Assembly: GCA_016742275.1 (NCBI GenBank)
Contig: JACVCD010000013.1
Span: 1 to 64,000 of the forward strand
Source: Gemmatimonadaceae bacterium
GTDB lineage: Bacteria > Gemmatimonadota > Gemmatimonadetes > Gemmatimonadales > Gemmatimonadaceae
DNA length: 64,000 nucleotides
Direction of reading: 5' to 3'
The first letter of the stretch is position 1. Every line of letters begins with the position of its first letter. Of this stretch, positions 1 to 64,000 are shown one piece after another. Under the pieces are notes generated by a model. The model saw nothing but the letters and a program-made list of their open reading frames with translations. It searched no databases and was not told the origin of the DNA. A program made the translations under genes and the position numbers.

Positions 1-240
1 GGCTATACAGTGCCGCCGTTCTACGACTCGATGATCGCCAAGCTCATCGTGCAGGGCGCGACGCGTGAAGAAGCGCTCAAGCGCATGCAGATCGCCCTCG
101 AAAGCTTTGTCGTGGAAGGTGTGAAGACCACCATGCCATTCCTGGCGCGTGTGATGCAGCATCCCGGCTTCCAGGCGGGCAAGGTGCACACGAAGTGGCT
201 GGAGTTCGAAGGCGCCGACCTGCTCAAGGAACCCAGCTAA
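1..240 (+). CDS. accC: Acetyl-CoA carboxylase, biotin carboxylase subunit (C-terminal part)
   Basis: This is the last 79 codons of a gene whose start lies left of the window; the frame is open from base 1. The peptide begins GYTVPPFYDSMIAKLI and continues with a TREEAL stretch, which matches the end of the ATP-grasp biotin carboxylase fold. In the family this subunit carboxylates biotin on AccB using ATP and bicarbonate, the first step of fatty-acid synthesis. Only the C-terminal domain is visible, so pyruvate or propionyl-CoA carboxylase relatives cannot be fully excluded. The stop directly abuts the next gene. Confidence 0.85.
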   Translation, partial: GYTVPPFYDSMIAKLIVQGATREEALKRMQIALESFVVEGVKTTMPFLARVMQHPGFQAGKVHTKWLEFEGADLLKEPS

Positions 241-975
241 GTGCGAATCGACGTGCTGCTCGGCGAGGCGCCCGTCGCGCCCGCCGACGTGGCCGATCGA
301 GTGGTGGTGGTGCTCGATGTGCTTCGAGCGGCAACCACAGTTGCGACGGCCCTCGCCAATGGTGCGCGGGCCGTCGTGCCGTTTGAGACCGTTGATGAGG
401 TCGTGTCGCGCGCCCGAGTGTTTGCGCGCGGTGAAGTGTTGCTGGCCGGAGAGCGGCGTATGCAACGCATCAATGGCTTCGATCTCGGCAACTCGCCGCG
501 AGAGTTCACTGCCGAAGCCATCGGTGGACGCACGGTGCTCTACAGCACGACCAACGGTACGGTGGCGCTGGTCGCTTCAATCGGAGCTCGTGCCTGTTTC
601 TTTGCGGGGTTCGTGAATGCGCAGGCCACTGTGCATGCGGCTTCCGTCGTGGCCAGCGCTGAACAGCGGGACCTCACGATTGTCTGCGCCGGCCACGAAA
701 AGCGGTTGGCGTTTGAGGATGTCGTTTGTGCCGGTCGCCTGGTGCGTTTGCTGCATGGTGCGTTGCCCGGGCTCGTGCGCGGCGATGGTGCTCGTGTGGC
801 TGAGTTGGCAGAGCGCCCGTACATGGGTGGCGTGAGTTCTCTGGCACATGATGCAACTCATGCCCGATCACTCGATGCCGCAGGATTTGGCGCCGACGTG
901 ACAGCCTGTCTTTCGCTCGACACTTTCGATGTCGCCACTGCGTACATCGATCGGCAGCTCGTCCGGAGAGTGTGA
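241..975 (+). CDS. comB: 2-phosphosulfolactate phosphatase family protein (ComB-like)
   Basis: This 244-residue protein has the ComB family hallmarks in order: DVLRAATTVATALANGA (about residues 27-43), an LLAGER segment, GFDLGNSPREF, YSTTNGT and CAGHEKRLAFED. ComB is a Mg-dependent phosphatase acting on 2-phospho-3-sulfolactate in coenzyme M synthesis. Many bacteria without coenzyme M carry homologues, so the true substrate here is unknown. No other sulfolactate gene is in the window. The GTG start follows the accC stop with no gap, and the stop overlaps the start of ftsK. This suggests an accC-comB-ftsK transcription unit. Confidence 0.8.
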   Translation: MRIDVLLGEAPVAPADVADRVVVVLDVLRAATTVATALANGARAVVPFETVDEVVSRARVFARGEVLLAGERRMQRINGFDLGNSPREFTAEAIGGRTVLYSTTNGTVALVASIGARACFFAGFVNAQATVHAASVVASAEQRDLTIVCAGHEKRLAFEDVVCAGRLVRLLHGALPGLVRGDGARVAELAERPYMGGVSSLAHDATHARSLDAAGFGADVTACLSLDTFDVATAYIDRQLVRRV

Positions 976-3341
976 TGGACCGCAAGGTGTTGCAGCGCGA
1001 ATTGTCGGCCGTGGCCCTGAGCCTGCTGGCAGTGTTTCTCCTCGGGGCGCTGATTTTTCAGCGTGTCGAGCGGGACACTGACGTGTGTTGGGCTGCAAGT
1101 GGCCCGTTCGGTCCGGTTGGTACTGTCGTCAAGTGCACGCTGGTTTCTGCCGTTGGCATTCCGGGCATGGTGCTCATTGCCCTCGGCTGTCTCGTCGTCG
1201 CGCTGGCGCTGTTCGGGCGTATTCGTCGCGCCGACGATGCGAGTGACTGGTCACTGGTATTCGTTGGCACCGTGGTGTTGGTGCCGGTGGCCATTGGCTT
1301 GGCCATGGGTGGCGAGCCTGCACCCAATGCCGGTGCCGGTTTGTGGGGAACCTTCGTGGCGCATTATCTGCGCAAGGCACTCGGTGCGGCTGGGGCGTGG
1401 ATTGCGTTCATTCTGGCTACCAGCGCGCTGACAGTTGCCACACTGCGCTGGAATCCCATCCGCCTGCTGATTGGTCCAGGCCAGTCTGCATCGACGACGG
1501 GCGAGACGCGTCGCACGCCGACGCTCGCGGAACGGTTGGCACCGGAGCCAGAAGAGTTGCCGGCCATCGATCCGGCGTTGGTGCGTGACGTATTGGGAAC
1601 GAGTGCGGCTGGCGCCCAAAGTGCACCAAGCAAGCGCACTGCCCCTGACGTGAACAAATACGCTCCACCCGAAGACGTCGCCGAAACGGCTGCCGCTGGA
1701 AAGAAGGGGAAGGGCAAGAATCGCGGTGACAGTGTGCGCGACGAGCAAATGGAAGCGGCGCTTGAGCAGCAGGCCGAACCCGTCGCGTTCAGTGATGATC
1801 TGCCGCCGACATCACTGCTGACGGCGGCGACGCCGTCGAGGGGCGATGCGGGCAAGCGTGAGCTCGACATGGCCGGCGACAAGCTGTTGTCCACGTTGCG
1901 TACGTTCAAAGTGGATGGTGAACTGGTTGGTCGGACCACTGGTCCCACTGTCACGCAATTCGAGATCGAACCCGCGGCTGGTGTGAAGGTCCGACAGATC
2001 GCGGCGCTTGCCGACGATCTCGCGTTGGCCATGCGTGCGCCAAGTATTCGTATCGTGGCGCCAATTCCGGGGCGCGGCGCCGTTGGTGTGGAAGTGCCGA
2101 ATCCCACACCGGAAATGGTGGTGCTGCGCGAAGTGCTCGATGCGCCCGAGTTTCAGTCGGCTCGGGCAGCACTTCCCATTGCACTTGGCAAGGATCTCGA
2201 AGGTCGACCAGTCGTGGCCGATCTCGCCAAGATGCCGCACTTGCTCATTGCCGGTGCCACGGGCTCGGGCAAGTCGGTCTGCGTGAACACCATCATCACC
2301 AGTCTCGTGTATCGGCACACGCCGCACACGCTGCGATTCCTGATGGTGGACCCCAAGATGGTGGAGCTCAGCGTGTACAACGCGCTTCCACATCTCCGGC
2401 ACAAGGTCATCACCGACAATCGCGATGCGGCGGCAGTGCTCAAGTGGGCCGTGATGGAAATGCAGGATCGCTATCGGTTGCTGGAAGCCAACGCCTGCCG
2501 CAACCTGCAGGAGTTCAACAAGCGTGTAACGCAGCATGCCGCCGGCGAGGGTGCTGCTCCGCTCAAGCCGCGCAGTCCGGATGTGGCATTCGAAGATCGC
2601 ACCTATACCGGTGGGATTCTTCCGTACATCGTGGTGGTCATTGATGAAATGGCTGATCTCATGATGACGGTGCAGGGTGAGGTGGAAACGCCCATCGCCA
2701 TGCTTGCGCAGAAGGCGCGTGCGATCGGCATTCACCTCATTCTCGCCACGCAGCGTCCGAGCGTGAACGTGATCACGGGTCTCATCAAGGCGAATTTCCC
2801 GTGCCGCATCGCGTTCCGCGTGGCCTCGCAGGTGGACAGCCGCACCATCATCGATGGTGCCGGCGCCGAGTCGCTGTTGGGTAACGGAGACATGCTGTTC
2901 ATTCCTCCTGGCAAATCGGAGGCCTCACGGCTTCAGGGGGCGTATCTCTCGAGCGAGGATACGGAGAAGCTCCTGCGTTGGTACGATGACGCCAAGGCGC
3001 GTTTCGAGGCGACGCAGGGTGAAGGCGTGGCGGTGGAGCCCGATATTCTGGAGACCGTGCGGGCTGCTGAAGCCAAGGATCAGGGCGGCGGTGACGATGA
3101 TGATGGCGCGTCAGATGATCGGGATTCACGGTTCCGTGAGGCGGCCGAGGTGGTCATCCAGCATCGGCAGGGGTCGACATCACTGCTCCAGCGCCGGCTC
3201 AAGATCGGCTATGGCCGCGCGGCGCGCATCATCGATCAGCTCGAGGCGGCCGGGGTCCTCTCGCCCTCCGAAGGGGCCGCACGTCCCCGTGAAGTGTTGA
3301 TCGGTATCCAGGATCTTGACCGGATCTGCGGCGAGCCCTGA
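975..3341 (+). CDS. ftsK: DNA translocase FtsK/SpoIIIE
   Basis: This septal DNA pump clears chromosome termini during division. Four hydrophobic segments occupy roughly residues 8-28, 50-78, 92-115 and 125-155. A linker rich in charged and Ala/Pro residues follows, then the motor domain with Walker A GATGSGKS at about residues 427-434 and the nearby VDPKMVEL segment. A C-terminal winged helix starts near DSRFREAAEVV; in the family this gamma domain reads KOPS-type sites. The length of about 788 residues is that of the short-linker SpoIIIE/FtsK class. ATG at 975 overlaps the comB TGA; a GTG sits one codon earlier at 972. Confidence 0.95.
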   Translation: MDRKVLQRELSAVALSLLAVFLLGALIFQRVERDTDVCWAASGPFGPVGTVVKCTLVSAVGIPGMVLIALGCLVVALALFGRIRRADDASDWSLVFVGTVVLVPVAIGLAMGGEPAPNAGAGLWGTFVAHYLRKALGAAGAWIAFILATSALTVATLRWNPIRLLIGPGQSASTTGETRRTPTLAERLAPEPEELPAIDPALVRDVLGTSAAGAQSAPSKRTAPDVNKYAPPEDVAETAAAGKKGKGKNRGDSVRDEQMEAALEQQAEPVAFSDDLPPTSLLTAATPSRGDAGKRELDMAGDKLLSTLRTFKVDGELVGRTTGPTVTQFEIEPAAGVKVRQIAALADDLALAMRAPSIRIVAPIPGRGAVGVEVPNPTPEMVVLREVLDAPEFQSARAALPIALGKDLEGRPVVADLAKMPHLLIAGATGSGKSVCVNTIITSLVYRHTPHTLRFLMVDPKMVELSVYNALPHLRHKVITDNRDAAAVLKWAVMEMQDRYRLLEANACRNLQEFNKRVTQHAAGEGAAPLKPRSPDVAFEDRTYTGGILPYIVVVIDEMADLMMTVQGEVETPIAMLAQKARAIGIHLILATQRPSVNVITGLIKANFPCRIAFRVASQVDSRTIIDGAGAESLLGNGDMLFIPPGKSEASRLQGAYLSSEDTEKLLRWYDDAKARFEATQGEGVAVEPDILETVRAAEAKDQGGGDDDDGASDDRDSRFREAAEVVIQHRQGSTSLLQRRLKIGYGRAARIIDQLEAAGVLSPSEGAARPREVLIGIQDLDRICGEP

Positions 3342-3527
3342 TTAGACGGGGCACAATCTTCATGGGTGATCGACGTTTGCCGTATTGACGAGTGAACGAC
3401 GCCACACGATGATTGGGCCTACACTAGCCGCTGCCGTCATGTTTTGAGGGCAGCGGTCCCGCCTTCCCCCGTGCATCGACACGGGAACCCGGACCCCCTC
3501 AGGTCCTTTACTCCCCCGAGGTGCGTA

Positions 3528-6512
3528 ATGCCCCTGTTCCTCCGGCGACTGCTGGCGAGCGCTGCGTTGGCTATTGGCGTGCTGCCAATGGCATCAACGT
3601 CCGCCGCTGCCCAAAGCGGTAGCATCACCGGTAAGGTCACCGACGCCGCCAGCGGCCGGCCAATCGAGAATGCGCAGATCCAGGCGCAGTTGACCGGTGG
3701 CCAGGCCTACGGTGCCATCAGTGGTGCAGACGGTTCATTCCGCGTCGTCAATCTTCCCGATGGCAGCTACACCGTAACGGTGCGCGCCCTCGGCTTCGAG
3801 CAGCGGGTCTTTACGAACCAGCGGCCCGGCGCGACGGTGGATGCGGCCATGACGGAACGGCCGACGCAGCTTGGACAGACGGTTGTTACGGCCAGCCGTA
3901 GCCGTCCGGAAAAGGCACTTGATGCGCCGGCGCAGATCTCGGTGATCTCGAGCGAGCGAATTGCCGAACGGCCGGCGGTCACCGTCAGCGATCAGCTGCG
4001 CGGTATCCCGGGTGTCGATGTGAATCGCGGTGGTATCGCGCAGGCCAACATTGTCGCGCGCGGTTTCAACAACGCATTCAGCGGTTCCATTCTCATGCTG
4101 CAGGACTACCGGTTCGCCGGCGTGCCATCGCTGCGCGTGAACGTGCCGTTCCTTATGACCGGCACCAACGAAGACATCGATCGCATCGAAGTGTTGCTTG
4201 GTCCCGCGTCTGCGCTATACGGACCGAACAGCGCCAACGGTGTGCTGCATGTTATCACGAAGTCTCCGTTTTCACAGGAACCCGGTCGCAAGTCCAACAG
4301 CACGATCAGTGTAGATGGCGGTGAGCGTTCGCTGCTTCGCATCGGTGCACGGACGGCGGTCAAGCTGAATGAAAAGGCCGCCTTCAAGCTGTCCGGCGAA
4401 AGCATGCGCGCGGATGACTGGGAATACCGTGACCCGTCGGAGCCGGCCAATTTCCCGAATGCCGCGCCGGCCGGCCGTCGTGGCACCGCCAACAACCGTG
4501 ATTTCGGCCTCGAGCGCTTCACCGGTGAAGCACGCCTCGATTTGCGTCCGCGCGATGGCGTGGAGTTCATCACCACCTACGGACTGACCAAGGTCGGATC
4601 GGGTATCGAACTCACCGGTGCCAACGGCAGTGCTCAGATTCAGGACTGGACTTACAGCAGTGTCCAGCAGCGTATGCGGTGGGGCCGGTTCTTTGCGCAG
4701 GCCTTCATGAATTCGAGCAACGCCGGCAACGATGATTCACTCGATGTTGCTGGTACGTATCTGCTGCGCAGCGGTCAGCCGATCGTCGACAAGTCCAAGG
4801 TGTGGGCACTGCAGGCGCAGCACGGCTTCGATATGGCCGGCGGCGCGCAATCGTTCACCTACGGTGTGGACTACATCGCCACGAACCCGGAAACGGGCGG
4901 CACCATCAACGGCCGCAATGAAGCGGACGACAACACACGCGAATACGGAGGCTACTTGCAGTCGAGCTCACGCGTGCTGAACCGCAAGCTCGAGATCCTT
5001 ACCGCGCTGCGTGTCGACCAGAACAACGTCATCGAAGGCACGTTCTTCTCGCCGCGCGCCGCATTGATCTTCAAGCCGGCTGGTGAGAATCACTCGTTCC
5101 GCGCCACGTTCAATCGCGCGTTCCAGACGCCCGCCAATTTCACGTTCTTCTTGGACCTCGTGCAGTCGCGTGCGGCGGGTCTCAATCCGTATGACGTGTA
5201 CGCGCAGGGCAACAAGCCGAAGGAAGGCTTCCAGTTCCCGCGTTCCTGCACGGCGGGTTCGGCCTATGGCACGCTGTGCATGCGGTCGCCGTTCACGCAG
5301 AACGCTGGCTTCCAGACGGTCAGCGCCGGTTCGGCCATGCCCGGCGTGTGGACGGCTTTGACGCCGGCCGTGCAGCCGACACTGACCGCGGGTGTTACGC
5401 AGGCGCTCATCGCCAACTTCGGCATGTCGCAGGCTCAGGCCGCCGGTTTTGCCGCGCAGTTGACACCGGCATTGCTGCAGCGCCTCGCGTCGCGTGTGCC
5501 CACCGAAGCGGAGTTGCCCACCGGTCTCTTCATCGGACAGAACCTGATCGCGGATGCCAGCGGACCGGCCGATGTGGCGCCGCTGCGCGCTTCCTACAAC
5601 AACACCTTCGAACTCGGTTACAAAGGACAGCTCGCCAAGGGTCGTGTATTGCTCGACATCTCCGGCTGGCGTCAGCAGCGCGGCGATGTTGGCACGTCGG
5701 CTGGTCAGGCCACGCCGATCGTGCTTGCCCGCAGCCCGCAGGCCTACGGCACCTATGTCACCACGCAGTGGGCACCGGTTATTCAGGGAGCCGCCGCGCA
5801 GGCAGGTCTGAACATCACGGCTGCGCAGGCGCAGGCCTTTGCCGCCGGTCTGGCGGCTGGCGTTGTTCCGACGGCTGCCGCCCTCCCGCTCGGCGTCGTT
5901 ACGTGGGATGAAGCCGCTGGTGGCAACCGCCGCATCCTTGCCACGTACTTCAATTCGGGTACGGAGAAGCTTTGGGTCAGCGGCATTGATATGGCTGCCA
6001 CGTTCCAGGCTACGCAGAACCTTGGCTTCACGGCCAACTTCAGCCATCAGGACAAGACCATCTTCGCCGACATTGCTGGCGGCAATGCCGCGCCGCTGAT
6101 GTCGAACTCGCCGGGCAACCGTGGTTCGCTGCTCGCGCGCTTTGAAGGCAACGGCAATTCCTGGTCGCTCGAAAGCCGCTTCAACTACTCGGCCAGCTAC
6201 GAAGTGAACTCCGGCGTATACGGCACCACGGCATCGTGGCCGATTGCTGCCGGTAACACCGGCGCCACGGGTACGGCCGCTGCCGGCGCGATCGCGGGAT
6301 GCCCCACCAGCACGACCGGTCGTTTCTGCTACGACGGTGTACCGGAGATCTTCACCGTAGATGTCGGTCTGTCGAAGCGTTTCGACATCGGCGCCCAGAA
6401 GCTGCGCTGGTCGCTCAATGCCACCAATCTGCTCAACGAGGAAGTGCGCACCTTCCCCGGCGTGCCGCAGATCGGTCGCATGGTCATGACGCGTTTGCAG
6501 TACACGTTCTGA
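3528..6512 (+). CDS. TonB-dependent outer-membrane receptor with carboxypeptidase-regulatory-like domain
   Basis: This is a 994-residue outer-membrane transporter that would import a scarce ligand using TonB energy. The ATG at 3528 has a GAGG 7 bases upstream and opens a signal peptide (MPLFLRRLLA to about ASTSAAAQ); an upstream in-frame ATG would bury it. Order: signal peptide, a CarboxypepD_reg-like beta-sandwich (SITGKVTDAASGRPIENA, about residues 31-110), a plug (RPEKALDAPAQISVIS to LYGPNSANGVLHVIT), then a barrel ending in the typical terminal Phe (RLQYTF). Two Ala/Gln-rich inserts interrupt the barrel at about residues 604-672 and 746-793. The ligand cannot be predicted, and no partner SusD-like gene is adjacent. 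Confidence 0.9.
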   Translation: MPLFLRRLLASAALAIGVLPMASTSAAAQSGSITGKVTDAASGRPIENAQIQAQLTGGQAYGAISGADGSFRVVNLPDGSYTVTVRALGFEQRVFTNQRPGATVDAAMTERPTQLGQTVVTASRSRPEKALDAPAQISVISSERIAERPAVTVSDQLRGIPGVDVNRGGIAQANIVARGFNNAFSGSILMLQDYRFAGVPSLRVNVPFLMTGTNEDIDRIEVLLGPASALYGPNSANGVLHVITKSPFSQEPGRKSNSTISVDGGERSLLRIGARTAVKLNEKAAFKLSGESMRADDWEYRDPSEPANFPNAAPAGRRGTANNRDFGLERFTGEARLDLRPRDGVEFITTYGLTKVGSGIELTGANGSAQIQDWTYSSVQQRMRWGRFFAQAFMNSSNAGNDDSLDVAGTYLLRSGQPIVDKSKVWALQAQHGFDMAGGAQSFTYGVDYIATNPETGGTINGRNEADDNTREYGGYLQSSSRVLNRKLEILTALRVDQNNVIEGTFFSPRAALIFKPAGENHSFRATFNRAFQTPANFTFFLDLVQSRAAGLNPYDVYAQGNKPKEGFQFPRSCTAGSAYGTLCMRSPFTQNAGFQTVSAGSAMPGVWTALTPAVQPTLTAGVTQALIANFGMSQAQAAGFAAQLTPALLQRLASRVPTEAELPTGLFIGQNLIADASGPADVAPLRASYNNTFELGYKGQLAKGRVLLDISGWRQQRGDVGTSAGQATPIVLARSPQAYGTYVTTQWAPVIQGAAAQAGLNITAAQAQAFAAGLAAGVVPTAAALPLGVVTWDEAAGGNRRILATYFNSGTEKLWVSGIDMAATFQATQNLGFTANFSHQDKTIFADIAGGNAAPLMSNSPGNRGSLLARFEGNGNSWSLESRFNYSASYEVNSGVYGTTASWPIAAGNTGATGTAAAGAIAGCPTSTTGRFCYDGVPEIFTVDVGLSKRFDIGAQKLRWSLNATNLLNEEVRTFPGVPQIGRMVMTRLQYTF

Positions 6513-6521
6513 TGCTCTCCC

Positions 6522-6560
6522 GCCGTGTCACGCGCGCCTGATACGGGCGCGTGACACGGC
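6522..6560 (+). terminator. Inverted repeat after the TonB receptor gene
   Basis: A perfect 14-base inverted repeat starts 9 bases after the receptor stop codon (arms 6522-6535 and 6547-6560, 11-base loop). It could end receptor transcription, but no T-tract follows, so factor-independent termination is uncertain. GTGACACGG from the second arm is repeated directly at 6571-6579. Confidence 0.5.
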
Positions 6561-6577
6561 TTCACAGGCTGTGACAC

Positions 6578-6606
6578 GGGGCGACGTTTCAATGAGACGT
6601 CGCCCC
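6578..6606 (+). repeat. Second hairpin between the receptor and ugpQ
   Basis: GGGGCGACGT at 6578-6587 is complementary to ACGTCGCCCC at 6597-6606, giving a 10-bp stem with a 9-base loop. An in-frame ATG at 6592 lies in its loop and is an unlikely start for ugpQ. The role is unknown. Confidence 0.5.
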
Positions 6607-6621
6607 GCTACGTTCCCGAAC

Positions 6622-7395
6622 ATGATTCTGCTCGATCCCAGCGCGCGTCCCGTTATTGGTCATCGTGGCAACCGGGCGCATGCGCCGGAAAACACCATTC
6701 CCTCGATGCTCGAAGCGGTGGCCGCTGGTGCCGAGGCTCTCGAGTTCGACGTGCACGTCACGCGTGATGATGTGCTGGTTGTCGTGCACGATGCGACGCT
6801 CGATCGCACGACCAATGGCACCGGAGCTGTGGGAGCGTTTGATGCGCATGCGCTCCGGCAGTTCGATGCTGGCGCTCGTTTCACGAAAGACGGTCGCACG
6901 TATCCGTGGCGGGGACGTGGCGTTGTCATTCCGTTGTTCGATGAGGTCATCGAGTCGCTCCCGACCAGTTTGCCGCTCATCATTGAACTCAAGACGCCAG
7001 CAGCAGCGCCCGCTCTGCGACGCGCGATTGTGCGTCATGGCTTGGCGCATCGCATCATCGTGGCTGGGTTTGATCCGGCGAGCACGCGTGATCTGCGTGG
7101 TGGTGGTTTTGCGTTGGGAGCGAGCACACCCGATGTCGCGCGGTTGTTGGCGCCTTCGCTGTTTCGGCGTCCTGTTGCTGCGCCGTGGTTTCAGGCAATG
7201 TGCATTCCGCCGTCGCACAATGGATTTCCCATTCCGGTTGCATCCTTGGCGCGAGCCACGCGTCCGCATGGCGTGGTGACACATGTGTGGACCATCAATG
7301 ATCCGGCCAAGGCGCAGCGTCTCTGGCGGCAGGGGGTTCAGGGCATCATCAGTGATGACCCGGCTCTCATGCTTTCAGCGCGCATTGGTGTGTAA
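6622..7395 (+). CDS. ugpQ: Glycerophosphodiester phosphodiesterase
   Basis: This GDPD-family TIM-barrel enzyme hydrolyses glycerophosphodiesters to an alcohol and glycerol-3-phosphate. The first catalytic motif is GHRGNRAHAPENT (His at about residue 14 and the Arg after it). EFDVHVTRDDVLVVVHD follows with the metal-binding Glu and Asp and the second His, then LIIELK, and the barrel closes at VHVWTINDPA-like sequence near residue 225. The length of 257 residues is normal for cytoplasmic UgpQ, and there is no signal peptide. ATG 6622 fits the family N-terminus, and a TACGTT hexamer lies 7 bases upstream. In-frame ATGs at 6571 and 6592 would add residues unlike the family. Confidence 0.88.
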   Translation: MILLDPSARPVIGHRGNRAHAPENTIPSMLEAVAAGAEALEFDVHVTRDDVLVVVHDATLDRTTNGTGAVGAFDAHALRQFDAGARFTKDGRTYPWRGRGVVIPLFDEVIESLPTSLPLIIELKTPAAAPALRRAIVRHGLAHRIIVAGFDPASTRDLRGGGFALGASTPDVARLLAPSLFRRPVAAPWFQAMCIPPSHNGFPIPVASLARATRPHGVVTHVWTINDPAKAQRLWRQGVQGIISDDPALMLSARIGV

Positions 7396-7412
7396 AATGT
7401 CCGGTGCAATGT

Positions 7413-7436
7413 CGCGCGATGGATTGATATCGCGCG
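7413..7436 (+). terminator. Hairpin downstream of ugpQ
   Basis: CGCGCGAT at 7413-7420 pairs with ATCGCGCG at 7429-7436 around an 8-base loop, shortly after the ugpQ stop codon. There is no T-tract, so this is only a weak terminator candidate. Confidence 0.35.
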
Positions 7437-7484
7437 CAATGAATTGGTGAGACACGTTGGCGGGAGTGGCATTACACTCGCCCC

Positions 7485-7850
7485 ATGACAACACAACGAC
7501 AGGAATTCGGTTTGCTTGGCGAACGCATTGCTGCGCGTTGGCTCAAGCGCGAAGGGTGGACCATTCTTGCTCATCGATTTCGCAACGGTCATCGCGATAT
7601 CGATCTGATCGTGCAGCGAAACGCCGAGGTCGCCTTTGTGGAGGTGAAGGCGAGGAAGGGCACTGAGTTCGGTGGACCGGTCGAGGCTGTTCATCACCGA
7701 AAGCAACGCGAGTTGGGCCGCTCAGCCCGTATTTGGGTGGACCGGCACGGGGCTGAGGGGCAATCTTACCGCTTCGATGTCATTGGTGTGCTGGTTATCG
7801 GTCAATCTGTCCGTGTAAGGCATGTGCCAAATGCCTTCCCGCTGTCTTGA
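7485..7850 (+). CDS. yraN: YraN/UPF0102 family endonuclease-like protein
   Basis: This 121-residue protein has the YraN architecture: GLLGERIAARWLKREGW at the start, RDIDLIVQRN, then FVEVKAR. The Asp and the Glu-Val-Lys are the conserved PD-(D/E)XK nuclease-like residues. The biochemical role of the family is not settled; a Holliday-junction-resolvase-like fold is known. It precedes recA here. A TACACT hexamer lies 6 bases before the ATG, with no Shine-Dalgarno sequence. Confidence 0.85.
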   Translation: MTTQRQEFGLLGERIAARWLKREGWTILAHRFRNGHRDIDLIVQRNAEVAFVEVKARKGTEFGGPVEAVHHRKQRELGRSARIWVDRHGAEGQSYRFDVIGVLVIGQSVRVRHVPNAFPLS

Positions 7851-7907
7851 ATTCGGGCACTTGCGGGAGTTGTCCACATCGTAGTTTCTTCGTACTTTAT
7901 TCGGGTC

Positions 7908-7935
7908 TTGGTCCTGATCGCGTTCGCCCTAGATT
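7908..7935 (+). promoter_or_regulatory. Candidate recA promoter
   Basis: TTGGTC (7908-7913), a 16-base spacer and TAGATT (7930-7935) resemble a housekeeping promoter. Transcription would start near 7942, just before the recA start. I did not find an obvious Gram-negative or Bacillus-type LexA box in 7860-7950. Confidence 0.45.
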
Positions 7936-7950
7936 CTCGCGAGCCAGGGC

Positions 7951-9024
7951 ATGGCAGCTTCACCCCTCACGATGGCGGTCCTTATGGCGGGTTCGGTGAT
8001 TACAGACGACAAGCGCAAGGCCCTGGCGCTCGCAGTCGCACAGATCGAGAAGAGCTGTGGCAAAGGCTCCATCATGCGACTGGGCACCGACGCCAAAGTG
8101 CGCGTCGAGTCGATTCCGACTGGTGCGATCAATCTTGATGCAGCCATCGGCGTGGGTGGAATTCCGCGCGGCCGCATCACGGAGATCTACGGTCCGGAGT
8201 CATCCGGTAAGACGACGCTCTGTCTCCACGTTGTTGCCAATGCGCAGCGCAACGGTGGCGTGGCGGCATACATCGACGCGGAACATGCGCTCGACACCGA
8301 GTACGCCAAGAAGCTTGGTGTCGATGTCGAGAACATGCTGATCTCGCAGCCGGACACGGGTGAGCAGGCGCTGGAGATTTGCGAAATCCTCGTGCGCTCG
8401 GGTGCCGTCGACGTGATCGTCATCGACTCGGTGGCGGCGCTCGTGCCGAAGGCTGAAATCGAAGGCGACATGGGTGATTCGCATGTTGGTCTGCAGGCGC
8501 GCCTCATGAGCCAGGCGCTCCGCAAGCTGACCGGTGCGATCGCGCGCTCGAAGGTGTCGGTGGTGTTCATCAACCAGTTGCGCGAAAAGATCGGCGTCAT
8601 GTTCGGCAATCCGGAAACCACTACCGGTGGTAAGGCGCTCAAGTTCTACGCGTCGCTCCGGCTCGACATCCGTCGCATCGGTCCGGTCAAGGAGAAGGAA
8701 GACGTCATCGGATCGCATGTGCGCGTGAAGGTCGTGAAGAACAAGGTCGCGCCGCCGTTCAAGCAGGCCGAGTTCGACATCATGTACGCCGAAGGCATTA
8801 GCCACACGTCGCTGCTGGTCGACATCGGTGCGGAGTCTGGCATCATCGACAAGGCCGGCGCGTGGTACAGCTACGGTTCGCAGCGTATTGGTCAGGGTCG
8901 TGAGAACGCCAAGATGTTCCTCAAGGACAATCCGGCGCTCATGGCGGAGATCGAGGAAAAGGTGAAGGTGGTCCTTGGAGTAAAGGGACCGGAAACTGGC
9001 GCTGGCGAAGAGGCGGAAGACTAA
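7951..9024 (+). CDS. recA: Recombinase RecA
   Basis: RecA polymerises on single-stranded DNA for strand exchange and stimulates LexA-type self-cleavage. [25 protein letters not shown] starts the conserved core; it is followed by Walker [29 protein letters not shown] with the Walker B region, and the L2-loop region [22 protein letters not shown]. The C-terminus is short and acidic. Starts are possible at 7951, 7972 and 7984. The last gives an N-terminus closer in length to E. coli RecA, while the predicted promoter permits all three. A structured terminator follows, so recA may be largely monocistronic. Confidence 0.97.
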
Positions 9025-9051
9025 GCGCCGTTTACCGTTTGCTGGAAATGG

Positions 9052-9130
9052 GCCGAGGGGTGGCTCGCGGTGGGAAGTGGTGCCCGGATCACCACTCCTC
9101 ATCGTGAGTTGCCCCTCGGCTTATTTCTTC
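9052..9130 (+). terminator. Branched terminator between recA and recX
   Basis: GCCGAGGGG (9052-9060) pairs with CCCCTCGGC (9112-9120), enclosing an inner hairpin of GTGGTG with CACCAC, and is followed by TTATTTCTT. The stem plus T-rich tail fits an intrinsic terminator for recA. The roughly 50-base insert makes it larger than usual. Confidence 0.65.
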
Positions 9131-9165
9131 CTTGAGTTGAAGTATTCTTTACTGCCTCGCCTGGG

Positions 9166-9915
9166 ATGTCGATCAAAGAATCACTCGCACCTGCAAACGC
9201 ACCGTTGATCGATCCGCCAGTTCGTCTTACGGAGCTGCGGGAGTCGCCGCGTAGGCCAGGGCGCTATGTCCTGCAGCTGTCCGATGGGCGGAATCTGGTG
9301 GTTGGCATTGGTGTGCTGTCCGATACCGGCGCCACACGAACCGGCATGGAGCTCGCGCCCCACGTCGTAGAGCGATTGGTTCATGAGTCGGTGATTACGG
9401 ATCTCACCGACCGCGCCATGGACATGCTCGCTCGCGGCCGCAGAACGCGTCGTGAGCTGGAGCAGCGGCTCAGGAGACGGGAGGCCAACCCCGGACAGAT
9501 TCGCGAGGCCCTTGATCGTCTGGAGGCCTCGGGCGTCCTGTCTGATGAGGCGGTGGCGGGAGCAGAGGCGTCTGCACGACTCCGCCGTGGTGAGGCGCCG
9601 GCGCGGGTCACTCAGCAACTGCGCCGAAAGGGGGTCGCGGGTCGCGTGGCCGCCGAGGCGGTGGCGGAAGCTGTTGAAGCCGACGACTTCGATGAGGCCA
9701 GCGCATGTCAGGCCGTCGCGGTCAAGCGCGCCAGATCACTGGCGGGACTTGAGCCCGAAGTGGCGATGCGTCGATTGCTGGCCTTCCTCCTGCGTCGCGG
9801 CTACGGCGGACAGATCGCACGTCAGGCCGCAAAAGAGGCGCTTTTGCATAGCGGCAATGGCGACGAGTTCTCTCCGGACGTAGCTCCGGACGTTGCTGAC
9901 GAAATAGACGACTGA
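9166..9915 (+). CDS. recX: Regulatory protein RecX
   Basis: RecX caps or disassembles RecA filaments. The 249-residue product has an N-terminal segment of about 75 residues and then the repeated three-helix RecX units: ALDMLARGRRTRRELEQRL-like sequence from about residue 84, a second unit near EASARLRRGEAPARVTQQLRRKG, and a third near EPEVAMRRLLAFLLRRGYGG. It lies directly after recA, as in many bacteria, but beyond a terminator, so it may be expressed at a lower level or from its own promoter. A short acidic C-terminal tail is present. Confidence 0.88.
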   Translation: MSIKESLAPANAPLIDPPVRLTELRESPRRPGRYVLQLSDGRNLVVGIGVLSDTGATRTGMELAPHVVERLVHESVITDLTDRAMDMLARGRRTRRELEQRLRRREANPGQIREALDRLEASGVLSDEAVAGAEASARLRRGEAPARVTQQLRRKGVAGRVAAEAVAEAVEADDFDEASACQAVAVKRARSLAGLEPEVAMRRLLAFLLRRGYGGQIARQAAKEALLHSGNGDEFSPDVAPDVADEIDD

Positions 9916-9934
9916 CTGCCTATATTGTGCGGAT

Positions 9935-12718
9935 ATGCTCGCGTCCGAGATCCGCTCCCGATTCCTGGCCTACTTCGAGAAGAACGGCCACGCCATTCGC
10001 CCGAGCTCGTCGCTCGTGCCCTCCGATGACCCGACCCTGCTGTTCACCAACGCAGGCATGGTCCAGTTCAAGAAAGTCTTCCTCGGCATGGAGGATCCGC
10101 CGGAAGGGAAGCGGCGAGCTACGACGTCGCAGAAGTGTGTGCGCGCCGGCGGCAAGCACAATGATCTTGAGCAGGTCGGTCACACCGCGCGGCATCATAC
10201 GTTCTTCGAGATGCTCGGCAACTTCTCGTTCGGTGATTACTTCAAGCGCGACGCCATCAAGTTCGCGTGGGAGTTCATCACCGAAGATCTGAAGATTCCG
10301 CGTGAGCATTTGCGCGTCACCGTCTTCCACGAAGACGATGAAGCACGGCAGCTGTGGAAGGATGTTGCCAATGTGCCCGACAATCGCATCTACGGATTGG
10401 GTGCGAAGGACAACTTCTGGCAGATGGCGGATACCGGTCCATGCGGCCCGTGCACTGAGATCTATGTCGATCTTGCGCACATGGCCTCGGACTGGGCATT
10501 CCCGGCCGATGCGCATGGCGAGTGGACCAACACGGAAATCCAGGACTATTCGCTCGACGCGTTCGTGGAAGGTGCCGAAGCCGGGCGCTTCCTCGAGATC
10601 TGGAACCTCGTGTTCATGCAGTTCGACCGTCAGGTCGACGGTACGCTCGTGCCGTTGCCGAAGCCGAGTGTTGATACCGGTGCCGGTCTTGAGCGCATTG
10701 CAGCGGTGCTGCAGGGTGTCACGAACAACTTCCACACCGATTCATTCCGCCCGCTCATCGCGAAGGTGGAAGAGATCGTGGGTATCGGCTATCCGTATCG
10801 CCCGGGTGTCGGACTTGGCAAAGCGTATGGCAAGGACGGCAAGGAAATCGATCCCGCGTCGTTCCGCGTGATTGCGGACCATGCGCGCGCTGTGGCGTTC
10901 CTGTTGGCCGACGGCGTGTTCCCGAGCAACGAAGGTCGTGGTTACGTGTTGCGCCGTATTCTGCGTCGCGCGGTGCGTCACTCCTGGTTGCTTGGTCGTC
11001 GCGAGCCCACGCTGGTGCATGTGGTGGATGTGCTCATCGAAACGATGCGCGATCTCTATCCCGAGTTGCACGTGCGTCGGAAGCACATCCTCGAGACCAC
11101 GCGCGCGGAAGAAGAACGCTTCCTTGCCACGATCGATGCCGGCATGTCGCGCTTCGAAGAGTTGGCACCGGCGCAGTCCACGCAGGGCAGCACGGCCGTG
11201 CGCGGTACGCTGTCCGGTGAAGACGCGTTCCGTTTGTACGACACGTTCGGTTTCCCGATTGATCTGACCGACCTCATGGCCCGCGAGCGCGGCTATCTGG
11301 TCGACATCGCCGGCTTCGAGCGTTCGCTGCAGGCGCAGCGCAAGCAGTCGCAGGACGAGCGCAAGAGTAAGCAGATTGCGGTGAGTGCTGACGACTTTGG
11401 TGACCCCACGCGCTGGACGCATGATCAGCAGCACGCGGCCGCCAAGGGCAGTTTCGTTGGGTACGACGTGGTTGAAGTGGAGACCATTGTCTCCGCGGTG
11501 CGTGCGTTGCCTGATGGTCGTGTGGCGGTGATGCTGCGTGAGACGCCGTTTTACGCCGAGTCCGGTGGTCAGGTCAGCGACCACGGAACGATCACCGGTG
11601 AAGGCTGGTCGGTGGCCGTGAACGAAGTGCGTAAGCTCGATGGACGCATTGCGGCTATCGGTGATGCCACGGGTGACATTGCGTTTGGCCGTGCGCATGC
11701 GGTGGTTCCGCGTGATCGTCGCAAGGATACCGAGCGCAATCACACTGCCACACACTTGCTGCATGCGTCGCTTCGCAAGGTGTTGGGTGACCACGTGCAT
11801 CAGGCGGGTTCACTTGTAGCGCCCGATCGTTTGCGTTTCGACTTCACGCATCACGGTCCGCTCACGCCGGAGCAGCTGGCAGCGATCGAAGCAGACGCCA
11901 ACGCCGGTGTGTGGGCGTCCGTCGCGGTCACCACGCAGGAAGAGTCGTACAACGATGCCGTCGCACGTGGTGCGATGGCGCTCTTCGGTGAGAAGTACGG
12001 TGACGTCGTGCGCGTCGTCGAAATTCCGTCGCTCTCGGTCGAACTCTGTGGCGGCACGCATGTGCGCAACACCGCCGAGATCGGTCTCATTCGCATCGTG
12101 TCGGAAGGCGGCGTGGCCGCTGGTGTTCGCCGCCTTGAGGCGGTGACGGGTCCGCGTGCCTTCCAGTTCCTCGCTGATCGTGAGAAGGCGCTGCTTCAGG
12201 TGGCGACACGTCTCAAGGTACCGATGTCGGGCATGACGTCGGGTATCGAGCAGATCGAGAAGAAGCTTGATGGTCTGCTCGATGAGCGGAAGCAACTCGA
12301 GAAGCGTCTCGAAGAGGCCATGCGTGGTGGTGCCACGGGTGGCGGTTTGGCACAGCAACTCGTGGCGTCGGCCGCAGATGTTGGTGGTACGCGCTTCATC
12401 GCTGCTCGCGTGGACGTTGGTGATGTGAAGTCGCTGCAGGCGCTTGGCGATGCGGTGCGTGAAGCGCTGGGTAGTGGTGTGGCCGTTCTCGGTGCTTCGT
12501 TTGCCGATGGCAAGGGCGCGCTGCTCGCGGTGGCTACCGATGACGCGCGTGATCGCGGACTGCGCGCGGATATCGTGGTCCGTGATGTGGCCGCAGCCGT
12601 CGGTGGGCGTGGCGGCGGTAAGCCCCACATGGCGCAGGCGGGTGTCGATCCCTCACAGGTCGACGCGGCCATTGCCGGCAGCTCGGCCATCTTCGGCAAG
12701 TTGGTCTCCGCCGGATGA
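9935..12718 (+). CDS. alaS: Alanyl-tRNA synthetase
   Basis: AlaS charges tRNA-Ala and removes misacylated Ser or Gly. The class II core starts SEIRSRFLAYFEKNGH; LFTNAGMVQFKKVFLG and RHHTFFEMLGNFSFGDYFK follow. The editing domain carries HTATHLLH and the CGGTH zinc motif, and the C-Ala domain ends the 927-residue protein with GGRGGGKPHMAQAG. The length is slightly above the usual 870-900. A TATATT hexamer lies 8 bases before the ATG and no Shine-Dalgarno sequence is visible. The stop overlaps the next gene by four bases. Confidence 0.97.
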   Translation: MLASEIRSRFLAYFEKNGHAIRPSSSLVPSDDPTLLFTNAGMVQFKKVFLGMEDPPEGKRRATTSQKCVRAGGKHNDLEQVGHTARHHTFFEMLGNFSFGDYFKRDAIKFAWEFITEDLKIPREHLRVTVFHEDDEARQLWKDVANVPDNRIYGLGAKDNFWQMADTGPCGPCTEIYVDLAHMASDWAFPADAHGEWTNTEIQDYSLDAFVEGAEAGRFLEIWNLVFMQFDRQVDGTLVPLPKPSVDTGAGLERIAAVLQGVTNNFHTDSFRPLIAKVEEIVGIGYPYRPGVGLGKAYGKDGKEIDPASFRVIADHARAVAFLLADGVFPSNEGRGYVLRRILRRAVRHSWLLGRREPTLVHVVDVLIETMRDLYPELHVRRKHILETTRAEEERFLATIDAGMSRFEELAPAQSTQGSTAVRGTLSGEDAFRLYDTFGFPIDLTDLMARERGYLVDIAGFERSLQAQRKQSQDERKSKQIAVSADDFGDPTRWTHDQQHAAAKGSFVGYDVVEVETIVSAVRALPDGRVAVMLRETPFYAESGGQVSDHGTITGEGWSVAVNEVRKLDGRIAAIGDATGDIAFGRAHAVVPRDRRKDTERNHTATHLLHASLRKVLGDHVHQAGSLVAPDRLRFDFTHHGPLTPEQLAAIEADANAGVWASVAVTTQEESYNDAVARGAMALFGEKYGDVVRVVEIPSLSVELCGGTHVRNTAEIGLIRIVSEGGVAAGVRRLEAVTGPRAFQFLADREKALLQVATRLKVPMSGMTSGIEQIEKKLDGLLDERKQLEKRLEEAMRGGATGGGLAQQLVASAADVGGTRFIAARVDVGDVKSLQALGDAVREALGSGVAVLGASFADGKGALLAVATDDARDRGLRADIVVRDVAAAVGGRGGGKPHMAQAGVDPSQVDAAIAGSSAIFGKLVSAG

Positions 12719-13056
12719 TGACCGTTGGTGAGTGGGTGGCGCAGATACAACCAGCGCCACCCGCGGCGTTGCATCGACGTTTGCAGGATTTGGTAGCGGC
12801 GCATGCAGAACGGCCCGCTGCAGATGTGCCGGATGTGTGTCTTGAAGCAGGTGAACGGTTGCTCGACGAGTTGCTGCAATCGGGATCAACATCACGTGAG
12901 ACTGCGCTCGATCTGTTGGCCGTGGATTCACTCGTGACCTATGCATTTCAGGCGGCGGCTGATGATCCCTCGCGAATTGAGGAACGTGCCGCCGCAGCCA
13001 TGCTTCGTATTGCCGCGTTGCCAGCAGCCATAAGCAACCGGCAGCCGTACCCCTGA
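12715..13056 (+). CDS. Small helical protein of unknown function
   Basis: This 113-residue protein is not recognised. It starts at an ATG in the alaS stop (ATGA overlap), so it is probably co-translated. The sequence is Ala/Leu/Glu-rich and predicted mostly helical, with VCLEAGERLLDELLQSG and RETALDLLAVDSLVTYAFQAAAD as its most regular parts. There is no signal peptide, metal motif or membrane segment. It lies just before a PHP-type phosphatase gene. Codon use looks like its neighbours, so it is probably a real gene. Confidence 0.65.
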   Translation: MMTVGEWVAQIQPAPPAALHRRLQDLVAAHAERPAADVPDVCLEAGERLLDELLQSGSTSRETALDLLAVDSLVTYAFQAAADDPSRIEERAAAAMLRIAALPAAISNRQPYP

Positions 13057-13069
13057 CTGGAACCGCGCC

Positions 13070-13813
13070 GTGATCGACATCCACACGCATCTGCTACCGG
13101 GAGTCGACGACGGATCACCTTCATTTGACGTGTCGCTCCCTGTGCTGGAGCGATTTGCCGAGGAGGGGGTGACCACGGTGGTATGCACGCCGCACCTGAA
13201 CGCCAGTCAGATCGCGCAGGCACCATATGCGTATCACGTGGAGTTGCTGGCTGAACTGCAACGACGCGCTCCAGTCGGCCTTGAGTTGCGGCTTGGGTGG
13301 GAGATCATGCTCGATTCGCCGGGTGTCGATTTGTCGGCACAGGAGCTCGCGCTGGGCAATTCGCGCGCCTTGCTCGTTGAGTTCACCCGTGGTGGATTGC
13401 CGCCCGGTGCTTCGACGGAATTGCGGCGCATCACACGACTTGCTCGGACACCGATTCTCGCACACCCCGAGCGCTACTTCGGGTGCACTCTCGATCTTGT
13501 GCGGGAGTGGCGAAAGCTGGGTGTGGTCATTCAGACGGACGCGTCGGTACTGATGGGGCGGGGCGCTCCGTCGGACTTGGCGCGCGACATGCTGGAACAG
13601 GGGTATATCGATATCCTTGCCTCAGATAACCACGGCGATCATCGCGCGTTGTCGACAGCGCGGGACTGGTTGCTCGAACGTGGAGGCGACGAACAGGTCG
13701 ACCTCCTGACGCACGGAAACGCGGATTGTGTGTTGAACGATGAAGACACCATCCCTGTTCCGCCGCTCAAGTCTGGCCTGCTCGGGCGCGTCAAACGATT
13801 CTTTGGCCGCTGA
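13070..13813 (+). CDS. PHP-domain tyrosine phosphatase, CpsB/YwqE type
   Basis: This 247-residue PHP-superfamily metallo-enzyme has motifs in the expected order: IDIHTHLLPGVDDG at the start, VCTPHLN, a Glu near GWEIML, ILAHPERY and ASDNHGD. CpsB/YwqE proteins are Mn-dependent phosphotyrosine phosphatases that control tyrosine-kinase-driven polysaccharide export. No such kinase or polymer genes are nearby, so the substrate is open; histidinol-phosphate-phosphatase-like activity is an alternative. The GTG start gives the family's exact N-terminus. It precedes gmhA, so an envelope or surface-sugar role is a reasonable inference. Confidence 0.82.
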   Translation: MIDIHTHLLPGVDDGSPSFDVSLPVLERFAEEGVTTVVCTPHLNASQIAQAPYAYHVELLAELQRRAPVGLELRLGWEIMLDSPGVDLSAQELALGNSRALLVEFTRGGLPPGASTELRRITRLARTPILAHPERYFGCTLDLVREWRKLGVVIQTDASVLMGRGAPSDLARDMLEQGYIDILASDNHGDHRALSTARDWLLERGGDEQVDLLTHGNADCVLNDEDTIPVPPLKSGLLGRVKRFFGR

Positions 13814-13840
13814 TCATCAAGCCACAGTGAGAGAACAAGA

Positions 13841-14455
13841 GTGACTGCATCACATACTGCTTCAGGCGCATCGTCAACTGATGGTGCGAACGCCGTGACC
13901 CCACTGCTCGGTGCGTTGCGCGAGCTGGCGGCCACTGCCGAACGCACCGCCCAGCAACTCGAGAACGACATTGCTGCCGCATTGGTGATGGTGCAGGCGA
14001 CTGTTGCGCGCGGTGGCACGCTGATGTTCTGCGGAAACGGCGGCTCAGCGGCCGATGCGCAACATCTCGCAACCGAGTATGTGGTGCGATACATGCGCAA
14101 TCGCCGTGCGTATCCAGCCATCGCGTTGACCACCGACACATCGCTGATCACCGCCACTGGGAACGACTTCGGATTCGATCACGTGTTCTCACGTCAGATC
14201 GAAGCGCTCGGCAAGGCGGGCGATCTGCTCATCATTCACTCCACGAGCGGCAACTCACCCAACGTGCTGCTGGCGGCTGATGCTGCGCGCGCCAAGGGTA
14301 TCCCTGTACTGTCGCTGACCGCGCGTGATGGCGGAGCGTTGAAGAGCCGCTCCGATCTCTGCCTCATTGTGCCAACCGATCGCACAGATCGTGCACAGGA
14401 ACTGCATCTGTGCATCCAGCACGCCATCTGCGACGCCATTGAGGTGACGCTGTGA
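13841..14455 (+). CDS. gmhA: Phosphoheptose isomerase (sedoheptulose-7-phosphate isomerase)
   Basis: GmhA converts sedoheptulose 7-phosphate to D-glycero-D-manno-heptose 7-phosphate, the first step to LPS heptose. The SIS fold is clear: FCGNGGSAADAQHLATE, then TTDTSLITATGNDFGFDHVFSRQIEALG, the phosphate-binding HSTSGNSPN, and a C-terminal ELHLCIQHAICDAIE helix carrying the conserved His. The length of 204 residues is typical. The start is GTG. It pairs functionally with hldA on the other strand about 6.4 kb away and overlaps the following SDR gene by four bases. Confidence 0.92.
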   Translation: MTASHTASGASSTDGANAVTPLLGALRELAATAERTAQQLENDIAAALVMVQATVARGGTLMFCGNGGSAADAQHLATEYVVRYMRNRRAYPAIALTTDTSLITATGNDFGFDHVFSRQIEALGKAGDLLIIHSTSGNSPNVLLAADAARAKGIPVLSLTARDGGALKSRSDLCLIVPTDRTDRAQELHLCIQHAICDAIEVTL

Positions 14456-15207
14456 TTTCGCTTGCAGGCAAGCGTGCGCTGGTTACCGGTGGCGCGCGTG
14501 GTATCGGTGCGGCCTGCGCACGTCTGCTTGCGAGCGCGGGTGCGGATGTCGCCATTGCATATCGTTCGCGCGACGACGAGGCTGACCAGGTCAAACGCGA
14601 ATTGGAAGCGATGGGTGTTCGTGCACTGGCATTTCGTGGCGATCTGTCGACACAGGAAGCCAATGATGCGTTTGCCGAACAGGCCGTGGCGGCCTGGGGA
14701 GGCATTGATATCTACGTTGGCAACTCCGGTGTGTGGCCCGATGTGCCGGTTGGTGTCGATGCACTCAACAACGAGCGGTGGCGTCACACTCTGGCGGTGA
14801 ATCTCGATGGTATGTTCTACGGCACGCGTGCAGCAATTCGACACATGGGTGCTGGTGGTCGTCTGATCTTCATCTCGAGCACGGCCGGACAACGCGGTGA
14901 AGCTGGGCACGCAGACTATGCTGCCAGCAAGGGTGCGATGATCTCATTCGTGAAATCGCTGGCTGTTGAACTCGGGCCGCGCGATATCACCGTCAACAGT
15001 GTGGCGCCAGGTTGGGTGCACACGGATGCTGTTGCGCGTCCGTTTGCCGGCGAGGGCCACGCGCGCATTGCGGCCAATATTCCGTTGGGTCGGGTTGCTA
15101 CGCCGGAAGACATCGCGGGACCGGTACTGTTTCTGGCCAGTCCATTGGCGCGCCATATCACGGGAGAAATTCTCAATGTGAATGGCGGCAGCGTGTTGTG
15201 CGGGTGA
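14452..15207 (+). CDS. SDR-family oxidoreductase (FabG-like)
   Basis: This 251-residue short-chain dehydrogenase has the NAD(P)-binding TGGARGIG near residue 12, an NSG motif, the catalytic Ser in ISSTAGQ and Tyr/Lys in DYAASKGA, and the C-terminal GEILNVNGGSVL typical of FabG-like enzymes. The Arg after the first motif (AYRSRDD) suggests NADPH. It could be a 3-oxoacyl-ACP reductase or a sugar/alcohol dehydrogenase; with no other fab genes nearby the substrate is undecided. It is translationally coupled to gmhA (GTGA overlap) and to the next gene. Confidence 0.82.
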   Translation: MISLAGKRALVTGGARGIGAACARLLASAGADVAIAYRSRDDEADQVKRELEAMGVRALAFRGDLSTQEANDAFAEQAVAAWGGIDIYVGNSGVWPDVPVGVDALNNERWRHTLAVNLDGMFYGTRAAIRHMGAGGRLIFISSTAGQRGEAGHADYAASKGAMISFVKSLAVELGPRDITVNSVAPGWVHTDAVARPFAGEGHARIAANIPLGRVATPEDIAGPVLFLASPLARHITGEILNVNGGSVLCG

Positions 15208-16568
15208 GCACGCAGTCATCTGCCGTGCCCTACGATTGGGGCGATGATCAGGCATCGTTGGCGGAGCGGTTGCGCCCACCGGGGAACGTGATCGAGATCG
15301 CCCGCACGCTGCAGAACGCTGGATACGAGGCGTGGTGTGTCGGTGGCGCTGTACGCGACGCATTGCTCGGTCACGAACACCTCGACTGGGATCTGGCGAC
15401 ATCGGCGAGACCCGAGCAGGTTCGCAAGTTGTTCAAGCGCACCATTCCGGTTGGCATCGAGTTCGGCACGGTGGGCGTGCTTGATCGTGATGGCGTCATG
15501 CATGAAGTGACGACATTCCGTCGTGATGTGCAGACCGATGGCCGTCACGCTGTCGTGGAGTTCGGTGCGTCGCTTGACGACGATCTCGCGCGCCGCGATT
15601 TCACGATCAACGCCATTGCATGGGATCCAATTGCCAAGGTGCTACGCGATCCCTTTCATGGAAGGCAGGATCTCGCGCGAGCTGTCGTGCGCGCCGTTGG
15701 TGTCGCGCGTGAGCGCCTGATTGAAGATCGTTTGCGTGCACTGCGAGCCATTCGCTTTGCTTCGCGATTCGATTTCACGTTGGATGATGCCACCTGGAAT
15801 GCCGTGGTGGAGAGCGCGCCATTCCTGACACGCCTGTCGCCCGAACGCGTGAAGCAGGAGTTGGAGAAGACACTTGAGCAGGCCATACTGCCGTCCAGAG
15901 CATTCATGCGGTGGCGTGATGCCGGTGCATTTGCTTCCGTCATTCCGGCATTGGCCTCGATTTCGAATGTGCAACTCCGAAGTGTGGATGCATTGCCGCG
16001 CCCGGTGCTTCGAACACGGCCGCTTCGGAAGAGCCTGCGGCTGGCCGCCCTGTTTGCTGGACTCGAAGGCAAGACCGCCGAACATGCCCTGCGCGCACTG
16101 CGTTTCCCCAATCTCGAGATTGGTGTTGTCGGATCGCTGGTGGATCGCTGGTTTCGCTTGCGTTCAGAGCTCACGGAACGGTTGACCAAGTCATCTCCAT
16201 CTGCCCTGGATTCGGCATATCTACGTCGTCTGGCGGCTGATGTCGGTCGGACTCGCGTATCGGGCTTTGTCCGCCTTGCCGCTTCGCAGTGGCATGCGTC
16301 ACAGCAGGTCGAGCCGGCTCAGGTGCGGGAACTGTATCGTGCATTGGTGCACACGGCATTCCATGATCCCATCGAGATCGGCGATCTCGCACTCGACGGT
16401 GATGATCTGCGGCGAATGGGCATTTCGCCGGGACCGGCTCTTGGGCGTACGCTGCAGGTGCTGATGGCGTATGTGATCGAAGATCCGTCGCGCAATACGT
16501 ACGACACACTTCGCATGTACGTTGAGCAGCTTCGTGGTACAGCACCGAGCAATGGGGAGATTGCATGA
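15204..16568 (+). CDS. cca: CCA tRNA nucleotidyltransferase / poly(A) polymerase family
   Basis: This 454-residue class II nucleotidyltransferase would add or repair the tRNA 3' CCA. The conserved head is CVGGAVRDALLG (GGAVRD at about residues 47-52), with the catalytic DWDLAT just after it. EVTTFRRD and RRDFTINAIAWD follow, then the neck motif EDRLRALRAIRFASRF. Neither tRNA in this window encodes its CCA, which fits a need for this enzyme. GTG 15204 overlaps the SDR stop by four bases and gives a normal N-terminus; reading further upstream would run through the SDR gene. A poly(A) polymerase cannot be separated from sequence alone. Confidence 0.88.
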   Translation: MSTQSSAVPYDWGDDQASLAERLRPPGNVIEIARTLQNAGYEAWCVGGAVRDALLGHEHLDWDLATSARPEQVRKLFKRTIPVGIEFGTVGVLDRDGVMHEVTTFRRDVQTDGRHAVVEFGASLDDDLARRDFTINAIAWDPIAKVLRDPFHGRQDLARAVVRAVGVARERLIEDRLRALRAIRFASRFDFTLDDATWNAVVESAPFLTRLSPERVKQELEKTLEQAILPSRAFMRWRDAGAFASVIPALASISNVQLRSVDALPRPVLRTRPLRKSLRLAALFAGLEGKTAEHALRALRFPNLEIGVVGSLVDRWFRLRSELTERLTKSSPSALDSAYLRRLAADVGRTRVSGFVRLAASQWHASQQVEPAQVRELYRALVHTAFHDPIEIGDLALDGDDLRRMGISPGPALGRTLQVLMAYVIEDPSRNTYDTLRMYVEQLRGTAPSNGEIA

Positions 16569-17128
16569 GTGAGCTCTCCGTCATGACACCGGATGGTGGT
16601 TCACGATTCCGCGCTGGAACTGCGTGGTATGCGTCACAGCGGGTGACGTTGTCTCCTGAGAATACGAGCGCGCGTAACAATGCGGTCGTGCGAACGATTG
16701 TTGGTGCGCCGGCTGAGCGTTTGGTCGATCTGCTGCACGCCTTCTGTGTCCACCTCGATCCAGCGGTTGATGTGTGGATGCGCGACCTACGCTCAGGAAG
16801 ACGTTGGCGCGGCGCACTGCTGCCATTGCCGGATGCCCGTGATGTGATCGGTCGTTTGCGCTATACCATCACCGCATTCGGTGGAATTGAATTGGCCGTC
16901 TACACGGACCAGGATCAGCTCACGATCACCCCCGAATTGCTGCTGGTGATTGACGCGCGCACGGATCGCTGGCTCTATCATCTCGATGCGGAAGGCTTCG
17001 AGTCGCGCGAAGTGCCGCCAGATCCCACCTGGCGTCCGCATGTGGTGGCTCGCAAGCGCGATGCGCAGCTAGAGGAGACGCTCTGGGTTGCTGCCGAACG
17101 TTTGGGGCTTGAGGAGGTGCGTGGATGA
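16565..17128 (+). CDS. Conserved-looking protein of unknown function
   Basis: This 187-residue protein matches no family I know. It is coupled on both sides: its ATG overlaps the cca stop, and its TGA overlaps the rarA start. It is soluble, without signal or membrane segments. Features include an acidic C-terminal helix (AQLEETLWVAAERLGLEE) and a central alternation of beta-like strands (RLRYTITAFGGIELAVYTDQ; LLLVIDARTDRWLYHL). The tight packing between a tRNA-processing gene and a recombination ATPase suggests a housekeeping role, but none can be named. Confidence 0.65.
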   Translation: MSELSVMTPDGGSRFRAGTAWYASQRVTLSPENTSARNNAVVRTIVGAPAERLVDLLHAFCVHLDPAVDVWMRDLRSGRRWRGALLPLPDARDVIGRLRYTITAFGGIELAVYTDQDQLTITPELLLVIDARTDRWLYHLDAEGFESREVPPDPTWRPHVVARKRDAQLEETLWVAAERLGLEEVRG

Positions 17129-18519
17129 GCCGCACAGGGAAGCCTGCGGGAACATCGGGACCGTCGCTCTTCGCACCGACCGACGCAGAGCCTCTGGCGG
17201 CGCGCATGCGACCGGAACGATTGGAGGATGTGGTTGGTCAGCAGCATCTGCTCGCCGTTGGTCGCCCGCTCGGTGATGCCATTCGAAATGGTACCATCGG
17301 CAGTGTGATCCTCACGGGTCCGGCAGGCACGGGAAAGACCACGATTGCCAGTCTGATTGGTCGCTACACCAAGCAAACGGTCGTGGGGTTGAATGCAGTA
17401 ACCGACGGCATTCCCCGGCTGCGTGTCATCGTGGACGAAGCGGCACAACGACGCGACTTCGATGGTCGACGCACGTTGGTCGTTGTCGATGAGATTCATC
17501 GTTGGGCGCGTACGCAACAGGACGCGCTGCTGCCGCATGTGGAAAGCGGTGTCATCTCGTTGTGTGGCGCGACAACCGAAGTGCCTGCGTTTGCGGTGGT
17601 TGGTGCCTTGTTGTCCCGCTGCCGTGTCTACGCTCTGCGTCCGCTTGATTCAGCGGATATTGTGACGGTTGTCACGCGTGCTTTGACGGATACTTCACGC
17701 GGACTTGGTTCGCGCGAGTTGCATGCATCCGCGGATACGCTGCAGTGGTTGGCAGAGCAGTGCGATGGAGATGCCAGACGTGCGCTTGGCGCGTTGGAGG
17801 CTGTCGCGCTGACTACCGCCAATGGTGGTGAGCTAACGGTCGATGCATTGTCCGGCGCGCTTGGTGTGCGTGTGGTGAGCTATGATCGACAGGACGTTGA
17901 TTCTCACGCCGTGCTTTCAGCATTCCATAAATCGTGTCGCGGTTCCGACCCGCACGCGGCATTGTATTGGCTGGCGCGTGCCATGGTGGCCGGTGATGAC
18001 CCTCAGGTGTTTCTCCGGCGCCTCGCGGCCGTGGCGACTGAGGATGTCGGCTTGGCCGATCCGCAGGCGCTTGGCGTGGTGATGCATGCGTGGGAGGCGT
18101 ACCGCCGATTGGGGCCAGCCGAAGGTGAGCGGGCCGTGGCGCAGGCCGCGGTGTACTGTGCCACCGCACCCAAGAGCAATCGCTTGTACGTGGCCTGGGC
18201 AATGGCACGGGAAGTTGCCGCATCAACGCCCGGTCTAGCTGTGCCCGCACACCTGCTCAATCTCGATCATTCCCTGCGGCCGGATGAGAGTCGCCGTGTC
18301 GCGTACGAATATCCACACGACTATCCCGGCGCCTTTGTGGCGCAGGCGTATCAGCCGGCGGAGCTTCAGGGAAATACGTACTATCAACCAGGGCCTTTTG
18401 GCGAAGAGAAGCAGATCGCCAAGCGCCTCGCCTGGTGGGCGGAACGGGGCGGACCGCCGGTCGAAGGGCAGGGTAGTACGGCAGTATCACCGTCGAATAC
18501 TTCAGGAGAGTCCTCGTGA
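17125..18519 (+). CDS. rarA: Replication-associated recombination protein A (MgsA/RarA ATPase)
   Basis: RarA is a clamp-loader-like AAA+ ATPase that acts at stalled replication forks. PLAARMRPERLEDVVGQQHLL opens the family core; Walker A GPAGTGKTT lies at about residues 65-73, VVDEIHRW is Walker B, and GATTEVPAFAVVGALLSRCRV is the sensor 1 / arginine-finger region. The C-terminal oligomerisation domain includes LAVPAHLLNLDHSLRPDE-type sequence and ends near NTYYQPG. The length of 464 residues is normal. Its ATG overlaps the preceding unknown gene and its stop overlaps the following lipoprotein gene. Confidence 0.93.
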   Translation: MSRTGKPAGTSGPSLFAPTDAEPLAARMRPERLEDVVGQQHLLAVGRPLGDAIRNGTIGSVILTGPAGTGKTTIASLIGRYTKQTVVGLNAVTDGIPRLRVIVDEAAQRRDFDGRRTLVVVDEIHRWARTQQDALLPHVESGVISLCGATTEVPAFAVVGALLSRCRVYALRPLDSADIVTVVTRALTDTSRGLGSRELHASADTLQWLAEQCDGDARRALGALEAVALTTANGGELTVDALSGALGVRVVSYDRQDVDSHAVLSAFHKSCRGSDPHAALYWLARAMVAGDDPQVFLRRLAAVATEDVGLADPQALGVVMHAWEAYRRLGPAEGERAVAQAAVYCATAPKSNRLYVAWAMAREVAASTPGLAVPAHLLNLDHSLRPDESRRVAYEYPHDYPGAFVAQAYQPAELQGNTYYQPGPFGEEKQIAKRLAWWAERGGPPVEGQGSTAVSPSNTSGESS

Positions 18520-19019
18520 TCGCTCGCACCCGTCGTCGTGCGCTGTTGGTTTCCCTTGGTGTGGCCACCTCGCTGTTGGCCGCCGGTCTCATGGCAGGCT
18601 GCGCGACATTGGGACGCGCATCGTTCAAGGAGCCCGATGTACAACTCAAGGACGTTGTGGTGACCGGACTCGGATTGAGTGGTGGCAGCGTGGATGTGTT
18701 GCTGTCCGTGTACAATCCCAACGGCTACAAGCTTGATGCACTCAAGATGACGTACATCGTCGACATCGACGCGATCAAGTTGGGTGAAGGCGAACTCGAT
18801 GGGCGTTTTGTCGTGCCAGAGAAGGACAGCTCCACGGTGCGTCTGCCCGTGCGCTTCACTTATGCGGGTCTCGGTGCGGCGGGTCGCGCGCTGATGCAGT
18901 CGGGCAGCGTGAACTACCGCGTGCGTGGCGACTTTGTGGTGTCGACGCCGATTGGCAACTTCACACGCCCGTACGATCGCACCGGCCGCTATTCCACGAT
19001 GACCGGCAACGGGCGCTGA
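18516..19019 (+). CDS. LEA type 2 (LEA14-like) lipoprotein
   Basis: This 167-residue protein has a basic N-terminus, a hydrophobic stretch and the lipobox LMAGC, so it should be lipid-anchored at the periplasmic face of a membrane. The remainder resembles the LEA14/WHy beta-sandwich: PDVQLKDVVVTGLGLSGGSVDVLLSVYNPNGYKLD with the typical NPNG turn, followed by polar beta strands. LEA14-like proteins are linked to stress protection, but bacterial functions are poorly known. It overlaps the rarA stop by four bases. Confidence 0.8.
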   Translation: MIARTRRRALLVSLGVATSLLAAGLMAGCATLGRASFKEPDVQLKDVVVTGLGLSGGSVDVLLSVYNPNGYKLDALKMTYIVDIDAIKLGEGELDGRFVVPEKDSSTVRLPVRFTYAGLGAAGRALMQSGSVNYRVRGDFVVSTPIGNFTRPYDRTGRYSTMTGNGR

Positions 19020-19119
19020 ATCACACGTCGTAAATCGTAGCAAAGACACTTCGATCAGGATCTGACACATCAGTCGCGAAACGATTTCCCTGACAGCACC
19101 CATCGAGCGGGTCATCCTG

Positions 19120-20421
19120 GTGAGCGCGCCATTCAAGCGCAGCTCGGCCAAGCATCATGTGGATGAACACCTCGAGGAACTGGCGCGCCTGGCCGATACG
19201 GCCGGCGCTCAAGTCGTTGGCACTCTGACGCAGCAACTCGACCGTCCGCATCCGGGAACCTATCTCGGCTCCGGCAAGGTCGAAGAGCTCAAGCTGCGCA
19301 TCCAGGAACTCAACGCCACACTCGTCATCTTCGACGACGAACTCTCACCTGCGCAGAGCCGAAACGTCGAGCAGATCGTGCACACGCGCGTCATGGATCG
19401 CGCGGAACTCATTCTCGATATCTTCGCCACTCGTGCCCGCTCCAGTGAAGCGCGCATGCAGGTGGAATTGGCGCAGCTCTCGTACATGTTGCCGCGTCTG
19501 ACGCGCATGTGGACGCACCTTGAGAAGATGCGCGGTGGTATCGGTATGCGCGGTCCGGGTGAAACACAGCTCGAAACTGACCGGCGACTCATTCAGCATC
19601 GCATTCGCGTGCTCAAGGAGCGGTTGGTCGATGTGGAGCGCGCTCGTGAGATCCAGCGACAGCAGCGGCAGACACATTTTCGCGTCGCATTGGTTGGCTA
19701 TACCAATGCTGGCAAGTCGTCCGTGCTACGGTCTCTGGCAGATGATCGGGATGTTTTCGTGGAAGACCGCCTGTTCGCCACCCTCGATCCGTTGACCAGA
19801 GAAGTCGACATCGGCGAAGGATACACGGCGTTGCTCACGGACACCGTGGGGTTCATTCGTAAGCTGCCTCACCATCTTGTTGCCTCATTCCGCGCCACGC
19901 TGGCGGAAGCGCGTGAAGCAGATCTGCTGCTCCATGTCATCGATGCCACGCATCCGGCGTGGGAAGAACATCGTGATGTCGTGGACGGTGTGCTCACCGA
20001 GCTCGGCTTGAGCGATAGGCCGTTGCTCTATGTGATGAACAAGATGGATGCACTGCCCGCGGAGAACGAAACCGCGATACGTGAACGGGTCGCCAATCTC
20101 ATTCCGAATTCGCTGTTCGTGTCGGCACTGGCCGAGGGTGGGCTGGATGGACTGCGCGCTGCACTGCGCGAAAGCCTTCGCAGTCAGCGTCCCGTGCTCG
20201 AGGTGCGCATTCCCGCCTCAAATGGTCGTCTCATCGCCGAAGTGCATCGCGATGGCGAAGTGCTCGATCAGTCCACCGATGAAGACACTATCGTGCTGCG
20301 GGCTCGACTCGATGAACGTGCCATCGGGCGACTGCGTCAGGCTGGCGCCCGGGTCACAGTGACACAGAGCGTCACACGCCCTCGTTCGGTGTTGGCGGAA
20401 GCTGGCGTTCCTTTGCCGTAG
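19120..20421 (+). CDS. hflX: GTPase HflX
   Basis: HflX is a ribosome-associated GTPase that splits stalled or heat-damaged ribosomes. The N-terminal domain contains HPGTYLGSGKVEEL, FDDELSPAQSRN and GGIGMRGPGETQLE. The G domain has G1 GYTNAGKSS at residues 193-201, G3 DTVGFIRKLPHHLV and G4 NKMD. The length of 433 residues is normal. The only conventional start is GTG 19120, but the frame stays open to 19066, and the upstream codons (IERVIL, then VSAPFK) look like the family N-terminus. The true start may therefore be a non-standard codon upstream. Confidence 0.93.
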   Translation: MSAPFKRSSAKHHVDEHLEELARLADTAGAQVVGTLTQQLDRPHPGTYLGSGKVEELKLRIQELNATLVIFDDELSPAQSRNVEQIVHTRVMDRAELILDIFATRARSSEARMQVELAQLSYMLPRLTRMWTHLEKMRGGIGMRGPGETQLETDRRLIQHRIRVLKERLVDVERAREIQRQQRQTHFRVALVGYTNAGKSSVLRSLADDRDVFVEDRLFATLDPLTREVDIGEGYTALLTDTVGFIRKLPHHLVASFRATLAEAREADLLLHVIDATHPAWEEHRDVVDGVLTELGLSDRPLLYVMNKMDALPAENETAIRERVANLIPNSLFVSALAEGGLDGLRAALRESLRSQRPVLEVRIPASNGRLIAEVHRDGEVLDQSTDEDTIVLRARLDERAIGRLRQAGARVTVTQSVTRPRSVLAEAGVPLP

Positions 20422-20444
20422 AACGGCGCCGCACAACATGCACA

Positions 20445-20488
20445 AACGACAACGGCCGGTCATGCGAACATGACCGGCCGTTGTCGTT
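20445..20488. terminator. Bidirectional terminator between hflX and tRNA-Val
   Basis: A perfect 20-bp inverted repeat (20445-20464 and 20469-20488) encloses a CGAA tetraloop. It lies between the end of hflX on the plus strand and the 3' end of tRNA-Val on the minus strand, so it can serve both convergent units. Runs of T are short on either side. Confidence 0.8.
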
Positions 20489-20494
20489 ATGGAG

Positions 20495-20568
20495 TGGGCG
20501 CGCAGGGACTCGAACCCCGGACCTCTGCTGTGTGAAAGCAGCGCTCTAACCAGCTGAGCTACGCGCCC
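20495..20568 (-). tRNA. tRNA-Val (anticodon CAC)
   Basis: On the minus strand the 74-base cloverleaf starts GGGCGCGTAGCTCAGCTGG. It has a 7-bp acceptor stem (GGGCGCG with CGCGCCC), an anticodon arm CTGCT/AGCAG with loop TTCACAC, and a T-arm with TTCGAGT. The anticodon CAC reads GUG valine codons. The discriminator base is A and CCA is not encoded. The tRNA is followed by the shared hairpin terminator. Confidence 0.95.
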
Positions 20569-20674
20569 GTCGAACACCGTCTACCGTTTGGAGGACGGAT
20601 CGAAAACGTAACGGAGGAGCTGTGGTGAGGGAAGCCCCCACAGCGAAAAACAACACAACCTGCAATGCAACAAG

Positions 20675-20748
20675 TGGTCCGGGTGGGACTTGAACCCACG
20701 ATCCTTCGATTATGAGTCGAGCGCTTTGACCGACTAAGCTACCGGACC
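20675..20748 (-). tRNA. tRNA with anticodon CAT (elongator Met or lysidine-modified Ile2)
   Basis: The minus-strand 74-base cloverleaf starts GGTCCGGTAGCTTAGTCGG and has loop CTCATAA, T-loop TTCAAGT and discriminator A. CCA is not encoded. The G1-C72 pair rules out initiator tRNA. C4-G69 and C5-G68 in the acceptor stem resemble E. coli Ile2 rather than its elongator Met tRNA, so Ile2 (C34 changed to lysidine by TilS) is possible. The outermost anticodon-stem position is a C-A mismatch. A TAGATT hexamer (minus strand, 20784-20789) could be its promoter -10. Confidence 0.9.
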
Positions 20749-20854
20749 ATTCTGGCGCCTCACCGCACGCCACAACCTGCTGGAATCTACTTCAGAGTGA
20801 CCCCGGAGCGCAGCCGCACTCGAGGCCCCAATCCGATTCCGATCACGTTTCCGT
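20749..20854. other. Spacer between tRNA(CAT) and hldA
   Basis: I see no gene here. The segment holds the candidate tRNA promoter hexamer and one of two 12-base tandem units (20843-20866) that straddle the hldA stop codon. Confidence 0.5.
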
Positions 20855-21850
20855 TTACGTTTCCGTGCGATGCTGATCGTACGCTTCGAGCACTTCGTCG
20901 GGAGACACCGTGGCCGCGCCGAGTTTCCCGACTTCCACACCAGCAGCGTAGTTGGCCACGATGGCCGCCTCAAGAGCCGTAGCTCCCGCAGCAAGCATGG
21001 TGGCGAGATAGGCGGTCACCGTATCACCGGCTCCGACAACGTCGTACACCTCGCGCGCCGTCGTGGGCACACGGTGTACCACACCGTCGGACGACACCAA
21101 TGCCATGCCTTGTTCGCCGAGTGTGAGCAGCAGATGTTCGACACCCAGACGCGCAAACGTCTCAGGTAGTGCGGCGGGGTGTTCGAGATCAACAGCGGCA
21201 CCCAATGCGCTCTCGAGTTCGCGTCGATTGGGCTTGAATACCGTGGCGCCGCGATACGCAAAGAAGTTGCGGAACTTCGGGTCGACGACCACCGGTAGTC
21301 CGCGTGATCGCGCCATCTTGATGGCGCCCTCGATCACGGCCGGAACCAGGACACCCTTGTTGTAATCTTCGAAAACCACGGCTGTCGCCTGCGGCATGGC
21401 GCGCTCCACCGCTGCCAGCACGGCATCGACATCAGCCTGTTGCAGATCGCTATCGTCTTCTTCATCGAAGCGAACAAGCTGCTGCGCACGCGCCATCACG
21501 CGCGTCTTGGTGGTCGTTGGGCGACCTACAGTCACAAGCGAGCGTGACTCCATGCGTCCGGCTTCCAAGCGCTCGCGCAGCGTATTGCCCGCACGGTCAT
21601 CACCCACCACAGCCACGAGATCGCACCCCGCGCTCAGTGCGGCCACGTTCTGCGCCACGTTGGCTGCGCCGCCCAGGGCCAATTTGGTGTCTCGCACACG
21701 AACCACCGGAACCGGCGCTTCCGGTGAAATCCGGTCCACATCGCCGCGCAGATAGACATCAAGCATGGCATCGCCGATGATGACTACGTGCTGGGCACGG
21801 CCGGCGTCGAGCAAAGCGACCAATCGGTCGCGGGGGATGAGTGGCATCAT
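20855..21850 (-). CDS. hldA: D-glycero-beta-D-manno-heptose-7-phosphate kinase (RfaE1/HldA)
   Basis: This 331-residue PfkB-family kinase phosphorylates heptose 7-phosphate at C1 on the way to ADP-heptose. Motifs: IIGDAMLDVYLRGDVDRISPEAPVPVV near the start, characteristic of RfaE; GGAANVAQN; VVDPK; FKPNRRELE; and the catalytic GAGDT motif in DVVGAGDTVTAYL. The protein stops at the end of the kinase domain, so the HldE adenylyltransferase domain must be encoded elsewhere. It is divergent from the EamA gene; TAGCTT lies 6 bases before its ATG. Together with gmhA it implies heptose-containing LPS or a related glycan. Confidence 0.92.
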   Translation of the reverse strand: MMPLIPRDRLVALLDAGRAQHVVIIGDAMLDVYLRGDVDRISPEAPVPVVRVRDTKLALGGAANVAQNVAALSAGCDLVAVVGDDRAGNTLRERLEAGRMESRSLVTVGRPTTTKTRVMARAQQLVRFDEEDDSDLQQADVDAVLAAVERAMPQATAVVFEDYNKGVLVPAVIEGAIKMARSRGLPVVVDPKFRNFFAYRGATVFKPNRRELESALGAAVDLEHPAALPETFARLGVEHLLLTLGEQGMALVSSDGVVHRVPTTAREVYDVVGAGDTVTAYLATMLAAGATALEAAIVANYAAGVEVGKLGAATVSPDEVLEAYDQHRTET

Positions 21851-21885
21851 GCGAAGAAGCTAACCACGACGTTACCTTGGCGGCG
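21851..21885. promoter_or_regulatory. Divergent start region of hldA and the EamA transporter
   Basis: Only 35 bases separate the two ATGs. TAGCTT (minus strand, 21857-21862) lies 6 bases before hldA and TACCTT (plus strand, 21873-21878) lies 7 bases before the EamA gene. At this spacing both mRNAs would be leaderless or nearly so. Confidence 0.45.
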
Positions 21886-22839
21886 ATGACCAGAGACCCC
21901 TCCGCACGTTCTGCGACGACGCCGTCTCCCTGGTTGGTGCTTGGGGCGGCCCTGATCGGCATTTCATTTGCCGCGCCCCTGATTCGGCTGTCGAATGCCG
22001 ACCCATTGGTCATCGCCACTTGGCGACTGGGGTTCTCACTTATCATCGTGGCGGCCGCGCTGCTGATCACTGGCGGCTGGCGCGCCTGGCGCACATTGGC
22101 CGCTCGCGATCTGATGCTCGCCACCGGCGCGGGCATTCTCCTGGCGGTGCACTTCTGGTCCTGGAATGCCTCACTGCGATTCACCAGCGTGGCCGCCTCC
22201 GTGGCCCTGGTGAATCTGCAACCCGTCTTCATTGCCGCAGCCTCTGCCTGGTGGCTCGATGAAGTGCCCTCGCGCCGTCAGTGGGGTGGCGTCAGTATCG
22301 CGGTGGTTGGTGCGCTAGTGGTGGGGCTCGCCGACATTCCTGGCGGACTGTCGGGAATCGGGGCCGCGATTTTCTCCGGTGGTGCGGGTGACGGCTCCGG
22401 CGGGGGAAGCCGCGCCCTATTCGGTGATCTCCTGGCACTGCTCGGCGCGGTGACCGCCGCCGGGTACTACCTCATCGGGCGCCGTCTCCGGAAGCAACTC
22501 GACGTGTGGTCCTATGTCGGGTTGGTCTACAGCGCCGCCTTCGCGACCTGTCTCGTCCTGGCCTTGGGCACAGGCAAGGTGATCGGTCCGCAGCCGCCGC
22601 GTGAGCTGGCCATTTTTGCGGGACTGGCTCTTGGACCGATGCTGCTCGGACATACGGGCATGAACTGGGCACTCGGGCACCTCCCGGCCTTCGTGGTGAA
22701 CCTCACCACGCTCGGGGAGCCCATTGGGGCCACAATTCTGGCTGCCATTCTTCCGGGAATTGCCGAGGTCCCGGGTGTCGGAACCATAGTCGGCGGGGCC
22801 CTCGTCCTTGGTGGGGTGTTACTGGCTGCCAGACGTTGA
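21886..22839 (+). CDS. EamA/DMT-family transporter
   Basis: This inner-membrane protein of 317 residues has about ten hydrophobic helices in two EamA repeats, separated by a Gly/Ser-rich loop (GGAGDGSGGGSR). FAAPLIRLSNADPLVIATWRL opens the first repeat and HLPAFVVNLTTLGEPIGATILAAILPG lies in the second, typical of drug/metabolite or amino-acid exporters. The substrate is unknown. ATG 21886 matches the family N-terminus; a GTG at 21841 overlaps hldA and is unlikely. Confidence 0.88.
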   Translation: MTRDPSARSATTPSPWLVLGAALIGISFAAPLIRLSNADPLVIATWRLGFSLIIVAAALLITGGWRAWRTLAARDLMLATGAGILLAVHFWSWNASLRFTSVAASVALVNLQPVFIAAASAWWLDEVPSRRQWGGVSIAVVGALVVGLADIPGGLSGIGAAIFSGGAGDGSGGGSRALFGDLLALLGAVTAAGYYLIGRRLRKQLDVWSYVGLVYSAAFATCLVLALGTGKVIGPQPPRELAIFAGLALGPMLLGHTGMNWALGHLPAFVVNLTTLGEPIGATILAAILPGIAEVPGVGTIVGGALVLGGVLLAARR

Positions 22840-22863
22840 GGCCGAAGGGGTTATCTTGCTGGG

Positions 22864-23970
22864 GTGTGGATTCCTGACTTTTTCGCCACGCCCCCTGGAT
22901 CAGCATCGGGCGAGCATGGTGCCGTAGGGGATGGGTTTTCTCCCCCGCCAACGACGCGCAGTCTCGACGTCGTAGTCACCCGGGGCGGGCTCGTAGAGTC
23001 GCGCCATCGGGTCCATGCGGCCGTCGTGTCCGCGGACGGCGTGTTGATCGATGCCGCGCGTGATCCGGAACTCCCGGTGTGGTGGCGTTCCTGCGCCAAG
23101 CCATTTCAGGTCATGCCGCTGCTGCGAAGCGGTGCGTTTGACGCATTGGGGTGGGGCGCGGAGGAATTGGCGCTGGCTTGCGCGTCTCATGGCGGAGAGC
23201 CCGAGCACGTGGCCATTGCGGGTCGCATGCTGGCACGGCTTGGACTCGAAGAGGGCGACCTGGCATGTGGTGCGCATGAACCGTTGGCATCTCGCGGTGC
23301 GCGGGTGCTGCGTGATGCGAGCATGCGACCGACGCGGCTCCACAACAACTGCTCGGGCAAACACGCGGCCATGCTGGCGCGGGCTGCGCATATCGGCGCC
23401 CCGACGGCGGGGTACGAGCGCGCTGATCATGCGGTTCAGCAGGATTGCCGCGTGGCAGTCGCCGAGTGGACGGGGTTAGCGACTGATGCGCTGGGCGTTG
23501 GTGTGGATGGCTGCGGTGTGTCAGTCTTTGCGCTTCCGCTGGCCAATATGGCGCTGTCGTATGCACGACTCGTTCAAGCGGCGGCTTCCGGCGATGCACC
23601 GAGCCGCCGTGTCGTCAGTGCGATGACGGCCATGCCGTTTCTCGTAGGCGGAACTGAACGATTTGATACGCTCCTTATGGAAGCGTGTGGTGGCAATGTC
23701 GTGTGTAAGATCGGTGCCGAAGGTGTACACACGTTTGCCATTGTCGATCGTGGTATCGGTTTCGCGCTCAAGGTCGAAGACGGCGCACCACGGGCACAGT
23801 ATCCAGCCGTGTTGGCATTGCTTGCAGCCTATGGCGCGTTGCCTGATCCGCTGCCAGACGCGCTGCGCGATTCCGTGCAGCGCACGGTGCGCAACACACG
23901 CGGCGAGGGTGTCGGCATCATCTCCGTTGGCGATGCCGATGTGGGCGATGTGTGGGAGATCGCCCGATGA
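22864..23970 (+). CDS. Asparaginase II family protein
   Basis: This 368-residue protein resembles the thermolabile L-asparaginase of Rhizobium etli rather than the E. coli type. Conserved blocks: VVVTRGGLVESRHRVHAAVV, WRSCAKPFQVMPLL, LALACASHGGEPEHV, LHNNCSGKHAAMLA and VDGCGVSVFALPL. CSGKH and the nearby Ser/Lys pairs are invariant in the family. It should hydrolyse asparagine to aspartate and ammonia in the cytoplasm. TATCTT lies 6 bases before the GTG start and no Shine-Dalgarno sequence is visible. It is coupled to the next gene. Confidence 0.87.
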   Translation: MWIPDFFATPPGSASGEHGAVGDGFSPPPTTRSLDVVVTRGGLVESRHRVHAAVVSADGVLIDAARDPELPVWWRSCAKPFQVMPLLRSGAFDALGWGAEELALACASHGGEPEHVAIAGRMLARLGLEEGDLACGAHEPLASRGARVLRDASMRPTRLHNNCSGKHAAMLARAAHIGAPTAGYERADHAVQQDCRVAVAEWTGLATDALGVGVDGCGVSVFALPLANMALSYARLVQAAASGDAPSRRVVSAMTAMPFLVGGTERFDTLLMEACGGNVVCKIGAEGVHTFAIVDRGIGFALKVEDGAPRAQYPAVLALLAAYGALPDPLPDALRDSVQRTVRNTRGEGVGIISVGDADVGDVWEIAR

Positions 23971-24671
23971 GTATGCGTCGTGAGGATGGACACGTTGGAG
24001 AAATGGTGCAACACAATGGTCGTGATACGACTATTGTGCCTTCGCATGAGGGACCGTCGTTGCTTGTGCTCGACGCGGAAACGGCGGATCTGGTGCGCCT
24101 GGCGGCGGTACTGGCCGGTGGTTCCGAAGCTGACATTCGCGCCGCGCTCACCGTGGCTGCGCAGTCGGTTCGTCCGGAGTGGGTAGAGGAAGCGATTCTG
24201 CAGACCTACCTGTTTGCCGGATTTCCGCGTGCATTGAATGGTGCGCGGGAATGGCGCCGTATCAGTGGGCGGACAGCACCAACAATGGACGAATACGCCA
24301 TCGATGATCCGGCGGAACGCGCGGCGCGTGGGCAGGAGACCTGCGCGACGGTGTACGGACGGTTCTACGAGCGGTTGCGGGTGAACATTGCAGAGTTGCA
24401 TCCGGCGCTCGATCTGTGGATGATCGAGGAAGGGTATGGCAAGGTCCTTTCGCGTGCGCTACTTGATCTGGCGCGGCGTGAGCTGTGCATTGTGGCGGCA
24501 TGTGCCATGGCACGTCAGGATCGACAACTGCATTCGCATTTACATGGTGCGCTGCACGCCGGCGCATCACCAGAAGTGGTCACTGCTGCACTCGATGTCG
24601 TGTCGCCTTTGCTTGGCGATGACGACGTGCGGCGCTATCAGGGACTCTGGGCGCGCGTCCAGGGTAAGTAA
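23967..24671 (+). CDS. Carboxymuconolactone-decarboxylase (CMD/AhpD-like) family protein
   Basis: This 234-residue all-helical protein has a C-terminal half resembling the CMD fold: LLDLARRELCIVAACAMARQDRQLHSHLHGALHAGASPEVV is one helix-turn-helix block with the conserved Glu, Cys and His. The CxxC of AhpD is absent, so a peroxidase-partner role is doubtful. The N-terminal half (VRPEWVEEAILQTYLFAGFPRALNG) is also CMD-like, making a tandem arrangement. Its substrate is unknown. ATG 23967 overlaps the asparaginase stop. Confidence 0.72.
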   Translation: MSMRREDGHVGEMVQHNGRDTTIVPSHEGPSLLVLDAETADLVRLAAVLAGGSEADIRAALTVAAQSVRPEWVEEAILQTYLFAGFPRALNGAREWRRISGRTAPTMDEYAIDDPAERAARGQETCATVYGRFYERLRVNIAELHPALDLWMIEEGYGKVLSRALLDLARRELCIVAACAMARQDRQLHSHLHGALHAGASPEVVTAALDVVSPLLGDDDVRRYQGLWARVQGK

Positions 24672-25730
<1,059 letters not shown>

Positions 25731-25740
25731 GTACGTCCCC

Positions 25741-26622
25741 GTGAGCGCGGAAAGCGGCGCAAATGCGAACGCGATGCGTGCGCTTTCTGCGGATGATGCG
25801 GAGTATCCCGCATCGCTTCGCGAGCTGCGTGATGTGCCTGCCACGATCTACGTGCGGGGATCACTTCTCGCCGCGGCATCACCGGCAGTGGCCATTGTTG
25901 GAACGCGCAACGCCACGAACTACGGCTTGCGCGTGGCGCGTGCCATCGCGGGCTTGTGTGCACGTCATGGTGCCAGTGTGATCAGCGGATTGGCCCGTGG
26001 TATTGACGTGGAAGCACATCGTGCCGCACTCGCCGAAGGTGGACGAACGGTGGCTGTGCTGGGAACGGCTATCGATCACTGCTATCCGAAGAGTCACCGC
26101 GAGTGGCAGGAGCGCATTGCGCGCGAAGGTCTGCTCGTTTCGGAGCACGCGCCGGGGGATCCGGGACATGCAGGTTCGTTCCCACGACGTAATCGCATCA
26201 TCGCTGCGCTGGCACAGGTGACGGTAGTGGTCGAAGCACCGGAAAACAGTGGCGCGCTGATCACGGCGGAACACGCGCTGGCACTTGGACGCACCGTGTT
26301 CGTGGTGCCGAATGCCATCGATGTTCCGCAGGCGCGCGGTAGCAATGCCCTCGTGCGCTTGCAGGCAAACCTGCTGTGTGATCCCATCGAGATCATTCAC
26401 GCGCTCAATCTTGATGCGGCGCCGCCACGTGGACCCGTATTGACCGATGATGCGGCGCTGTGCTGGGATGCAATCGTCCACGGTGCACAGGACGTGGCGG
26501 CAATTGCCCGTCATGTCGGTTGGGCTCCGCGCAAGGCGACTGCCGTGCTTGCACTGCTGGAAATCGACGGCCTCGTAACGGTCGACAACACGGGGATGGT
26601 GCATCAGGCGGTCGGTGTCTGA
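25741..26622 (+). CDS. dprA: DNA processing protein DprA/Smf
   Basis: DprA loads RecA on incoming single-stranded DNA during natural transformation and is also widespread in non-competent bacteria. The Rossmann core shows GTRNATNYGLRVA, SGLARGIDVEAHRAAL, VAVLGTAIDHCYPKSH and FPRRNRIIAAL. A winged-helix C-terminus spans about the last 65 residues (VAAIARHVGWAPRKATAVLALLEIDGLV). The protein has 293 residues from GTG 25741, just after obgE; the frame runs further left but overlaps obgE. ATG 25774 is an alternative start. The N-terminal helical SAM-like part of longer DprAs is missing. Confidence 0.92.
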   Translation: MSAESGANANAMRALSADDAEYPASLRELRDVPATIYVRGSLLAAASPAVAIVGTRNATNYGLRVARAIAGLCARHGASVISGLARGIDVEAHRAALAEGGRTVAVLGTAIDHCYPKSHREWQERIAREGLLVSEHAPGDPGHAGSFPRRNRIIAALAQVTVVVEAPENSGALITAEHALALGRTVFVVPNAIDVPQARGSNALVRLQANLLCDPIEIIHALNLDAAPPRGPVLTDDAALCWDAIVHGAQDVAAIARHVGWAPRKATAVLALLEIDGLVTVDNTGMVHQAVGV

Positions 26623-27772
26623 TACGGCTGTTGGTACCAATGCCGTGCGACACGTCTATCTGCACGTGCCGTTCTGTGCCCGACGCTGTAGCTACTGCGA
26701 TTTCTCCATCGCAGTACGTCGTACGGTGCCGTGGCGTGCATTTGCCGACGCTGTCGCTCGCGAAGTAGAAGTCCGAACTGTCGCCCAGCCACAGACTACT
26801 CTGGACACACTCTACCTCGGCGGCGGTACACCATCTCACCTTGGCGTTGATGGTGTGCAGGCTACGCTCGATGGGCTGAGACCGTACCTGTCGTGGAACG
26901 AGGCCACTGAAGTCACGCTGGAAGCCAATCCGGAAGACATTTCCGTTGAAGCCGTACGCGCATGGAAGGCCGCCGGCGTGAATCGGCTGTCCATTGGCAT
27001 ACAGAGCTTCGATGATCGGGTGCTGACGTGGATGCATCGTGTGCACGATGCGGCGCGAGCCGAGGCAGCTGTGGAAGCGGCGCGCGCTGGAGGTATTGAT
27101 GCATTCTCGGTGGATCTGATCTTTGCTGCGCCTGAGCGACTCGAGCGCGATTGGTCGGACGATGTGTCACGCATTCTTGCGCTTGGCGCGGACCATGTGT
27201 CGCTGTACGGACTGACCATCGAGCCCCACACGCCGCTGGGCCGCTGGCACGCCCGCGGGGAAGAGCAGGAGGCCGATGAATCGCGCTACGAAGCAGAGTT
27301 TCTCGAGGCGCACAACCGGCTGACGGCGGCGGGGTATGAGCACTACGAGGTCTCAAACTTCGGTCGTGTCGGACGCCGCGCGCGCCACAACAGCGCCTAC
27401 TGGAGGGGCGTGCCCTACCTCGGGCTGGGGCCGGCCGCACACGGATTTGATGGCGTCGATCGTCGATGGAATCTGAGCGCGTACGCGGCGTGGGACGATG
27501 CGGTGACTGCGGGCGCGGATCCCGTCGAGGGACGGGAAACGCTGTCGTCTGAGAATCAGATCGCCGAATCGGTGTATCTCGGGCTTCGGACCATTGATGG
27601 CCTTGAAGTGCGGGGGGCGCACGAGATTGCACATGTCCAACGTTGGCGGGAGGAGGGATGGGTGAAGCTTCAGGAACGTGATGGAACGACCCGATTGGTG
27701 TGCACCGCGGAGGGCTGGCTGCGGTTGGATGCATTGGCCGCCGACTTGACAGCGTTTCGAAGCGGTTCGTAG
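26615..27772 (+). CDS. hemW: Radical SAM heme chaperone HemW
   Basis: This 385-residue radical-SAM protein starts HVYLHVPFCARRCSYCDF with the CxxxCxxC cluster motif, followed by TLYLGGGTPS, VNRLSIGIQSF and the HemW-specific RHNSAYWRGVPYLGLGPAAHGF. HemW was formerly misnamed as an oxygen-independent coproporphyrinogen oxidase. It hands heme to respiratory proteins and lacks the extra residues of HemN. The GTG start lies within the end of dprA (8-base overlap). Confidence 0.92.
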   Translation: MSDTAVGTNAVRHVYLHVPFCARRCSYCDFSIAVRRTVPWRAFADAVAREVEVRTVAQPQTTLDTLYLGGGTPSHLGVDGVQATLDGLRPYLSWNEATEVTLEANPEDISVEAVRAWKAAGVNRLSIGIQSFDDRVLTWMHRVHDAARAEAAVEAARAGGIDAFSVDLIFAAPERLERDWSDDVSRILALGADHVSLYGLTIEPHTPLGRWHARGEEQEADESRYEAEFLEAHNRLTAAGYEHYEVSNFGRVGRRARHNSAYWRGVPYLGLGPAAHGFDGVDRRWNLSAYAAWDDAVTAGADPVEGRETLSSENQIAESVYLGLRTIDGLEVRGAHEIAHVQRWREEGWVKLQERDGTTRLVCTAEGWLRLDALAADLTAFRSGS

Positions 27773-27780
27773 GCTTCGGC

Positions 27781-28824
27781 ATGGCGCACAGCGGTGAGCT
27801 CTCGGAACGGGAGCGACAGGTCCTCGAAGCAGTTATCCACAGCTACGTCGCGACAGCGGAGCCGGCTGGCTCACGCACATTGTCGCGGCACTTTGGCTTG
27901 GGCATTTCTCCGGCGACCATTCGCAACACGATGAGTGATCTGGAAGAGAAGGGATTTCTCTTTCATCCGCACACTTCGGCCGGGCGCATCCCCACGGACA
28001 AGGCGTATCGCATGTACGTGGATTCGCTCATGCGAGTCGATCCGCTCACCGGTGAGCAGCGCCGGCGACTTGAGCAGGAGATCGTGGGAAGCGGTTCTGC
28101 CATCGAGAACATCTTGCGCCGTGCCGCGCAATCACTTGGTATTCTCACGCAGGAACTTGGTGTGGCACTCGGACCGCGTCTTGAGCGCGCCACGCTGCGG
28201 CAGGTCGAACTGGTGCGGGTTTCCAGCGACCGTTTGCTCATGGTGCTTGGCCTGACCGGCGGTGCCGTCCGCACAATCTTTGTTGAAGTCCCTGGTGTCA
28301 TGGCAGACGAGGCACTGGTCGATGTGACCATCGTCCTCAATGAACGTCTGGCAGGTCTTACCCTTGATCAGGTGCGAACAAGCCTGGCAGCGCGATTGCG
28401 CGATGTCACGGCGTCTCCGCAGGCCGCCGAACTGCTCAATATCTTCGTGCAGGAAGGCGATCAGGTGTTTGGCCGGGCGGCCGAACCGGTCGAGACGGTG
28501 GTGATAGGTCAGCCGTCGTTGCTGGCCGATCAGCCCGAATTTGCCAGTGGCGAGCGCATGCGGCAGCTCATCGAACTCACCGAGACGCGGCAGCAGCTAG
28601 CGACGCTGCTGGGTACCCGCTCTGGTGGTGCCGGTCTGTCCATCACCATCGGCAACGAGCATGGGGATCCACGTCTCGAGCCATTCACGGTGGTGACCGC
28701 GGAGTATCACGTCGGTTCACTCAGTGGCGTGATCGGTGTCATTGGCCCGACCCGGATGCCCTACGACAAGGTGATCGCCCTGGTCGACCACACCTCCCGT
28801 CTGGTATCCGACCTGTTGTGCTGA
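27781..28824 (+). CDS. hrcA: Heat-inducible transcription repressor HrcA
   Basis: HrcA represses groESL and dnaK-type operons by binding the CIRCE element. The winged helix is LSERERQVLEAVIHSYVATAEPAGSRTLSRHF with GISPATIRNTMSDLEEKG, and the core carries HPHTSAGRIPTDKAYRMYVD. The C-terminal GAF-like and dimer domains end with VIGPTRMPYDKVIALVDHTS. The product has 347 residues from ATG 27781, placed 8 bases after hemW. No CIRCE repeat was found between hrcA and dnaJ or just before hrcA, so its targets are elsewhere or diverged. Confidence 0.95.
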   Translation: MAHSGELSERERQVLEAVIHSYVATAEPAGSRTLSRHFGLGISPATIRNTMSDLEEKGFLFHPHTSAGRIPTDKAYRMYVDSLMRVDPLTGEQRRRLEQEIVGSGSAIENILRRAAQSLGILTQELGVALGPRLERATLRQVELVRVSSDRLLMVLGLTGGAVRTIFVEVPGVMADEALVDVTIVLNERLAGLTLDQVRTSLAARLRDVTASPQAAELLNIFVQEGDQVFGRAAEPVETVVIGQPSLLADQPEFASGERMRQLIELTETRQQLATLLGTRSGGAGLSITIGNEHGDPRLEPFTVVTAEYHVGSLSGVIGVIGPTRMPYDKVIALVDHTSRLVSDLLC

Positions 28825-28851
28825 TGCGGCGGTAGCCGGGGAACCCCCGGG

Positions 28852-28922
28852 CCTGTCAGGACAGGTTATCTTACGGGGTTGGCGGGCGATTTCCCGGTTT
28901 TTTCAGACAGGTTCGACAGGTT
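28852..28922 (+). promoter_or_regulatory. dnaJ promoter region with repeated GACAGGTT
   Basis: The palindrome CCTGTCAGGACAGG (28852-28865) runs into TATCTT (28867-28872), a likely -10 element. The octamer GACAGGTT occurs at 28860, 28906 and 28915; the last two are 9 bases apart and the final one contains the AGG before the dnaJ ATG. A regulator may bind these repeats. Confidence 0.45.
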
Positions 28923-28925
28923 CCT

Positions 28926-30056
28926 ATGGCTGATTTCTACGCGGTCCTTGGTGTACCGCGCGACGCGTCGGAAGACGATATCAAGAAGGCGTACCGTCGC
29001 CTGGCCACGCAGTGGCACCCCGATCGCAATGGGGGCTCCAAGGAAGCGGAAGAGAAGTTCAAGGAGATTACCGAGGCGTATGACGTGCTGCGGGATCCGC
29101 AGAAGCGCGCCGCCTTTGATCGCTATGGTGAAGCGGGTCTGCGTGGCAGCGGCTCGGCGCAGTACGAACACGTCGATCTCTCCGAAGCGCTCAACATCTT
29201 CATGCGCGACTTCGGTGGATTTGGCGACCTGTTTGGCGCAGCCTCAGGTGGTCGTCGCAGTGGCCCGCGCGCTGGTGCGGATATCAAACTGCCGCTGGAG
29301 TTGACGCTCGCTGAAGTGGCCACCGGCGTCGAAAAGACGGCCGTGCTCAAGGTGCTCGACGCCTGCGATCAGTGCGAAGGATCGGGTGCGGAACCGGGCA
29401 CCAAGCCCAGCACCTGTGGAACCTGTGGCGGCGCCGGTGAAGTGCGTCGGGCGCAGCGCTCGTTCTTCGGGCAGTTCGTTTCGGTGGCACCGTGCCCCAC
29501 GTGCGCCGGTGAAGGTGTGGTGGTCTCCACGCCGTGCAAGAAGTGCCGCGGCGAAGGACGTGTGCGCGCCGAACGCACGCTCAAGATTCAGGTACCGGCC
29601 GGTGTCGCCACTGGGCAGTACATGACACTGCGCGGCGCTGGCAACATTGGTCCGCGAGGCGGTACGCGCGGAGATGTGCTCGCGGTTTTTGAAGTGGACG
29701 ATGACGAACGCTTTGATCGCGACGGAGAAGATCTGTTTTGCGAAGCGCTGGTCACCTATCCGCAATTGGTGTTCGGCGCCGAGATCACGGTGCCGGGCAT
29801 CGTGACGGATCTGCCGCTGCGTGTACCGGCCGGTACGCAGAGCGGCACCGTGTTCCATATGCGCGGCAAGGGACTTCCTCGAGTGAACGCGTCAGGTGTT
29901 GGCGACTTGCACGTCAAGGTGCAACTCTGGACGCCGCAGTCGGTTGATGGTGAGGAAAAGCAGTTGGTTGAGCGTCTGGCGACGATCAAGGGTGACGCAC
30001 CGCCGCAGCGTGAGAAGGGCTTCTGGTCGAAGATGAAGGAAGCGATCGGTGCTTGA
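28926..30056 (+). CDS. dnaJ: Chaperone protein DnaJ
   Basis: DnaJ delivers substrates to DnaK and stimulates its ATPase. The J domain has HPD at residues 31-33. A short Gly/Phe region ([14 protein letters not shown]) follows, then four zinc-binding repeats [24 protein letters not shown] and CKKCRGEG, and two beta-sandwich C-terminal domains. The length of 376 residues is normal. No dnaK or grpE lies next to it in this window. The stop overlaps prmA by eight bases. Confidence 0.96.
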
Positions 30057-30903
30057 AGCCAGCCACGAACCCAAGTGGACCAGTGTACGCGTCAAGCCGG
30101 ATCCGGAATCGTCCACCTCACGTGATGCGTGTATGGCGGCGTTGTTTGCGGTTGGCGCTCAGGGGGTGCACGAAGATGGCTTGATGCTCGTGACGCACTT
30201 CCCACCGGGCACCGATCTCGAAGCGGTGCACAGCGCACTCACGGAAGCCGATGAACAGGTGACGATCGAAACGGCACCTGTGCCCGATATCGACTGGAGT
30301 GAAGCGTGGAAGTCGCGCATCACCTCGCACGAACTGGGTTCGCTCACGGTGACGCCACCATGGCTGGCTGAAGGACGTGATCCTGCGCGCACCATCGTCA
30401 TTGAACCGGGCATGGCGTTCGGTACTGGCGAGCATGCCACAACGCGTGGTGTGGTACGTCTGTTGCCGTCGCGCTTGCGTGCGGGAGACACCGTCGCCGA
30501 CCTTGGTGCCGGCAGTGCCGTACTCGCGATTGCCGCGGCCAAGCTCGGGGCTGCGCGCGTGTATGCCATCGAGCTCGATGGTGAAGCCATTCCCGACGCC
30601 GAAGCCAATGTGCAGCGCAACGGGGTCGCCGATCGTGTGCACGTGTTCGAAGCCGATGCGGCAGCGCTATTGCCACTCGTGGCGCCGGTGCAACTGGTGC
30701 TTGCGAACATCATCTCATCGGTGCTCATCGAGTTGCTACCGGTGATTGCCATGTCGCTTACCGACGGTGGCACGGCCATTCTGAGTGGCATTCTCTACGA
30801 AGAGCGTGACACCATGCTTCAGGTGCTCGACGCACACGGTTGGACCGTGCTCGGCGAAGATGCGGAGGACATCTGGTGGTCGGTGTCGATCGCGAAGGCG
30901 TAG
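30049..30903 (+). CDS. prmA: Ribosomal protein L11 methyltransferase
   Basis: PrmA trimethylates L11 lysines and its N-terminus. The 284-residue protein has the family order: an N-terminal substrate domain ([15 protein letters not shown]), [22 protein letters not shown], the SAM loop [31 protein letters not shown] and SGILYEERD. The classical GTGSGI is replaced by GAGSAV here. The GTG start is inside the end of dnaJ, and the 3' end overlaps rsmE. The order dnaJ-prmA-rsmE is common in other phyla. Confidence 0.93.
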
Positions 30904-31646
30904 CCGCCGGTCTACCGCAATTCATCACCGTCGATCCGTTTGCTGCGGGCACGACGGTGGTGCTCGACGAGCAAGCTGCGCGTCACATGCGTGTACTGCG
31001 TCTCGAGTCGGGTGCTGTGGTCGGATTGCGCGATGGTCTCGGCTGTGTTGGAGAAGGGCAGGTGGTGCGGATGGCCAAGGCGCAGGTGCATGTGGAAGTC
31101 ACACGTGTTGTCGATGTGCCGCCTCTTCCGGCCGTGCACCTGCTGGTGCCGATTGCTGATCGCGATCGCATGCTTTGGCTGGCCGAAAAGGCCACCGAGT
31201 TGGGCGTGACGAGCTGGCGTCCCGTGATGTGGCGCCGATCGCGCAGTGTTTCGCCTCGCGGCGAGGGCGTGAGCTTTCAGGCCAAGGTGCGTGCTCGCAT
31301 GGAGAGCGCTCTGGCGCAGTCGGAAGGCGCATGGCTGCCTCAGGCCTTTCCGGAAGCCAATCTCGAGCGTGCGGTGCTTGCAGCGCCTTCCGGTGACCGG
31401 GTTGTGTTGGATCCGGCTGGGGCGCCGCTCACCGATCCCGCCCCGGGAGCACTGACCGCCGGCGATGCCTCGGTGGTATTGGCCATTGGTCCGGAAGGTG
31501 GAATCGAGGCCGATGAACTCGAACAGCTGCGTGCGGCGGGATTTCGTGCCGCATCGATCGGTCCGAGTATTCTGCGTTTTGAAACGGCGGCCATCGGCGC
31601 GTTGGCCATTGTGCGCACTTTGCTTGCACGGGGAACCCCAGCATGA
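30876..31646 (+). CDS. rsmE: 16S rRNA (uracil-1498-N3)-methyltransferase
   Basis: This SPOUT-fold methyltransferase acts on U1498 of 16S rRNA. LPQFITVDPFAAG and LDEQAARHMRVLRLESG mark the N-terminal PUA-like domain; the knot contains LLVPIADRDRMLWLAEKATELGV, AIGPEGGIEADEL and LRFETAAIGALAIV. GTG 30876 gives a 256-residue protein overlapping prmA by 28 bases; an ATG at 30840 would add 12 unrelated residues. Confidence 0.9.
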   Translation: MVGVDREGVAAGLPQFITVDPFAAGTTVVLDEQAARHMRVLRLESGAVVGLRDGLGCVGEGQVVRMAKAQVHVEVTRVVDVPPLPAVHLLVPIADRDRMLWLAEKATELGVTSWRPVMWRRSRSVSPRGEGVSFQAKVRARMESALAQSEGAWLPQAFPEANLERAVLAAPSGDRVVLDPAGAPLTDPAPGALTAGDASVVLAIGPEGGIEADELEQLRAAGFRAASIGPSILRFETAAIGALAIVRTLLARGTPA

Positions 31647-31984
31647 GCGATTCCTGCATCTTCTGCCGTATCGTCGGTGGGAGCATTCCCGCGACGGTGG
31701 TCGCGTCCAACGATGTGGCGATGGCATTTCGGGATCTGAGCCCTCAGGCGCCCACCCATGTCCTGGTCATTCCGCGTCGCCATCTGGCTTCACTGGCCAC
31801 GGCCGATGATGCAGCCGAGCTTGGTGCCGTGCTCTCGCTCGCGGCCGAGGTCGCTCGCATTGAGGGGATCGCCGACTCCGGTTACCGCGTGGTCAGTAAC
31901 GTGGGAGGGGATGGCGGGCAGACCGTGGGCCACCTCCATCTGCATGTGCTGGGCGGGCGTCAGATGAGCTGGCCACCGGGCTGA
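31643..31984 (+). CDS. HIT-family (HinT-like) nucleotide hydrolase
   Basis: This 113-residue protein carries the zinc/turn element CIFCRIV at the start, FRDLSPQAPTHVLVIPRRH, and the histidine triad HLHLHVLGGRQMSWPPG at the end. HinT proteins hydrolyse purine nucleoside phosphoramidates; the physiological substrate is usually unknown. Its ATG overlaps the rsmE stop by four bases. Confidence 0.93.
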   Translation: MSDSCIFCRIVGGSIPATVVASNDVAMAFRDLSPQAPTHVLVIPRRHLASLATADDAAELGAVLSLAAEVARIEGIADSGYRVVSNVGGDGGQTVGHLHLHVLGGRQMSWPPG

Positions 31985-32047
31985 TCCTTGTACCGTCTAA
32001 AGCCTGCTGGGATCGGCAATTAGTCGGGTTTTACGGGCGAACGGTCC

Positions 32048-32076
32048 TTGACCTCCCAAGCCAGTTTGTCTAGCAT
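32048..32076 (+). promoter_or_regulatory. Promoter of the rpsU operon
   Basis: TTGACC (32048-32053), a 17-base spacer and TAGCAT (32071-32076) form the best housekeeping promoter in the window. Its first ten bases and a GTCTAG at the -10 are shared with the infC promoter region. Transcription from about 32083 gives a 67-base leader. Confidence 0.6.
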
Positions 32077-32114
32077 TAAAGGCTACCCTGCCACATCTGG
32101 CAATTTCACATTTC

Positions 32115-32132
32115 TTCGCGCGACGGCGCGAA
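32115..32132 (+). promoter_or_regulatory. Hairpin in the rpsU leader
   Basis: TTCGCGC (32115-32121) and GCGCGAA (32126-32132) form a 7-bp stem with a GACG loop, 7 bases before the GAGG Shine-Dalgarno sequence. It may tune S21 translation. Confidence 0.4.
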
Positions 32133-32149
32133 CACCTCCGAGGTTCAGT

Positions 32150-32338
32150 TTGTCGGAAGTCATCATCCACGAGGACGAGAATTTCGAGCGTGCGCTCAAG
32201 CGCTTCAAGAAGAAGTGCGAGAAGGCCGGTATCCTGTCCGACCTGCGCAAGCATCGTCACTACGAGAAGCCGTCGGAGCGCCGCAAGCGCAAGATGAACG
32301 CGGCTGTCCGTAAGAACCGTCGCACCCGTCAGGGGTGA
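32150..32338 (+). CDS. rpsU: 30S ribosomal protein S21
   Basis: This 62-residue basic protein matches S21: [30 protein letters not shown] followed by [16 protein letters not shown]. It starts with TTG at 32150, preceded by GAGG with a 6-base spacer; in-frame upstream codons would add sequence foreign to S21 and lie over the promoter. A weak start plus a leader hairpin may limit its synthesis. It heads the rpsU-yqeY-mutS2-dnaG group. Confidence 0.94.
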
Positions 32339-32799
32339 GTAGTCCCGTGGACGCCGGCAACATCTCGTTGCTGGCGCGATTGCAGGGCGATCAAGTGACC
32401 GCCCGACGGGACCAGCGGAAGGAACACGTGATGCTCCTCGGCATGATCATCGCCGAGGTCAAGAATCGTGAGCTGGAGCTGCGTCGGGAGGTTACCGACG
32501 ACGATGTGCTCGACGTCATCCGCAAGGGTATCAAGAAGCGGAAGGAGTCTGTCGAGCTGTATGCCAAGGCCGGCCGTCAGGAGCTGCAGGACAAAGAGCA
32601 GCGGGAAGTGACGGCGCTGGAGACCTACCTCCCGGCCCAGGTGGACCCGTCCGAAGTACGGGCCGCCGTCGTGGCTGCCATTGCTGGCGGTGCGGCCAAT
32701 GTCGGTGCCGTCATGTCACGCGTCATGCCCGCTTTCAAGGGGCGCGTCGACGGCAGTATCATCAACGCGATCGCGCGCGAAGAGCTGACCAAGGGCTGA
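32335..32799 (+). CDS. yqeY: GatB/YqeY domain protein
   Basis: This 154-residue protein matches the stand-alone YqeY family, the tail domain of Gat[48 protein letters not shown], then [14 protein letters not shown] and [18 protein letters not shown]. In GatB this domain binds tRNA; the free protein's role is uncertain. The GTG start overlaps the rpsU stop by four bases. The rpsU-yqeY pair is widely conserved. Confidence 0.92.
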
Positions 32800-32852
32800 C
32801 CAGCCCTGTGGGTCGGCCCCTGCCGGCCTGCCACTGCCAGGCCATTGCGCGC

Positions 32853-32880
32853 TTGGCTTTCCGCAGGACCTTCGTAGGAT
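32853..32880 (+). promoter_or_regulatory. Candidate internal promoter for mutS2
   Basis: TTGGCT (32853-32858), a 16-base spacer and TAGGAT (32875-32880) lie just before mutS2. The ATG is only 10 bases after the -10, so the transcript would have little or no leader. Confidence 0.4.
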
Positions 32881-32890
32881 CGCTGCTGTC

Positions 32891-35341
32891 ATGAACGCGC
32901 ACGCGCTGGGCATTCTCGAATTTTCGCGCCTGATGGCGCATGTGGCCGGGCGCGCCGCTTCGGCCCCCGGTGCGGCGGCAGTGCGGGCTTTGGCGCCGCG
33001 CGCTGATCGGGAATGGATCGAGGCAGAGCACGCTCGTGTTGCCGCCGTCCGCTCGCAGATCCTATCTGAACTTGGCTGGCCCTCTGAGGCGGTGCCAGAG
33101 CTTGGTGAGGCCCTCAAGCGACTTCGTATCGCGGGCATCACATGGAGCGCGCTCGAACTATTGCAGGGCGCCATTCTCCTCCGGTCTTCGCGTCGCACAC
33201 GCGAGGCTCTTCGGGATCCACGTCGCCCAGCTATTACGCTCGCGTATTTGAGCGCGTACGCGGAGCGCTTGGTGGATTTGCGCGCGCGCGAGGAGGCCAT
33301 CGAACGCGCGATTGCTGACGATGGTACCGTGAAGGATGACGCGTCACCAACGCTGCGCCGTGTGCGTCGTGAACTTCGGCAAGCCGAAGGTGAATTGGTG
33401 CGTTTGCTCGAGCGCGAGATGGGCAAACTCGAGGCGCATCATCAGGTGAGCGATCTCTCGGTCACCATGCGCAATGGCCGATGGGTCATGCCCATGCGAC
33501 GTGAAGCGCGCGGATATGTGGGCGGCATCGTGCATGACAGCAGCGGTACCGGGGCCACGATCTTCGTTGAGCCACCTGCTGCGGTCGAATTTGGCAATCG
33601 TGTGCGTGAGCTCGAACTCGAAGAGCAGCGCGAAGTCGAGAAGGTGCTTCGCGATCTTACTGAGGAACTGCACCCGTATCACGAAGCCATGCTGGACGCG
33701 TGGCGCGCACTGGTTGCACTCGACGCGTTGTACGCGCGCGCGCGCTACAGTCTCGAAGCCAATTGCGCGCCGCTGGAATTCGGTGAACCGGCTGACGGTG
33801 TGCGTATCGTGAATGGTCGGCATCCGTTGCTGCTGGCCAGTGGCGTACCCGTTGTCTCGTTTGATCTCACGCTCACGGCGGACGAGCGCACTCTGTTGGT
33901 ATCGGGACCCAATACCGGTGGCAAGACCGTGCTGCTGAAGGCCACCGGCTTGCTGTGCATGATGGCGCAGGCTGGCGTGCCGGCGCCGGTTGGCAGCATG
34001 AGTTGTCTGCCGGTGTTCGACGATGTGTTTGCGGATGTGGGCGACGAGCAGAGTATCGAAGCCAGTCTCTCCACTTTCAGCGCGCACCTCAAGAATCTTG
34101 GTGAGATTCTGCAATCTGCATCGCCTTCGGCGTTGGTGCTGATCGACGAATTGGGATCTGGCACTGATCCCGCTGAAGGTGCCGCACTGGGCGGTTCGAT
34201 TCTTGAAACGCTGACTGTGCGTGGCACGCTCACACTAGCCACGACTCACCTTGGTCAGCTCAAGTTGTTGGCCACCGAAGTGCCGGGCGTGGTGAACGCG
34301 TCGCTGCAATTCGATGCTGTGCAACTTGCCCCGACATATCGGTTACTCAAGGGCGTGCCCGGGCGCAGCTATGGACTGAGTATTGCCCGTCGTCTTCAGT
34401 TGCCTGAGGCGGTCATTCTGCGCGCGGAAGAGCGTTTGCCACAGGGCGAACGTGATCTCGCGGTGCTTCTCGCCGATGTGGAAGCACGTGAAGCGGTGTT
34501 GAGTGACCGTGAGCAGCTGTTGGAGCGCGAGCAGGAGCGGGTGCGTTCGCGTCTGTCCACTGTGGCGGATCGTGAACTCAAGGTACGCGAGCGTGAACGC
34601 GAGGCGGAACGCACAGCACGTCAGGAAGCGCGACGCTATTTGCTGGAAGCGCGCGGACAGCTTGAGCAGGCCATCGCATCGGTGAAGTCTGCGGCGTCGG
34701 CTGCAACGGGAGCTGGCACTGGCGAGCTTGATGAGACGGCACGTGCAGCGCGGCGAAAGCTCGAAGATGCAGCCGCCGAGCAAGGGCAAGCGGCGGAAGC
34801 GGTGGCGCAGCGTGGCGTGAAGGACCGTGCACGTGCCGAGCAGAAGCAGCGTGCGGCTTCCCCCCAGAAGGCTGCCACACCACCGGTGGAAGTGCGGCCG
34901 CTTGCCGAAGGCGACAACGTGCTGGTTGGCACGCTGGGCGACAAGGTTGGCCGCATAGCTGAAATCCGTGGATCGGATGCGCGCGTCGTTGTGGGCTCAC
35001 TCACGCTCACGGTGCCCATGCGCGTACTCACGCGCTCGAAAGCTGCACCGGCGCCCATGCTCAAGGTGTCGTTGGTCGGTGATATGGCCGAAGTCGAACC
35101 GGTACGTGAAGTCGACGTGCGTGGACTGCGTGTCGATGAAGTGGATGATCAGGTGCTGCAAGCACTCGATGCGGCCGTGAGGAACGATCTGCGTGAACTG
35201 CGCATCATTCACGGAAAGGGCACGGGCGCTTTGCGATCACGCGTGAGCGAAATGCTCAAGAAAGACACGCGCGTCACGGGATTCCGTCTTGGGGCCTGGA
35301 ACGAGGGTGGGGCAGGAGTCACGGTGGCGGACCTGGCGTGA
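32891..35341 (+). CDS. mutS2: Endonuclease MutS2
   Basis: This 816-residue MutS paralogue without the mismatch-recognition domain has a core and clamp followed by the ATPase with GPNTGGKT at residues 339-346, then DELGSGTDPAEGAAL and TTHLGQLK. A long charged coiled coil follows (about 515-640), and the C-terminal Smr nuclease domain contains VDVRGLRVDE and HGKGTGALR. MutS2 proteins suppress recombination or rescue collided ribosomes, depending on species. Smr domains often have LDLHG; here the motif is VDVRG, the usual MutS2 variant. It sits between yqeY and dnaG. Confidence 0.95.
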   Translation: MNAHALGILEFSRLMAHVAGRAASAPGAAAVRALAPRADREWIEAEHARVAAVRSQILSELGWPSEAVPELGEALKRLRIAGITWSALELLQGAILLRSSRRTREALRDPRRPAITLAYLSAYAERLVDLRAREEAIERAIADDGTVKDDASPTLRRVRRELRQAEGELVRLLEREMGKLEAHHQVSDLSVTMRNGRWVMPMRREARGYVGGIVHDSSGTGATIFVEPPAAVEFGNRVRELELEEQREVEKVLRDLTEELHPYHEAMLDAWRALVALDALYARARYSLEANCAPLEFGEPADGVRIVNGRHPLLLASGVPVVSFDLTLTADERTLLVSGPNTGGKTVLLKATGLLCMMAQAGVPAPVGSMSCLPVFDDVFADVGDEQSIEASLSTFSAHLKNLGEILQSASPSALVLIDELGSGTDPAEGAALGGSILETLTVRGTLTLATTHLGQLKLLATEVPGVVNASLQFDAVQLAPTYRLLKGVPGRSYGLSIARRLQLPEAVILRAEERLPQGERDLAVLLADVEAREAVLSDREQLLEREQERVRSRLSTVADRELKVREREREAERTARQEARRYLLEARGQLEQAIASVKSAASAATGAGTGELDETARAARRKLEDAAAEQGQAAEAVAQRGVKDRARAEQKQRAASPQKAATPPVEVRPLAEGDNVLVGTLGDKVGRIAEIRGSDARVVVGSLTLTVPMRVLTRSKAAPAPMLKVSLVGDMAEVEPVREVDVRGLRVDEVDDQVLQALDAAVRNDLRELRIIHGKGTGALRSRVSEMLKKDTRVTGFRLGAWNEGGAGVTVADLA

Positions 35342-35345
35342 TCGC

Positions 35346-37337
35346 ATGATTCCAGATGAAACGGTCGATCGCGTGCGCGAAGCGGCGGACATCGTGGAAG
35401 TCATCAGCGAGTTCGTGCCGCTCAAGCGCTCCGGAGGCACCTGGCGCGGCCCCTGTCCGTTTCACCAAGGGAAGAATCCCAACTTCGCGGTCTCGCCGTC
35501 ACACGGCAGTTATCACTGCTTTGTGTGTCACGAGAGTGGCGATGTGTTCACATTCATTCGCAAGCGACTTGGCCTCGATTGGCCGGCGGCCGTCAAGTTT
35601 ATCGGTGACAAGGTAGGCATCGAAGTCATCGATGCGCCGCGTCGTGCGCAGGTTGTGGATCCCAATGCACCGAATCACGAAGTCCTTGCAGCGGCCGGTG
35701 AATGGTTTCAGCAGCAGCTGCGCGATGAGGCCGGAGGACGCGCCGCGCGCGAGTATCTCGCGTCGCGCGGACTCGATGAAGCAGCGTGGTCGCGCTTTGG
35801 ATTGGGGTTCGCGCCGCGTGATGCGCAGGCTTTGCGTCGCTATCTGCATTCACTCGGCGCCGACGACGCTCGTCAGCTCGAAGCCGGATTGCTCGTACTT
35901 CGTGAGGGCGAAACAGAGCCGCGTGTGCGTTTTCGCGGGCGCGTCATGTTTCCCATTCACGATGAGCGCGGGCGCCCGGTGGGATTCGGTGGACGGGCGA
36001 TGGGCGATGACACGCCGAAGTATCTGAACAGTCCAGAATCGGCGGTCTTCCAGAAGCGGCGTACACTGTACGGATTGAACACGGCCAAGCAGGCCATGCG
36101 TCGTGCCTCGCGGGCCATTGTCGTGGAAGGCTATCTCGACGCCATTCGTCTCATGCTTGCCGGCATCGAGGAAGTCGTTGCCCCGCTCGGCACGGCACTT
36201 ACGGAGGAGCAGGCGCAGTTGCTGGTGCGCTATGCCACGGAAGTGTTCCTGCTGTACGACGGTGACGAAGCCGGGCAGAAAGCCACATTCCGTTCGGGGC
36301 TGGAGCTGCTGCGTGCCAAGGCCACTGTACGAGTCGTGAGTCTTCCCGAAGGTGAAGATCCGGACTCCTTTGTCCGCGCACAGGGACGCGCCGCCATGGA
36401 GGGACAATTGCAGCAGGCGATTGATCTATTTGATCGTCAGGTGCAACTGCTCGAGCGGCGTGGTTGGTTTGCCGATCTACGGCATCGTCGTACTGCCATC
36501 GACAAATTGCTGCCGACGATTCGCGCCGCGCAGGATCCGCTCACGCGCGATCTGTACCTAGCGCGGCTTTCGGCAACCACACAGCTCGACAAGAGCACGT
36601 TGGCTGCCGAGGCCGACGCACTACCCGATCGTGATCGGCGTGCGCTGCCGGCGCGGCAGAATCGGGATGTATCATCTGGTGGCTCTGGTGATGAACCACC
36701 ACCGTATGATGGTCCGTACGATGGCGGGTATGATGGTCATCACGATGGACCGCCGGACTATGCGGCGCATGGTGGGGACGTCGAGCCGCAGCCATTGCCG
36801 CCCCCGGCATCTGAGGCCAAGCCCCCCTGGAAGGGATCGAAACGCGGCAAGTCACAGGGACCTGACTGGCAGGTTACGGCAATCCCGCCCCGTCCCAGTC
36901 GGGATGAGCCGGTGGAGCGGGCGTTGGTGCGCGCGATGCTGGCGGATCGTGGGATGGCAGAACGCGTGGCGGAACGTCACCCCCCTGACAGCTTTCGCGA
37001 CGCGCGATATCGGGTCATCTATGATGTGTTGCTGCATGCACCACTGGATGAACCGCTCGATCGGATTGCCGAGCAGCTTGGAGCGGATGTGCTTCGGGCG
37101 ATGCGTGATCTGATTGAGGGAGCGCCGTTTGATGCAGAAGCGGCAGATATCGGTTTGAGTCTCAGCAAGCTCGATGTGCGCGCGCTCGAGACGCGCAAGG
37201 ATGAAGTACTCGATGCGATGCGTCGCACCGACGATCGTGAAACACTGGATCGGCTCATGCGCGAACGACTCGAACTCGAAACCGAGATTCGTCGCATATT
37301 GCCGATGCGTTCACTTCGAAGCCGACCGCGTCGCTAG
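35346..37337 (+). CDS. dnaG: DNA primase DnaG
   Basis: This primase makes RNA primers for replication. The zinc-binding domain shows CPFH followed 18 residues later by YHCFVC. The TOPRIM core includes VVEGYLDAIRL, APLGTALTEEQ and LLYDGDEAGQKA. A low-complexity Tyr-Asp-Gly linker (nucleotides about 36700-36770) separates this from the C-terminal DnaB-binding helical domain (VERALVRAMLADRG and on). The length of 663 residues is slightly long because of the linker. ATG 35346 follows the mutS2 stop by 4 bases. Confidence 0.95.
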   Translation: MIPDETVDRVREAADIVEVISEFVPLKRSGGTWRGPCPFHQGKNPNFAVSPSHGSYHCFVCHESGDVFTFIRKRLGLDWPAAVKFIGDKVGIEVIDAPRRAQVVDPNAPNHEVLAAAGEWFQQQLRDEAGGRAAREYLASRGLDEAAWSRFGLGFAPRDAQALRRYLHSLGADDARQLEAGLLVLREGETEPRVRFRGRVMFPIHDERGRPVGFGGRAMGDDTPKYLNSPESAVFQKRRTLYGLNTAKQAMRRASRAIVVEGYLDAIRLMLAGIEEVVAPLGTALTEEQAQLLVRYATEVFLLYDGDEAGQKATFRSGLELLRAKATVRVVSLPEGEDPDSFVRAQGRAAMEGQLQQAIDLFDRQVQLLERRGWFADLRHRRTAIDKLLPTIRAAQDPLTRDLYLARLSATTQLDKSTLAAEADALPDRDRRALPARQNRDVSSGGSGDEPPPYDGPYDGGYDGHHDGPPDYAAHGGDVEPQPLPPPASEAKPPWKGSKRGKSQGPDWQVTAIPPRPSRDEPVERALVRAMLADRGMAERVAERHPPDSFRDARYRVIYDVLLHAPLDEPLDRIAEQLGADVLRAMRDLIEGAPFDAEAADIGLSLSKLDVRALETRKDEVLDAMRRTDDRETLDRLMRERLELETEIRRILPMRSLRSRPRR

Positions 37338-37387
37338 CGGGGGCACGTGTCAGAATCAGTCGTGTCAGAACCTGTCGAGGAGGTTGT

Positions 37388-38146
37388 GTGAACCCGGAGA
37401 TCGCTGCGCTACTCACGGTGCAGGATGATGATGCCCGTATACGGGACATCGAAGCCGAAGCGGCCGTGCTGGCACCGCGTCTGGCCCAATTGCAGGCGTC
37501 CACCAAACAGGCGGCCGACGAGATTGCGCGTGGGGAAACGATGCTCGACAAGGAGCTTGGACGAGCGCGAAAGCTCGAAGAAACGCTCACCGAGTATCGA
37601 ACGCGTCTGGAACGATTCTCCGCTGTGCTTGATGCGGCGCACAGCCTGCGTGAGGCGACCGCTGCATCGGCCCAGGTGGAAGCGGCCAAGCGTTCCGTGG
37701 CTGAGACCGAGAGTGAGCTGCTCACGGCGAATCGTCGCGTGCTCGATCAGCGCACGGCGCTTTCGGCACACAAGGAAGTGCACGCGGAGCGTCTGGCTGC
37801 CCAGCAGGAAGTGCAGGCCACTCTCGTCGCGCAGCAGCAGGCCATTGCGTCGCGCCTCGCAGATGCGCGGGCTGTACGTGCGAAATCGGCAGCGCTCATT
37901 GGCGCATCGCTTCTGGCCCGCTACGAACGCGTGAGCACCAAGCGACGCGCGGCAGCCGTATTTGCCTTGCGCGATTTCTGCTGCAGTGCATGCGATACAG
38001 CCATTTCGATGCAACGTCGTCCATTCATGGCATCTGGTCAGCGCATCGAGCCCTGCGAGGATTGCGGCGTGCTGCTGTACCAGCCCATCGCGCCTGAAGC
38101 GTCTGCGGCTGGGCAGGTTGCGTCAGATGGTACATTGCCGGGGTGA
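37388..38146 (+). CDS. Coiled-coil protein with C-terminal zinc ribbon
   Basis: This 252-residue protein has a long helical coiled coil (about residues 15-185, rich in Ala/Glu/Arg heptads) and a C4 zinc ribbon at the end: CSACDTAISMQRR and CEDCGVLLY. This is the CT398-like zf-RING_7 family, whose members may bind nucleic acid or secretion components; no firm function is known. The start is GTG 37388. It overlaps recJ by four bases and lies between dnaG and recJ, as commonly seen. Confidence 0.82.
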   Translation: MNPEIAALLTVQDDDARIRDIEAEAAVLAPRLAQLQASTKQAADEIARGETMLDKELGRARKLEETLTEYRTRLERFSAVLDAAHSLREATAASAQVEAAKRSVAETESELLTANRRVLDQRTALSAHKEVHAERLAAQQEVQATLVAQQQAIASRLADARAVRAKSAALIGASLLARYERVSTKRRAAAVFALRDFCCSACDTAISMQRRPFMASGQRIEPCEDCGVLLYQPIAPEASAAGQVASDGTLPG

Positions 38147-39921
38147 CCGTTTCCTCTACTCCCCGCGGTGCGCGCGCTCAGGCGGGCGACAATCGCACAT
38201 CGACATGGACGCGACCCGACCCACGCTGGGCAGTTGCGGCTGCGCCGGCGTCCGATACTGTGGGGACGTTGGTCCGCGAGCTGTTGCTGCCAGAAGCGGT
38301 GTGTCATCTGTTGGCGGCACGCGGCTTCGGTGAACCGGACGCGGCCAAGCGTTTCCTCCGCCCGCGTCTCGAGATGCTGGAAGCGCCAAATGCGATGCAT
38401 GATGCGTCGCGTGCCGTCGCGCGCATTGCGGATGCTGTGCGGAAGCAGGAAGTGATCTTCGTGCACGGCGATTACGATGTGGACGGTATGGCGTCCACTG
38501 CACTGATGACCCGCGTGTTGCGCGGTCTTGGCGCCGAGCATGTCGTGCCATTTGTGCCCAACCGGTTGACCGACGGATACGACCTCGGATCGGCTGGTGT
38601 CGAAGCGGCGCAGCGTGCGGGCGCGACACTGGTGATCACCTGCGATTGTGGCACGAGCGCACTGTCGCCCGTTGCGGCGTTGATGGCGGCGGGGATCGAT
38701 GTGATCGTCACCGATCATCACCTGCCGGGTGATGCGTTGCCGGCGGCGTATGCCATCTGTAATCCGCGGCATCCGAACTGCGCGCACGGCGACAAGGACC
38801 TTGCCGCTGTTGGTGTGGCCTACAAGCTCGCCCTGGCGCTGTGCGAAGCACTTGGTGCTTCACCCGCGCTGGCACATCGGCAGCTCGATCTTGTCGCATT
38901 GGCCACCATTGCCGATGTCGCACCGCTGCGCGGGGAGAATCGGGTGATGGTGCGCTATGGTCTCAAGCTGCTGGCCGAAACGACGCATCCCGGACTGCGC
39001 GCGTTGATGCGTTCTTCCGGACTCGATGGGAAGACGCTCACCGCCGGTCGTGTCGGGTTTGTACTCGCGCCGCGGCTCAATGCGGCGGGTCGCATTGCCG
39101 ACGCCAAGCTGGGTTTGCAGCTATTGCTCGCCGAACGGGAAGACGAAGCGAATACGATTGCGCGTGAACTCGAAGAGCTGAATCAGTCCCGTCAGGTGCT
39201 TGATCGTGCCGTACTGGACTCGGCGCTTCGGCAGCTGGACGCTCCTGGACAGCATGAGCGCTATGCGCATGTGCTGTGGCAGGAAGGGTGGCACGCCGGT
39301 GTCATTGGCATTGTCGCGTCACGTGTGGTTGAACTCACCGCGCGTCCGGCCGTACTGGTCGCCGTCGATGACGGTATTGGTAAGGGGTCCGGTCGTTCGA
39401 TTGGCGCATTCGACTTGCATGCGGGGCTGTCCGCATGCCGTGAACACTTTCAGCGATTCGGTGGACATCGTGCGGCTGCTGGTCTCACGATGGATGCCGC
39501 GCGTCTGCCCGCATTCGCTGAGCAACTTGATGTGGTAGCACGCGCTGCGCTCAAGGCTGAAGATCTGGTGCCGGAGTTGCGTGTCGATCTCGATCTGCCT
39601 CTCGACGTCGTTGACGACGATCTGGAGAAGATCGTACGCCACTTCGAGCCGTTTGGTATCGGTAACCCGTCGCCGGTGTTTCGTGCACGTGGCGCGCGAT
39701 TGGCTGCGCCACCCAAGCGCGTCGGTGCCGATGGTCTCAAGCTCGCGTTCGATGTCCCGTCCGGTACGCTCGACGGTATTGGCTGGGGATTGGCCGGCAA
39801 GGCTCCCCGTCTCGAAATGGATCGCGCGCACGACGTCGCTTTCAAGATCGAGCGCGATGAGTTTCGCGGTGTGTCGCGGCTGCAGCTTCGGGTCGCCGAC
39901 ATTCAGCCCATGGAGCGCTGA
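38143..39921 (+). CDS. recJ: Single-stranded-DNA-specific exonuclease RecJ
   Basis: RecJ is a 5'-3' single-strand exonuclease used in recombination and mismatch repair. DHH-family motifs: HGDYDVDGMAS, ITCDCGTSA, IVTDHHLPGD, then the DHHA1 domain with GGHRAAAGLTMDAARL, and the C-terminal OB fold (FEPFGIGNPSPVF). The length of 592 residues is normal. Its GTG start overlaps the zinc-ribbon gene stop. Confidence 0.95.
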   Translation: MTVSSTPRGARAQAGDNRTSTWTRPDPRWAVAAAPASDTVGTLVRELLLPEAVCHLLAARGFGEPDAAKRFLRPRLEMLEAPNAMHDASRAVARIADAVRKQEVIFVHGDYDVDGMASTALMTRVLRGLGAEHVVPFVPNRLTDGYDLGSAGVEAAQRAGATLVITCDCGTSALSPVAALMAAGIDVIVTDHHLPGDALPAAYAICNPRHPNCAHGDKDLAAVGVAYKLALALCEALGASPALAHRQLDLVALATIADVAPLRGENRVMVRYGLKLLAETTHPGLRALMRSSGLDGKTLTAGRVGFVLAPRLNAAGRIADAKLGLQLLLAEREDEANTIARELEELNQSRQVLDRAVLDSALRQLDAPGQHERYAHVLWQEGWHAGVIGIVASRVVELTARPAVLVAVDDGIGKGSGRSIGAFDLHAGLSACREHFQRFGGHRAAAGLTMDAARLPAFAEQLDVVARAALKAEDLVPELRVDLDLPLDVVDDDLEKIVRHFEPFGIGNPSPVFRARGARLAAPPKRVGADGLKLAFDVPSGTLDGIGWGLAGKAPRLEMDRAHDVAFKIERDEFRGVSRLQLRVADIQPMER

Positions 39922-39923
39922 GC

Positions 39924-40445
39924 ATGCGCATCATCGCTGGAGCCTGGAAAGGACGACGCATCACGGCGCCACCGGGTGAAACGGTTCGTCCAACAGGAGA
40001 TCGGGTGCGTGAGGCCTGGATGAGCATGGTGCATCCTGTTTTGCCTGATGCGCGTGTCCTAGATCTTTGTGCCGGAAGCGGAGCACTCGGTCTCGAGGCG
40101 CTGTCGCGCGGTGCGGCGACCTGTGACTTCGTCGAACAGTCACTCAAGGTACTGCGTGTGATCGAAGGCAATCTGACCGCGTTGGGCGGTCATGCCGGCG
40201 CACAGGTGCATCGTGATGAGGCCGTGCGATTCGTGCAAGGTCTATCGGCGGGTGCGTACGATGTCGCGTTCGCCGATCCACCGTATGCATCCGGTATTGC
40301 CGAACAGCTGGCCCAGCAGTGGCTCAAGGTGCCGTTTGCCTCGATTTTTGCTGTTGAACACGCAGCGACGGTCACCATGCCGGCGATTGGTGAAACCCGG
40401 CGGTATGGTACTACGGCTCTGACCTTTTTCCGTCTCCCCTCGTGA
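39924..40445 (+). CDS. rsmD: 16S rRNA (guanine-966-N2)-methyltransferase
   Basis: This 173-residue RsmD starts MRIIAGAWKGRRITAPPGETVRPTGDRVREA. It has the SAM loop VLDLCAGSGALGLEALSRGA and catalytic FADPPYASG (D/N-PPY). RsmD acts on assembled 30S subunits. It sits two bases after recJ and overlaps coaD by four bases; an rsmD-coaD pair is very common. Confidence 0.93.
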   Translation: MRIIAGAWKGRRITAPPGETVRPTGDRVREAWMSMVHPVLPDARVLDLCAGSGALGLEALSRGAATCDFVEQSLKVLRVIEGNLTALGGHAGAQVHRDEAVRFVQGLSAGAYDVAFADPPYASGIAEQLAQQWLKVPFASIFAVEHAATVTMPAIGETRRYGTTALTFFRLPS

Positions 40446-41071
40446 CGATGAACGCTTCTGTCGATGCCGACAGCATCCTGTCCGATTCGCATGGCCGCGC
40501 ACCGCTGGTGGCGCTCTATGCCGGATCCTTCGATCCGATCACGCACGGGCACGAAGACATCATCAAACGCACGCTCAAATTTGCTGACCGTTTGATCGTG
40601 GCGGTTGCTCACAATGTGAGCAAGCAGCCGCTGTTCACAGTTGAAGAGCGTATGGGTTTCATTCGTGAAGTCTCCGGCGACGATTCACGTATCGAGATTC
40701 GCTCTTTCCGGGGACTTCTCGTGGACTTTGCGCGCGAGACGGGTGCACGTGTGAACGTGCGTGGATTGCGCGCCGTGGCGGACTTCGAGTACGAGTTCCA
40801 GATCGCGCTCATGAATCGCCACATGCGTCCCGAACTGGAAACCGTGTTCATGACGCCGTCACTCGATACCACGTTCATCAGTTCGAGCATGGTACGGGAA
40901 GTAGCACGATTTGGCGGCGATGTGTCGGGGCTGGTACATCCGTATGTCGCGCAGGCCCTTTTGACCCGTTACGCTGATATGCGGGCGCGTGGCGAAATTC
41001 CGCCACTGCCGCAGGTACAGGCGCAGCCGCAGGTGTTGTCGCCGTCAACGAGTTCGGAGTCTGCTTCATGA
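40442..41071 (+). CDS. coaD: Phosphopantetheine adenylyltransferase
   Basis: CoaD forms dephospho-CoA from 4'-phosphopantetheine and [21 protein letters not shown] contains the nucleotidyl-transferase Hx[22 protein letters not shown] and [23 protein letters not shown] complete the fold. At 209 residues it is longer than the usual 160 because of about 22 extra N-terminal and 25 Pro/Gln-rich C-terminal residues. GTG 40442 overlaps rsmD; ATG 40448 is an alternative. Confidence 0.93.
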
Positions 41072-42087
41072 GTGCTGCAGCAACCGCGTTTCTTGAATCA
41101 CTGCATGCGCGGGCGTCTCAAACGCCGCGCACGATTCTTTTCCCGGAGGCCACTGACCCGCGCACTGTGCAGGCGGTGTTGCGTCTGGCAAAACGCGGTT
41201 CGGTGAAGCCGGTCCTCGTGCGCCGGAGTGATGCGCCGACAGGTGTGGTGCCAACGTCCGGCGAAATCATCGATCCGCTGCTCGATCCACGAATCGATCG
41301 TGTCATTGCGCACCTGTTGGAGCGCCGCGGCAGCAAAGGGCTGACCCGCGAAGACGCGGAACGTCTGGCCCGCGACCCGCTCTATTTCGCCGACAGTCTG
41401 GTGGCGCTTGGCGAAGCCGATGGGTGTGTCGCCGGCGCCGTGCACACTACCGCCGATGTGTTGCGCGCCGCCATCTGGACCATTGGCACAGCACCGGGCG
41501 TGCGTACGGTGTCCTCGTCGTTTTACTTGCTGGTCCCGCCGTTTCGTGGCGACCAACCCGAGGTGCTGACCTTCACCGACTGCGCCGTGGTGCCGGATCC
41601 CAGCGCACGCCAACTGGCCGATATTGCGCTGGCCGCGGCAACGGCTCGTCGGCGCATTGTCGGAGACGAGCCGCGAGTGGCGTTCCTGTCGTACAGCTCC
41701 ATGGGGAGCGCTGATGGACCGTCCGTGAGCAAGGTTCGGGAGGCGTTGGCCATCGTGCGCGAAACGGAGCCGGGGCTCGTAGTATCTGGCGAATTGCAGG
41801 CCGATGCGGCACTGATTCCGGAGATCGCCCGCCGGAAGGCGGGCGGAGAGGCCGCGGCCGGGGTGGCGAATGTGCTGGTGTTCCCCTCGCTGGACGCCGG
41901 CAACATCGCCTACAAGCTTACCCAGCGCCTGGCCCATGGGACGGCCATTGGTCCCATCCTTCAGGGGCTGGCCCGTCCCTGCAGTGACTTGTCACGAGGG
42001 GCAACGGCTGACGACATTGTACATGTGGCGGCGATTACGGCTCTCCAGGCAGGGGAGCCGGGCGCCCTTGTGACACCCGCACCCTGA
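41068..42087 (+). CDS. pta: Phosphate acetyltransferase
   Basis: This enzyme exchanges acetyl-CoA and acetyl phosphate. Family signatures: [106 protein letters not shown] and [17 protein letters not shown]. At 339 residues it is the short single-domain Pta. No acetate kinase gene is in the window. A phosphate butyryltransferase is less likely given the match to Pta. Confidence 0.9.
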
Positions 42088-42094
42088 GTCTCGT

Positions 42095-42427
42095 ATGAGC
42101 TTCTCGCTCGAACGCACAGATGACGTGACGATTGTGACCGTCCAGGGCCAACTGGTCGTGACCAATCGGCAGGAATTCAAGCAGGCCATTCTGGATGCGG
42201 TGGAGCAGGGAAGTACCACGGTGGTGATCGACTTTACCGACGCCAGTTACATCGACAGTTCAGGACTTGGTGCATTGGTGTCCTTGAGTCGTCGACTGCG
42301 TGATGCGGGGGGAGATCTGCGATTGGTCGGTTTGAGCGACGAGTTGCGCACCCTGTTCGAGCTCACACGTCTCGACGCGCTGTTCCCGCTTTTTGCCACG
42401 CGCGCTGACGCGCTGGCCGGCCGCTGA
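42095..42427 (+). CDS. STAS-domain anti-anti-sigma factor
   Basis: This 110-residue SpoIIAA/RsbV-type protein has DFTDASYIDSSGLGALVSLSRRLRDAGGDLRLVGLSDELRTLFELTRLD, the classic STAS core. In the family the phosphorylated Ser lies in the D-S-S-G-L motif (Ser 55 or 56 here). Dephosphorylated, it should bind and sequester the anti-sigma kinase encoded next. It starts 8 bases after pta and heads the partner-switching trio. Confidence 0.92.
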   Translation: MSFSLERTDDVTIVTVQGQLVVTNRQEFKQAILDAVEQGSTTVVIDFTDASYIDSSGLGALVSLSRRLRDAGGDLRLVGLSDELRTLFELTRLDALFPLFATRADALAGR

Positions 42428-42432
42428 GTCCC

Positions 42433-42927
42433 GTGGCTGCACGCGCCGCCAGATCCGCCGGCGCTTCACCCAGCGCGAAACCGACCGCGGCGGCATCACC
42501 TTGTACCGTGGTCGCTCGTGATTGGCGACTGGCCAGTGATGTGCAGCGCATCGAACCGGTGGTCGCCGATATCATTGCACTCTGTCGTGCGGCAGGGTTT
42601 TCTCAGCGACACTGCGGACTGAACGTGCCGGTGGCTGTAACGGAAGCCATCACCAATGCGATGTTGCGCGGCAACGCCTGTGATGAAGCACTGCTGGTGG
42701 ATGTGACCGTTGAAGTCAGCATTGAGCAGTTGGTGGTGGAAGTGTGTGACCAAGGATGCGGATTCGATCTCGCGGCGGTGCAGCAATCGCCCGATGACGA
42801 AGATTGGTTCGAGCGCGAAGACGGGCGTGGCGTCTTCCTCATGCGGTCTCTGATGGATCGCGTCGAGAACGACAAGCGCCCCGGTACCGGCGAGCATCGT
42901 CTGCGCCTGGTTCTGTATCGTACATGA
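42433..42927 (+). CDS. RsbW/SpoIIAB-type anti-sigma serine kinase
   Basis: This 164-residue GHKL-fold protein has an N box (VAVTEAITNAMLRGNA), a G1 box (EVCDQGCGFD) and a G2 box (GRGVFLMRSLMDRVEN). It should phosphorylate the upstream STAS protein and bind a partner (a sigma factor or another switch protein) not found in this window. The start is GTG; about 30 N-terminal residues are Ala/Ser/Pro-rich. It overlaps the phosphatase gene by four bases. Confidence 0.88.
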   Translation: MAARAARSAGASPSAKPTAAASPCTVVARDWRLASDVQRIEPVVADIIALCRAAGFSQRHCGLNVPVAVTEAITNAMLRGNACDEALLVDVTVEVSIEQLVVEVCDQGCGFDLAAVQQSPDDEDWFEREDGRGVFLMRSLMDRVENDKRPGTGEHRLRLVLYRT

Positions 42928-44558
42928 GTGAAGTCGCTGCCCTCCTGGCCGCGTTTCACGAGGCCACCGGGAGACAGGCGGCACTCTGGGAACGACGCGA
43001 AGCTCAACCTCTCCCCGTGTTGCTCGGCGCAACCGGTGAGGATTTTGCAGCGCGCACCGAAACCGGTGTGGGTGCCTGGGATGTTGCGAGCTGGGCACGT
43101 GGCCAGGATCTGCAGGCACAGCTGGTGCACACCGGTGAGAGTGTGGGCTGGCTCATCGTGGAGCCGGGACCTGATCCCGATGCCGACCAGTTCCTGGGCC
43201 GCCTTGTGCCACTGTTGCGTCGCCTCGCGCATGAGCGTGATGGGGCGACGCGTGAACTCGTCGAGCGCTACGAGGAGATCAATCTTCTCTACGCCATCGG
43301 TGAACTGCTTGGGGGCACGACCTCAGTCGAGAGCGTTGCCGACACCCTGCTTGGCGAACTCGCGGCCACGGTTGGTGCGCGTCGTGCCGTGTTTCTGCAA
43401 ACGAATCGCAGCACGCAGACTCTGGTGCCCATTGCCACGCTTGGGCTGGGGGATGTGAATTACGAGCCCGTGCCATTCGATCGGGTGGAGCACATTGCGG
43501 TGCGAGCCTATCGCTCAGGTGGTGCGTGCACAGTGGATGGACCGGGAGCGCCCGACGCAGACCCGGTACTTTCGCTGCGCAATGCGCCACTCATGGCGGT
43601 GGCCATTACACGTCCCAGTACGGGTCTTGGCATTACCGGAACCTTTGCGGTGCCATCGCGCCGCGGTGCTGATGGTGTTGCGGTGCCACTTGGTGTGCTG
43701 GTGCTTGGTGGTCGTGAAGGTGGCAATCCGTTCTCTGCTGGCGATCGAAAGCTCGTGGCAGCGGTAAGCACGCAGATTGGTACCGCGATGCACAACGCCA
43801 CGCTGGTGCGCGCTGCGGTCGAGCGTCAGCAGTTCAAGCGTGAGATGCAGCTCGCGCATGAGCTGCAGCTCAAGTTGTTGCCGAGTCCGCAGGTGGTGCA
43901 GCCGGAAGCTCGTGCTGCCGCGCGTGTTGTTCCGGCCGAGAGTGTGGGTGGTGACTTCTTCCTGCTCGCGAGACTTGATCGCGATCGGACGGGTGTACTG
44001 ATCGGCGATGTATCCGGGCATGGCTATCAGTCGGCGCTCGTCATGGCGCTCGCACTGAGCGCTGCAGCCATTCACGTGCAAGCGGCGTTTGATCCGAGCA
44101 TCGCAGTGGAAGCAGTGCAGCGCTCATTGCGTGACGAACTCATGTCCACCGAAATGTCGATCTCGATGTGCTATGCGGTGATCGACAGTCGTGCGGGAGA
44201 ACTGCGCTACGCCAATGCCGGGCACCCTCACGCATTTCGTGTGACGGCTGCCGGTGAAGTCACGCGTCTTGGCGCTGTTGCACCGCCGATCGGATTCAGT
44301 GAAGACCCGGTGGAGGAATGTGTGGTGCGCTGGCGTACTGGCGACCGGCTCGTGTTCTTCACGGATGGTGTAGTCGACGCACGTGATGCGAGCGACAAGC
44401 GCCTGGGTGAAAGTGCGGTGTTGCAGATGCTCGCCAATGCATCGCCTGACGCCACACCGGATGACGTGCTCGAGGAGATCTTCGCGCAGGCCAAGAATCA
44501 TGTTGGGCGCGCACCGCTGCTGGATGACTGGACAGTTGTGGTGGTGGACAGACCATGA
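42924..44558 (+). CDS. GAF-domain SpoIIE/RsbU-type PP2C phosphatase
   Basis: This 544-residue protein is the likely input of the switch. An N-terminal unknown region is followed by a GAF-like sensor (about residues 125-300: LLYAIGELLGGTTSVESVADTLL and on), a short coiled linker and a PP2C core: RVVPAESVGGDFF, IGDVSGHGYQSALVM, LRYANAGHPHAF, LVFFTDGVVDARD and DDWTVVVV. The Asp residues are the metal ligands. It should dephosphorylate the STAS protein in response to an unknown ligand. There are no membrane segments, so it acts in the cytoplasm. Confidence 0.9.
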   Translation: MSEVAALLAAFHEATGRQAALWERREAQPLPVLLGATGEDFAARTETGVGAWDVASWARGQDLQAQLVHTGESVGWLIVEPGPDPDADQFLGRLVPLLRRLAHERDGATRELVERYEEINLLYAIGELLGGTTSVESVADTLLGELAATVGARRAVFLQTNRSTQTLVPIATLGLGDVNYEPVPFDRVEHIAVRAYRSGGACTVDGPGAPDADPVLSLRNAPLMAVAITRPSTGLGITGTFAVPSRRGADGVAVPLGVLVLGGREGGNPFSAGDRKLVAAVSTQIGTAMHNATLVRAAVERQQFKREMQLAHELQLKLLPSPQVVQPEARAAARVVPAESVGGDFFLLARLDRDRTGVLIGDVSGHGYQSALVMALALSAAAIHVQAAFDPSIAVEAVQRSLRDELMSTEMSISMCYAVIDSRAGELRYANAGHPHAFRVTAAGEVTRLGAVAPPIGFSEDPVEECVVRWRTGDRLVFFTDGVVDARDASDKRLGESAVLQMLANASPDATPDDVLEEIFAQAKNHVGRAPLLDDWTVVVVDRP

Positions 44559-45418
44559 GTCGTGGCCGCGATCAGGGTAACGCACGCGCGTTGCCGCCCG
44601 CCCGCAAGCGTTTTGGTCAGCACTTTCTGCGTGATACGCGTGTGCTTGCCGATATCGCCGATGCATTGGGCGATGTGCGCGAACGCACGATTGTTGAAAT
44701 CGGACCAGGGCGTGGTGCGTTAACTGACCTGCTGGTTGAGCGAGCGGGTCGGGTGGTAGCTGTTGAAGTGGATCGCGATCTGGTGCAGCACTTGCGCGCA
44801 CGCTACGCCGGGCGAAGCAACGTGGAGATCATCGAGGCCGATGTTCTCACGCAGTCGCTCGCGCAGTTGGCGGGCGGTCCGTATGTGTTGGCTGGCAACG
44901 TTCCGTACTACATCACCACACCGATCATCTTTCACGCACTCGAATTGCCGCGCCCGGACGTGGCGGTGTATCTCGTGCAGAAAGAAGTCGCCGAACGCAT
45001 GGCTGCGCCTCCAGGCGACAAGACCTACGGCGCGCTGAGCGTGAATTTGCAATCGGTGGTGGATGTGTCGATGCTGCGACGTGTACCACCAAGCGCGTTC
45101 AATCCGCCGCCAGCCGTTGACAGTGCCGTCGTGCGCGTGACACCGCGTGCAGCGGCAGAAATTGAGCCTGAACTCGAAAAGCGCTTTCGTCGCTTTGTGC
45201 TCGCAGCCTTTGGGCTTCGTCGCAAGCAATTGGTGCGTGTCATTCGCACCATCGCGCATCTCGATGCGGAACGCGCGCACGCGCTCGTTGCATCGTGCGG
45301 CCTTTCACCGGAAGCGCGACCGGAGACCCTATCTCCAGCGCAGTTCGCCGTATTGGTTCGCGCACTCGGCAATGTGCCGTTGACTCAGGCACCGTCCGAG
45401 GAGCAGGGCGAAGCGTAG
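44555..45418 (+). CDS. rsmA: 16S rRNA (adenine-1518/1519) dimethyltransferase RsmA/KsgA
   Basis: RsmA dimethylates A1518 and A1519 in the 30S 3' end. RKRFGQHFLRDTRVL, the SAM loop VEIGPGRGALTDLL, NVPYYITTPI (the NLPY-type catalytic motif, with NVPY here) and NPPPAVDSAVVRVTP are all in place. The length of 287 residues is normal. Its ATG overlaps the phosphatase stop, so it is coupled to the signalling trio. It is convergent with rex, leaving 14 bases between stops. Confidence 0.94.
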   Translation: MSRGRDQGNARALPPARKRFGQHFLRDTRVLADIADALGDVRERTIVEIGPGRGALTDLLVERAGRVVAVEVDRDLVQHLRARYAGRSNVEIIEADVLTQSLAQLAGGPYVLAGNVPYYITTPIIFHALELPRPDVAVYLVQKEVAERMAAPPGDKTYGALSVNLQSVVDVSMLRRVPPSAFNPPPAVDSAVVRVTPRAAAEIEPELEKRFRRFVLAAFGLRRKQLVRVIRTIAHLDAERAHALVASCGLSPEARPETLSPAQFAVLVRALGNVPLTQAPSEEQGEA

Positions 45419-45432
45419 ACTGCGTAGGCCTC

Positions 45433-46077
45433 TTAGGCCGCGCCCTGACTGAAGTCGTTGCCGTTGGTCAGAGCAAACGACAGGCCTTCGAGCTCCATCG
45501 CCATGTTCACCGACTTGAGCGATACATGCGGTGGCACTGTGATCTGTGCCGGAGCGAAGTTGAGGATGGCGCGAATGCCGGACTCGACCAGCATGTCCAC
45601 CACGGCCTGCGCGTTCTCCGACGGAATGGCGAGCACGGCGATAGACGCTTCTTCACGGGCCACATCGCGCGGCAACTCATCCATGGCGCGCACAATGGCC
45701 TCGCCCCACGGCTGACCCACTTTGCGCGCATCGTTGTCGTAAACGCCGACAATGGTGAAGCCGCGCTGACGGAACCCACGATAGTTGGCGAGCGCTGCAC
45801 CGATCTTGCCGGCGCCAACAATGATGACCTTCCACTCGCGCTCGAGTCCGAGGATCTCGCGCAGATGTGTAGTGAGTTCGCGGACGGGATAGCCGAGTCC
45901 GCGTTTGCCGAAGGAGCCGAAGAACGAAAGGTCCTTCCGGACCTGGGCGGGCGTGGTACCGCACAGGTGGGCCAGCTCGTCGCTGGAGGCAGTCTGTTGT
46001 CCGCGCGTATCGAGGTCCTCCAGATACCGGAGGTACATCGACAGTCGGCGGACGGTTGAGTCGGCGATTCGCTTCAC
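45433..46077 (-). CDS. rex: Redox-sensing transcriptional repressor Rex
   Basis: Rex senses the NADH/NAD ratio and releases DNA when NADH is high. The winged helix is KRIADSTVRRLSMYLRYLEDLDTRG, then ELAHLCGTTPAQVRKDLSFFGSFGKRGLGYPV, and the Rossmann domain has VIIVGAGKIGAALANY. GTG at 46077 gives 214 residues and the standard family N-terminus; further upstream the frame runs through a Rex operator and non-homologous sequence. It is encoded opposite to its neighbours and probably represses itself. Confidence 0.94.
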   Translation of the reverse strand: MKRIADSTVRRLSMYLRYLEDLDTRGQQTASSDELAHLCGTTPAQVRKDLSFFGSFGKRGLGYPVRELTTHLREILGLEREWKVIIVGAGKIGAALANYRGFRQRGFTIVGVYDNDARKVGQPWGEAIVRAMDELPRDVAREEASIAVLAIPSENAQAVVDMLVESGIRAILNFAPAQITVPPHVSLKSVNMAMELEGLSFALTNGNDFSQGAA

Positions 46078-46088
46078 GATGACTTGGC

Positions 46089-46106
46089 TTGTGAAATACT
46101 TCACAA
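46089..46106 (-). promoter_or_regulatory. Rex operator over the rex transcription start
   Basis: TTGTGAAATACTTCACAA matches the consensus Rex site TTGTGAA-N4-TTCACAA without mismatch. On the minus strand TAACTT (46106-46111) is a likely -10, so the operator covers the start site and early leader 12 bases before the rex GTG. Confidence 0.8.
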
Positions 46107-46155
46107 AGTTAGGCCAATCGGCCGCGCAATTCCAGCCGTCAGAGTATCTTGCGGG

Positions 46156-47130
46156 GTGTTCGGTACCTCCGCCGCCCCTCGCCCAACTACGCTGTCTGCC
46201 CGAGCCGCCCACCGTCTGGCGGCGGGCCCGCTCGATGCCGTGACCCTCATGCGCGACGTCTGCCAGGTGGATCGCCTGCAGGGTGAAGCCGCTGAGCGCA
46301 TGGCGCAGGCCCTGTTGGGCAGCCATCCGGAGTTTGTACGACTACCGAGCGGGCATTGGGCGCTCGCAGCATCCGAGGCCGCCGGATCGCACGGACTCCT
46401 GATCAAAGAGGCGCCCGAGTCGATGGCAGGGTCAATGCCGCTCCCGGCGACCGTGACCCGCCACCGCCCGCCTGCCGCCCCCAGTCTGGATGACATCACC
46501 TGGGCCGTGGTCGACGTGGAAACAACGGGCACACGCGCCGGTTCTGGCGACCGCATCACGGAAATCGCGATCGCCACAGTGCGTGGTGGTGATGTGGTGG
46601 ACGTGTACAGCCAGTTGGTGAATCCGGAACGCCCGATTCCGCCCTATATCACGTCGCTTACGCACATCACGTGGGAGATGGTGCGTGATCAGCCCGTGTT
46701 TCGTCAGATCGCCGAGCCGGTGCTCGAGCGCCTGCAGGGAGCGGTGTTTGTGGCACACAACGCCGGATTCGATTGGCGATTTGTAAGTGAGGAGTTGCGG
46801 CGCGCCACGGGGCGTGAGCTGCACGGACCAAGGCTCTGCACCGTGCGTATGGCACGCGCTCTCGTTCCCATGTTGTCGCGCCGTTCGCTGGATCATGTCA
46901 CCCATTATTTCGGCATCGAGATCGAGGCGCGTCATCGTGCGGCCGGTGATGCCGTCGCGACCGCGCATGCGTTGCGCCGCATGTTGACGATCGCCAAAGA
47001 TGAAGGGCTATCCGACTGGGATGCGCTCCGGCGTCGTGTCGAAGGACCCAAGACCGTTCGTCGCAGTACCGCATCCGATCGTCGTCGTCGTGCATTCCCG
47101 CTTCCTGCTTCCGAGGATCATTCGGCGTGA
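46156..47130 (+). CDS. DEDDh 3'-5' exonuclease (PolC/epsilon-like)
   Basis: This 324-residue protein has a C-terminal exonuclease domain: WAVVDVETTGTRAG (first Asp and Glu), SLTHITWEMV, FVAHNAGFDWRFV and HRAAGDAVATAHAL (His and last Asp). It may act as a proofreading-like or repair exonuclease. About 110 N-terminal residues before the domain are Ala/Leu-rich and unrecognised; they do not look like a helicase or GIY-YIG partner. The start is GTG 46156, with TATCTT 5 bases before it; an ATG at 46084 would sit on the Rex operator. Confidence 0.85.
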   Translation: MFGTSAAPRPTTLSARAAHRLAAGPLDAVTLMRDVCQVDRLQGEAAERMAQALLGSHPEFVRLPSGHWALAASEAAGSHGLLIKEAPESMAGSMPLPATVTRHRPPAAPSLDDITWAVVDVETTGTRAGSGDRITEIAIATVRGGDVVDVYSQLVNPERPIPPYITSLTHITWEMVRDQPVFRQIAEPVLERLQGAVFVAHNAGFDWRFVSEELRRATGRELHGPRLCTVRMARALVPMLSRRSLDHVTHYFGIEIEARHRAAGDAVATAHALRRMLTIAKDEGLSDWDALRRRVEGPKTVRRSTASDRRRRAFPLPASEDHSA

Positions 47131-48002
47131 GCTTTCCGCAGCCGTTGCTCGAAACACGTCAGGTTGGACGTCTCCGCGTGCACGCCATTCAAGCCGGTGG
47201 CCAGCAACTCGATGGAGGCGCGATGTTCGGTGTCGTGCCCAAGACGCTCTGGTCGCGTCGTCTCGGCGCAGACGACAAGAATCGCATCCCCCTGGGCATG
47301 CGTTGTTTGCTCATCGAGCACGATGATGGTCTGGTGCTGCTCGACGCGGGAACGGGCAACAAGGAGACGCCCAAGTTTCACGAGATCTACGGCATCGAGA
47401 ATGGTGGCGAGCAGGATCGCACGGCCCTCGAAGACGGAATTCGGGCGGCCGGGCACAGTGTCAACGACGTCAAGCTGCTGATCAACACGCACCTGCATTT
47501 TGATCACGCGGGCGGCAACACGTATCGTTCGCCGAGTGGGGAAGTGCTGCCCACGTTTCCGAACGCGCGGTACCTCGTGCAGCAGGGAGAGCTCGATTAC
47601 GCGGAGAACGCCAACGAGCGCACCACGGCCAGTTACTTCCCGCCCAACTGGGCGCCGGTGATGGCCGCCGGCCAGTTCGAATTCCTGCGGGGGCCGCGGG
47701 AAATTGTGCCGGGCATCTCCGTGCAGCTCACACCGGGCCATACCCCGTATCATCAGAGTGTCCTGATCCGGTCGGGTGGCGAGACCCTGTGTTTTCTGGG
47801 CGACCTGATCCCCACGGCGCACCACCTCCCGCTGCCCTGGATCATGGGGTATGACGTGGAGCCGCTGGTCACGCTCGAGTCCAAGCGGGCGCTGCTGGCC
47901 CAGGCGCTCAAGGAAGACTGGCAGCTCTGCTTTGAACACGATGCCCATACGGCCTTTGGTCGTCTGGCCCATGATGGCAAGGCCTACCACCTGGCGGGCT
48001 AA
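47127..48002 (+). CDS. MBL-fold metallo-hydrolase
   Basis: This 291-residue metallo-beta-lactamase-fold protein has the metal motif NTHLHFDHAGGN, a second His in LTPGHTPYHQS, an Asp in FLGDLIPTAHHLPLPWIMGYD, and a final His in FEHDA. It resembles the hydrolase group with lactonase-like members, but the substrate is not predictable. There is no signal peptide. The GTG start overlaps the exonuclease stop. Confidence 0.85.
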   Translation: MSFPQPLLETRQVGRLRVHAIQAGGQQLDGGAMFGVVPKTLWSRRLGADDKNRIPLGMRCLLIEHDDGLVLLDAGTGNKETPKFHEIYGIENGGEQDRTALEDGIRAAGHSVNDVKLLINTHLHFDHAGGNTYRSPSGEVLPTFPNARYLVQQGELDYAENANERTTASYFPPNWAPVMAAGQFEFLRGPREIVPGISVQLTPGHTPYHQSVLIRSGGETLCFLGDLIPTAHHLPLPWIMGYDVEPLVTLESKRALLAQALKEDWQLCFEHDAHTAFGRLAHDGKAYHLAG

Positions 48003-48032
48003 CCGAGACCTAACCGAAGTAGGTGCCGGGGG

Positions 48033-48066
48033 TTGACCTCCCGGGCTGACCGTCTAGGTTTATCTT
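48033..48066 (+). promoter_or_regulatory. Promoter region of infC-rpmI-rplT
   Basis: TTGACC (48033-48038) is followed either by TAGGTT after 17 bases (48056-48061) or by TATCTT after 22 bases (48061-48066). The -35 and the GTCTAG at the -10 resemble the rpsU promoter. Either start would give a leader of about 230 bases. Confidence 0.5.
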
Positions 48067-48072
48067 GTTACA

Positions 48073-48303
48073 GCTGGAAACGCCAAGCGATTGGCGACAA
48101 GTGAGAAGTGGAGTGGCCTCGATGCCGCTCCCACCCTTCGGCCCTCGCACGATATCTGTCGTGGAGGTGTGCTGCTGGAGTCCATCGATTCGACCACGGG
48201 GCGTGCTCTGGGCTTAGGCTATGAGCAGGCATCCGTGGGTCGTCGCGACGCGGGCTCCATACAGGGGTCCGCGTTTTCTGTTTCTTCTACCGGAGTACGC
48301 ACT
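48073..48303 (+). promoter_or_regulatory. Long structured infC leader
   Basis: No gene is seen here. Hairpins in order: 48081-48096, 48143-48167 (CCTC, a bulged G and CACGA, pairing with TCGTGGAGG), a nested pair CCACGG...CCGTGG (48194-48238) enclosing TGCTC...GAGCA, and a terminator hairpin at 48248-48274. The layout fits transcription attenuation of the ribosomal-protein operon. Confidence 0.6.
48248..48287 (+). terminator. Attenuator hairpin in the infC leader
   Basis: An 11-bp stem (48248-48258 with 48264-48274, two G-U pairs) closes the loop ATACA and is followed by the T-rich tract to 48287. The Shine-Dalgarno GGAG is at 48292-48295. The hairpin would stop transcription before infC unless disrupted. 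Confidence 0.7.
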
Positions 48304-48822
48304 ATTCAGGATTCGACGAAGCGTCCGCCTCGGGTGAACCGGCAAATCCGGATCAGCCCTTTGCGCGTGATCGGTGCCGATGGCAGCCAGCTTGGCATTC
48401 TCGAGGTCGATGCGGCCTTGGCAATGGCCCAGGAGCAGGGGCTCGATCTCGTGGAGGTGGCGGCCGCCGCTCGGCCCCCTGTGGTCCGCATCATGGACTA
48501 CGGCAAGTTCAAGTTTGAACAGGCCAAGCAGGCGCGACTCGCGAAGAAGAAGCAGCACGTGATTCATCTCAAGGAGGTCAAGTACCGCCCTGGGATCGAT
48601 GATCATGACTTCGAGACCAAGACGCGTCATGCGCGCCGGTTCCTCGAGGAAGGCAACAAAGTGAAGGTGACGCTCATGTTCCGCGGCCGTCAGATCGCGC
48701 ACCCCGAGCTTGGAAAGATCGTGGTGGATCGTGTGGCCCAGGAGCTGGCCGATCTCGCAAAGATCGAAAGCGCACCTGCGATGGAAGGAAAGTCGATGAC
48801 GATGATCCTCGCGCCGAAGTGA
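48304..48822 (+). CDS. infC: Translation initiation factor IF-3
   Basis: IF-3 checks start codons and blocks premature subunit joining. The N-domain RVNRQIRISPLRVIGADGSQLGI, the helix LVEVAAAARPPVVRIMDYGKFKFEQ and C-domain segments LKEVKYRPGIDDHDFETK and VTLMFRGRQIAHPELG are intact. The start is ATT at 48304, with GGAG 8 bases upstream. ATT is the known autoregulatory start in E. coli infC because IF-3 rejects it; this predicts the same feedback here. The 172-residue length fits. A GTG at 48334 is a weaker alternative. Confidence 0.92.
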   Translation: MQDSTKRPPRVNRQIRISPLRVIGADGSQLGILEVDAALAMAQEQGLDLVEVAAAARPPVVRIMDYGKFKFEQAKQARLAKKKQHVIHLKEVKYRPGIDDHDFETKTRHARRFLEEGNKVKVTLMFRGRQIAHPELGKIVVDRVAQELADLAKIESAPAMEGKSMTMILAPK

Positions 48823-48859
48823 TCACCATCCGGTGAACGGCGCGTGATCTTGTGTAGGG

Positions 48860-48878
48860 CCGCCCGACGTCCGGGCGG
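48860..48878 (+). promoter_or_regulatory. Hairpin between infC and rpmI
   Basis: CCGCCCG (48860-48866) pairs with CGGGCGG (48872-48878) around a 5-base loop, 23 bases before the rpmI ATG. It could be an L20 or L35 control site, but no T-tract follows. Confidence 0.35.
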
Positions 48879-48901
48879 TTGACCGCTGACGTGAGCATAT
48901 C

Positions 48902-49099
48902 ATGCCGAAGATGAAGACCCATAGCGGCGCCAAGAAGCGCTTCTCCGTGACGGGCTCGGGGAAGGTGCGGCGCTTGAAGGCGTACAAGAGCCACATCCTG
49001 ACCAAGATGTCGGGCAAGAAGAAGCGCGACCTGCGCCGTCCCACGATCGTGGAGACCAACGGCGAAGCGAAGCGTATCAAGCGTCTTCTCGTGGCCTGA
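48902..49099 (+). CDS. rpmI: 50S ribosomal protein L35
   Basis: This 65-residue basic protein, [20 protein letters not shown] then [16 protein letters not shown], is a clear L35. It lies between infC and rplT in the universal order. Confidence 0.97.
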
Positions 49100-49111
49100 G
49101 GATAATCGACT

Positions 49112-49483
49112 ATGCCACGCGTCAAGTCCAACGTCGTTCGTCTCAAGCGTAAGAAGCAGATCCTCAAGCACGCCAAGGGTGCCTTTGGTGGCCGGTCCAA
49201 GCTCTGGAAGGCCGCGAAGGAAACCGTTGAGCGTGGCTGGCGCTATGCCTATCGCGATCGCAAGAACAAGAAGCGCGACTTCCGTCGCCTCTGGATCGTG
49301 CGTATCAACGCGGCCGCCCGTCTGCACGACATGTCGTACAGCGCGTTTATCAACGGTCTGCACGCTGCCGGTCTCGAAGTCGATCGCAAGGTGCTGGCCG
49401 ACCTCGCCGTGCGTGAGCCGGAAGCATTTGCGGCGATCGCCGAACAGGCACGCAAGGCACTCGAGGCCAAGACCGCGGCCTGA
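49112..49483 (+). CDS. rplT: 50S ribosomal protein L20
   Basis: This 123-residue protein has [36 protein letters not shown] and [23 protein letters not shown], all conserved in L20. L20 is an early assembly protein and in other bacteria represses its own operon by binding the leader or the rpmI region. Two hairpins follow before pheS. Confidence 0.97.
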
Positions 49484-49491
49484 GTCTGCTA

Positions 49492-49519
49492 CCACGCCGC
49501 CTGCATGAGCGCGGCGTGG
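49492..49519 (+). terminator. Hairpin after rplT
   Basis: CCACGCCGC (49492-49500) and GCGGCGTGG (49511-49519) form a 9-bp stem with a 10-base loop, directly after rplT. There is only a short TTCC tail, so termination may be partial. Confidence 0.55.
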
Positions 49520-49538
49520 TTCCGTCCAGTTATGTTGG

Positions 49539-49566
49539 AGGGCCGGCGTCGTGAGATGCCGGCCCT
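49539..49566 (+). terminator. Second hairpin before pheS
   Basis: AGGGCCGGC (49539-49547) and GCCGGCCCT (49558-49566) form a 9-bp stem ending in TTG and a pyrimidine-rich stretch. It is either a tandem terminator or an attenuator in a pheST leader, since TATGTT (49531-49536) just before it could be a -10. Confidence 0.5.
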
Positions 49567-49591
49567 TTGTGCTCCCGTCTTCGTCTTTCCC

Positions 49592-50602
49592 GTGATTCTT
49601 TCCGACTATCTCGCTCAGGCCGACGCGTTGGCCCAGGAATGTCGATCCCTGCTCGACGGGCTCGACCCTGCCACGCGACTCGATGTCGCCAAAGGCCAGT
49701 TGAATGCGCTCAAGGATGAGCGACTGATCGCTCTGCAAGGCGCGCTCCGGTCGCTGCCGGCTGAGGATCGCCGCGCCGCTGGTACCGCATTCAATACACT
49801 CAAGACGGCAATCCAGGATGCGCTCGACGCGTTCGGTGCGCGTCAGTTGGCTGCCAGCGGACAGGAAGCATTGGATCTCACGATGCCCGCACGCCGCTCA
49901 TGGCGCGGGTCGGTGCATCCGGTCACACTCGTCATCGACGAGATCTGCGAGATCTTCCGCGAGTTGGGTTTCACGGTGGCCCTCGGCCCCGAAGCCGAAA
50001 CCGAACACTACAACTTTGGCGCGCTCAATTTCCCAGCCGATCATCCGGCCATGGAGTTGCACGACACATTGTATCTCGGTGAAGACACACTGCTGCGTAC
50101 GCACACGTCACCGGTGCAGGTGCGCACGATGCAGCGCTACGCACCACCTATTCGTGTGCTCGCGCCAGGGCAGGTGTATCGTCGTGACTTCTTCGATGCC
50201 ACGCACGCGCCGGCCTTCATGCAGCTCGAAGGATTGGCCATCGACGAAGGCGTGAGCTTCGTGGATCTCAAGGCCACGCTCGCGGAATTCGCGCGTCGTT
50301 TTTACGGCGCCACACGCCGTGTGCGTTTTGGTCCGTCGTACTTCCCGTTTGTCGAACCGGGGGCGCAGATGGACGTCGAGGTCGATCTCGGCGATGGCAA
50401 GGGACTGCGCTGGGTAGAGATCCTCGGCTGTGGCATGGTGCACCCCAACGTGATCGAAGCGGCTGGCCTCGATAGCGAGAAGTACACCGGATGGGCGTTT
50501 GGCATGGGCCCTGCGCGCATTGCCATGTCGCGTTACGGCATCAATGACATCCGCGTTCTCTACGATTCCGACGTTCGTTTCCTGGAGCAGTTTGCTCGAT
50601 GA
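49592..50602 (+). CDS. pheS: Phenylalanyl-tRNA synthetase alpha subunit
   Basis: This class II catalytic subunit has a helical N-terminal coiled coil, then RRSWRGSVHPVTLVIDEICEIFRELGF, GPEAETEHYNFGALNFPADHPA, LLRTHTSPVQVRTM and the motif 3 region GWAFGMGPARIAM. GTG 49592 gives 336 residues with the usual start; an ATG at 49505 is in frame but would read through two hairpins. It forms an alpha2-beta2 enzyme with pheT and overlaps it by four bases. Confidence 0.94.
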   Translation: MILSDYLAQADALAQECRSLLDGLDPATRLDVAKGQLNALKDERLIALQGALRSLPAEDRRAAGTAFNTLKTAIQDALDAFGARQLAASGQEALDLTMPARRSWRGSVHPVTLVIDEICEIFRELGFTVALGPEAETEHYNFGALNFPADHPAMELHDTLYLGEDTLLRTHTSPVQVRTMQRYAPPIRVLAPGQVYRRDFFDATHAPAFMQLEGLAIDEGVSFVDLKATLAEFARRFYGATRRVRFGPSYFPFVEPGAQMDVEVDLGDGKGLRWVEILGCGMVHPNVIEAAGLDSEKYTGWAFGMGPARIAMSRYGINDIRVLYDSDVRFLEQFAR

Positions 50603-53040
50603 TCGTTTCGCACGAATGGCTCAAGCAGTTCGTTCCGCACGCCGCGTCTGCGCAGGATGTTGGTGAAGCGCTCAGCCGCCACTGCGTCACGCTCGATGGC
50701 ATCGAATCACTCGGTGCGCATCTTGAAGCGTTTGTCGTAGCGCAGGTGGTTGAGGCGGGACGGCATCCAAATTCGGATCATCTCTGGGTCACCAAAGTCG
50801 ACGATGGCAGTGGCACACTGCTCGATGTGGTGTGTGGTGCGCCCAATGTCGTCGCCGGTAGTAAGTATCCATTTGCGCGTACGGGCACGGTTATGCCTGG
50901 CGGTCTCAAGATCGAGAAGCGCAAGATCCGCGGCGAAACATCGAATGGTATGCTGTGTTCGGCGCGTGAGCTCGGGCTCGGCGAAGAGCATGATGGCATC
51001 CTGACACTCGAGACCGATGCGGCGCCAGGCACGCGACTGCTCGACGTGTTGCCCATTGGGGATGCGCGTCTCGATCTCGATGTGTTGCCGAATCGTCCGG
51101 ACCTGTTGTCGCATCGTGGTGTGGCGCGTGAAGTGGGCGCCATTACCGGCGCGGCGGTTCAGGAACTGCCGGTCGAGCTCACTGTCGCGGTGCCTTCGAT
51201 GCCCGCCATTGCTGGTGCTAGAAATGCATCGGGTGCACACGCGAGCGTGACGCTGCATGACACCGCCAATTGCCCGCGCTATGTGGCGGCGGTGATTCGT
51301 GGTGTGCAGGTGGGACCGAGTCCCGCATGGCTCAAGAATCGTTTGGAGAGTGTCGGGCTTCGCAGCATCAGCAACGTCGTGGATATCACCAACTACGTGC
51401 TGCATGGTTTCGGACAGCCGGTGCATGCCTTCGATCTCGATACGTTGGCGGAGCATGCCATTCACGTGCGTGCATCACGCGACGGTGAGTCGCTGGTTAC
51501 GCTCGACGGCGTGGCGCGCGCGCTCGCGAGTGGCACCACGGTCATCTGTGACGGCAATGCGCCGGTGGCTCTGGCCGGAGTGATGGGAGGCAAGGACAGC
51601 GAAGTCGCTGAGCGCACTACGAACGTGCTGCTCGAAGTTGCGCAGTTCGCACCGAAGTTCGTGCGCGGTGTGCGCAAGGCTGTTGGTCTCAATACGGATG
51701 CCAGCTATCGCTTCGAGCGTGGAGTCGATGCCGGAGACACCGAACGTGTGGCGCGCGTGGCTGCCGCGCTCATCGTGCAGGTGGCCGGCGGCGTGATCGA
51801 AGAAGTGCTTGATGCCGGTTCAGCGCCCGCGCCGCAGGCTGCGGTTACGCTACGTATCTCGCGCGTGGCGCGCCTCCTCGGCGACGCCATTCCGGCCGAC
51901 ACCATCGTGCGCCTGCTCACGTCGCTCGGGTGCGTGGTGCAGACGAGTGCGTCTTCCGATGCACTCACGGTGCAGCCACCCACGTGGCGCAACGACTTGT
52001 TGCTCGAAGTTGATCTGATTGAAGAAGTAGCGCGTCTGGTGGGCTTCGATGCACTACCTGATGAGCTGCGCGCATTCCGTCCGGGTTCAGCACCAGACCA
52101 TCCGGTGCATCTGGCCACGCGTCGTGTGCGCGACTTACTGGTGGGTTTGGGACTCGCAGAAACACGTCCCATGCCTTTCACCGCGAATGGCACCGAGCAG
52201 TCGCCGCGCGTGCGCAATCCGCTGGCTGAAGATGAACCGTATCTGCGCGCTAGTGTGCTGGATACGTTGGCGCGTCGTGCCGAGTACAACCTGTCGCGCA
52301 TGCAGGGCAACCTGCGCCTCTTCGAAGTGGGCAATGTGTTCACACCGCGCGCGTCACGGTTGCCTCTCGAGGAAGTGCGCGTGGGGGCGCTGCTCATGGG
52401 CGCACGTCGTCCAGCGCACTTCACCGACCCCGAGCCACCGGCATTCGATCGCTGGGATGCGCGCGATGTCGCCGAACGTTTGGCGCTCGCTGCATTTCCG
52501 GGACGCAAGGTGCAAACGCAGCCTGCTGCACCTGATCAGCTGTGGACCATCGAAGTCGAAGACCTTGGAGTTGTCGGTCATGTGAGCGCGCTCACACTCG
52601 ACAAGCCGGTATGGGCGGCCGATGCATTTGGCATCGAGCTCACCCTCGGCGTGATGTCATCGGATGACGTGGCGGCACCGGGGCAGCATGCGCATGCGCC
52701 GGCTGAACGTGAGTCGGGAGCGCAACGCGCGGTGAAGTTTGCGGCGCTGCCCACGACGCCAGCGGCAGAAATCGATCTCGCGCTTCTTGTTCCGGATGCC
52801 CATCCAGCGGCGACGGTTGAAGCGGCGATGCGTACGGCGGGTGGTGAGCTGCTGGAGCAGGTCACACTATTTGATGAATTCCGCGGAGCTGGTGTGCCGG
52901 CCGGTTATCGCAGTCTCGCGTGGCGATTGACCTGGCGTCATCCGGAGCGCACGCTTCGGGACAAGGAAATCGAAGGCCGTCGCGCCCGACTGCTGGATCT
53001 CCTCGACAAGGAACTGGGTATCCGTCCTCGTGCGTCCTGA
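50599..53040 (+). CDS. pheT: Phenylalanyl-tRNA synthetase beta subunit
   Basis: This 813-residue protein has the EMAP-like tRNA-binding domain (VVAQVVEAGRHPNSDHLWVTKVD), B3/4 editing domain segments (DVLPNRPDLLSHRGVAREV; ISNVVDITNYVLHGFGQPVHAFD), the catalytic-like core (LIEEVARLVGFDALP) and a C-terminal anticodon-binding fold (SLAWRLTWRHPERTL). The beta subunit edits Tyr-tRNA-Phe. The length is normal. Its end overlaps the next gene by 11 bases. Confidence 0.95.
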   Translation: MIVSHEWLKQFVPHAASAQDVGEALSRHCVTLDGIESLGAHLEAFVVAQVVEAGRHPNSDHLWVTKVDDGSGTLLDVVCGAPNVVAGSKYPFARTGTVMPGGLKIEKRKIRGETSNGMLCSARELGLGEEHDGILTLETDAAPGTRLLDVLPIGDARLDLDVLPNRPDLLSHRGVAREVGAITGAAVQELPVELTVAVPSMPAIAGARNASGAHASVTLHDTANCPRYVAAVIRGVQVGPSPAWLKNRLESVGLRSISNVVDITNYVLHGFGQPVHAFDLDTLAEHAIHVRASRDGESLVTLDGVARALASGTTVICDGNAPVALAGVMGGKDSEVAERTTNVLLEVAQFAPKFVRGVRKAVGLNTDASYRFERGVDAGDTERVARVAAALIVQVAGGVIEEVLDAGSAPAPQAAVTLRISRVARLLGDAIPADTIVRLLTSLGCVVQTSASSDALTVQPPTWRNDLLLEVDLIEEVARLVGFDALPDELRAFRPGSAPDHPVHLATRRVRDLLVGLGLAETRPMPFTANGTEQSPRVRNPLAEDEPYLRASVLDTLARRAEYNLSRMQGNLRLFEVGNVFTPRASRLPLEEVRVGALLMGARRPAHFTDPEPPAFDRWDARDVAERLALAAFPGRKVQTQPAAPDQLWTIEVEDLGVVGHVSALTLDKPVWAADAFGIELTLGVMSSDDVAAPGQHAHAPAERESGAQRAVKFAALPTTPAAEIDLALLVPDAHPAATVEAAMRTAGGELLEQVTLFDEFRGAGVPAGYRSLAWRLTWRHPERTLRDKEIEGRRARLLDLLDKELGIRPRAS

Positions 53041-53470
53041 ATCGGCAGCGTTTCGCGAGCTTGATACGCTCGTTCGCAATCTGAGTGACCAGCTGGCAGG
53101 GTATCGCCGTCGGGCACTCAGCGCGGAGGCGCGCACGCGTGAGCTCGAGCAGATTCTTGCCGGAATGAATGGCAAGCTCGATGAAGTGCGGCAGCAGGTG
53201 GAGGATCTACAGGGCGCGCGCGATACGGCCGTTATGGAAACGCGAACGCTGCAGGGCCAGTTGGCCACTGCACGTCAGGAAGTGCAACGGGTGCAGACGG
53301 CCTTTGCCGATGTGTCCGCCCGCTCGACGCCGGAAGCGCGCGATCAGGAATTGGTGGCGGAGAATGAGCGGCTGCGCACGCGCCTTGGTGAGGCTCGCGA
53401 AAAGGCGCAGCAACTCACCGATCGGATCCGGTTCCTGCGCCAGCAGGTCAGTCTGGGGGTGGAGCGATGA
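53030..53470 (+). CDS. Coiled-coil protein upstream of zapA
   Basis: This 146-residue protein is almost entirely helical with long heptad patterns (ELDTLVRNLSDQLAGYRRRAL; LRTRLGEAREKAQQLTDRIRFLRQQ), resembling ZapB-type or septum-formation-initiator-like coiled coils. I recognise no family with certainty. Overlaps with pheT (11 bases) and zapA (four bases) mean co-translation with the FtsZ regulator. A role as ZapA partner in division is an inference from position. Confidence 0.72.
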   Translation: MRPESAAFRELDTLVRNLSDQLAGYRRRALSAEARTRELEQILAGMNGKLDEVRQQVEDLQGARDTAVMETRTLQGQLATARQEVQRVQTAFADVSARSTPEARDQELVAENERLRTRLGEAREKAQQLTDRIRFLRQQVSLGVER

Positions 53471-53775
53471 TGGACGCGCGGGCTGTCGTCAAAGTGCGGA
53501 TCATGGGTGACGAGTACACCCTCCGCACGGAAGCGTCTCCGGAGCACACCAAGGCGGTGGCTGAGCATGTGGATCGCACCATCCGGGCCATCATGTCCGG
53601 CAGCTCTTCCGTGGAGACGCACAAGGCCGCCATCCTGGCGGCGTTGCAGATCACGGATGATCTGTTTCGCGAGCGCGGGGCGATGGAGTCGCTGACGTCG
53701 GACATGCGTCAGCTGGCTTCTGACATCCGTCCGTTGCTGCCGCCGGCCAAGCGGGGCGAAGAGCTCGGCGCGTAG
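53467..53775 (+). CDS. zapA: Cell division protein ZapA
   Basis: This 102-residue ZapA cross-links FtsZ protofilaments. VKVRIMGDEYTLRTEASPEHTKAVAEHVDRTIRAIM is the N-terminal globular domain and THKAAILAALQITDDLFRERG starts the dimerising helix. The length and location after pheT are typical. Confidence 0.9.
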   Translation: MMDARAVVKVRIMGDEYTLRTEASPEHTKAVAEHVDRTIRAIMSGSSSVETHKAAILAALQITDDLFRERGAMESLTSDMRQLASDIRPLLPPAKRGEELGA

Positions 53776-53796
53776 TTCGAAAGGCCGTTGCGGCCT

Positions 53797-53925
53797 CCCC
53801 TGACGCACCGTACGTTCACAAGGTCAGCCGTGTCCGCGGTCGGAGCACTTTTGAGGTGCTGTGGCCGCGGCCTTGCGCGTGGGGCGAGCTCCGTTGGTTG
53901 GGGCGCCGTACCGTGCATCCGGCGG
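53797..53925 (+). ncRNA. Candidate structured RNA between zapA and rny
   Basis: No gene fits the 219 bases here. An imperfect long stem pairs 53805-53814 with 53907-53916 (9 of 10) and continues outward to 53797/53925. Inside, 53834-53841 pairs with 53863-53870 and 53844-53848 with 53856-53860 around the loop TTTTGAG, leaving a large asymmetric bubble. A long rod with a bubble next to zapA recalls 6S RNA, but at about 130 bases it is short. Identity is unproven. Confidence 0.3.
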
Positions 53926-53983
53926 TCCGAAGATATAGATCTGGCTGCTCACGATTCAGACCCGCGACTGGTGCGCGGTGGAG

Positions 53984-53989
53984 TATAGA
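53984..53989 (+). promoter_or_regulatory. Candidate -10 element of rny
   Basis: TATAGA lies 5 bases before the rny ATG, with no Shine-Dalgarno sequence. The same TATAGATC octamer occurs 50 bases earlier at 53934. A transcript starting here would be leaderless. Confidence 0.35.
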
Positions 53990-53994
53990 TCCCC

Positions 53995-55581
53995 ATGGGC
54001 GAGTTTCCCCTGGCAGCGCTGATTGGCGCGGCGGGTGCGGTCGTGGCCGTCCTCACATTCGTGTGGGGGCGGCGTTCGGGTCGCCAGATCGAAGTGAGCG
54101 CGCAACAGCGCGCAAAGGCCACGGCCGAAGAGACGGCCAGTCGAATCCTCGATGATGCCAAGCGCGAGGCCGAGACGCTGCGTAAGGGTGCCGTGGTAGC
54201 TGGCAAGGAAGAAGTCTTGCAACTGCGTGAATCGCATGAGCAGGACGTGCGCCAGCGCCGTGGTGATATCGAGCGTGAGGAAAAGCGGGTGGGCGAGCGC
54301 GAAGCGCAGGTGGATCGTGCGCGCGAGTCGCTGGAAGGTCGTGAACAGGAATTGCTGCGGCGTGCGCGCGAAGTGGAAGAAAAGGGGCAAGCGCATGTGG
54401 CGCGCGAATCCGAACTGGATCGCCTGATCGCGGAAGAGCGCCGGAAGCTTGAGCAGTTGGCTGGCATGAGTGCACCGGCCGCCAAGGCGGAACTGGTCAA
54501 GCGTCTTGAAGACGAAGCATTGGCTGATGCCGCCAGTCGGCTGCGTGAGATTCGCGAGTCTGCCAAGCGGAACGCCGAGCGTGAGGCCAAGAAGATCGTG
54601 GCGTTGGCGGTGCAGCGTGTGGCGGCGGAGACCACGGCCGAATCCACCGTGTCCGCCGTTTCACTGCCAAACGATGAAATGAAGGGCCGCATCATTGGCC
54701 GCGAAGGCCGTAATATTCGTGCCTTCGAATTGGCCACCGGTGTGGACGTCATCATCGACGACACGCCGGACACCGTTGTCGTGTCCTGCTTCGATCCGGT
54801 GCGGCGCGAAACCGCGCGACTGGCTCTCGAGAAACTGGTAAGTGATGGGCGCATTCACCCGGGCCGCATCGAGGAAGTCGTTGCCAAGGCCCGCAAGGAA
54901 GTCGACGTGGCCATCATCGAAACCGGTGAGCAGGCAGCGTACGATGTGGGCGTGGCCGGCCTGCATCCTGAGCTGATCAAGCTGATTGGCCGTATGAAGT
55001 GGCGCACCAGTTACGGGCAGAACATTCTCGCGCACAGCAAGGAAGTGGCGTGGTTGGCCGGTATGATGGCGGCCGAGCTCGGACTCGATGTGGCCCTCGC
55101 CAAGCGAGGCGCGCTGCTTCATGACGTGGGCAAGGTGCTGACGCACGAGCACGAGGGCACGCATGTGCAGCTCGGTGTCGAGGTGGCCACCAAATACGGT
55201 GAGAACCCGCTCGTCGTGAATTGCATTGCCGCTCACCACGATGATGTGCCACACGAGAGTGAGGTGTCGGTGCTCGTGCAGGCGGCGGACGGCATTTCCG
55301 GTTCGCGTCCGGGCGCTCGTCGCGAAGCCTTTGAGACCTACGTGAAGCGTCTCGAAGGACTCGAAAAGATCGCGTCGAGCTATCGTGGTGTGGAGCGCGT
55401 GTTCGCCATTCAGGCGGGTCGTGAAGTGCGTGTGGTGGTCACACCGGAGCAGGTCGACGACGCGCGCATGACGGCGATGTCGGAAGAGATTGCGCGCCGG
55501 ATCGAATCAGAACTTCAGTATCCCGGCCAGATCAAGGTCGTGGTCATTCGTGAAAGCCGGGCGGTGGATTTTGCGCGCTGA
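53995..55581 (+). CDS. rny: Ribonuclease Y
   Basis: RNase Y is a membrane-anchored endoribonuclease that begins mRNA decay. Residues about 5-24 form the transmembrane anchor, followed by a long coiled coil (about 30-200), a KH domain ([24 protein letters not shown]), and an HD domain ([31 protein letters not shown]). The 528-residue length is typical. It is the first gene of a tight run reaching recN. Confidence 0.95.
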
Positions 55582-56497
55582 GTTGATCGACGGAAAGGCA
55601 ATCGCGGAAGCGATTCGTGGTGAAGTCGCGGCCGATGTGGCGCGTCTGACGCAGCAGGGAGTCGTGCCAGGTCTCGCGGTCGTGCTGGTTGGTGATGACT
55701 CGGCGAGTGCGACCTACGTGGGTGCGAAGGAAAAGGCTTCCAAGGCCGCCGGCATGTCGGGCGGCACGATTCGCCTGCCGGCCAGTACGTCGCAGGCGGA
55801 ATTGTTGGCATTGGTCGAGCAGCTGAACGCCGATGTCACCGTACACGGTATTCTCGTGCAGATGCCGCTGCCGAAGCACATCGATCCGGACACCGTCATT
55901 CGGCACATCCGTCCGGACAAGGATGTCGATGGCTTTCATCCAGAGAATGTCGGCAAGCTGTTGATCGGACACACCGACGGCTTCGTGTCATGCACGCCCG
56001 CTGGCGTGATCGAACTGCTCGTGCGATCGGGCGTGGATACGCGTGGCGCGGAAGCCGTTGTTGTGGGGCGCAGTAATATCGTGGGCAAGCCCATGGCTGC
56101 CTTGCTGGTGCAGGGCAGAGCCGGTGGTGATGCCACGGTCACCGTATGCCACAGCCGTACGCGGGATCTGGCCTATCACACGCGTCGTGCCGATATCCTG
56201 ATCGCCGCCATCGGCCGCGCCGAGATGATTACGGGCGACATGATCAAGCCGGGCGCGGTGGTCATCGACGTCGGCATGAACACCAAGCCGGATCCGACCA
56301 AGGCCAAGGGCACCCGTCTTTGTGGCGATGTGCACTTTGACAGCGCCGTGGAAGTGGCATCGAAGATCACGCCGGTGCCTGGCGGTGTGGGTCCAATGAC
56401 CATCGCCATGTTGCTCAAGAACACAGTGAAAGCCGCTGAACGCGTCGCCGAGCGAGCTGCCGATACGGCGGGCGCGACCAAGACGGTTCAGAGCTGA
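55571..56497 (+). CDS. folD: Bifunctional methylene-THF dehydrogenase/cyclohydrolase FolD
   Basis: FolD interconverts 5,10-methylene- and 10-formyl-tetrahydrofolate. Motifs: [27 protein letters not shown] (the Tyr-Val-x-x-Lys catalytic motif), [45 protein letters not shown] and [17 protein letters not shown]. The frame has no ATG near the family start. TTG 55571 (with GGTGG upstream, overlapping rny) or TTG 55583 are the likely starts. The product has 308 residues from the former. Confidence 0.92.
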
Positions 56498-56499
56498 GC

Positions 56500-57744
56500 A
56501 TGGCCGCGCGACGCACCAGCGGCTATGGGCCGTCGGTGCCCGCCGACGAAGCCCCCGGGAGTTCACCGGAAGCGGCCATCTCCATCCATACGCTGACGAC
56601 GGCGGCAAAGGACGTCATCGAGGGTGCCTTCCCACCGATCTGGGTGCGCGGCGAAGTCACGAACTTCAAGGCGCACCGGAATGGGCATTGGTATTTCTCG
56701 CTTCGGGATGCAGATGCCCAGGTGAACTGCGTGATCTGGAGTTCGGCTACGCGCAGAATTCCCGCGCAACCTGACGAGGGGATGGAGGTCACGGCACGCG
56801 GGCAGATGACCGTGTGGCCCGTACGAGGTGACCTGCAATTCTCGGTCAGCGCACTTGAAGCATCAGGTGATGGGCTATGGCGCAAAGCGTTGGAGCAGAC
56901 TCGATTGCGTCTTGAACGTGACGGGTTGCTTGATCCCGCGCGCAAGCGTCCGCTTCCGGAATTTCCGCGGCGCATTGCCGTAATCACGAGCCCGGATGGC
57001 GCGGCGCTTCGCGACATCATCACCGTGGCGCGCGGCCGAAGTGCCGATGTGCAGGTCGTGGTCGTGCCGGCCAAAGTTCAGGGTGACGGTGCCCCCGAAT
57101 CTCTGGTTGATGCGTTGGATCAGGTGTCCCGGTGGGCCGATGCTGACCTGCTGATCATCGGGCGTGGTGGTGGCTCGCGTGAAGACCTCTGGGCCTTCAA
57201 CGACGAACGCGTGGCTCGGGCGTTGGCGGCGTCCCCCATTCCAACCGTGTCGGCGGTTGGGCACGAAGTCGACGTGAGCATCACCGATCTGGTCGCGGAT
57301 GTACGAGCGGCCACGCCATCGGCTGCTGCCGAACTGGCGGTCCCATCAAGGCGCGAAACGCTGGCCCGCGTGGATGCGTTGGGTAAGCGACTGGTCAGTG
57401 CTGCCAAGCGACGCGAGGAGCGGGCGGTCAGTTCGCTGGAACAGGTTCGTCGGCGTTTGGGTTTGGCTGCCAGGCGGTTGGTGGAGCGCAGGGAAGCACG
57501 GTTGGCCGCGCTGGCTGGCCAGCTGCAGGCGCTGTCGCCGCTCGAGACGTTGGCAAGAGGCTACGCGGTGGCGCGCACCGCAGGGGGCGCTAGTTTGAGC
57601 AGGAGCACGGAATTCGTCAGTGGCCAGGCCTTCGAGCTGTGGCTGCAGGACGGCATCGTTGACGCCGTGGCGCAGGGCCCGAGGCCCAGGCCCACGGACG
57701 CCGGCTGGCCGGCAGCCCAACAGGAGTCCAAGGACCTTCCATGA
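56500..57744 (+). CDS. xseA: Exodeoxyribonuclease VII large subunit
   Basis: This 414-residue subunit degrades single-stranded DNA from both ends. It starts with an OB fold (FPPIWVRGEVTNFKAHRNGHWYFSLRDADAQVNCVIW). The catalytic core holds RRIAVITSPDGAALRDIITV, DLLIIGRGGGSREDLWAFNDERVARAL and TVSAVGHEVDVSITDLVADVRAATPSAAAEL. A coiled coil and the beta-strand end LETLARGYAV complete it. It is two bases after folD and overlaps xseB by four bases. Confidence 0.95.
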   Translation: MAARRTSGYGPSVPADEAPGSSPEAAISIHTLTTAAKDVIEGAFPPIWVRGEVTNFKAHRNGHWYFSLRDADAQVNCVIWSSATRRIPAQPDEGMEVTARGQMTVWPVRGDLQFSVSALEASGDGLWRKALEQTRLRLERDGLLDPARKRPLPEFPRRIAVITSPDGAALRDIITVARGRSADVQVVVVPAKVQGDGAPESLVDALDQVSRWADADLLIIGRGGGSREDLWAFNDERVARALAASPIPTVSAVGHEVDVSITDLVADVRAATPSAAAELAVPSRRETLARVDALGKRLVSAAKRREERAVSSLEQVRRRLGLAARRLVERREARLAALAGQLQALSPLETLARGYAVARTAGGASLSRSTEFVSGQAFELWLQDGIVDAVAQGPRPRPTDAGWPAAQQESKDLP

Positions 57745-57962
57745 CCGAGATCCCGTTCGAGCAATCGCTGACGCGCCTCGAGGAAATCGTGCGCGAACTA
57801 GAGCGCAACGAACTCAATCTCGATCAGTCTCTTCGACTGTTCGAGGAGGGGATCACACATCTGCGATCAGCCGGAACGGCGCTCAAGACGGTGGATGCCC
57901 AGGTCCAGCAGCTGGTGGAAGCGGCCGATGGGTCGTTTCAGCTCGTCGACTTCGGCGCCTAG
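57741..57962 (+). CDS. xseB: Exodeoxyribonuclease VII small subunit
   Basis: This 73-residue helical hairpin protein, FEQSLTRLEEIVRELERNEL then NLDQSLRLFEEGITHLR, is an unmistakable XseB. Several copies bind each large subunit. Its ATG overlaps the xseA stop. Confidence 0.95.
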   Translation: MTEIPFEQSLTRLEEIVRELERNELNLDQSLRLFEEGITHLRSAGTALKTVDAQVQQLVEAADGSFQLVDFGA

Positions 57963-57965
57963 TCC

Positions 57966-58907
57966 ATGGTCCAGGTGGAGTCACCGGCTCGTCGCGCGAC
58001 GACTGATTTGGCGCCAGAGGATACGACACGAGCTTTCGCCTCCGCCCGCGTGGCGGTGCAGGGAGCGCTCGATGGATTCTGTGCCCGTTGGCTGAGCGAT
58101 CTGGAGCCCACGACAGCCGAGGCTGTTCGCTACGCGCTGCTCGGTGAGGGTAAGCGCCTGCGGGCCATCCTGGTGCTCGAGGCGTATCGCGCCTGTGGTG
58201 GCGCCGGCAATGCGCTCGACCTCGCGGCATCGGTCGAAGTGGTGCACGCCTACTCGCTCGTCCATGACGATCTGCCCTGCATGGACGACGATGATGTGCG
58301 GCGTGGGCGGCCCACGGTGCACAAGGTGTACGGAGTGACGGTGGCTACCGCAGCGGGGTTGGCCATGGTGCCACTGGCTGCTCGTTCGGCGTGGCATGCG
58401 GCCATTGGGCTGGGTTTACCCAATGCTGTTGCCGGCGACATCGTGCGCGACCTCATGAGTGCGTCAGGCGCTGGTGGTATGATCGGCGGCCAACTGCTCG
58501 ATCTCGAGGCCGAGGGGCGTTGCATGTCGCTCGAAGATCTTGAGCGCGTGCATCGGCTCAAAACGGGCGCGCTGATCATGTCGTCTGTCACGCTCGGTGC
58601 GCGCGCGGCTGAGGCGCCGGCGGCGCATCGCGAAGCGCTGGCGCGATACGGAGCTGCCATCGGTCTGGCGTTTCAGATCGCTGATGATGTACTCGATGTC
58701 ACGGCGACGACCGATCAACTCGGCAAGACGGCCGGTCGTGATCTGGATTTGCACAAGAGCACCTATCCGGCACTTCTGGGTGTCGAGGGTGCCATCGAAC
58801 GGGCCGTTGCACTTGTCGACGACGCATGCACGGCATTGCAGGACGAAGGACTGTTGACCCCGACGCTCGAATACGTCGCACGCTTCATCGTCGAACGTCG
58901 GTCCTGA
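57966..58907 (+). CDS. ispA: Polyprenyl synthetase (farnesyl/geranylgeranyl diphosphate synthase)
   Basis: This 313-residue trans-prenyltransferase has GEGKRLRAILVLEAYRACGG, the first Asp-rich motif HDDLPCMDDDDVRRGRPTVHK, GGQLLDLEAEGR, HRLKTGALI, and the second motif QIADDVLDVTATTDQLGK. The two residues between Asp pairs (PC, then M) favour farnesyl or geranylgeranyl products; exact chain length is not decided. It supplies isoprenoid precursors with dxs, which follows. Confidence 0.9.
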   Translation: MVQVESPARRATTDLAPEDTTRAFASARVAVQGALDGFCARWLSDLEPTTAEAVRYALLGEGKRLRAILVLEAYRACGGAGNALDLAASVEVVHAYSLVHDDLPCMDDDDVRRGRPTVHKVYGVTVATAAGLAMVPLAARSAWHAAIGLGLPNAVAGDIVRDLMSASGAGGMIGGQLLDLEAEGRCMSLEDLERVHRLKTGALIMSSVTLGARAAEAPAAHREALARYGAAIGLAFQIADDVLDVTATTDQLGKTAGRDLDLHKSTYPALLGVEGAIERAVALVDDACTALQDEGLLTPTLEYVARFIVERRS

Positions 58908-58926
58908 ACACCCAGCTTTTCTACTC

Positions 58927-60822
58927 ATGTCCATTCTCGAAGGCATCAACTCCCCGGCCGACATTCGCGGCATGTCGCGCGATGAACTGCGCGCGTTGGC
59001 ACAAGCCATGCGCGATCGGCTCATCGACGTCTGCTCGCGGACGGGGGGACATATCGGCGCTGGTCTCGGCGTGGTCGAACTGACGATCGCGCTGCACGCA
59101 GCCTTCGAGACCCCTACCGATCAGATCGTGTGGGACGTCGGACATCAGGGCTATCCGCACAAGCTGCTCACGGGTCGGAATGCGCAGCTGGAATCGCTGC
59201 GTCAGGAAGACGGTTTGTCCGGCTTCCTCAAGCGCACCGAGAGCGAATACGACACGTTCGGCGCTGGTCATGCTGCCACGGCCATCTCTGCCGCGCTCGG
59301 AATGGCAGCGGGTCGCGACGTGATGGGTGAGCAGTTCAAGGTTGCCGCCGTCATCGGTGATGGATCGCTCGGTTCGGGTCTCGCGTACGAGGGCCTCAAC
59401 AACGCCGGACACAGCGATCGCGACATCATTGTCGTGCTCAACGACAACGAGATGTCTATCGCGCCCAATGTGGGCGCGATGCACAAGTATCTCACCAGCA
59501 TTCAGCGCAATCCGCTGTACAATCGTCTGCGTTCGCGCATTGGCGAGCTGGTGGATCAGGCACCGGGCCCGTTTCAGTCGGCCGGCACGTTGCTGCGGAA
59601 GTGGGAGGAAAGCGTCAAGTCGTTCCTCACGCCCGGTGTGTTGTTCGAGGAACTGGGCTTCCGCTACTTCGGCCCGATCGACGGACACGATATCGACGCA
59701 CTCATGGATACGTTCACGGCGGTGCGCGGCATGAACACGCCGCGGCTCGTGCACGTCATCACGCAGAAGGGCAAGGGATTTCCGGCTGGCGAGCATGGCG
59801 AGAAGTGGCATGCCCTGCCGCCCGGACATGATCCCTCCACGGGCAAGGTCATTGCTGTGTCGTCGGGCGCCAATCCGGCCTACACCGCGGTGTACGGCAA
59901 GGCACTCGTGGAGCTTGGCGCCGAGCGCAAGGATGTGGCGGTGATTACGGCGGCCATGCCGAGTGGTACGGGCACCACGCAGTTCGGCAAAGCGTATCCC
60001 GAGCGTTTCTTCGATGTGGGTATCGCTGAAGGGCACGGTGTCACGTTTGCATCGGGATTGGCAACACGTGGTGTGCGTCCGATCGTGACGATTTACTCCA
60101 CGTTCCTGCAGCGCGGGTACGACAACATCATCCACGACGCCGCGTTGCAGAAGTTGCCCGTGGTGTTCGCCATGGACCGCGCCGGTCTGGTGGGTGAAGA
60201 CGGCGAAACGCACATGGGCTTGTACGACATCCCATACATGCTGACGGTGCCAAACATGACCGTTACGGCGCCGAAGAATGGCACCGAAATGCTCGGCCTG
60301 TTGCGCGCTGCGGTTGAGCATACCGACGGACCGTTCTGCTTCCGTTATCCGCGCGATGTCTCGCCTGATGTGCCGCCGGCCATGGCCGATGTCGCAGCGG
60401 TTCCGTATGGCACGTGGGAGGTGGAGCGTCGAGGCAAGGATGTGGCCATCCTCGCCGTAGGCACCATGGTCCTGCCGTCCATTGCCGCTGCTGACGCGCT
60501 GGCTGCCGAAGGTCTCGATGTCACGGTTGTGAATTGCCGGTACATCAAGCCTTACGATGAAGTCACACTCAACGCCATTCTCGCTGAGCATTCTCACGTG
60601 TTGATGGTGGAAGAGGGTGTCGTCACCAACGGCTTTGGAGCGTACATGAGCGCCATTGTGCATCGATTGGCCCCGCAGGTTCGCACAGCGGTGCATGGTG
60701 TGCCGGATCGCATCATTTACGCCGCGCCGCGTAAGAAGCAGTTGGCGTCGCTCGGTCTCGATGCGGTTGGCATCGCGCAGCGGGTTCGCGCATTGCGTGA
60801 CACTGAAGCGCTCGCCGGCTAA
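58927..60822 (+). CDS. dxs: 1-deoxy-D-xylulose-5-phosphate synthase
   Basis: This enzyme condenses pyruvate and glyceraldehyde 3-phosphate using thiamine diphosphate, the first step of the MEP pathway. Motifs: HIGAGLGVVELTIALHAAF, VWDVGHQGYPHKLLTGR, the ThDP motif GDGSLGSGLAYEGLNNAG with NDNEMSI, GPIDGHD, FDVGIAEGHGVTFASGLA and DRAGLVGEDGETHMG. The length of 631 residues is normal. Its TAA shares a base with the nadK ATG. Confidence 0.95.
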   Translation: MSILEGINSPADIRGMSRDELRALAQAMRDRLIDVCSRTGGHIGAGLGVVELTIALHAAFETPTDQIVWDVGHQGYPHKLLTGRNAQLESLRQEDGLSGFLKRTESEYDTFGAGHAATAISAALGMAAGRDVMGEQFKVAAVIGDGSLGSGLAYEGLNNAGHSDRDIIVVLNDNEMSIAPNVGAMHKYLTSIQRNPLYNRLRSRIGELVDQAPGPFQSAGTLLRKWEESVKSFLTPGVLFEELGFRYFGPIDGHDIDALMDTFTAVRGMNTPRLVHVITQKGKGFPAGEHGEKWHALPPGHDPSTGKVIAVSSGANPAYTAVYGKALVELGAERKDVAVITAAMPSGTGTTQFGKAYPERFFDVGIAEGHGVTFASGLATRGVRPIVTIYSTFLQRGYDNIIHDAALQKLPVVFAMDRAGLVGEDGETHMGLYDIPYMLTVPNMTVTAPKNGTEMLGLLRAAVEHTDGPFCFRYPRDVSPDVPPAMADVAAVPYGTWEVERRGKDVAILAVGTMVLPSIAAADALAAEGLDVTVVNCRYIKPYDEVTLNAILAEHSHVLMVEEGVVTNGFGAYMSAIVHRLAPQVRTAVHGVPDRIIYAAPRKKQLASLGLDAVGIAQRVRALRDTEALAG

Positions 60823-61691
60823 TGCGGGTCGGCGTCGTCGGGCATCGGGGATACGTCGGGCTGCCGGCCATTCTGGGCACGCTGCTCGACATCGCACCGT
60901 CGTTGGGGCTGACCCTCGCATTTGAAGACGAGTTGTGGGAGATCGCGGAAGAGGGCGAGCGTCTTGGCGCGCCGCCCACCGTGGACGCGCTCATCACGCT
61001 TGGTGGTGATGGCACGCTCCTGCGTGGCGCGCGCTATCTCGATGGACACAACGTGCCCATTCTCGGCATCAACCTCGGCAGACTCGGATTTCTCACGAGC
61101 TGCAGTGGCGTGGATTTCGAGGATGGTGTGCGTCGCTTTGCACGTGGCGAGTACATCTCCGAGCCGCGCATGACGCTCGATTCGTGTGCGCTCGATGCCA
61201 ACGGGCAGGAACGATGCAATTGGCGCGCACTCAATGATGTGGTGCTGCACAAAGGCGGCTTTGCCCGCATGGTGCGTTTCACCGTCTATGTGGACGAGGA
61301 GCCCATTGGTTCGTACTCCGCTGACGGCTTGATCCTCTCCACGCCGACGGGTTCCACGGGCTACTCACTTTCCGTGGGTGGTCCCATCGTGTTTCCCACG
61401 GTCGAGAGCATCGTGATTGCGCCGGTGTCGCCGCACACATTGGCCATGCGGCCGCTGGTGCTGCCCTCGCAGGTGGAAGTGAAGGTGCGTGCAGATGATG
61501 GCCCCGACGAACTTTTGGTGACGATTGATGGACAGGTCGGTACTACTTTCACCGGCGGGGAATCGCTGATGGTGCGTCGGGCGCGCAATCCGGTACAGAT
61601 CGTGCGCTTCCCTGGTACCACGTTCTTCACGCGTATGCGTCGCAAGTTGGGCTGGGGTGGACTCTCCGAGCGCGACGGCGAGACCGTCTGA
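60822..61691 (+). CDS. nadK: NAD kinase
   Basis: This 289-residue NAD kinase has the GGDG motif (LITLGGDGTLLRGAR), NLGRLGFLT, ADGLILSTPTGSTGYSLSVGGPI and IAPVSPHTLAMRPLVLP. It makes NADP from NAD and ATP. It is overlapped by dxs and followed by recN; in many genomes a TlyA-type RNA methyltransferase gene occupies this area but is absent here. Confidence 0.95.
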   Translation: MRVGVVGHRGYVGLPAILGTLLDIAPSLGLTLAFEDELWEIAEEGERLGAPPTVDALITLGGDGTLLRGARYLDGHNVPILGINLGRLGFLTSCSGVDFEDGVRRFARGEYISEPRMTLDSCALDANGQERCNWRALNDVVLHKGGFARMVRFTVYVDEEPIGSYSADGLILSTPTGSTGYSLSVGGPIVFPTVESIVIAPVSPHTLAMRPLVLPSQVEVKVRADDGPDELLVTIDGQVGTTFTGGESLMVRRARNPVQIVRFPGTTFFTRMRRKLGWGGLSERDGETV

Positions 61692-61741
61692 ACGTGGCCG
61701 CCTGATCGTCACGCATTCACTGCGCTGGGGAGCGCTGGCCG

Positions 61742-63484
61742 ATGCTGGTTGAACTGCGTATCCGCAATGTCGCGGTCATCGATACGGTGGCATTGCCACT
61801 GGCGGCTGGTCTCAATGTCCTGACGGGCGAGACCGGTGCCGGCAAGTCACTCATCATTGGTGCGCTTGGCATGCTGCTCGGTGAACGGGCAGCAACGGAT
61901 CGTGTGCGCCAGGGCGCAGAGCGCGCCACGGTGGAGGGCGTGTTCGATATTCGTGAACATCCGGCCATTCGTTCGCTGCTGGATGCGCGTGGCATCGATG
62001 CCGACGATGATGTGCTGGTGCTCAAGCGTGAAGTCTCCACACAGGGACGCTCACGTGCCTGGATCAATGGATCGTCTGTCACGGCCGCCGTGCTTTCCGA
62101 ATTCGGTACGCGCCTCGTGAGTGTGCATGGGCAGCATGACTCGCGTCAGCTGCTCGATGGTGATCATCAACGCGATGTGCTCGATGCGTACGTTCAGGCC
62201 GACGATGTACGGCGTCGCGTTGCGGAGGCCCATGCGGCGTTGCATGCGCTGCAGCAGCGCGAGCGTGCGCTGGAGGCCAAACGACAGGAGGCCACGCGCC
62301 GCGCGGACTACCTGCGCTACGTCGTGCGGGAAGTCGACGAGTTGAATCCTGTCGTTGGTGAGGATGACACGCTGGATGCGGAGATTCGGCGCTTGTCGCA
62401 CGCCGAGGAACTGCAGGGGCTCGCCGCCCAGGCTGCCGCCGCCATTGCGGGTGATGAGCGCGCCGCATTGTCGCGACTTGGTGGTGTGCGGCGTGCACTG
62501 CATTCGCTCGCACGCATCGATGCGGACACCGAACGGTTGCAGGCGGGATTTGATGCATCGGTTTACGGCCTTGAGGAGTTGGCCCGTGAACTCGAGCTCT
62601 ACGCGGAAAGCGTGGAGGCGGATCCGCGTCGCCTGCGTACGATCGAGAGCCGTCGCGACGCATTGCTTGGGCTCATGCGAAAGTATGGTCCGACACTTCC
62701 CGACGTCCTCACGACGGCCGAGTCGGCGCGCGCCGAACTCGAATTGGTCGATAGTGGTGCGCTTGATCTTGCGGCGATTGCTGATGCGCGAGCCGCGGCC
62801 GAGGGAGCGCTGGTCGAAGCTGCAGCGGAGCTCACGCGTTTGCGGCAGGGTGGCGCACGGCGATTTGCACAGGCTGTTTCGGCGCTGCTTCCTGAATTGG
62901 GCATGCCCAATGGTCACGTCGATGTGGTGCTCTCTCGGCTCGACACCGTTGGTGAGAGCGGTGCCGAATCCGTGCAGTTTGTCGCGACACTCAATGCCGG
63001 AGTTGAACCGCGATCATTGGCACGTATTGCGTCGGGCGGTGAACTCGCGCGCGTGATGCTGGCGCTGAGTACGGTATTGGCGCAACTGCAGCACGTGCCA
63101 ACGCTGGTCTTCGATGAAGTCGATGCCGGCGTTGGCGGTGCGGTCGCGTGGCAGGTCGGTGCGCTTATGCGACGCGTGGCAACGCATCATCAGGTGCTGG
63201 CCATTTCACATCTCGCGCAGATCGCAGCACGTGCGCATCACCATGTCGTGGTGCAGAAGAGCGACGTGGGCACTGTGACGACGGCCGATACGCGCATTGT
63301 GACCGATGACGACCGTATCGTGGAAATCGCTCGCATGTTGGGCGGTGATGCGGACCGCGAAGTGAGCCGGGCGCATGCGCGTGAATTGCTCGATCGCGGC
63401 GCGGAGGAGGTTGCAGCAATTGTGCAAACCTCCGAGCGACCCGCTAACCGCAAGCCCGCTCAGCGCCGCGGAAAGCCCGTATAA
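61742..63484 (+). CDS. recN: DNA repair protein RecN
   Basis: This 580-residue SMC-like ATPase acts in double-strand-break repair. VELRIRNVAVIDTVALPLAAGLNVLTGETGAGKS contains Walker A; HGQHDSRQLLDGDHQRDVLDAY is the RecN-specific region. Two helical coiled-coil arms follow, then SGGELARVMLALS (signature), LVFDEVDAGVGG (Walker B) and ISHLAQIAARAHHHVVVQK. The last 25 bases overlap the opposite-strand gene. Confidence 0.95.
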   Translation: MLVELRIRNVAVIDTVALPLAAGLNVLTGETGAGKSLIIGALGMLLGERAATDRVRQGAERATVEGVFDIREHPAIRSLLDARGIDADDDVLVLKREVSTQGRSRAWINGSSVTAAVLSEFGTRLVSVHGQHDSRQLLDGDHQRDVLDAYVQADDVRRRVAEAHAALHALQQRERALEAKRQEATRRADYLRYVVREVDELNPVVGEDDTLDAEIRRLSHAEELQGLAAQAAAAIAGDERAALSRLGGVRRALHSLARIDADTERLQAGFDASVYGLEELARELELYAESVEADPRRLRTIESRRDALLGLMRKYGPTLPDVLTTAESARAELELVDSGALDLAAIADARAAAEGALVEAAAELTRLRQGGARRFAQAVSALLPELGMPNGHVDVVLSRLDTVGESGAESVQFVATLNAGVEPRSLARIASGGELARVMLALSTVLAQLQHVPTLVFDEVDAGVGGAVAWQVGALMRRVATHHQVLAISHLAQIAARAHHHVVVQKSDVGTVTTADTRIVTDDDRIVEIARMLGGDADREVSRAHARELLDRGAEEVAAIVQTSERPANRKPAQRRGKPV

Positions 63485-64000
63485 ACGCGAAGCTCGAGAC
63501 GATCACTCGACATGGCCGGTACAAAACCGCCGGAAGCCGAGAGCGGTGTCATGTGTGTGTAGAGCACTTCAGCCGGGAAACGCGAGCGTCCGCGTGCATA
63601 GCTGGCCAGTGTCGAGAACGTGATGCCGAAAGACGCCGCGTTGAACGTACGTGACGGCACCTGCCACGCAGAAGCAATGCTTTCTCCCGCAGGCAGTAGA
63701 TCCGGCAGGGTAGAGGCGTACTCGTCGGCGCCCCATCGGCGGTGCAATAGCGCGGCAGACAAGCCAAAGAACTGTCCAACGGCGACACGCGGTGCGATCT
63801 CAAAGTCCATTCGCTGACCAAGTGATCGTGTCGCGGGGCTGGTATTCACCGCACCGGCAAACGTGCCGGCGATATCCCGTGCCGGTAGTACCACGGCCAC
63901 TTCGTCTTCGAATGGGCGTACAACACGGACGGTGGCACTGACCCACGCCCAATTGTTGATCAGGAGATCGGTGGTGCTGCGTAGCAGCAGCGCATTCGCT
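63460..64000 (-). CDS. Partial protein, possibly outer-membrane or beta-rich (C-terminal 179 residues)
   Basis: This minus-strand frame is open to the window edge, so its N-terminus lies beyond 64000; 179 residues are visible. It starts ANALLLRSTTDLLINNWAWVS and alternates polar and hydrophobic residues (WVSATVRVVRPFEDEVAVVL; FEIAPRVAVGQFFGLSAALL), suggestive of beta strands. No family is recognised. An internal GTG at 63900 is unlikely to be the start. It is tail-to-tail with recN, overlapping by 25 bases. Confidence 0.65.
   Translation of the reverse strand, partial: ANALLLRSTTDLLINNWAWVSATVRVVRPFEDEVAVVLPARDIAGTFAGAVNTSPATRSLGQRMDFEIAPRVAVGQFFGLSAALLHRRWGADEYASTLPDLLPAGESIASAWQVPSRTFNAASFGITFSTLASYARGRSRFPAEVLYTHMTPLSASGGFVPAMSSDRLELRVYTGFPRR

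Follow-up and report, generated by a model that had tools for sequence, protein, structure and literature searches.

A predicted Rex operator before rex in a Gemmatimonadaceae bacterium and its recurrence upstream of respiratory and ATP-synthase genes

In Streptomyces avermitilis, the redox-sensing repressor Rex recognises the consensus TTGTGAANNNNTTCACAA and its binding to DNA is lowered by NADH; in the available part of that study, its targets include rex itself (within a rex-hem operon), nuo, atp, ndh2 and cydA1B1CD (PMC5355995). An operator of the same form, TTGTGAAW4TTCACAA, is described for Rex of Staphylococcus aureus, where the accessible sections place the repeat before anaerobically induced genes (PMC2883068). 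In Caldithrix abyssi, for which the same consensus TTGTGAANNNNTTCACAA is given, a predicted Rex site with two deviations lies 38 bases upstream of rex, ahead of a rex-hydrogenase operon, in an organism that also has alternative complex III and plastocyanin; the portion of that report available to us draws no link between alternative complex III and Rex (PMC5317091).

The locus described here lies in a stretch of 64,000 nucleotides from a Gemmatimonadaceae bacterium (the window), and the Rex autoregulation it suggests is a known kind of system. It shares with S. avermitilis both the consensus and the targets rex, nuo, atp and ndh2, but differs from what is available of that description (PMC5355995) in having no cyd gene at the seven best sites of its own genome and a convergent ksgA in place of the hem genes after rex. 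In further contrast to S. avermitilis, atpI and atpA are here apart with a site each, and most sampled members of the family carry a site at alternative complex III and at a plastocyanin-like cupredoxin. Whereas the S. aureus repeat is associated with anaerobic induction, the sites found here precede respiratory and ATP-synthase genes. As in C. abyssi, the site stands before rex and alternative complex III and a plastocyanin-like protein occur, but the site has no deviations and what lies beyond rex is the convergent ksgA. Literature searches in a few wordings found no report on Rex in Gemmatimonadota or Gemmatimonas, and none joining a Rex regulon with a cupredoxin and NADH.

The palindrome in the window, TTGTGAAATACTTCACAA, shares every one of the 14 fixed positions of the Rex consensus, as a sequence-only reading of this DNA had claimed. 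It consists of two 7-base perfect inverted repeats around the 4-base centre ATAC, which is only half palindromic, so that 16 of the 18 positions pair and the word perfect is true of the Rex consensus, in which the centre is free, and not of all 18 bases. The gap between operator and the rex GTG (46077-46075, minus strand) is 11 bases, in line with the 12 stated in that reading, and on the opposite side 49 bases separate the operator from the predicted start codon of the exonuclease gene (GTG at 46156), which agrees with its placing of the divergent pair 50 bases further on. Judged from its sequence, the product of rex is a bona fide Rex: it scores above cut-off with five NCBIfam Rex models (four others matched below theirs), it has the architecture of an N-terminal DNA-binding domain (PF06971, residues 5-52) and a C-terminal Rossmann domain (PF02629, CoA_binding, residues 81-177), both above gathering score, and it shows full-length homology to the solved Rex structures 1xcb/3ikt (E 2.8e-49, residues 4-206). 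Its GxGxxG motif reads GAGKIG.

Table 1. Annotated and predicted features around the operator (window coordinates).
Feature	Position	Strand	Basis or remark
ksgA/rsmA, convergent neighbour, synteny anchor	44555..45418	+	TIGR00755 above cut-off
rex, redox-sensing transcriptional repressor, GTG start	45433..46077	-	NCBIfam, Pfam, solved Rex structures
Rex operator (predicted) TTGTGAAATACTTCACAA	46089..46106	.	0 mismatches to TTGTGAANNNNTTCACAA
Predicted rex -10 box TAACTT (TANNNT)	46106..46111	-	shares one base with operator
Predicted rex -35-like element CTGGAA	46130..46135	-	18 bases before -10
Possible exonuclease -10 TATCTT	46145..46150	+	sequence
DEDDh exonuclease-domain gene	46156..47130	+	PF00929
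Metallo-beta-lactamase-fold (MBL) YtnP-like hydrolase, downstream of exonuclease	47127..48002	+	PF00753 above cut-off; YtnP lactonase model below its cut-off

The boxes predicted for the rex promoter would place the transcription start at about 46099, within the operator, whose overlap with the predicted -10 box would put it at the promoter, where a Rex operator is expected; the earlier proposal that the palindrome covers the rex start thus fits the predicted geometry. This arrangement recurs in relatives. Of 47 aligned family rex upstreams, 44 have a TANNNT box beginning 4 or 5 bases ahead of the operator, and each of the remaining offsets examined (-40 to +3) has one in 0-2 of the 47; CTGG stands at -28/-29 from the operator in 22/47 regions. 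In the sample of named records described below, 62/76 rex upstreams share this TANNNT offset. The neighbouring ksgA runs in the opposite direction to rex in 28 of the 33 loci compared.

The 4.57 Mb genome to which the window belongs contains three perfect sites, before rex, before the type II NADH dehydrogenase gene ndh-2 (L001) and before a gene for a plastocyanin-like lipoprotein, a cupredoxin (L002), and no perfect match to a reversed control pattern. Three of the four one-mismatch sites precede nuoA-nuoB (L004), atpI (L006) and atpA (L007), so that six of the seven best sites stand before rex, ndh-2, the cupredoxin gene, nuoA, atpI or atpA. The fourth (C27:56004, L005) lies inside an ABC-permease-like open reading frame and is probably due to chance. 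Pfam matches above cut-off gave the names of NDH-2 (NDH2_C), the cupredoxin (Copper-bind), NuoA and AtpI, and TIGR00962 gave that of AtpA; with NCBIfam models, the cupredoxin and NDH-2 scored below cut-off, and nuoB and the L005 permease were identified by eye. The sequence-only reading had proposed searching the genome for the palindrome upstream of respiratory and fermentation genes: the respiratory half of that expectation holds, and the seven best sites include no evident fermentation target.

That reading had also made its case depend on the site recurring before rex in sister species, and this is widely so in the genomes surveyed. Rex matches were found in 54 of 59 family genomes and 50 upstream regions were read (30 + 20 loci), leaving out G007, G008 and G041, and also G012, whose match is too weak for Rex. 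Of these 50, 47 have a perfect site ahead of rex, as do three of three further loci from the window's genus. The exceptions, with rex but no upstream site, are G018 and two genomes of one genus, G044 and G017 (genus g18; L053, L054, L268, L270), in which the best site in the DNA around rex has 6 mismatches. Perfect sites still stand before actA in these two genomes (L306, L310), and their regulon seems to have shed its autoregulation. Among 24 loci from other families of the phylum, 17 sites are perfect, three have one mismatch, two have two, one has three and one has five, the last two loci carrying distant Rex proteins (32-34% identity). A sample of named records, defined as the best 80 Rex loci from GTDB records, gave 76 perfect sites and two with one mismatch in 78 usable loci, two of the 80 being too short upstream. 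Almost all titles of these 80 read Gemmatimonadetes, Gemmatimonadota, Gemmatimonadales, Gemmatimonadaceae or Gemmatimonas; the remaining ones are one Candidatus Kuenenia, one "bacterium" and one Roseisolibacter, which we take to be a member of the group. At the loci from other families and named records, the reversed control never came below 4 mismatches.

A survey of 150 genomes of the phylum, in which Rex was counted as present at a match of at least 88 bits (137 genomes) and as absent in 13 (12 without a match, and G012), relates the presence of the site to that of the gene. Perfect sites occur in 122/137 Rex-positive genomes versus 2/13 of the others, and, put the other way, no perfect site is found in 15/137 genomes with rex versus 11/13 without detected rex (Fisher p ~3.3e-8 for site against Rex presence, a value that overstates the evidence because the genomes are related). 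The rex-less genomes that keep sites are G095, with two, and G012, with one. G095 also has no ksgA match, which makes an assembly gap likely; the same lack in G025, a genome with no site, means that rex could be missing from that assembly too. In G025 no site was found upstream of nuoA, atpA or actA. G052 belongs to the genus of G025; there the exonuclease and MBL genes come immediately after ksgA, rex is absent, and no site was found upstream of actA, atpA or atpI. In G012 (L336), a transposase-like open reading frame, recognised by eye, and a low-complexity stretch follow ksgA in the expected place of rex, suggesting that rex was lost by insertion.

Beyond rex, 40 of at least 42 perfect sites in relatives were fetched, two from G055 (of the same genus as G030) being left out. 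They precede a multihaem cytochrome gene (21), a cupredoxin gene (13), ndh-2 (3) and clpX (3), the cytochrome and clpX groups being read by eye from translations, with one clpX start confirmed. The cytochrome at L110 resembles subunit A of alternative complex III (6btm, E 1e-40), with an ActB-like gene downstream; NCBIfam models stayed below cut-off for both, the cytochrome matching QrcA best and the ActB-like protein PhsA, then QrcB. Five targets were then surveyed in the 59 family genomes by reading 250 bases upstream for part of the matches; where 30 were sampled per target, they were those with the highest scores, which tilts the sample toward close relatives. Upstream of actA, 32/46 regions have a perfect site and 4/46 one with a single mismatch; for the cupredoxin gene the figures are 17/30 and 5/30, with 8/30 lacking a site. 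The atpA sites have one mismatch in 27/30 regions and are missing in 3/30, 25/30 atpI regions have a site with one mismatch or none, and 27/29 nuoA regions have one with one to three mismatches, one further locus being too short. The 10/46 regions with no site before actA come from three members of the genus to which the window belongs and from seven other genomes. The own-genus loci L301-L303 have no actA operator, in contrast to L112-L139 of other relatives, and two of these three genomes, G000 and G048, have a perfect site before ndh-2; since all three own-genus genomes examined lack the actA site, the regulon is not uniform.

Two further observations concern the reach of the motif. The perfect sites at clpX lie 61-111 bases upstream in three genomes of two genera (L077, L080, L085); one would not expect Rex to control this protease chaperone. 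In G072, of the same class (family f5, genus g61; L317-L334), there are 17 perfect TTGTGAAN4TTCACAA sites, most of its genus, which carries 5-17 perfect sites per genome, more than any other genus scanned. Their neighbours are mixed and some sites seemingly lie inside coding sequence, and no regulon was read from them; in this genus the regulon may have grown, or the motif may serve some other purpose.

The position of the operator relative to the putative promoter differs between targets but is kept within most of them. Measured from the operator, a -10-like box stands at +7 in 22/22 cupredoxin regions, at +6 in 23/27 atpA regions, at +22/+23 in 26/26 atpI regions, at -4/-5 in 56/73 rex regions and at -19/-20 in 16/27 nuoA regions. 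No fixed TANNNT was found at actA, where inspection by eye and weak counts suggest a promoter at about -48/-25. The operator is thus predicted from sequence to keep a target-specific distance to a -10-like box at five of six targets. With these offsets it would sit on the -10 box at the cupredoxin gene and atpA, act as the -35 element at atpI, cover the start at rex and lie downstream at nuoA and perhaps actA. Position 7 of the atpA sites is an off-consensus T in 27/27, in 23 of them the first base of TANNNT, and most atpI sites have C at position 4, within the putative -35.

That the palindrome is a chance occurrence without function might be argued from the shortness of the motif and from the sites with up to three mismatches, whose number across the genome is near background (78 forward versus 61 for the control). 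Within the window, the looser pattern TTGTGN6CACAA with up to two mismatches is likewise at chance level (26 found against 23.6 expected), and the weight therefore rests on the exact match. By chance, perfect sites would number 3.2e-5 in the 64 kb window; for the whole genome a base-composition model gives 0.0023 and a first-order Markov model 0.0066, both built from window composition, and with the conservation and the coherent set of targets this leaves chance a practically negligible explanation. A different regulator is the more substantial alternative. The consensus of CRP is TGTGA-N6-TCACA, the window site contains it, and the sequence thus fits both patterns, so that a regulator of the CRP/FNR family could be the one served. 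The atpA sites would suit CRP in that the outer pair never varies and the Rex-specific position 7 is always off-consensus, but the role of that T in the -10-like box would explain its conservation. The 27 nuoA sites point the other way, their outer positions 2/17, on which CRP should depend, differing in 45/54 cases and the Rex-specific inner positions 7/12 never, and loss of the site tracks loss of rex. At the 73 rex sites the outer and inner pairs are equally conserved, with 4 departures each, and do not discriminate. Both the target genes and the way in which sites are lost speak for Rex over CRP, which is very improbable as the regulator here.

The third alternative accepts the operator and assigns it, also or mainly, to the exonuclease/MBL pair, which the sequence-only reading had suggested might be affected. 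The operator does lie in the shared intergenic region, close to the exonuclease GTG, and in 6/6 same-genus loci examined the two genes point away from rex. The possible exonuclease -10, TATCTT, which by eye recurs in 4/5 other same-genus loci aligned, would put the start of that gene about 50 bases from the operator, which would then fall upstream of the -35 element. Moreover, among 33 loci with a perfect operator, 16 have the exonuclease gene and 12 the MBL gene within a flank of about 1.5 kb, so that the operator is kept where no pair is found in that flank, and the pair persists in G052 (L337) without rex or operator. This suggestion consequently loses its footing: Rex probably does not act on the divergent exonuclease gene, and control of the pair by the operator is unlikely.

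We put the probability that the palindrome is a Rex operator, part of an autoregulatory loop with an energy-gene regulon, at roughly 0.93. Binding of Rex to the site is probable on the sequence evidence, to which the joint disappearance of rex and sites in several lineages adds indirect support, and NADH-responsive autorepression of rex, as predicted by the sequence-only reading, is very probable, with good support from the comparison of genomes. In the proposed mechanism, Rex, NAD+-bound or free, would occupy the operator over the end of the -10 box and the predicted start and keep RNA polymerase off. When respiration is limited and NADH rises, NADH-bound Rex would release the DNA, and rex would be transcribed together with the energy genes sharing the operator, which in its own genome would be those for NDH-2, the plastocyanin-like carrier, complex I and the two ATP-synthase loci. 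Binding, repression and the response to NADH are taken over from the named protein family.

It is reasonably likely that in Gemmatimonadota Rex acts as a master switch of oxidative phosphorylation, with one operator family for complex I, NDH-2, the alternative complex III operon, its probable plastocyanin-like acceptor and two ATP-synthase loci. The register would be target-specific, at the -10 of the cupredoxin gene and atpA, at the -35 of atpI, at the start of rex and downstream at nuoA and probably actA, with the T7 of atpA and the C4 of most atpI sites kept for the promoter, and the operators would have gone in lineages that lost rex. Less expected than the rest is that Rex should also be predicted to control alternative complex III and its probable copper-protein partner. 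What began as a guess about a single site thereby becomes a regulon prediction that spans the family and, as far as rex is concerned, most of the phylum. If it is true, alternative complex III would be tied to the NADH/NAD+ ratio and the rex-less lineages would be natural cases in which the regulon fell apart; the sites in many relatives suggest one redox switch over much of the cell's energy chain.
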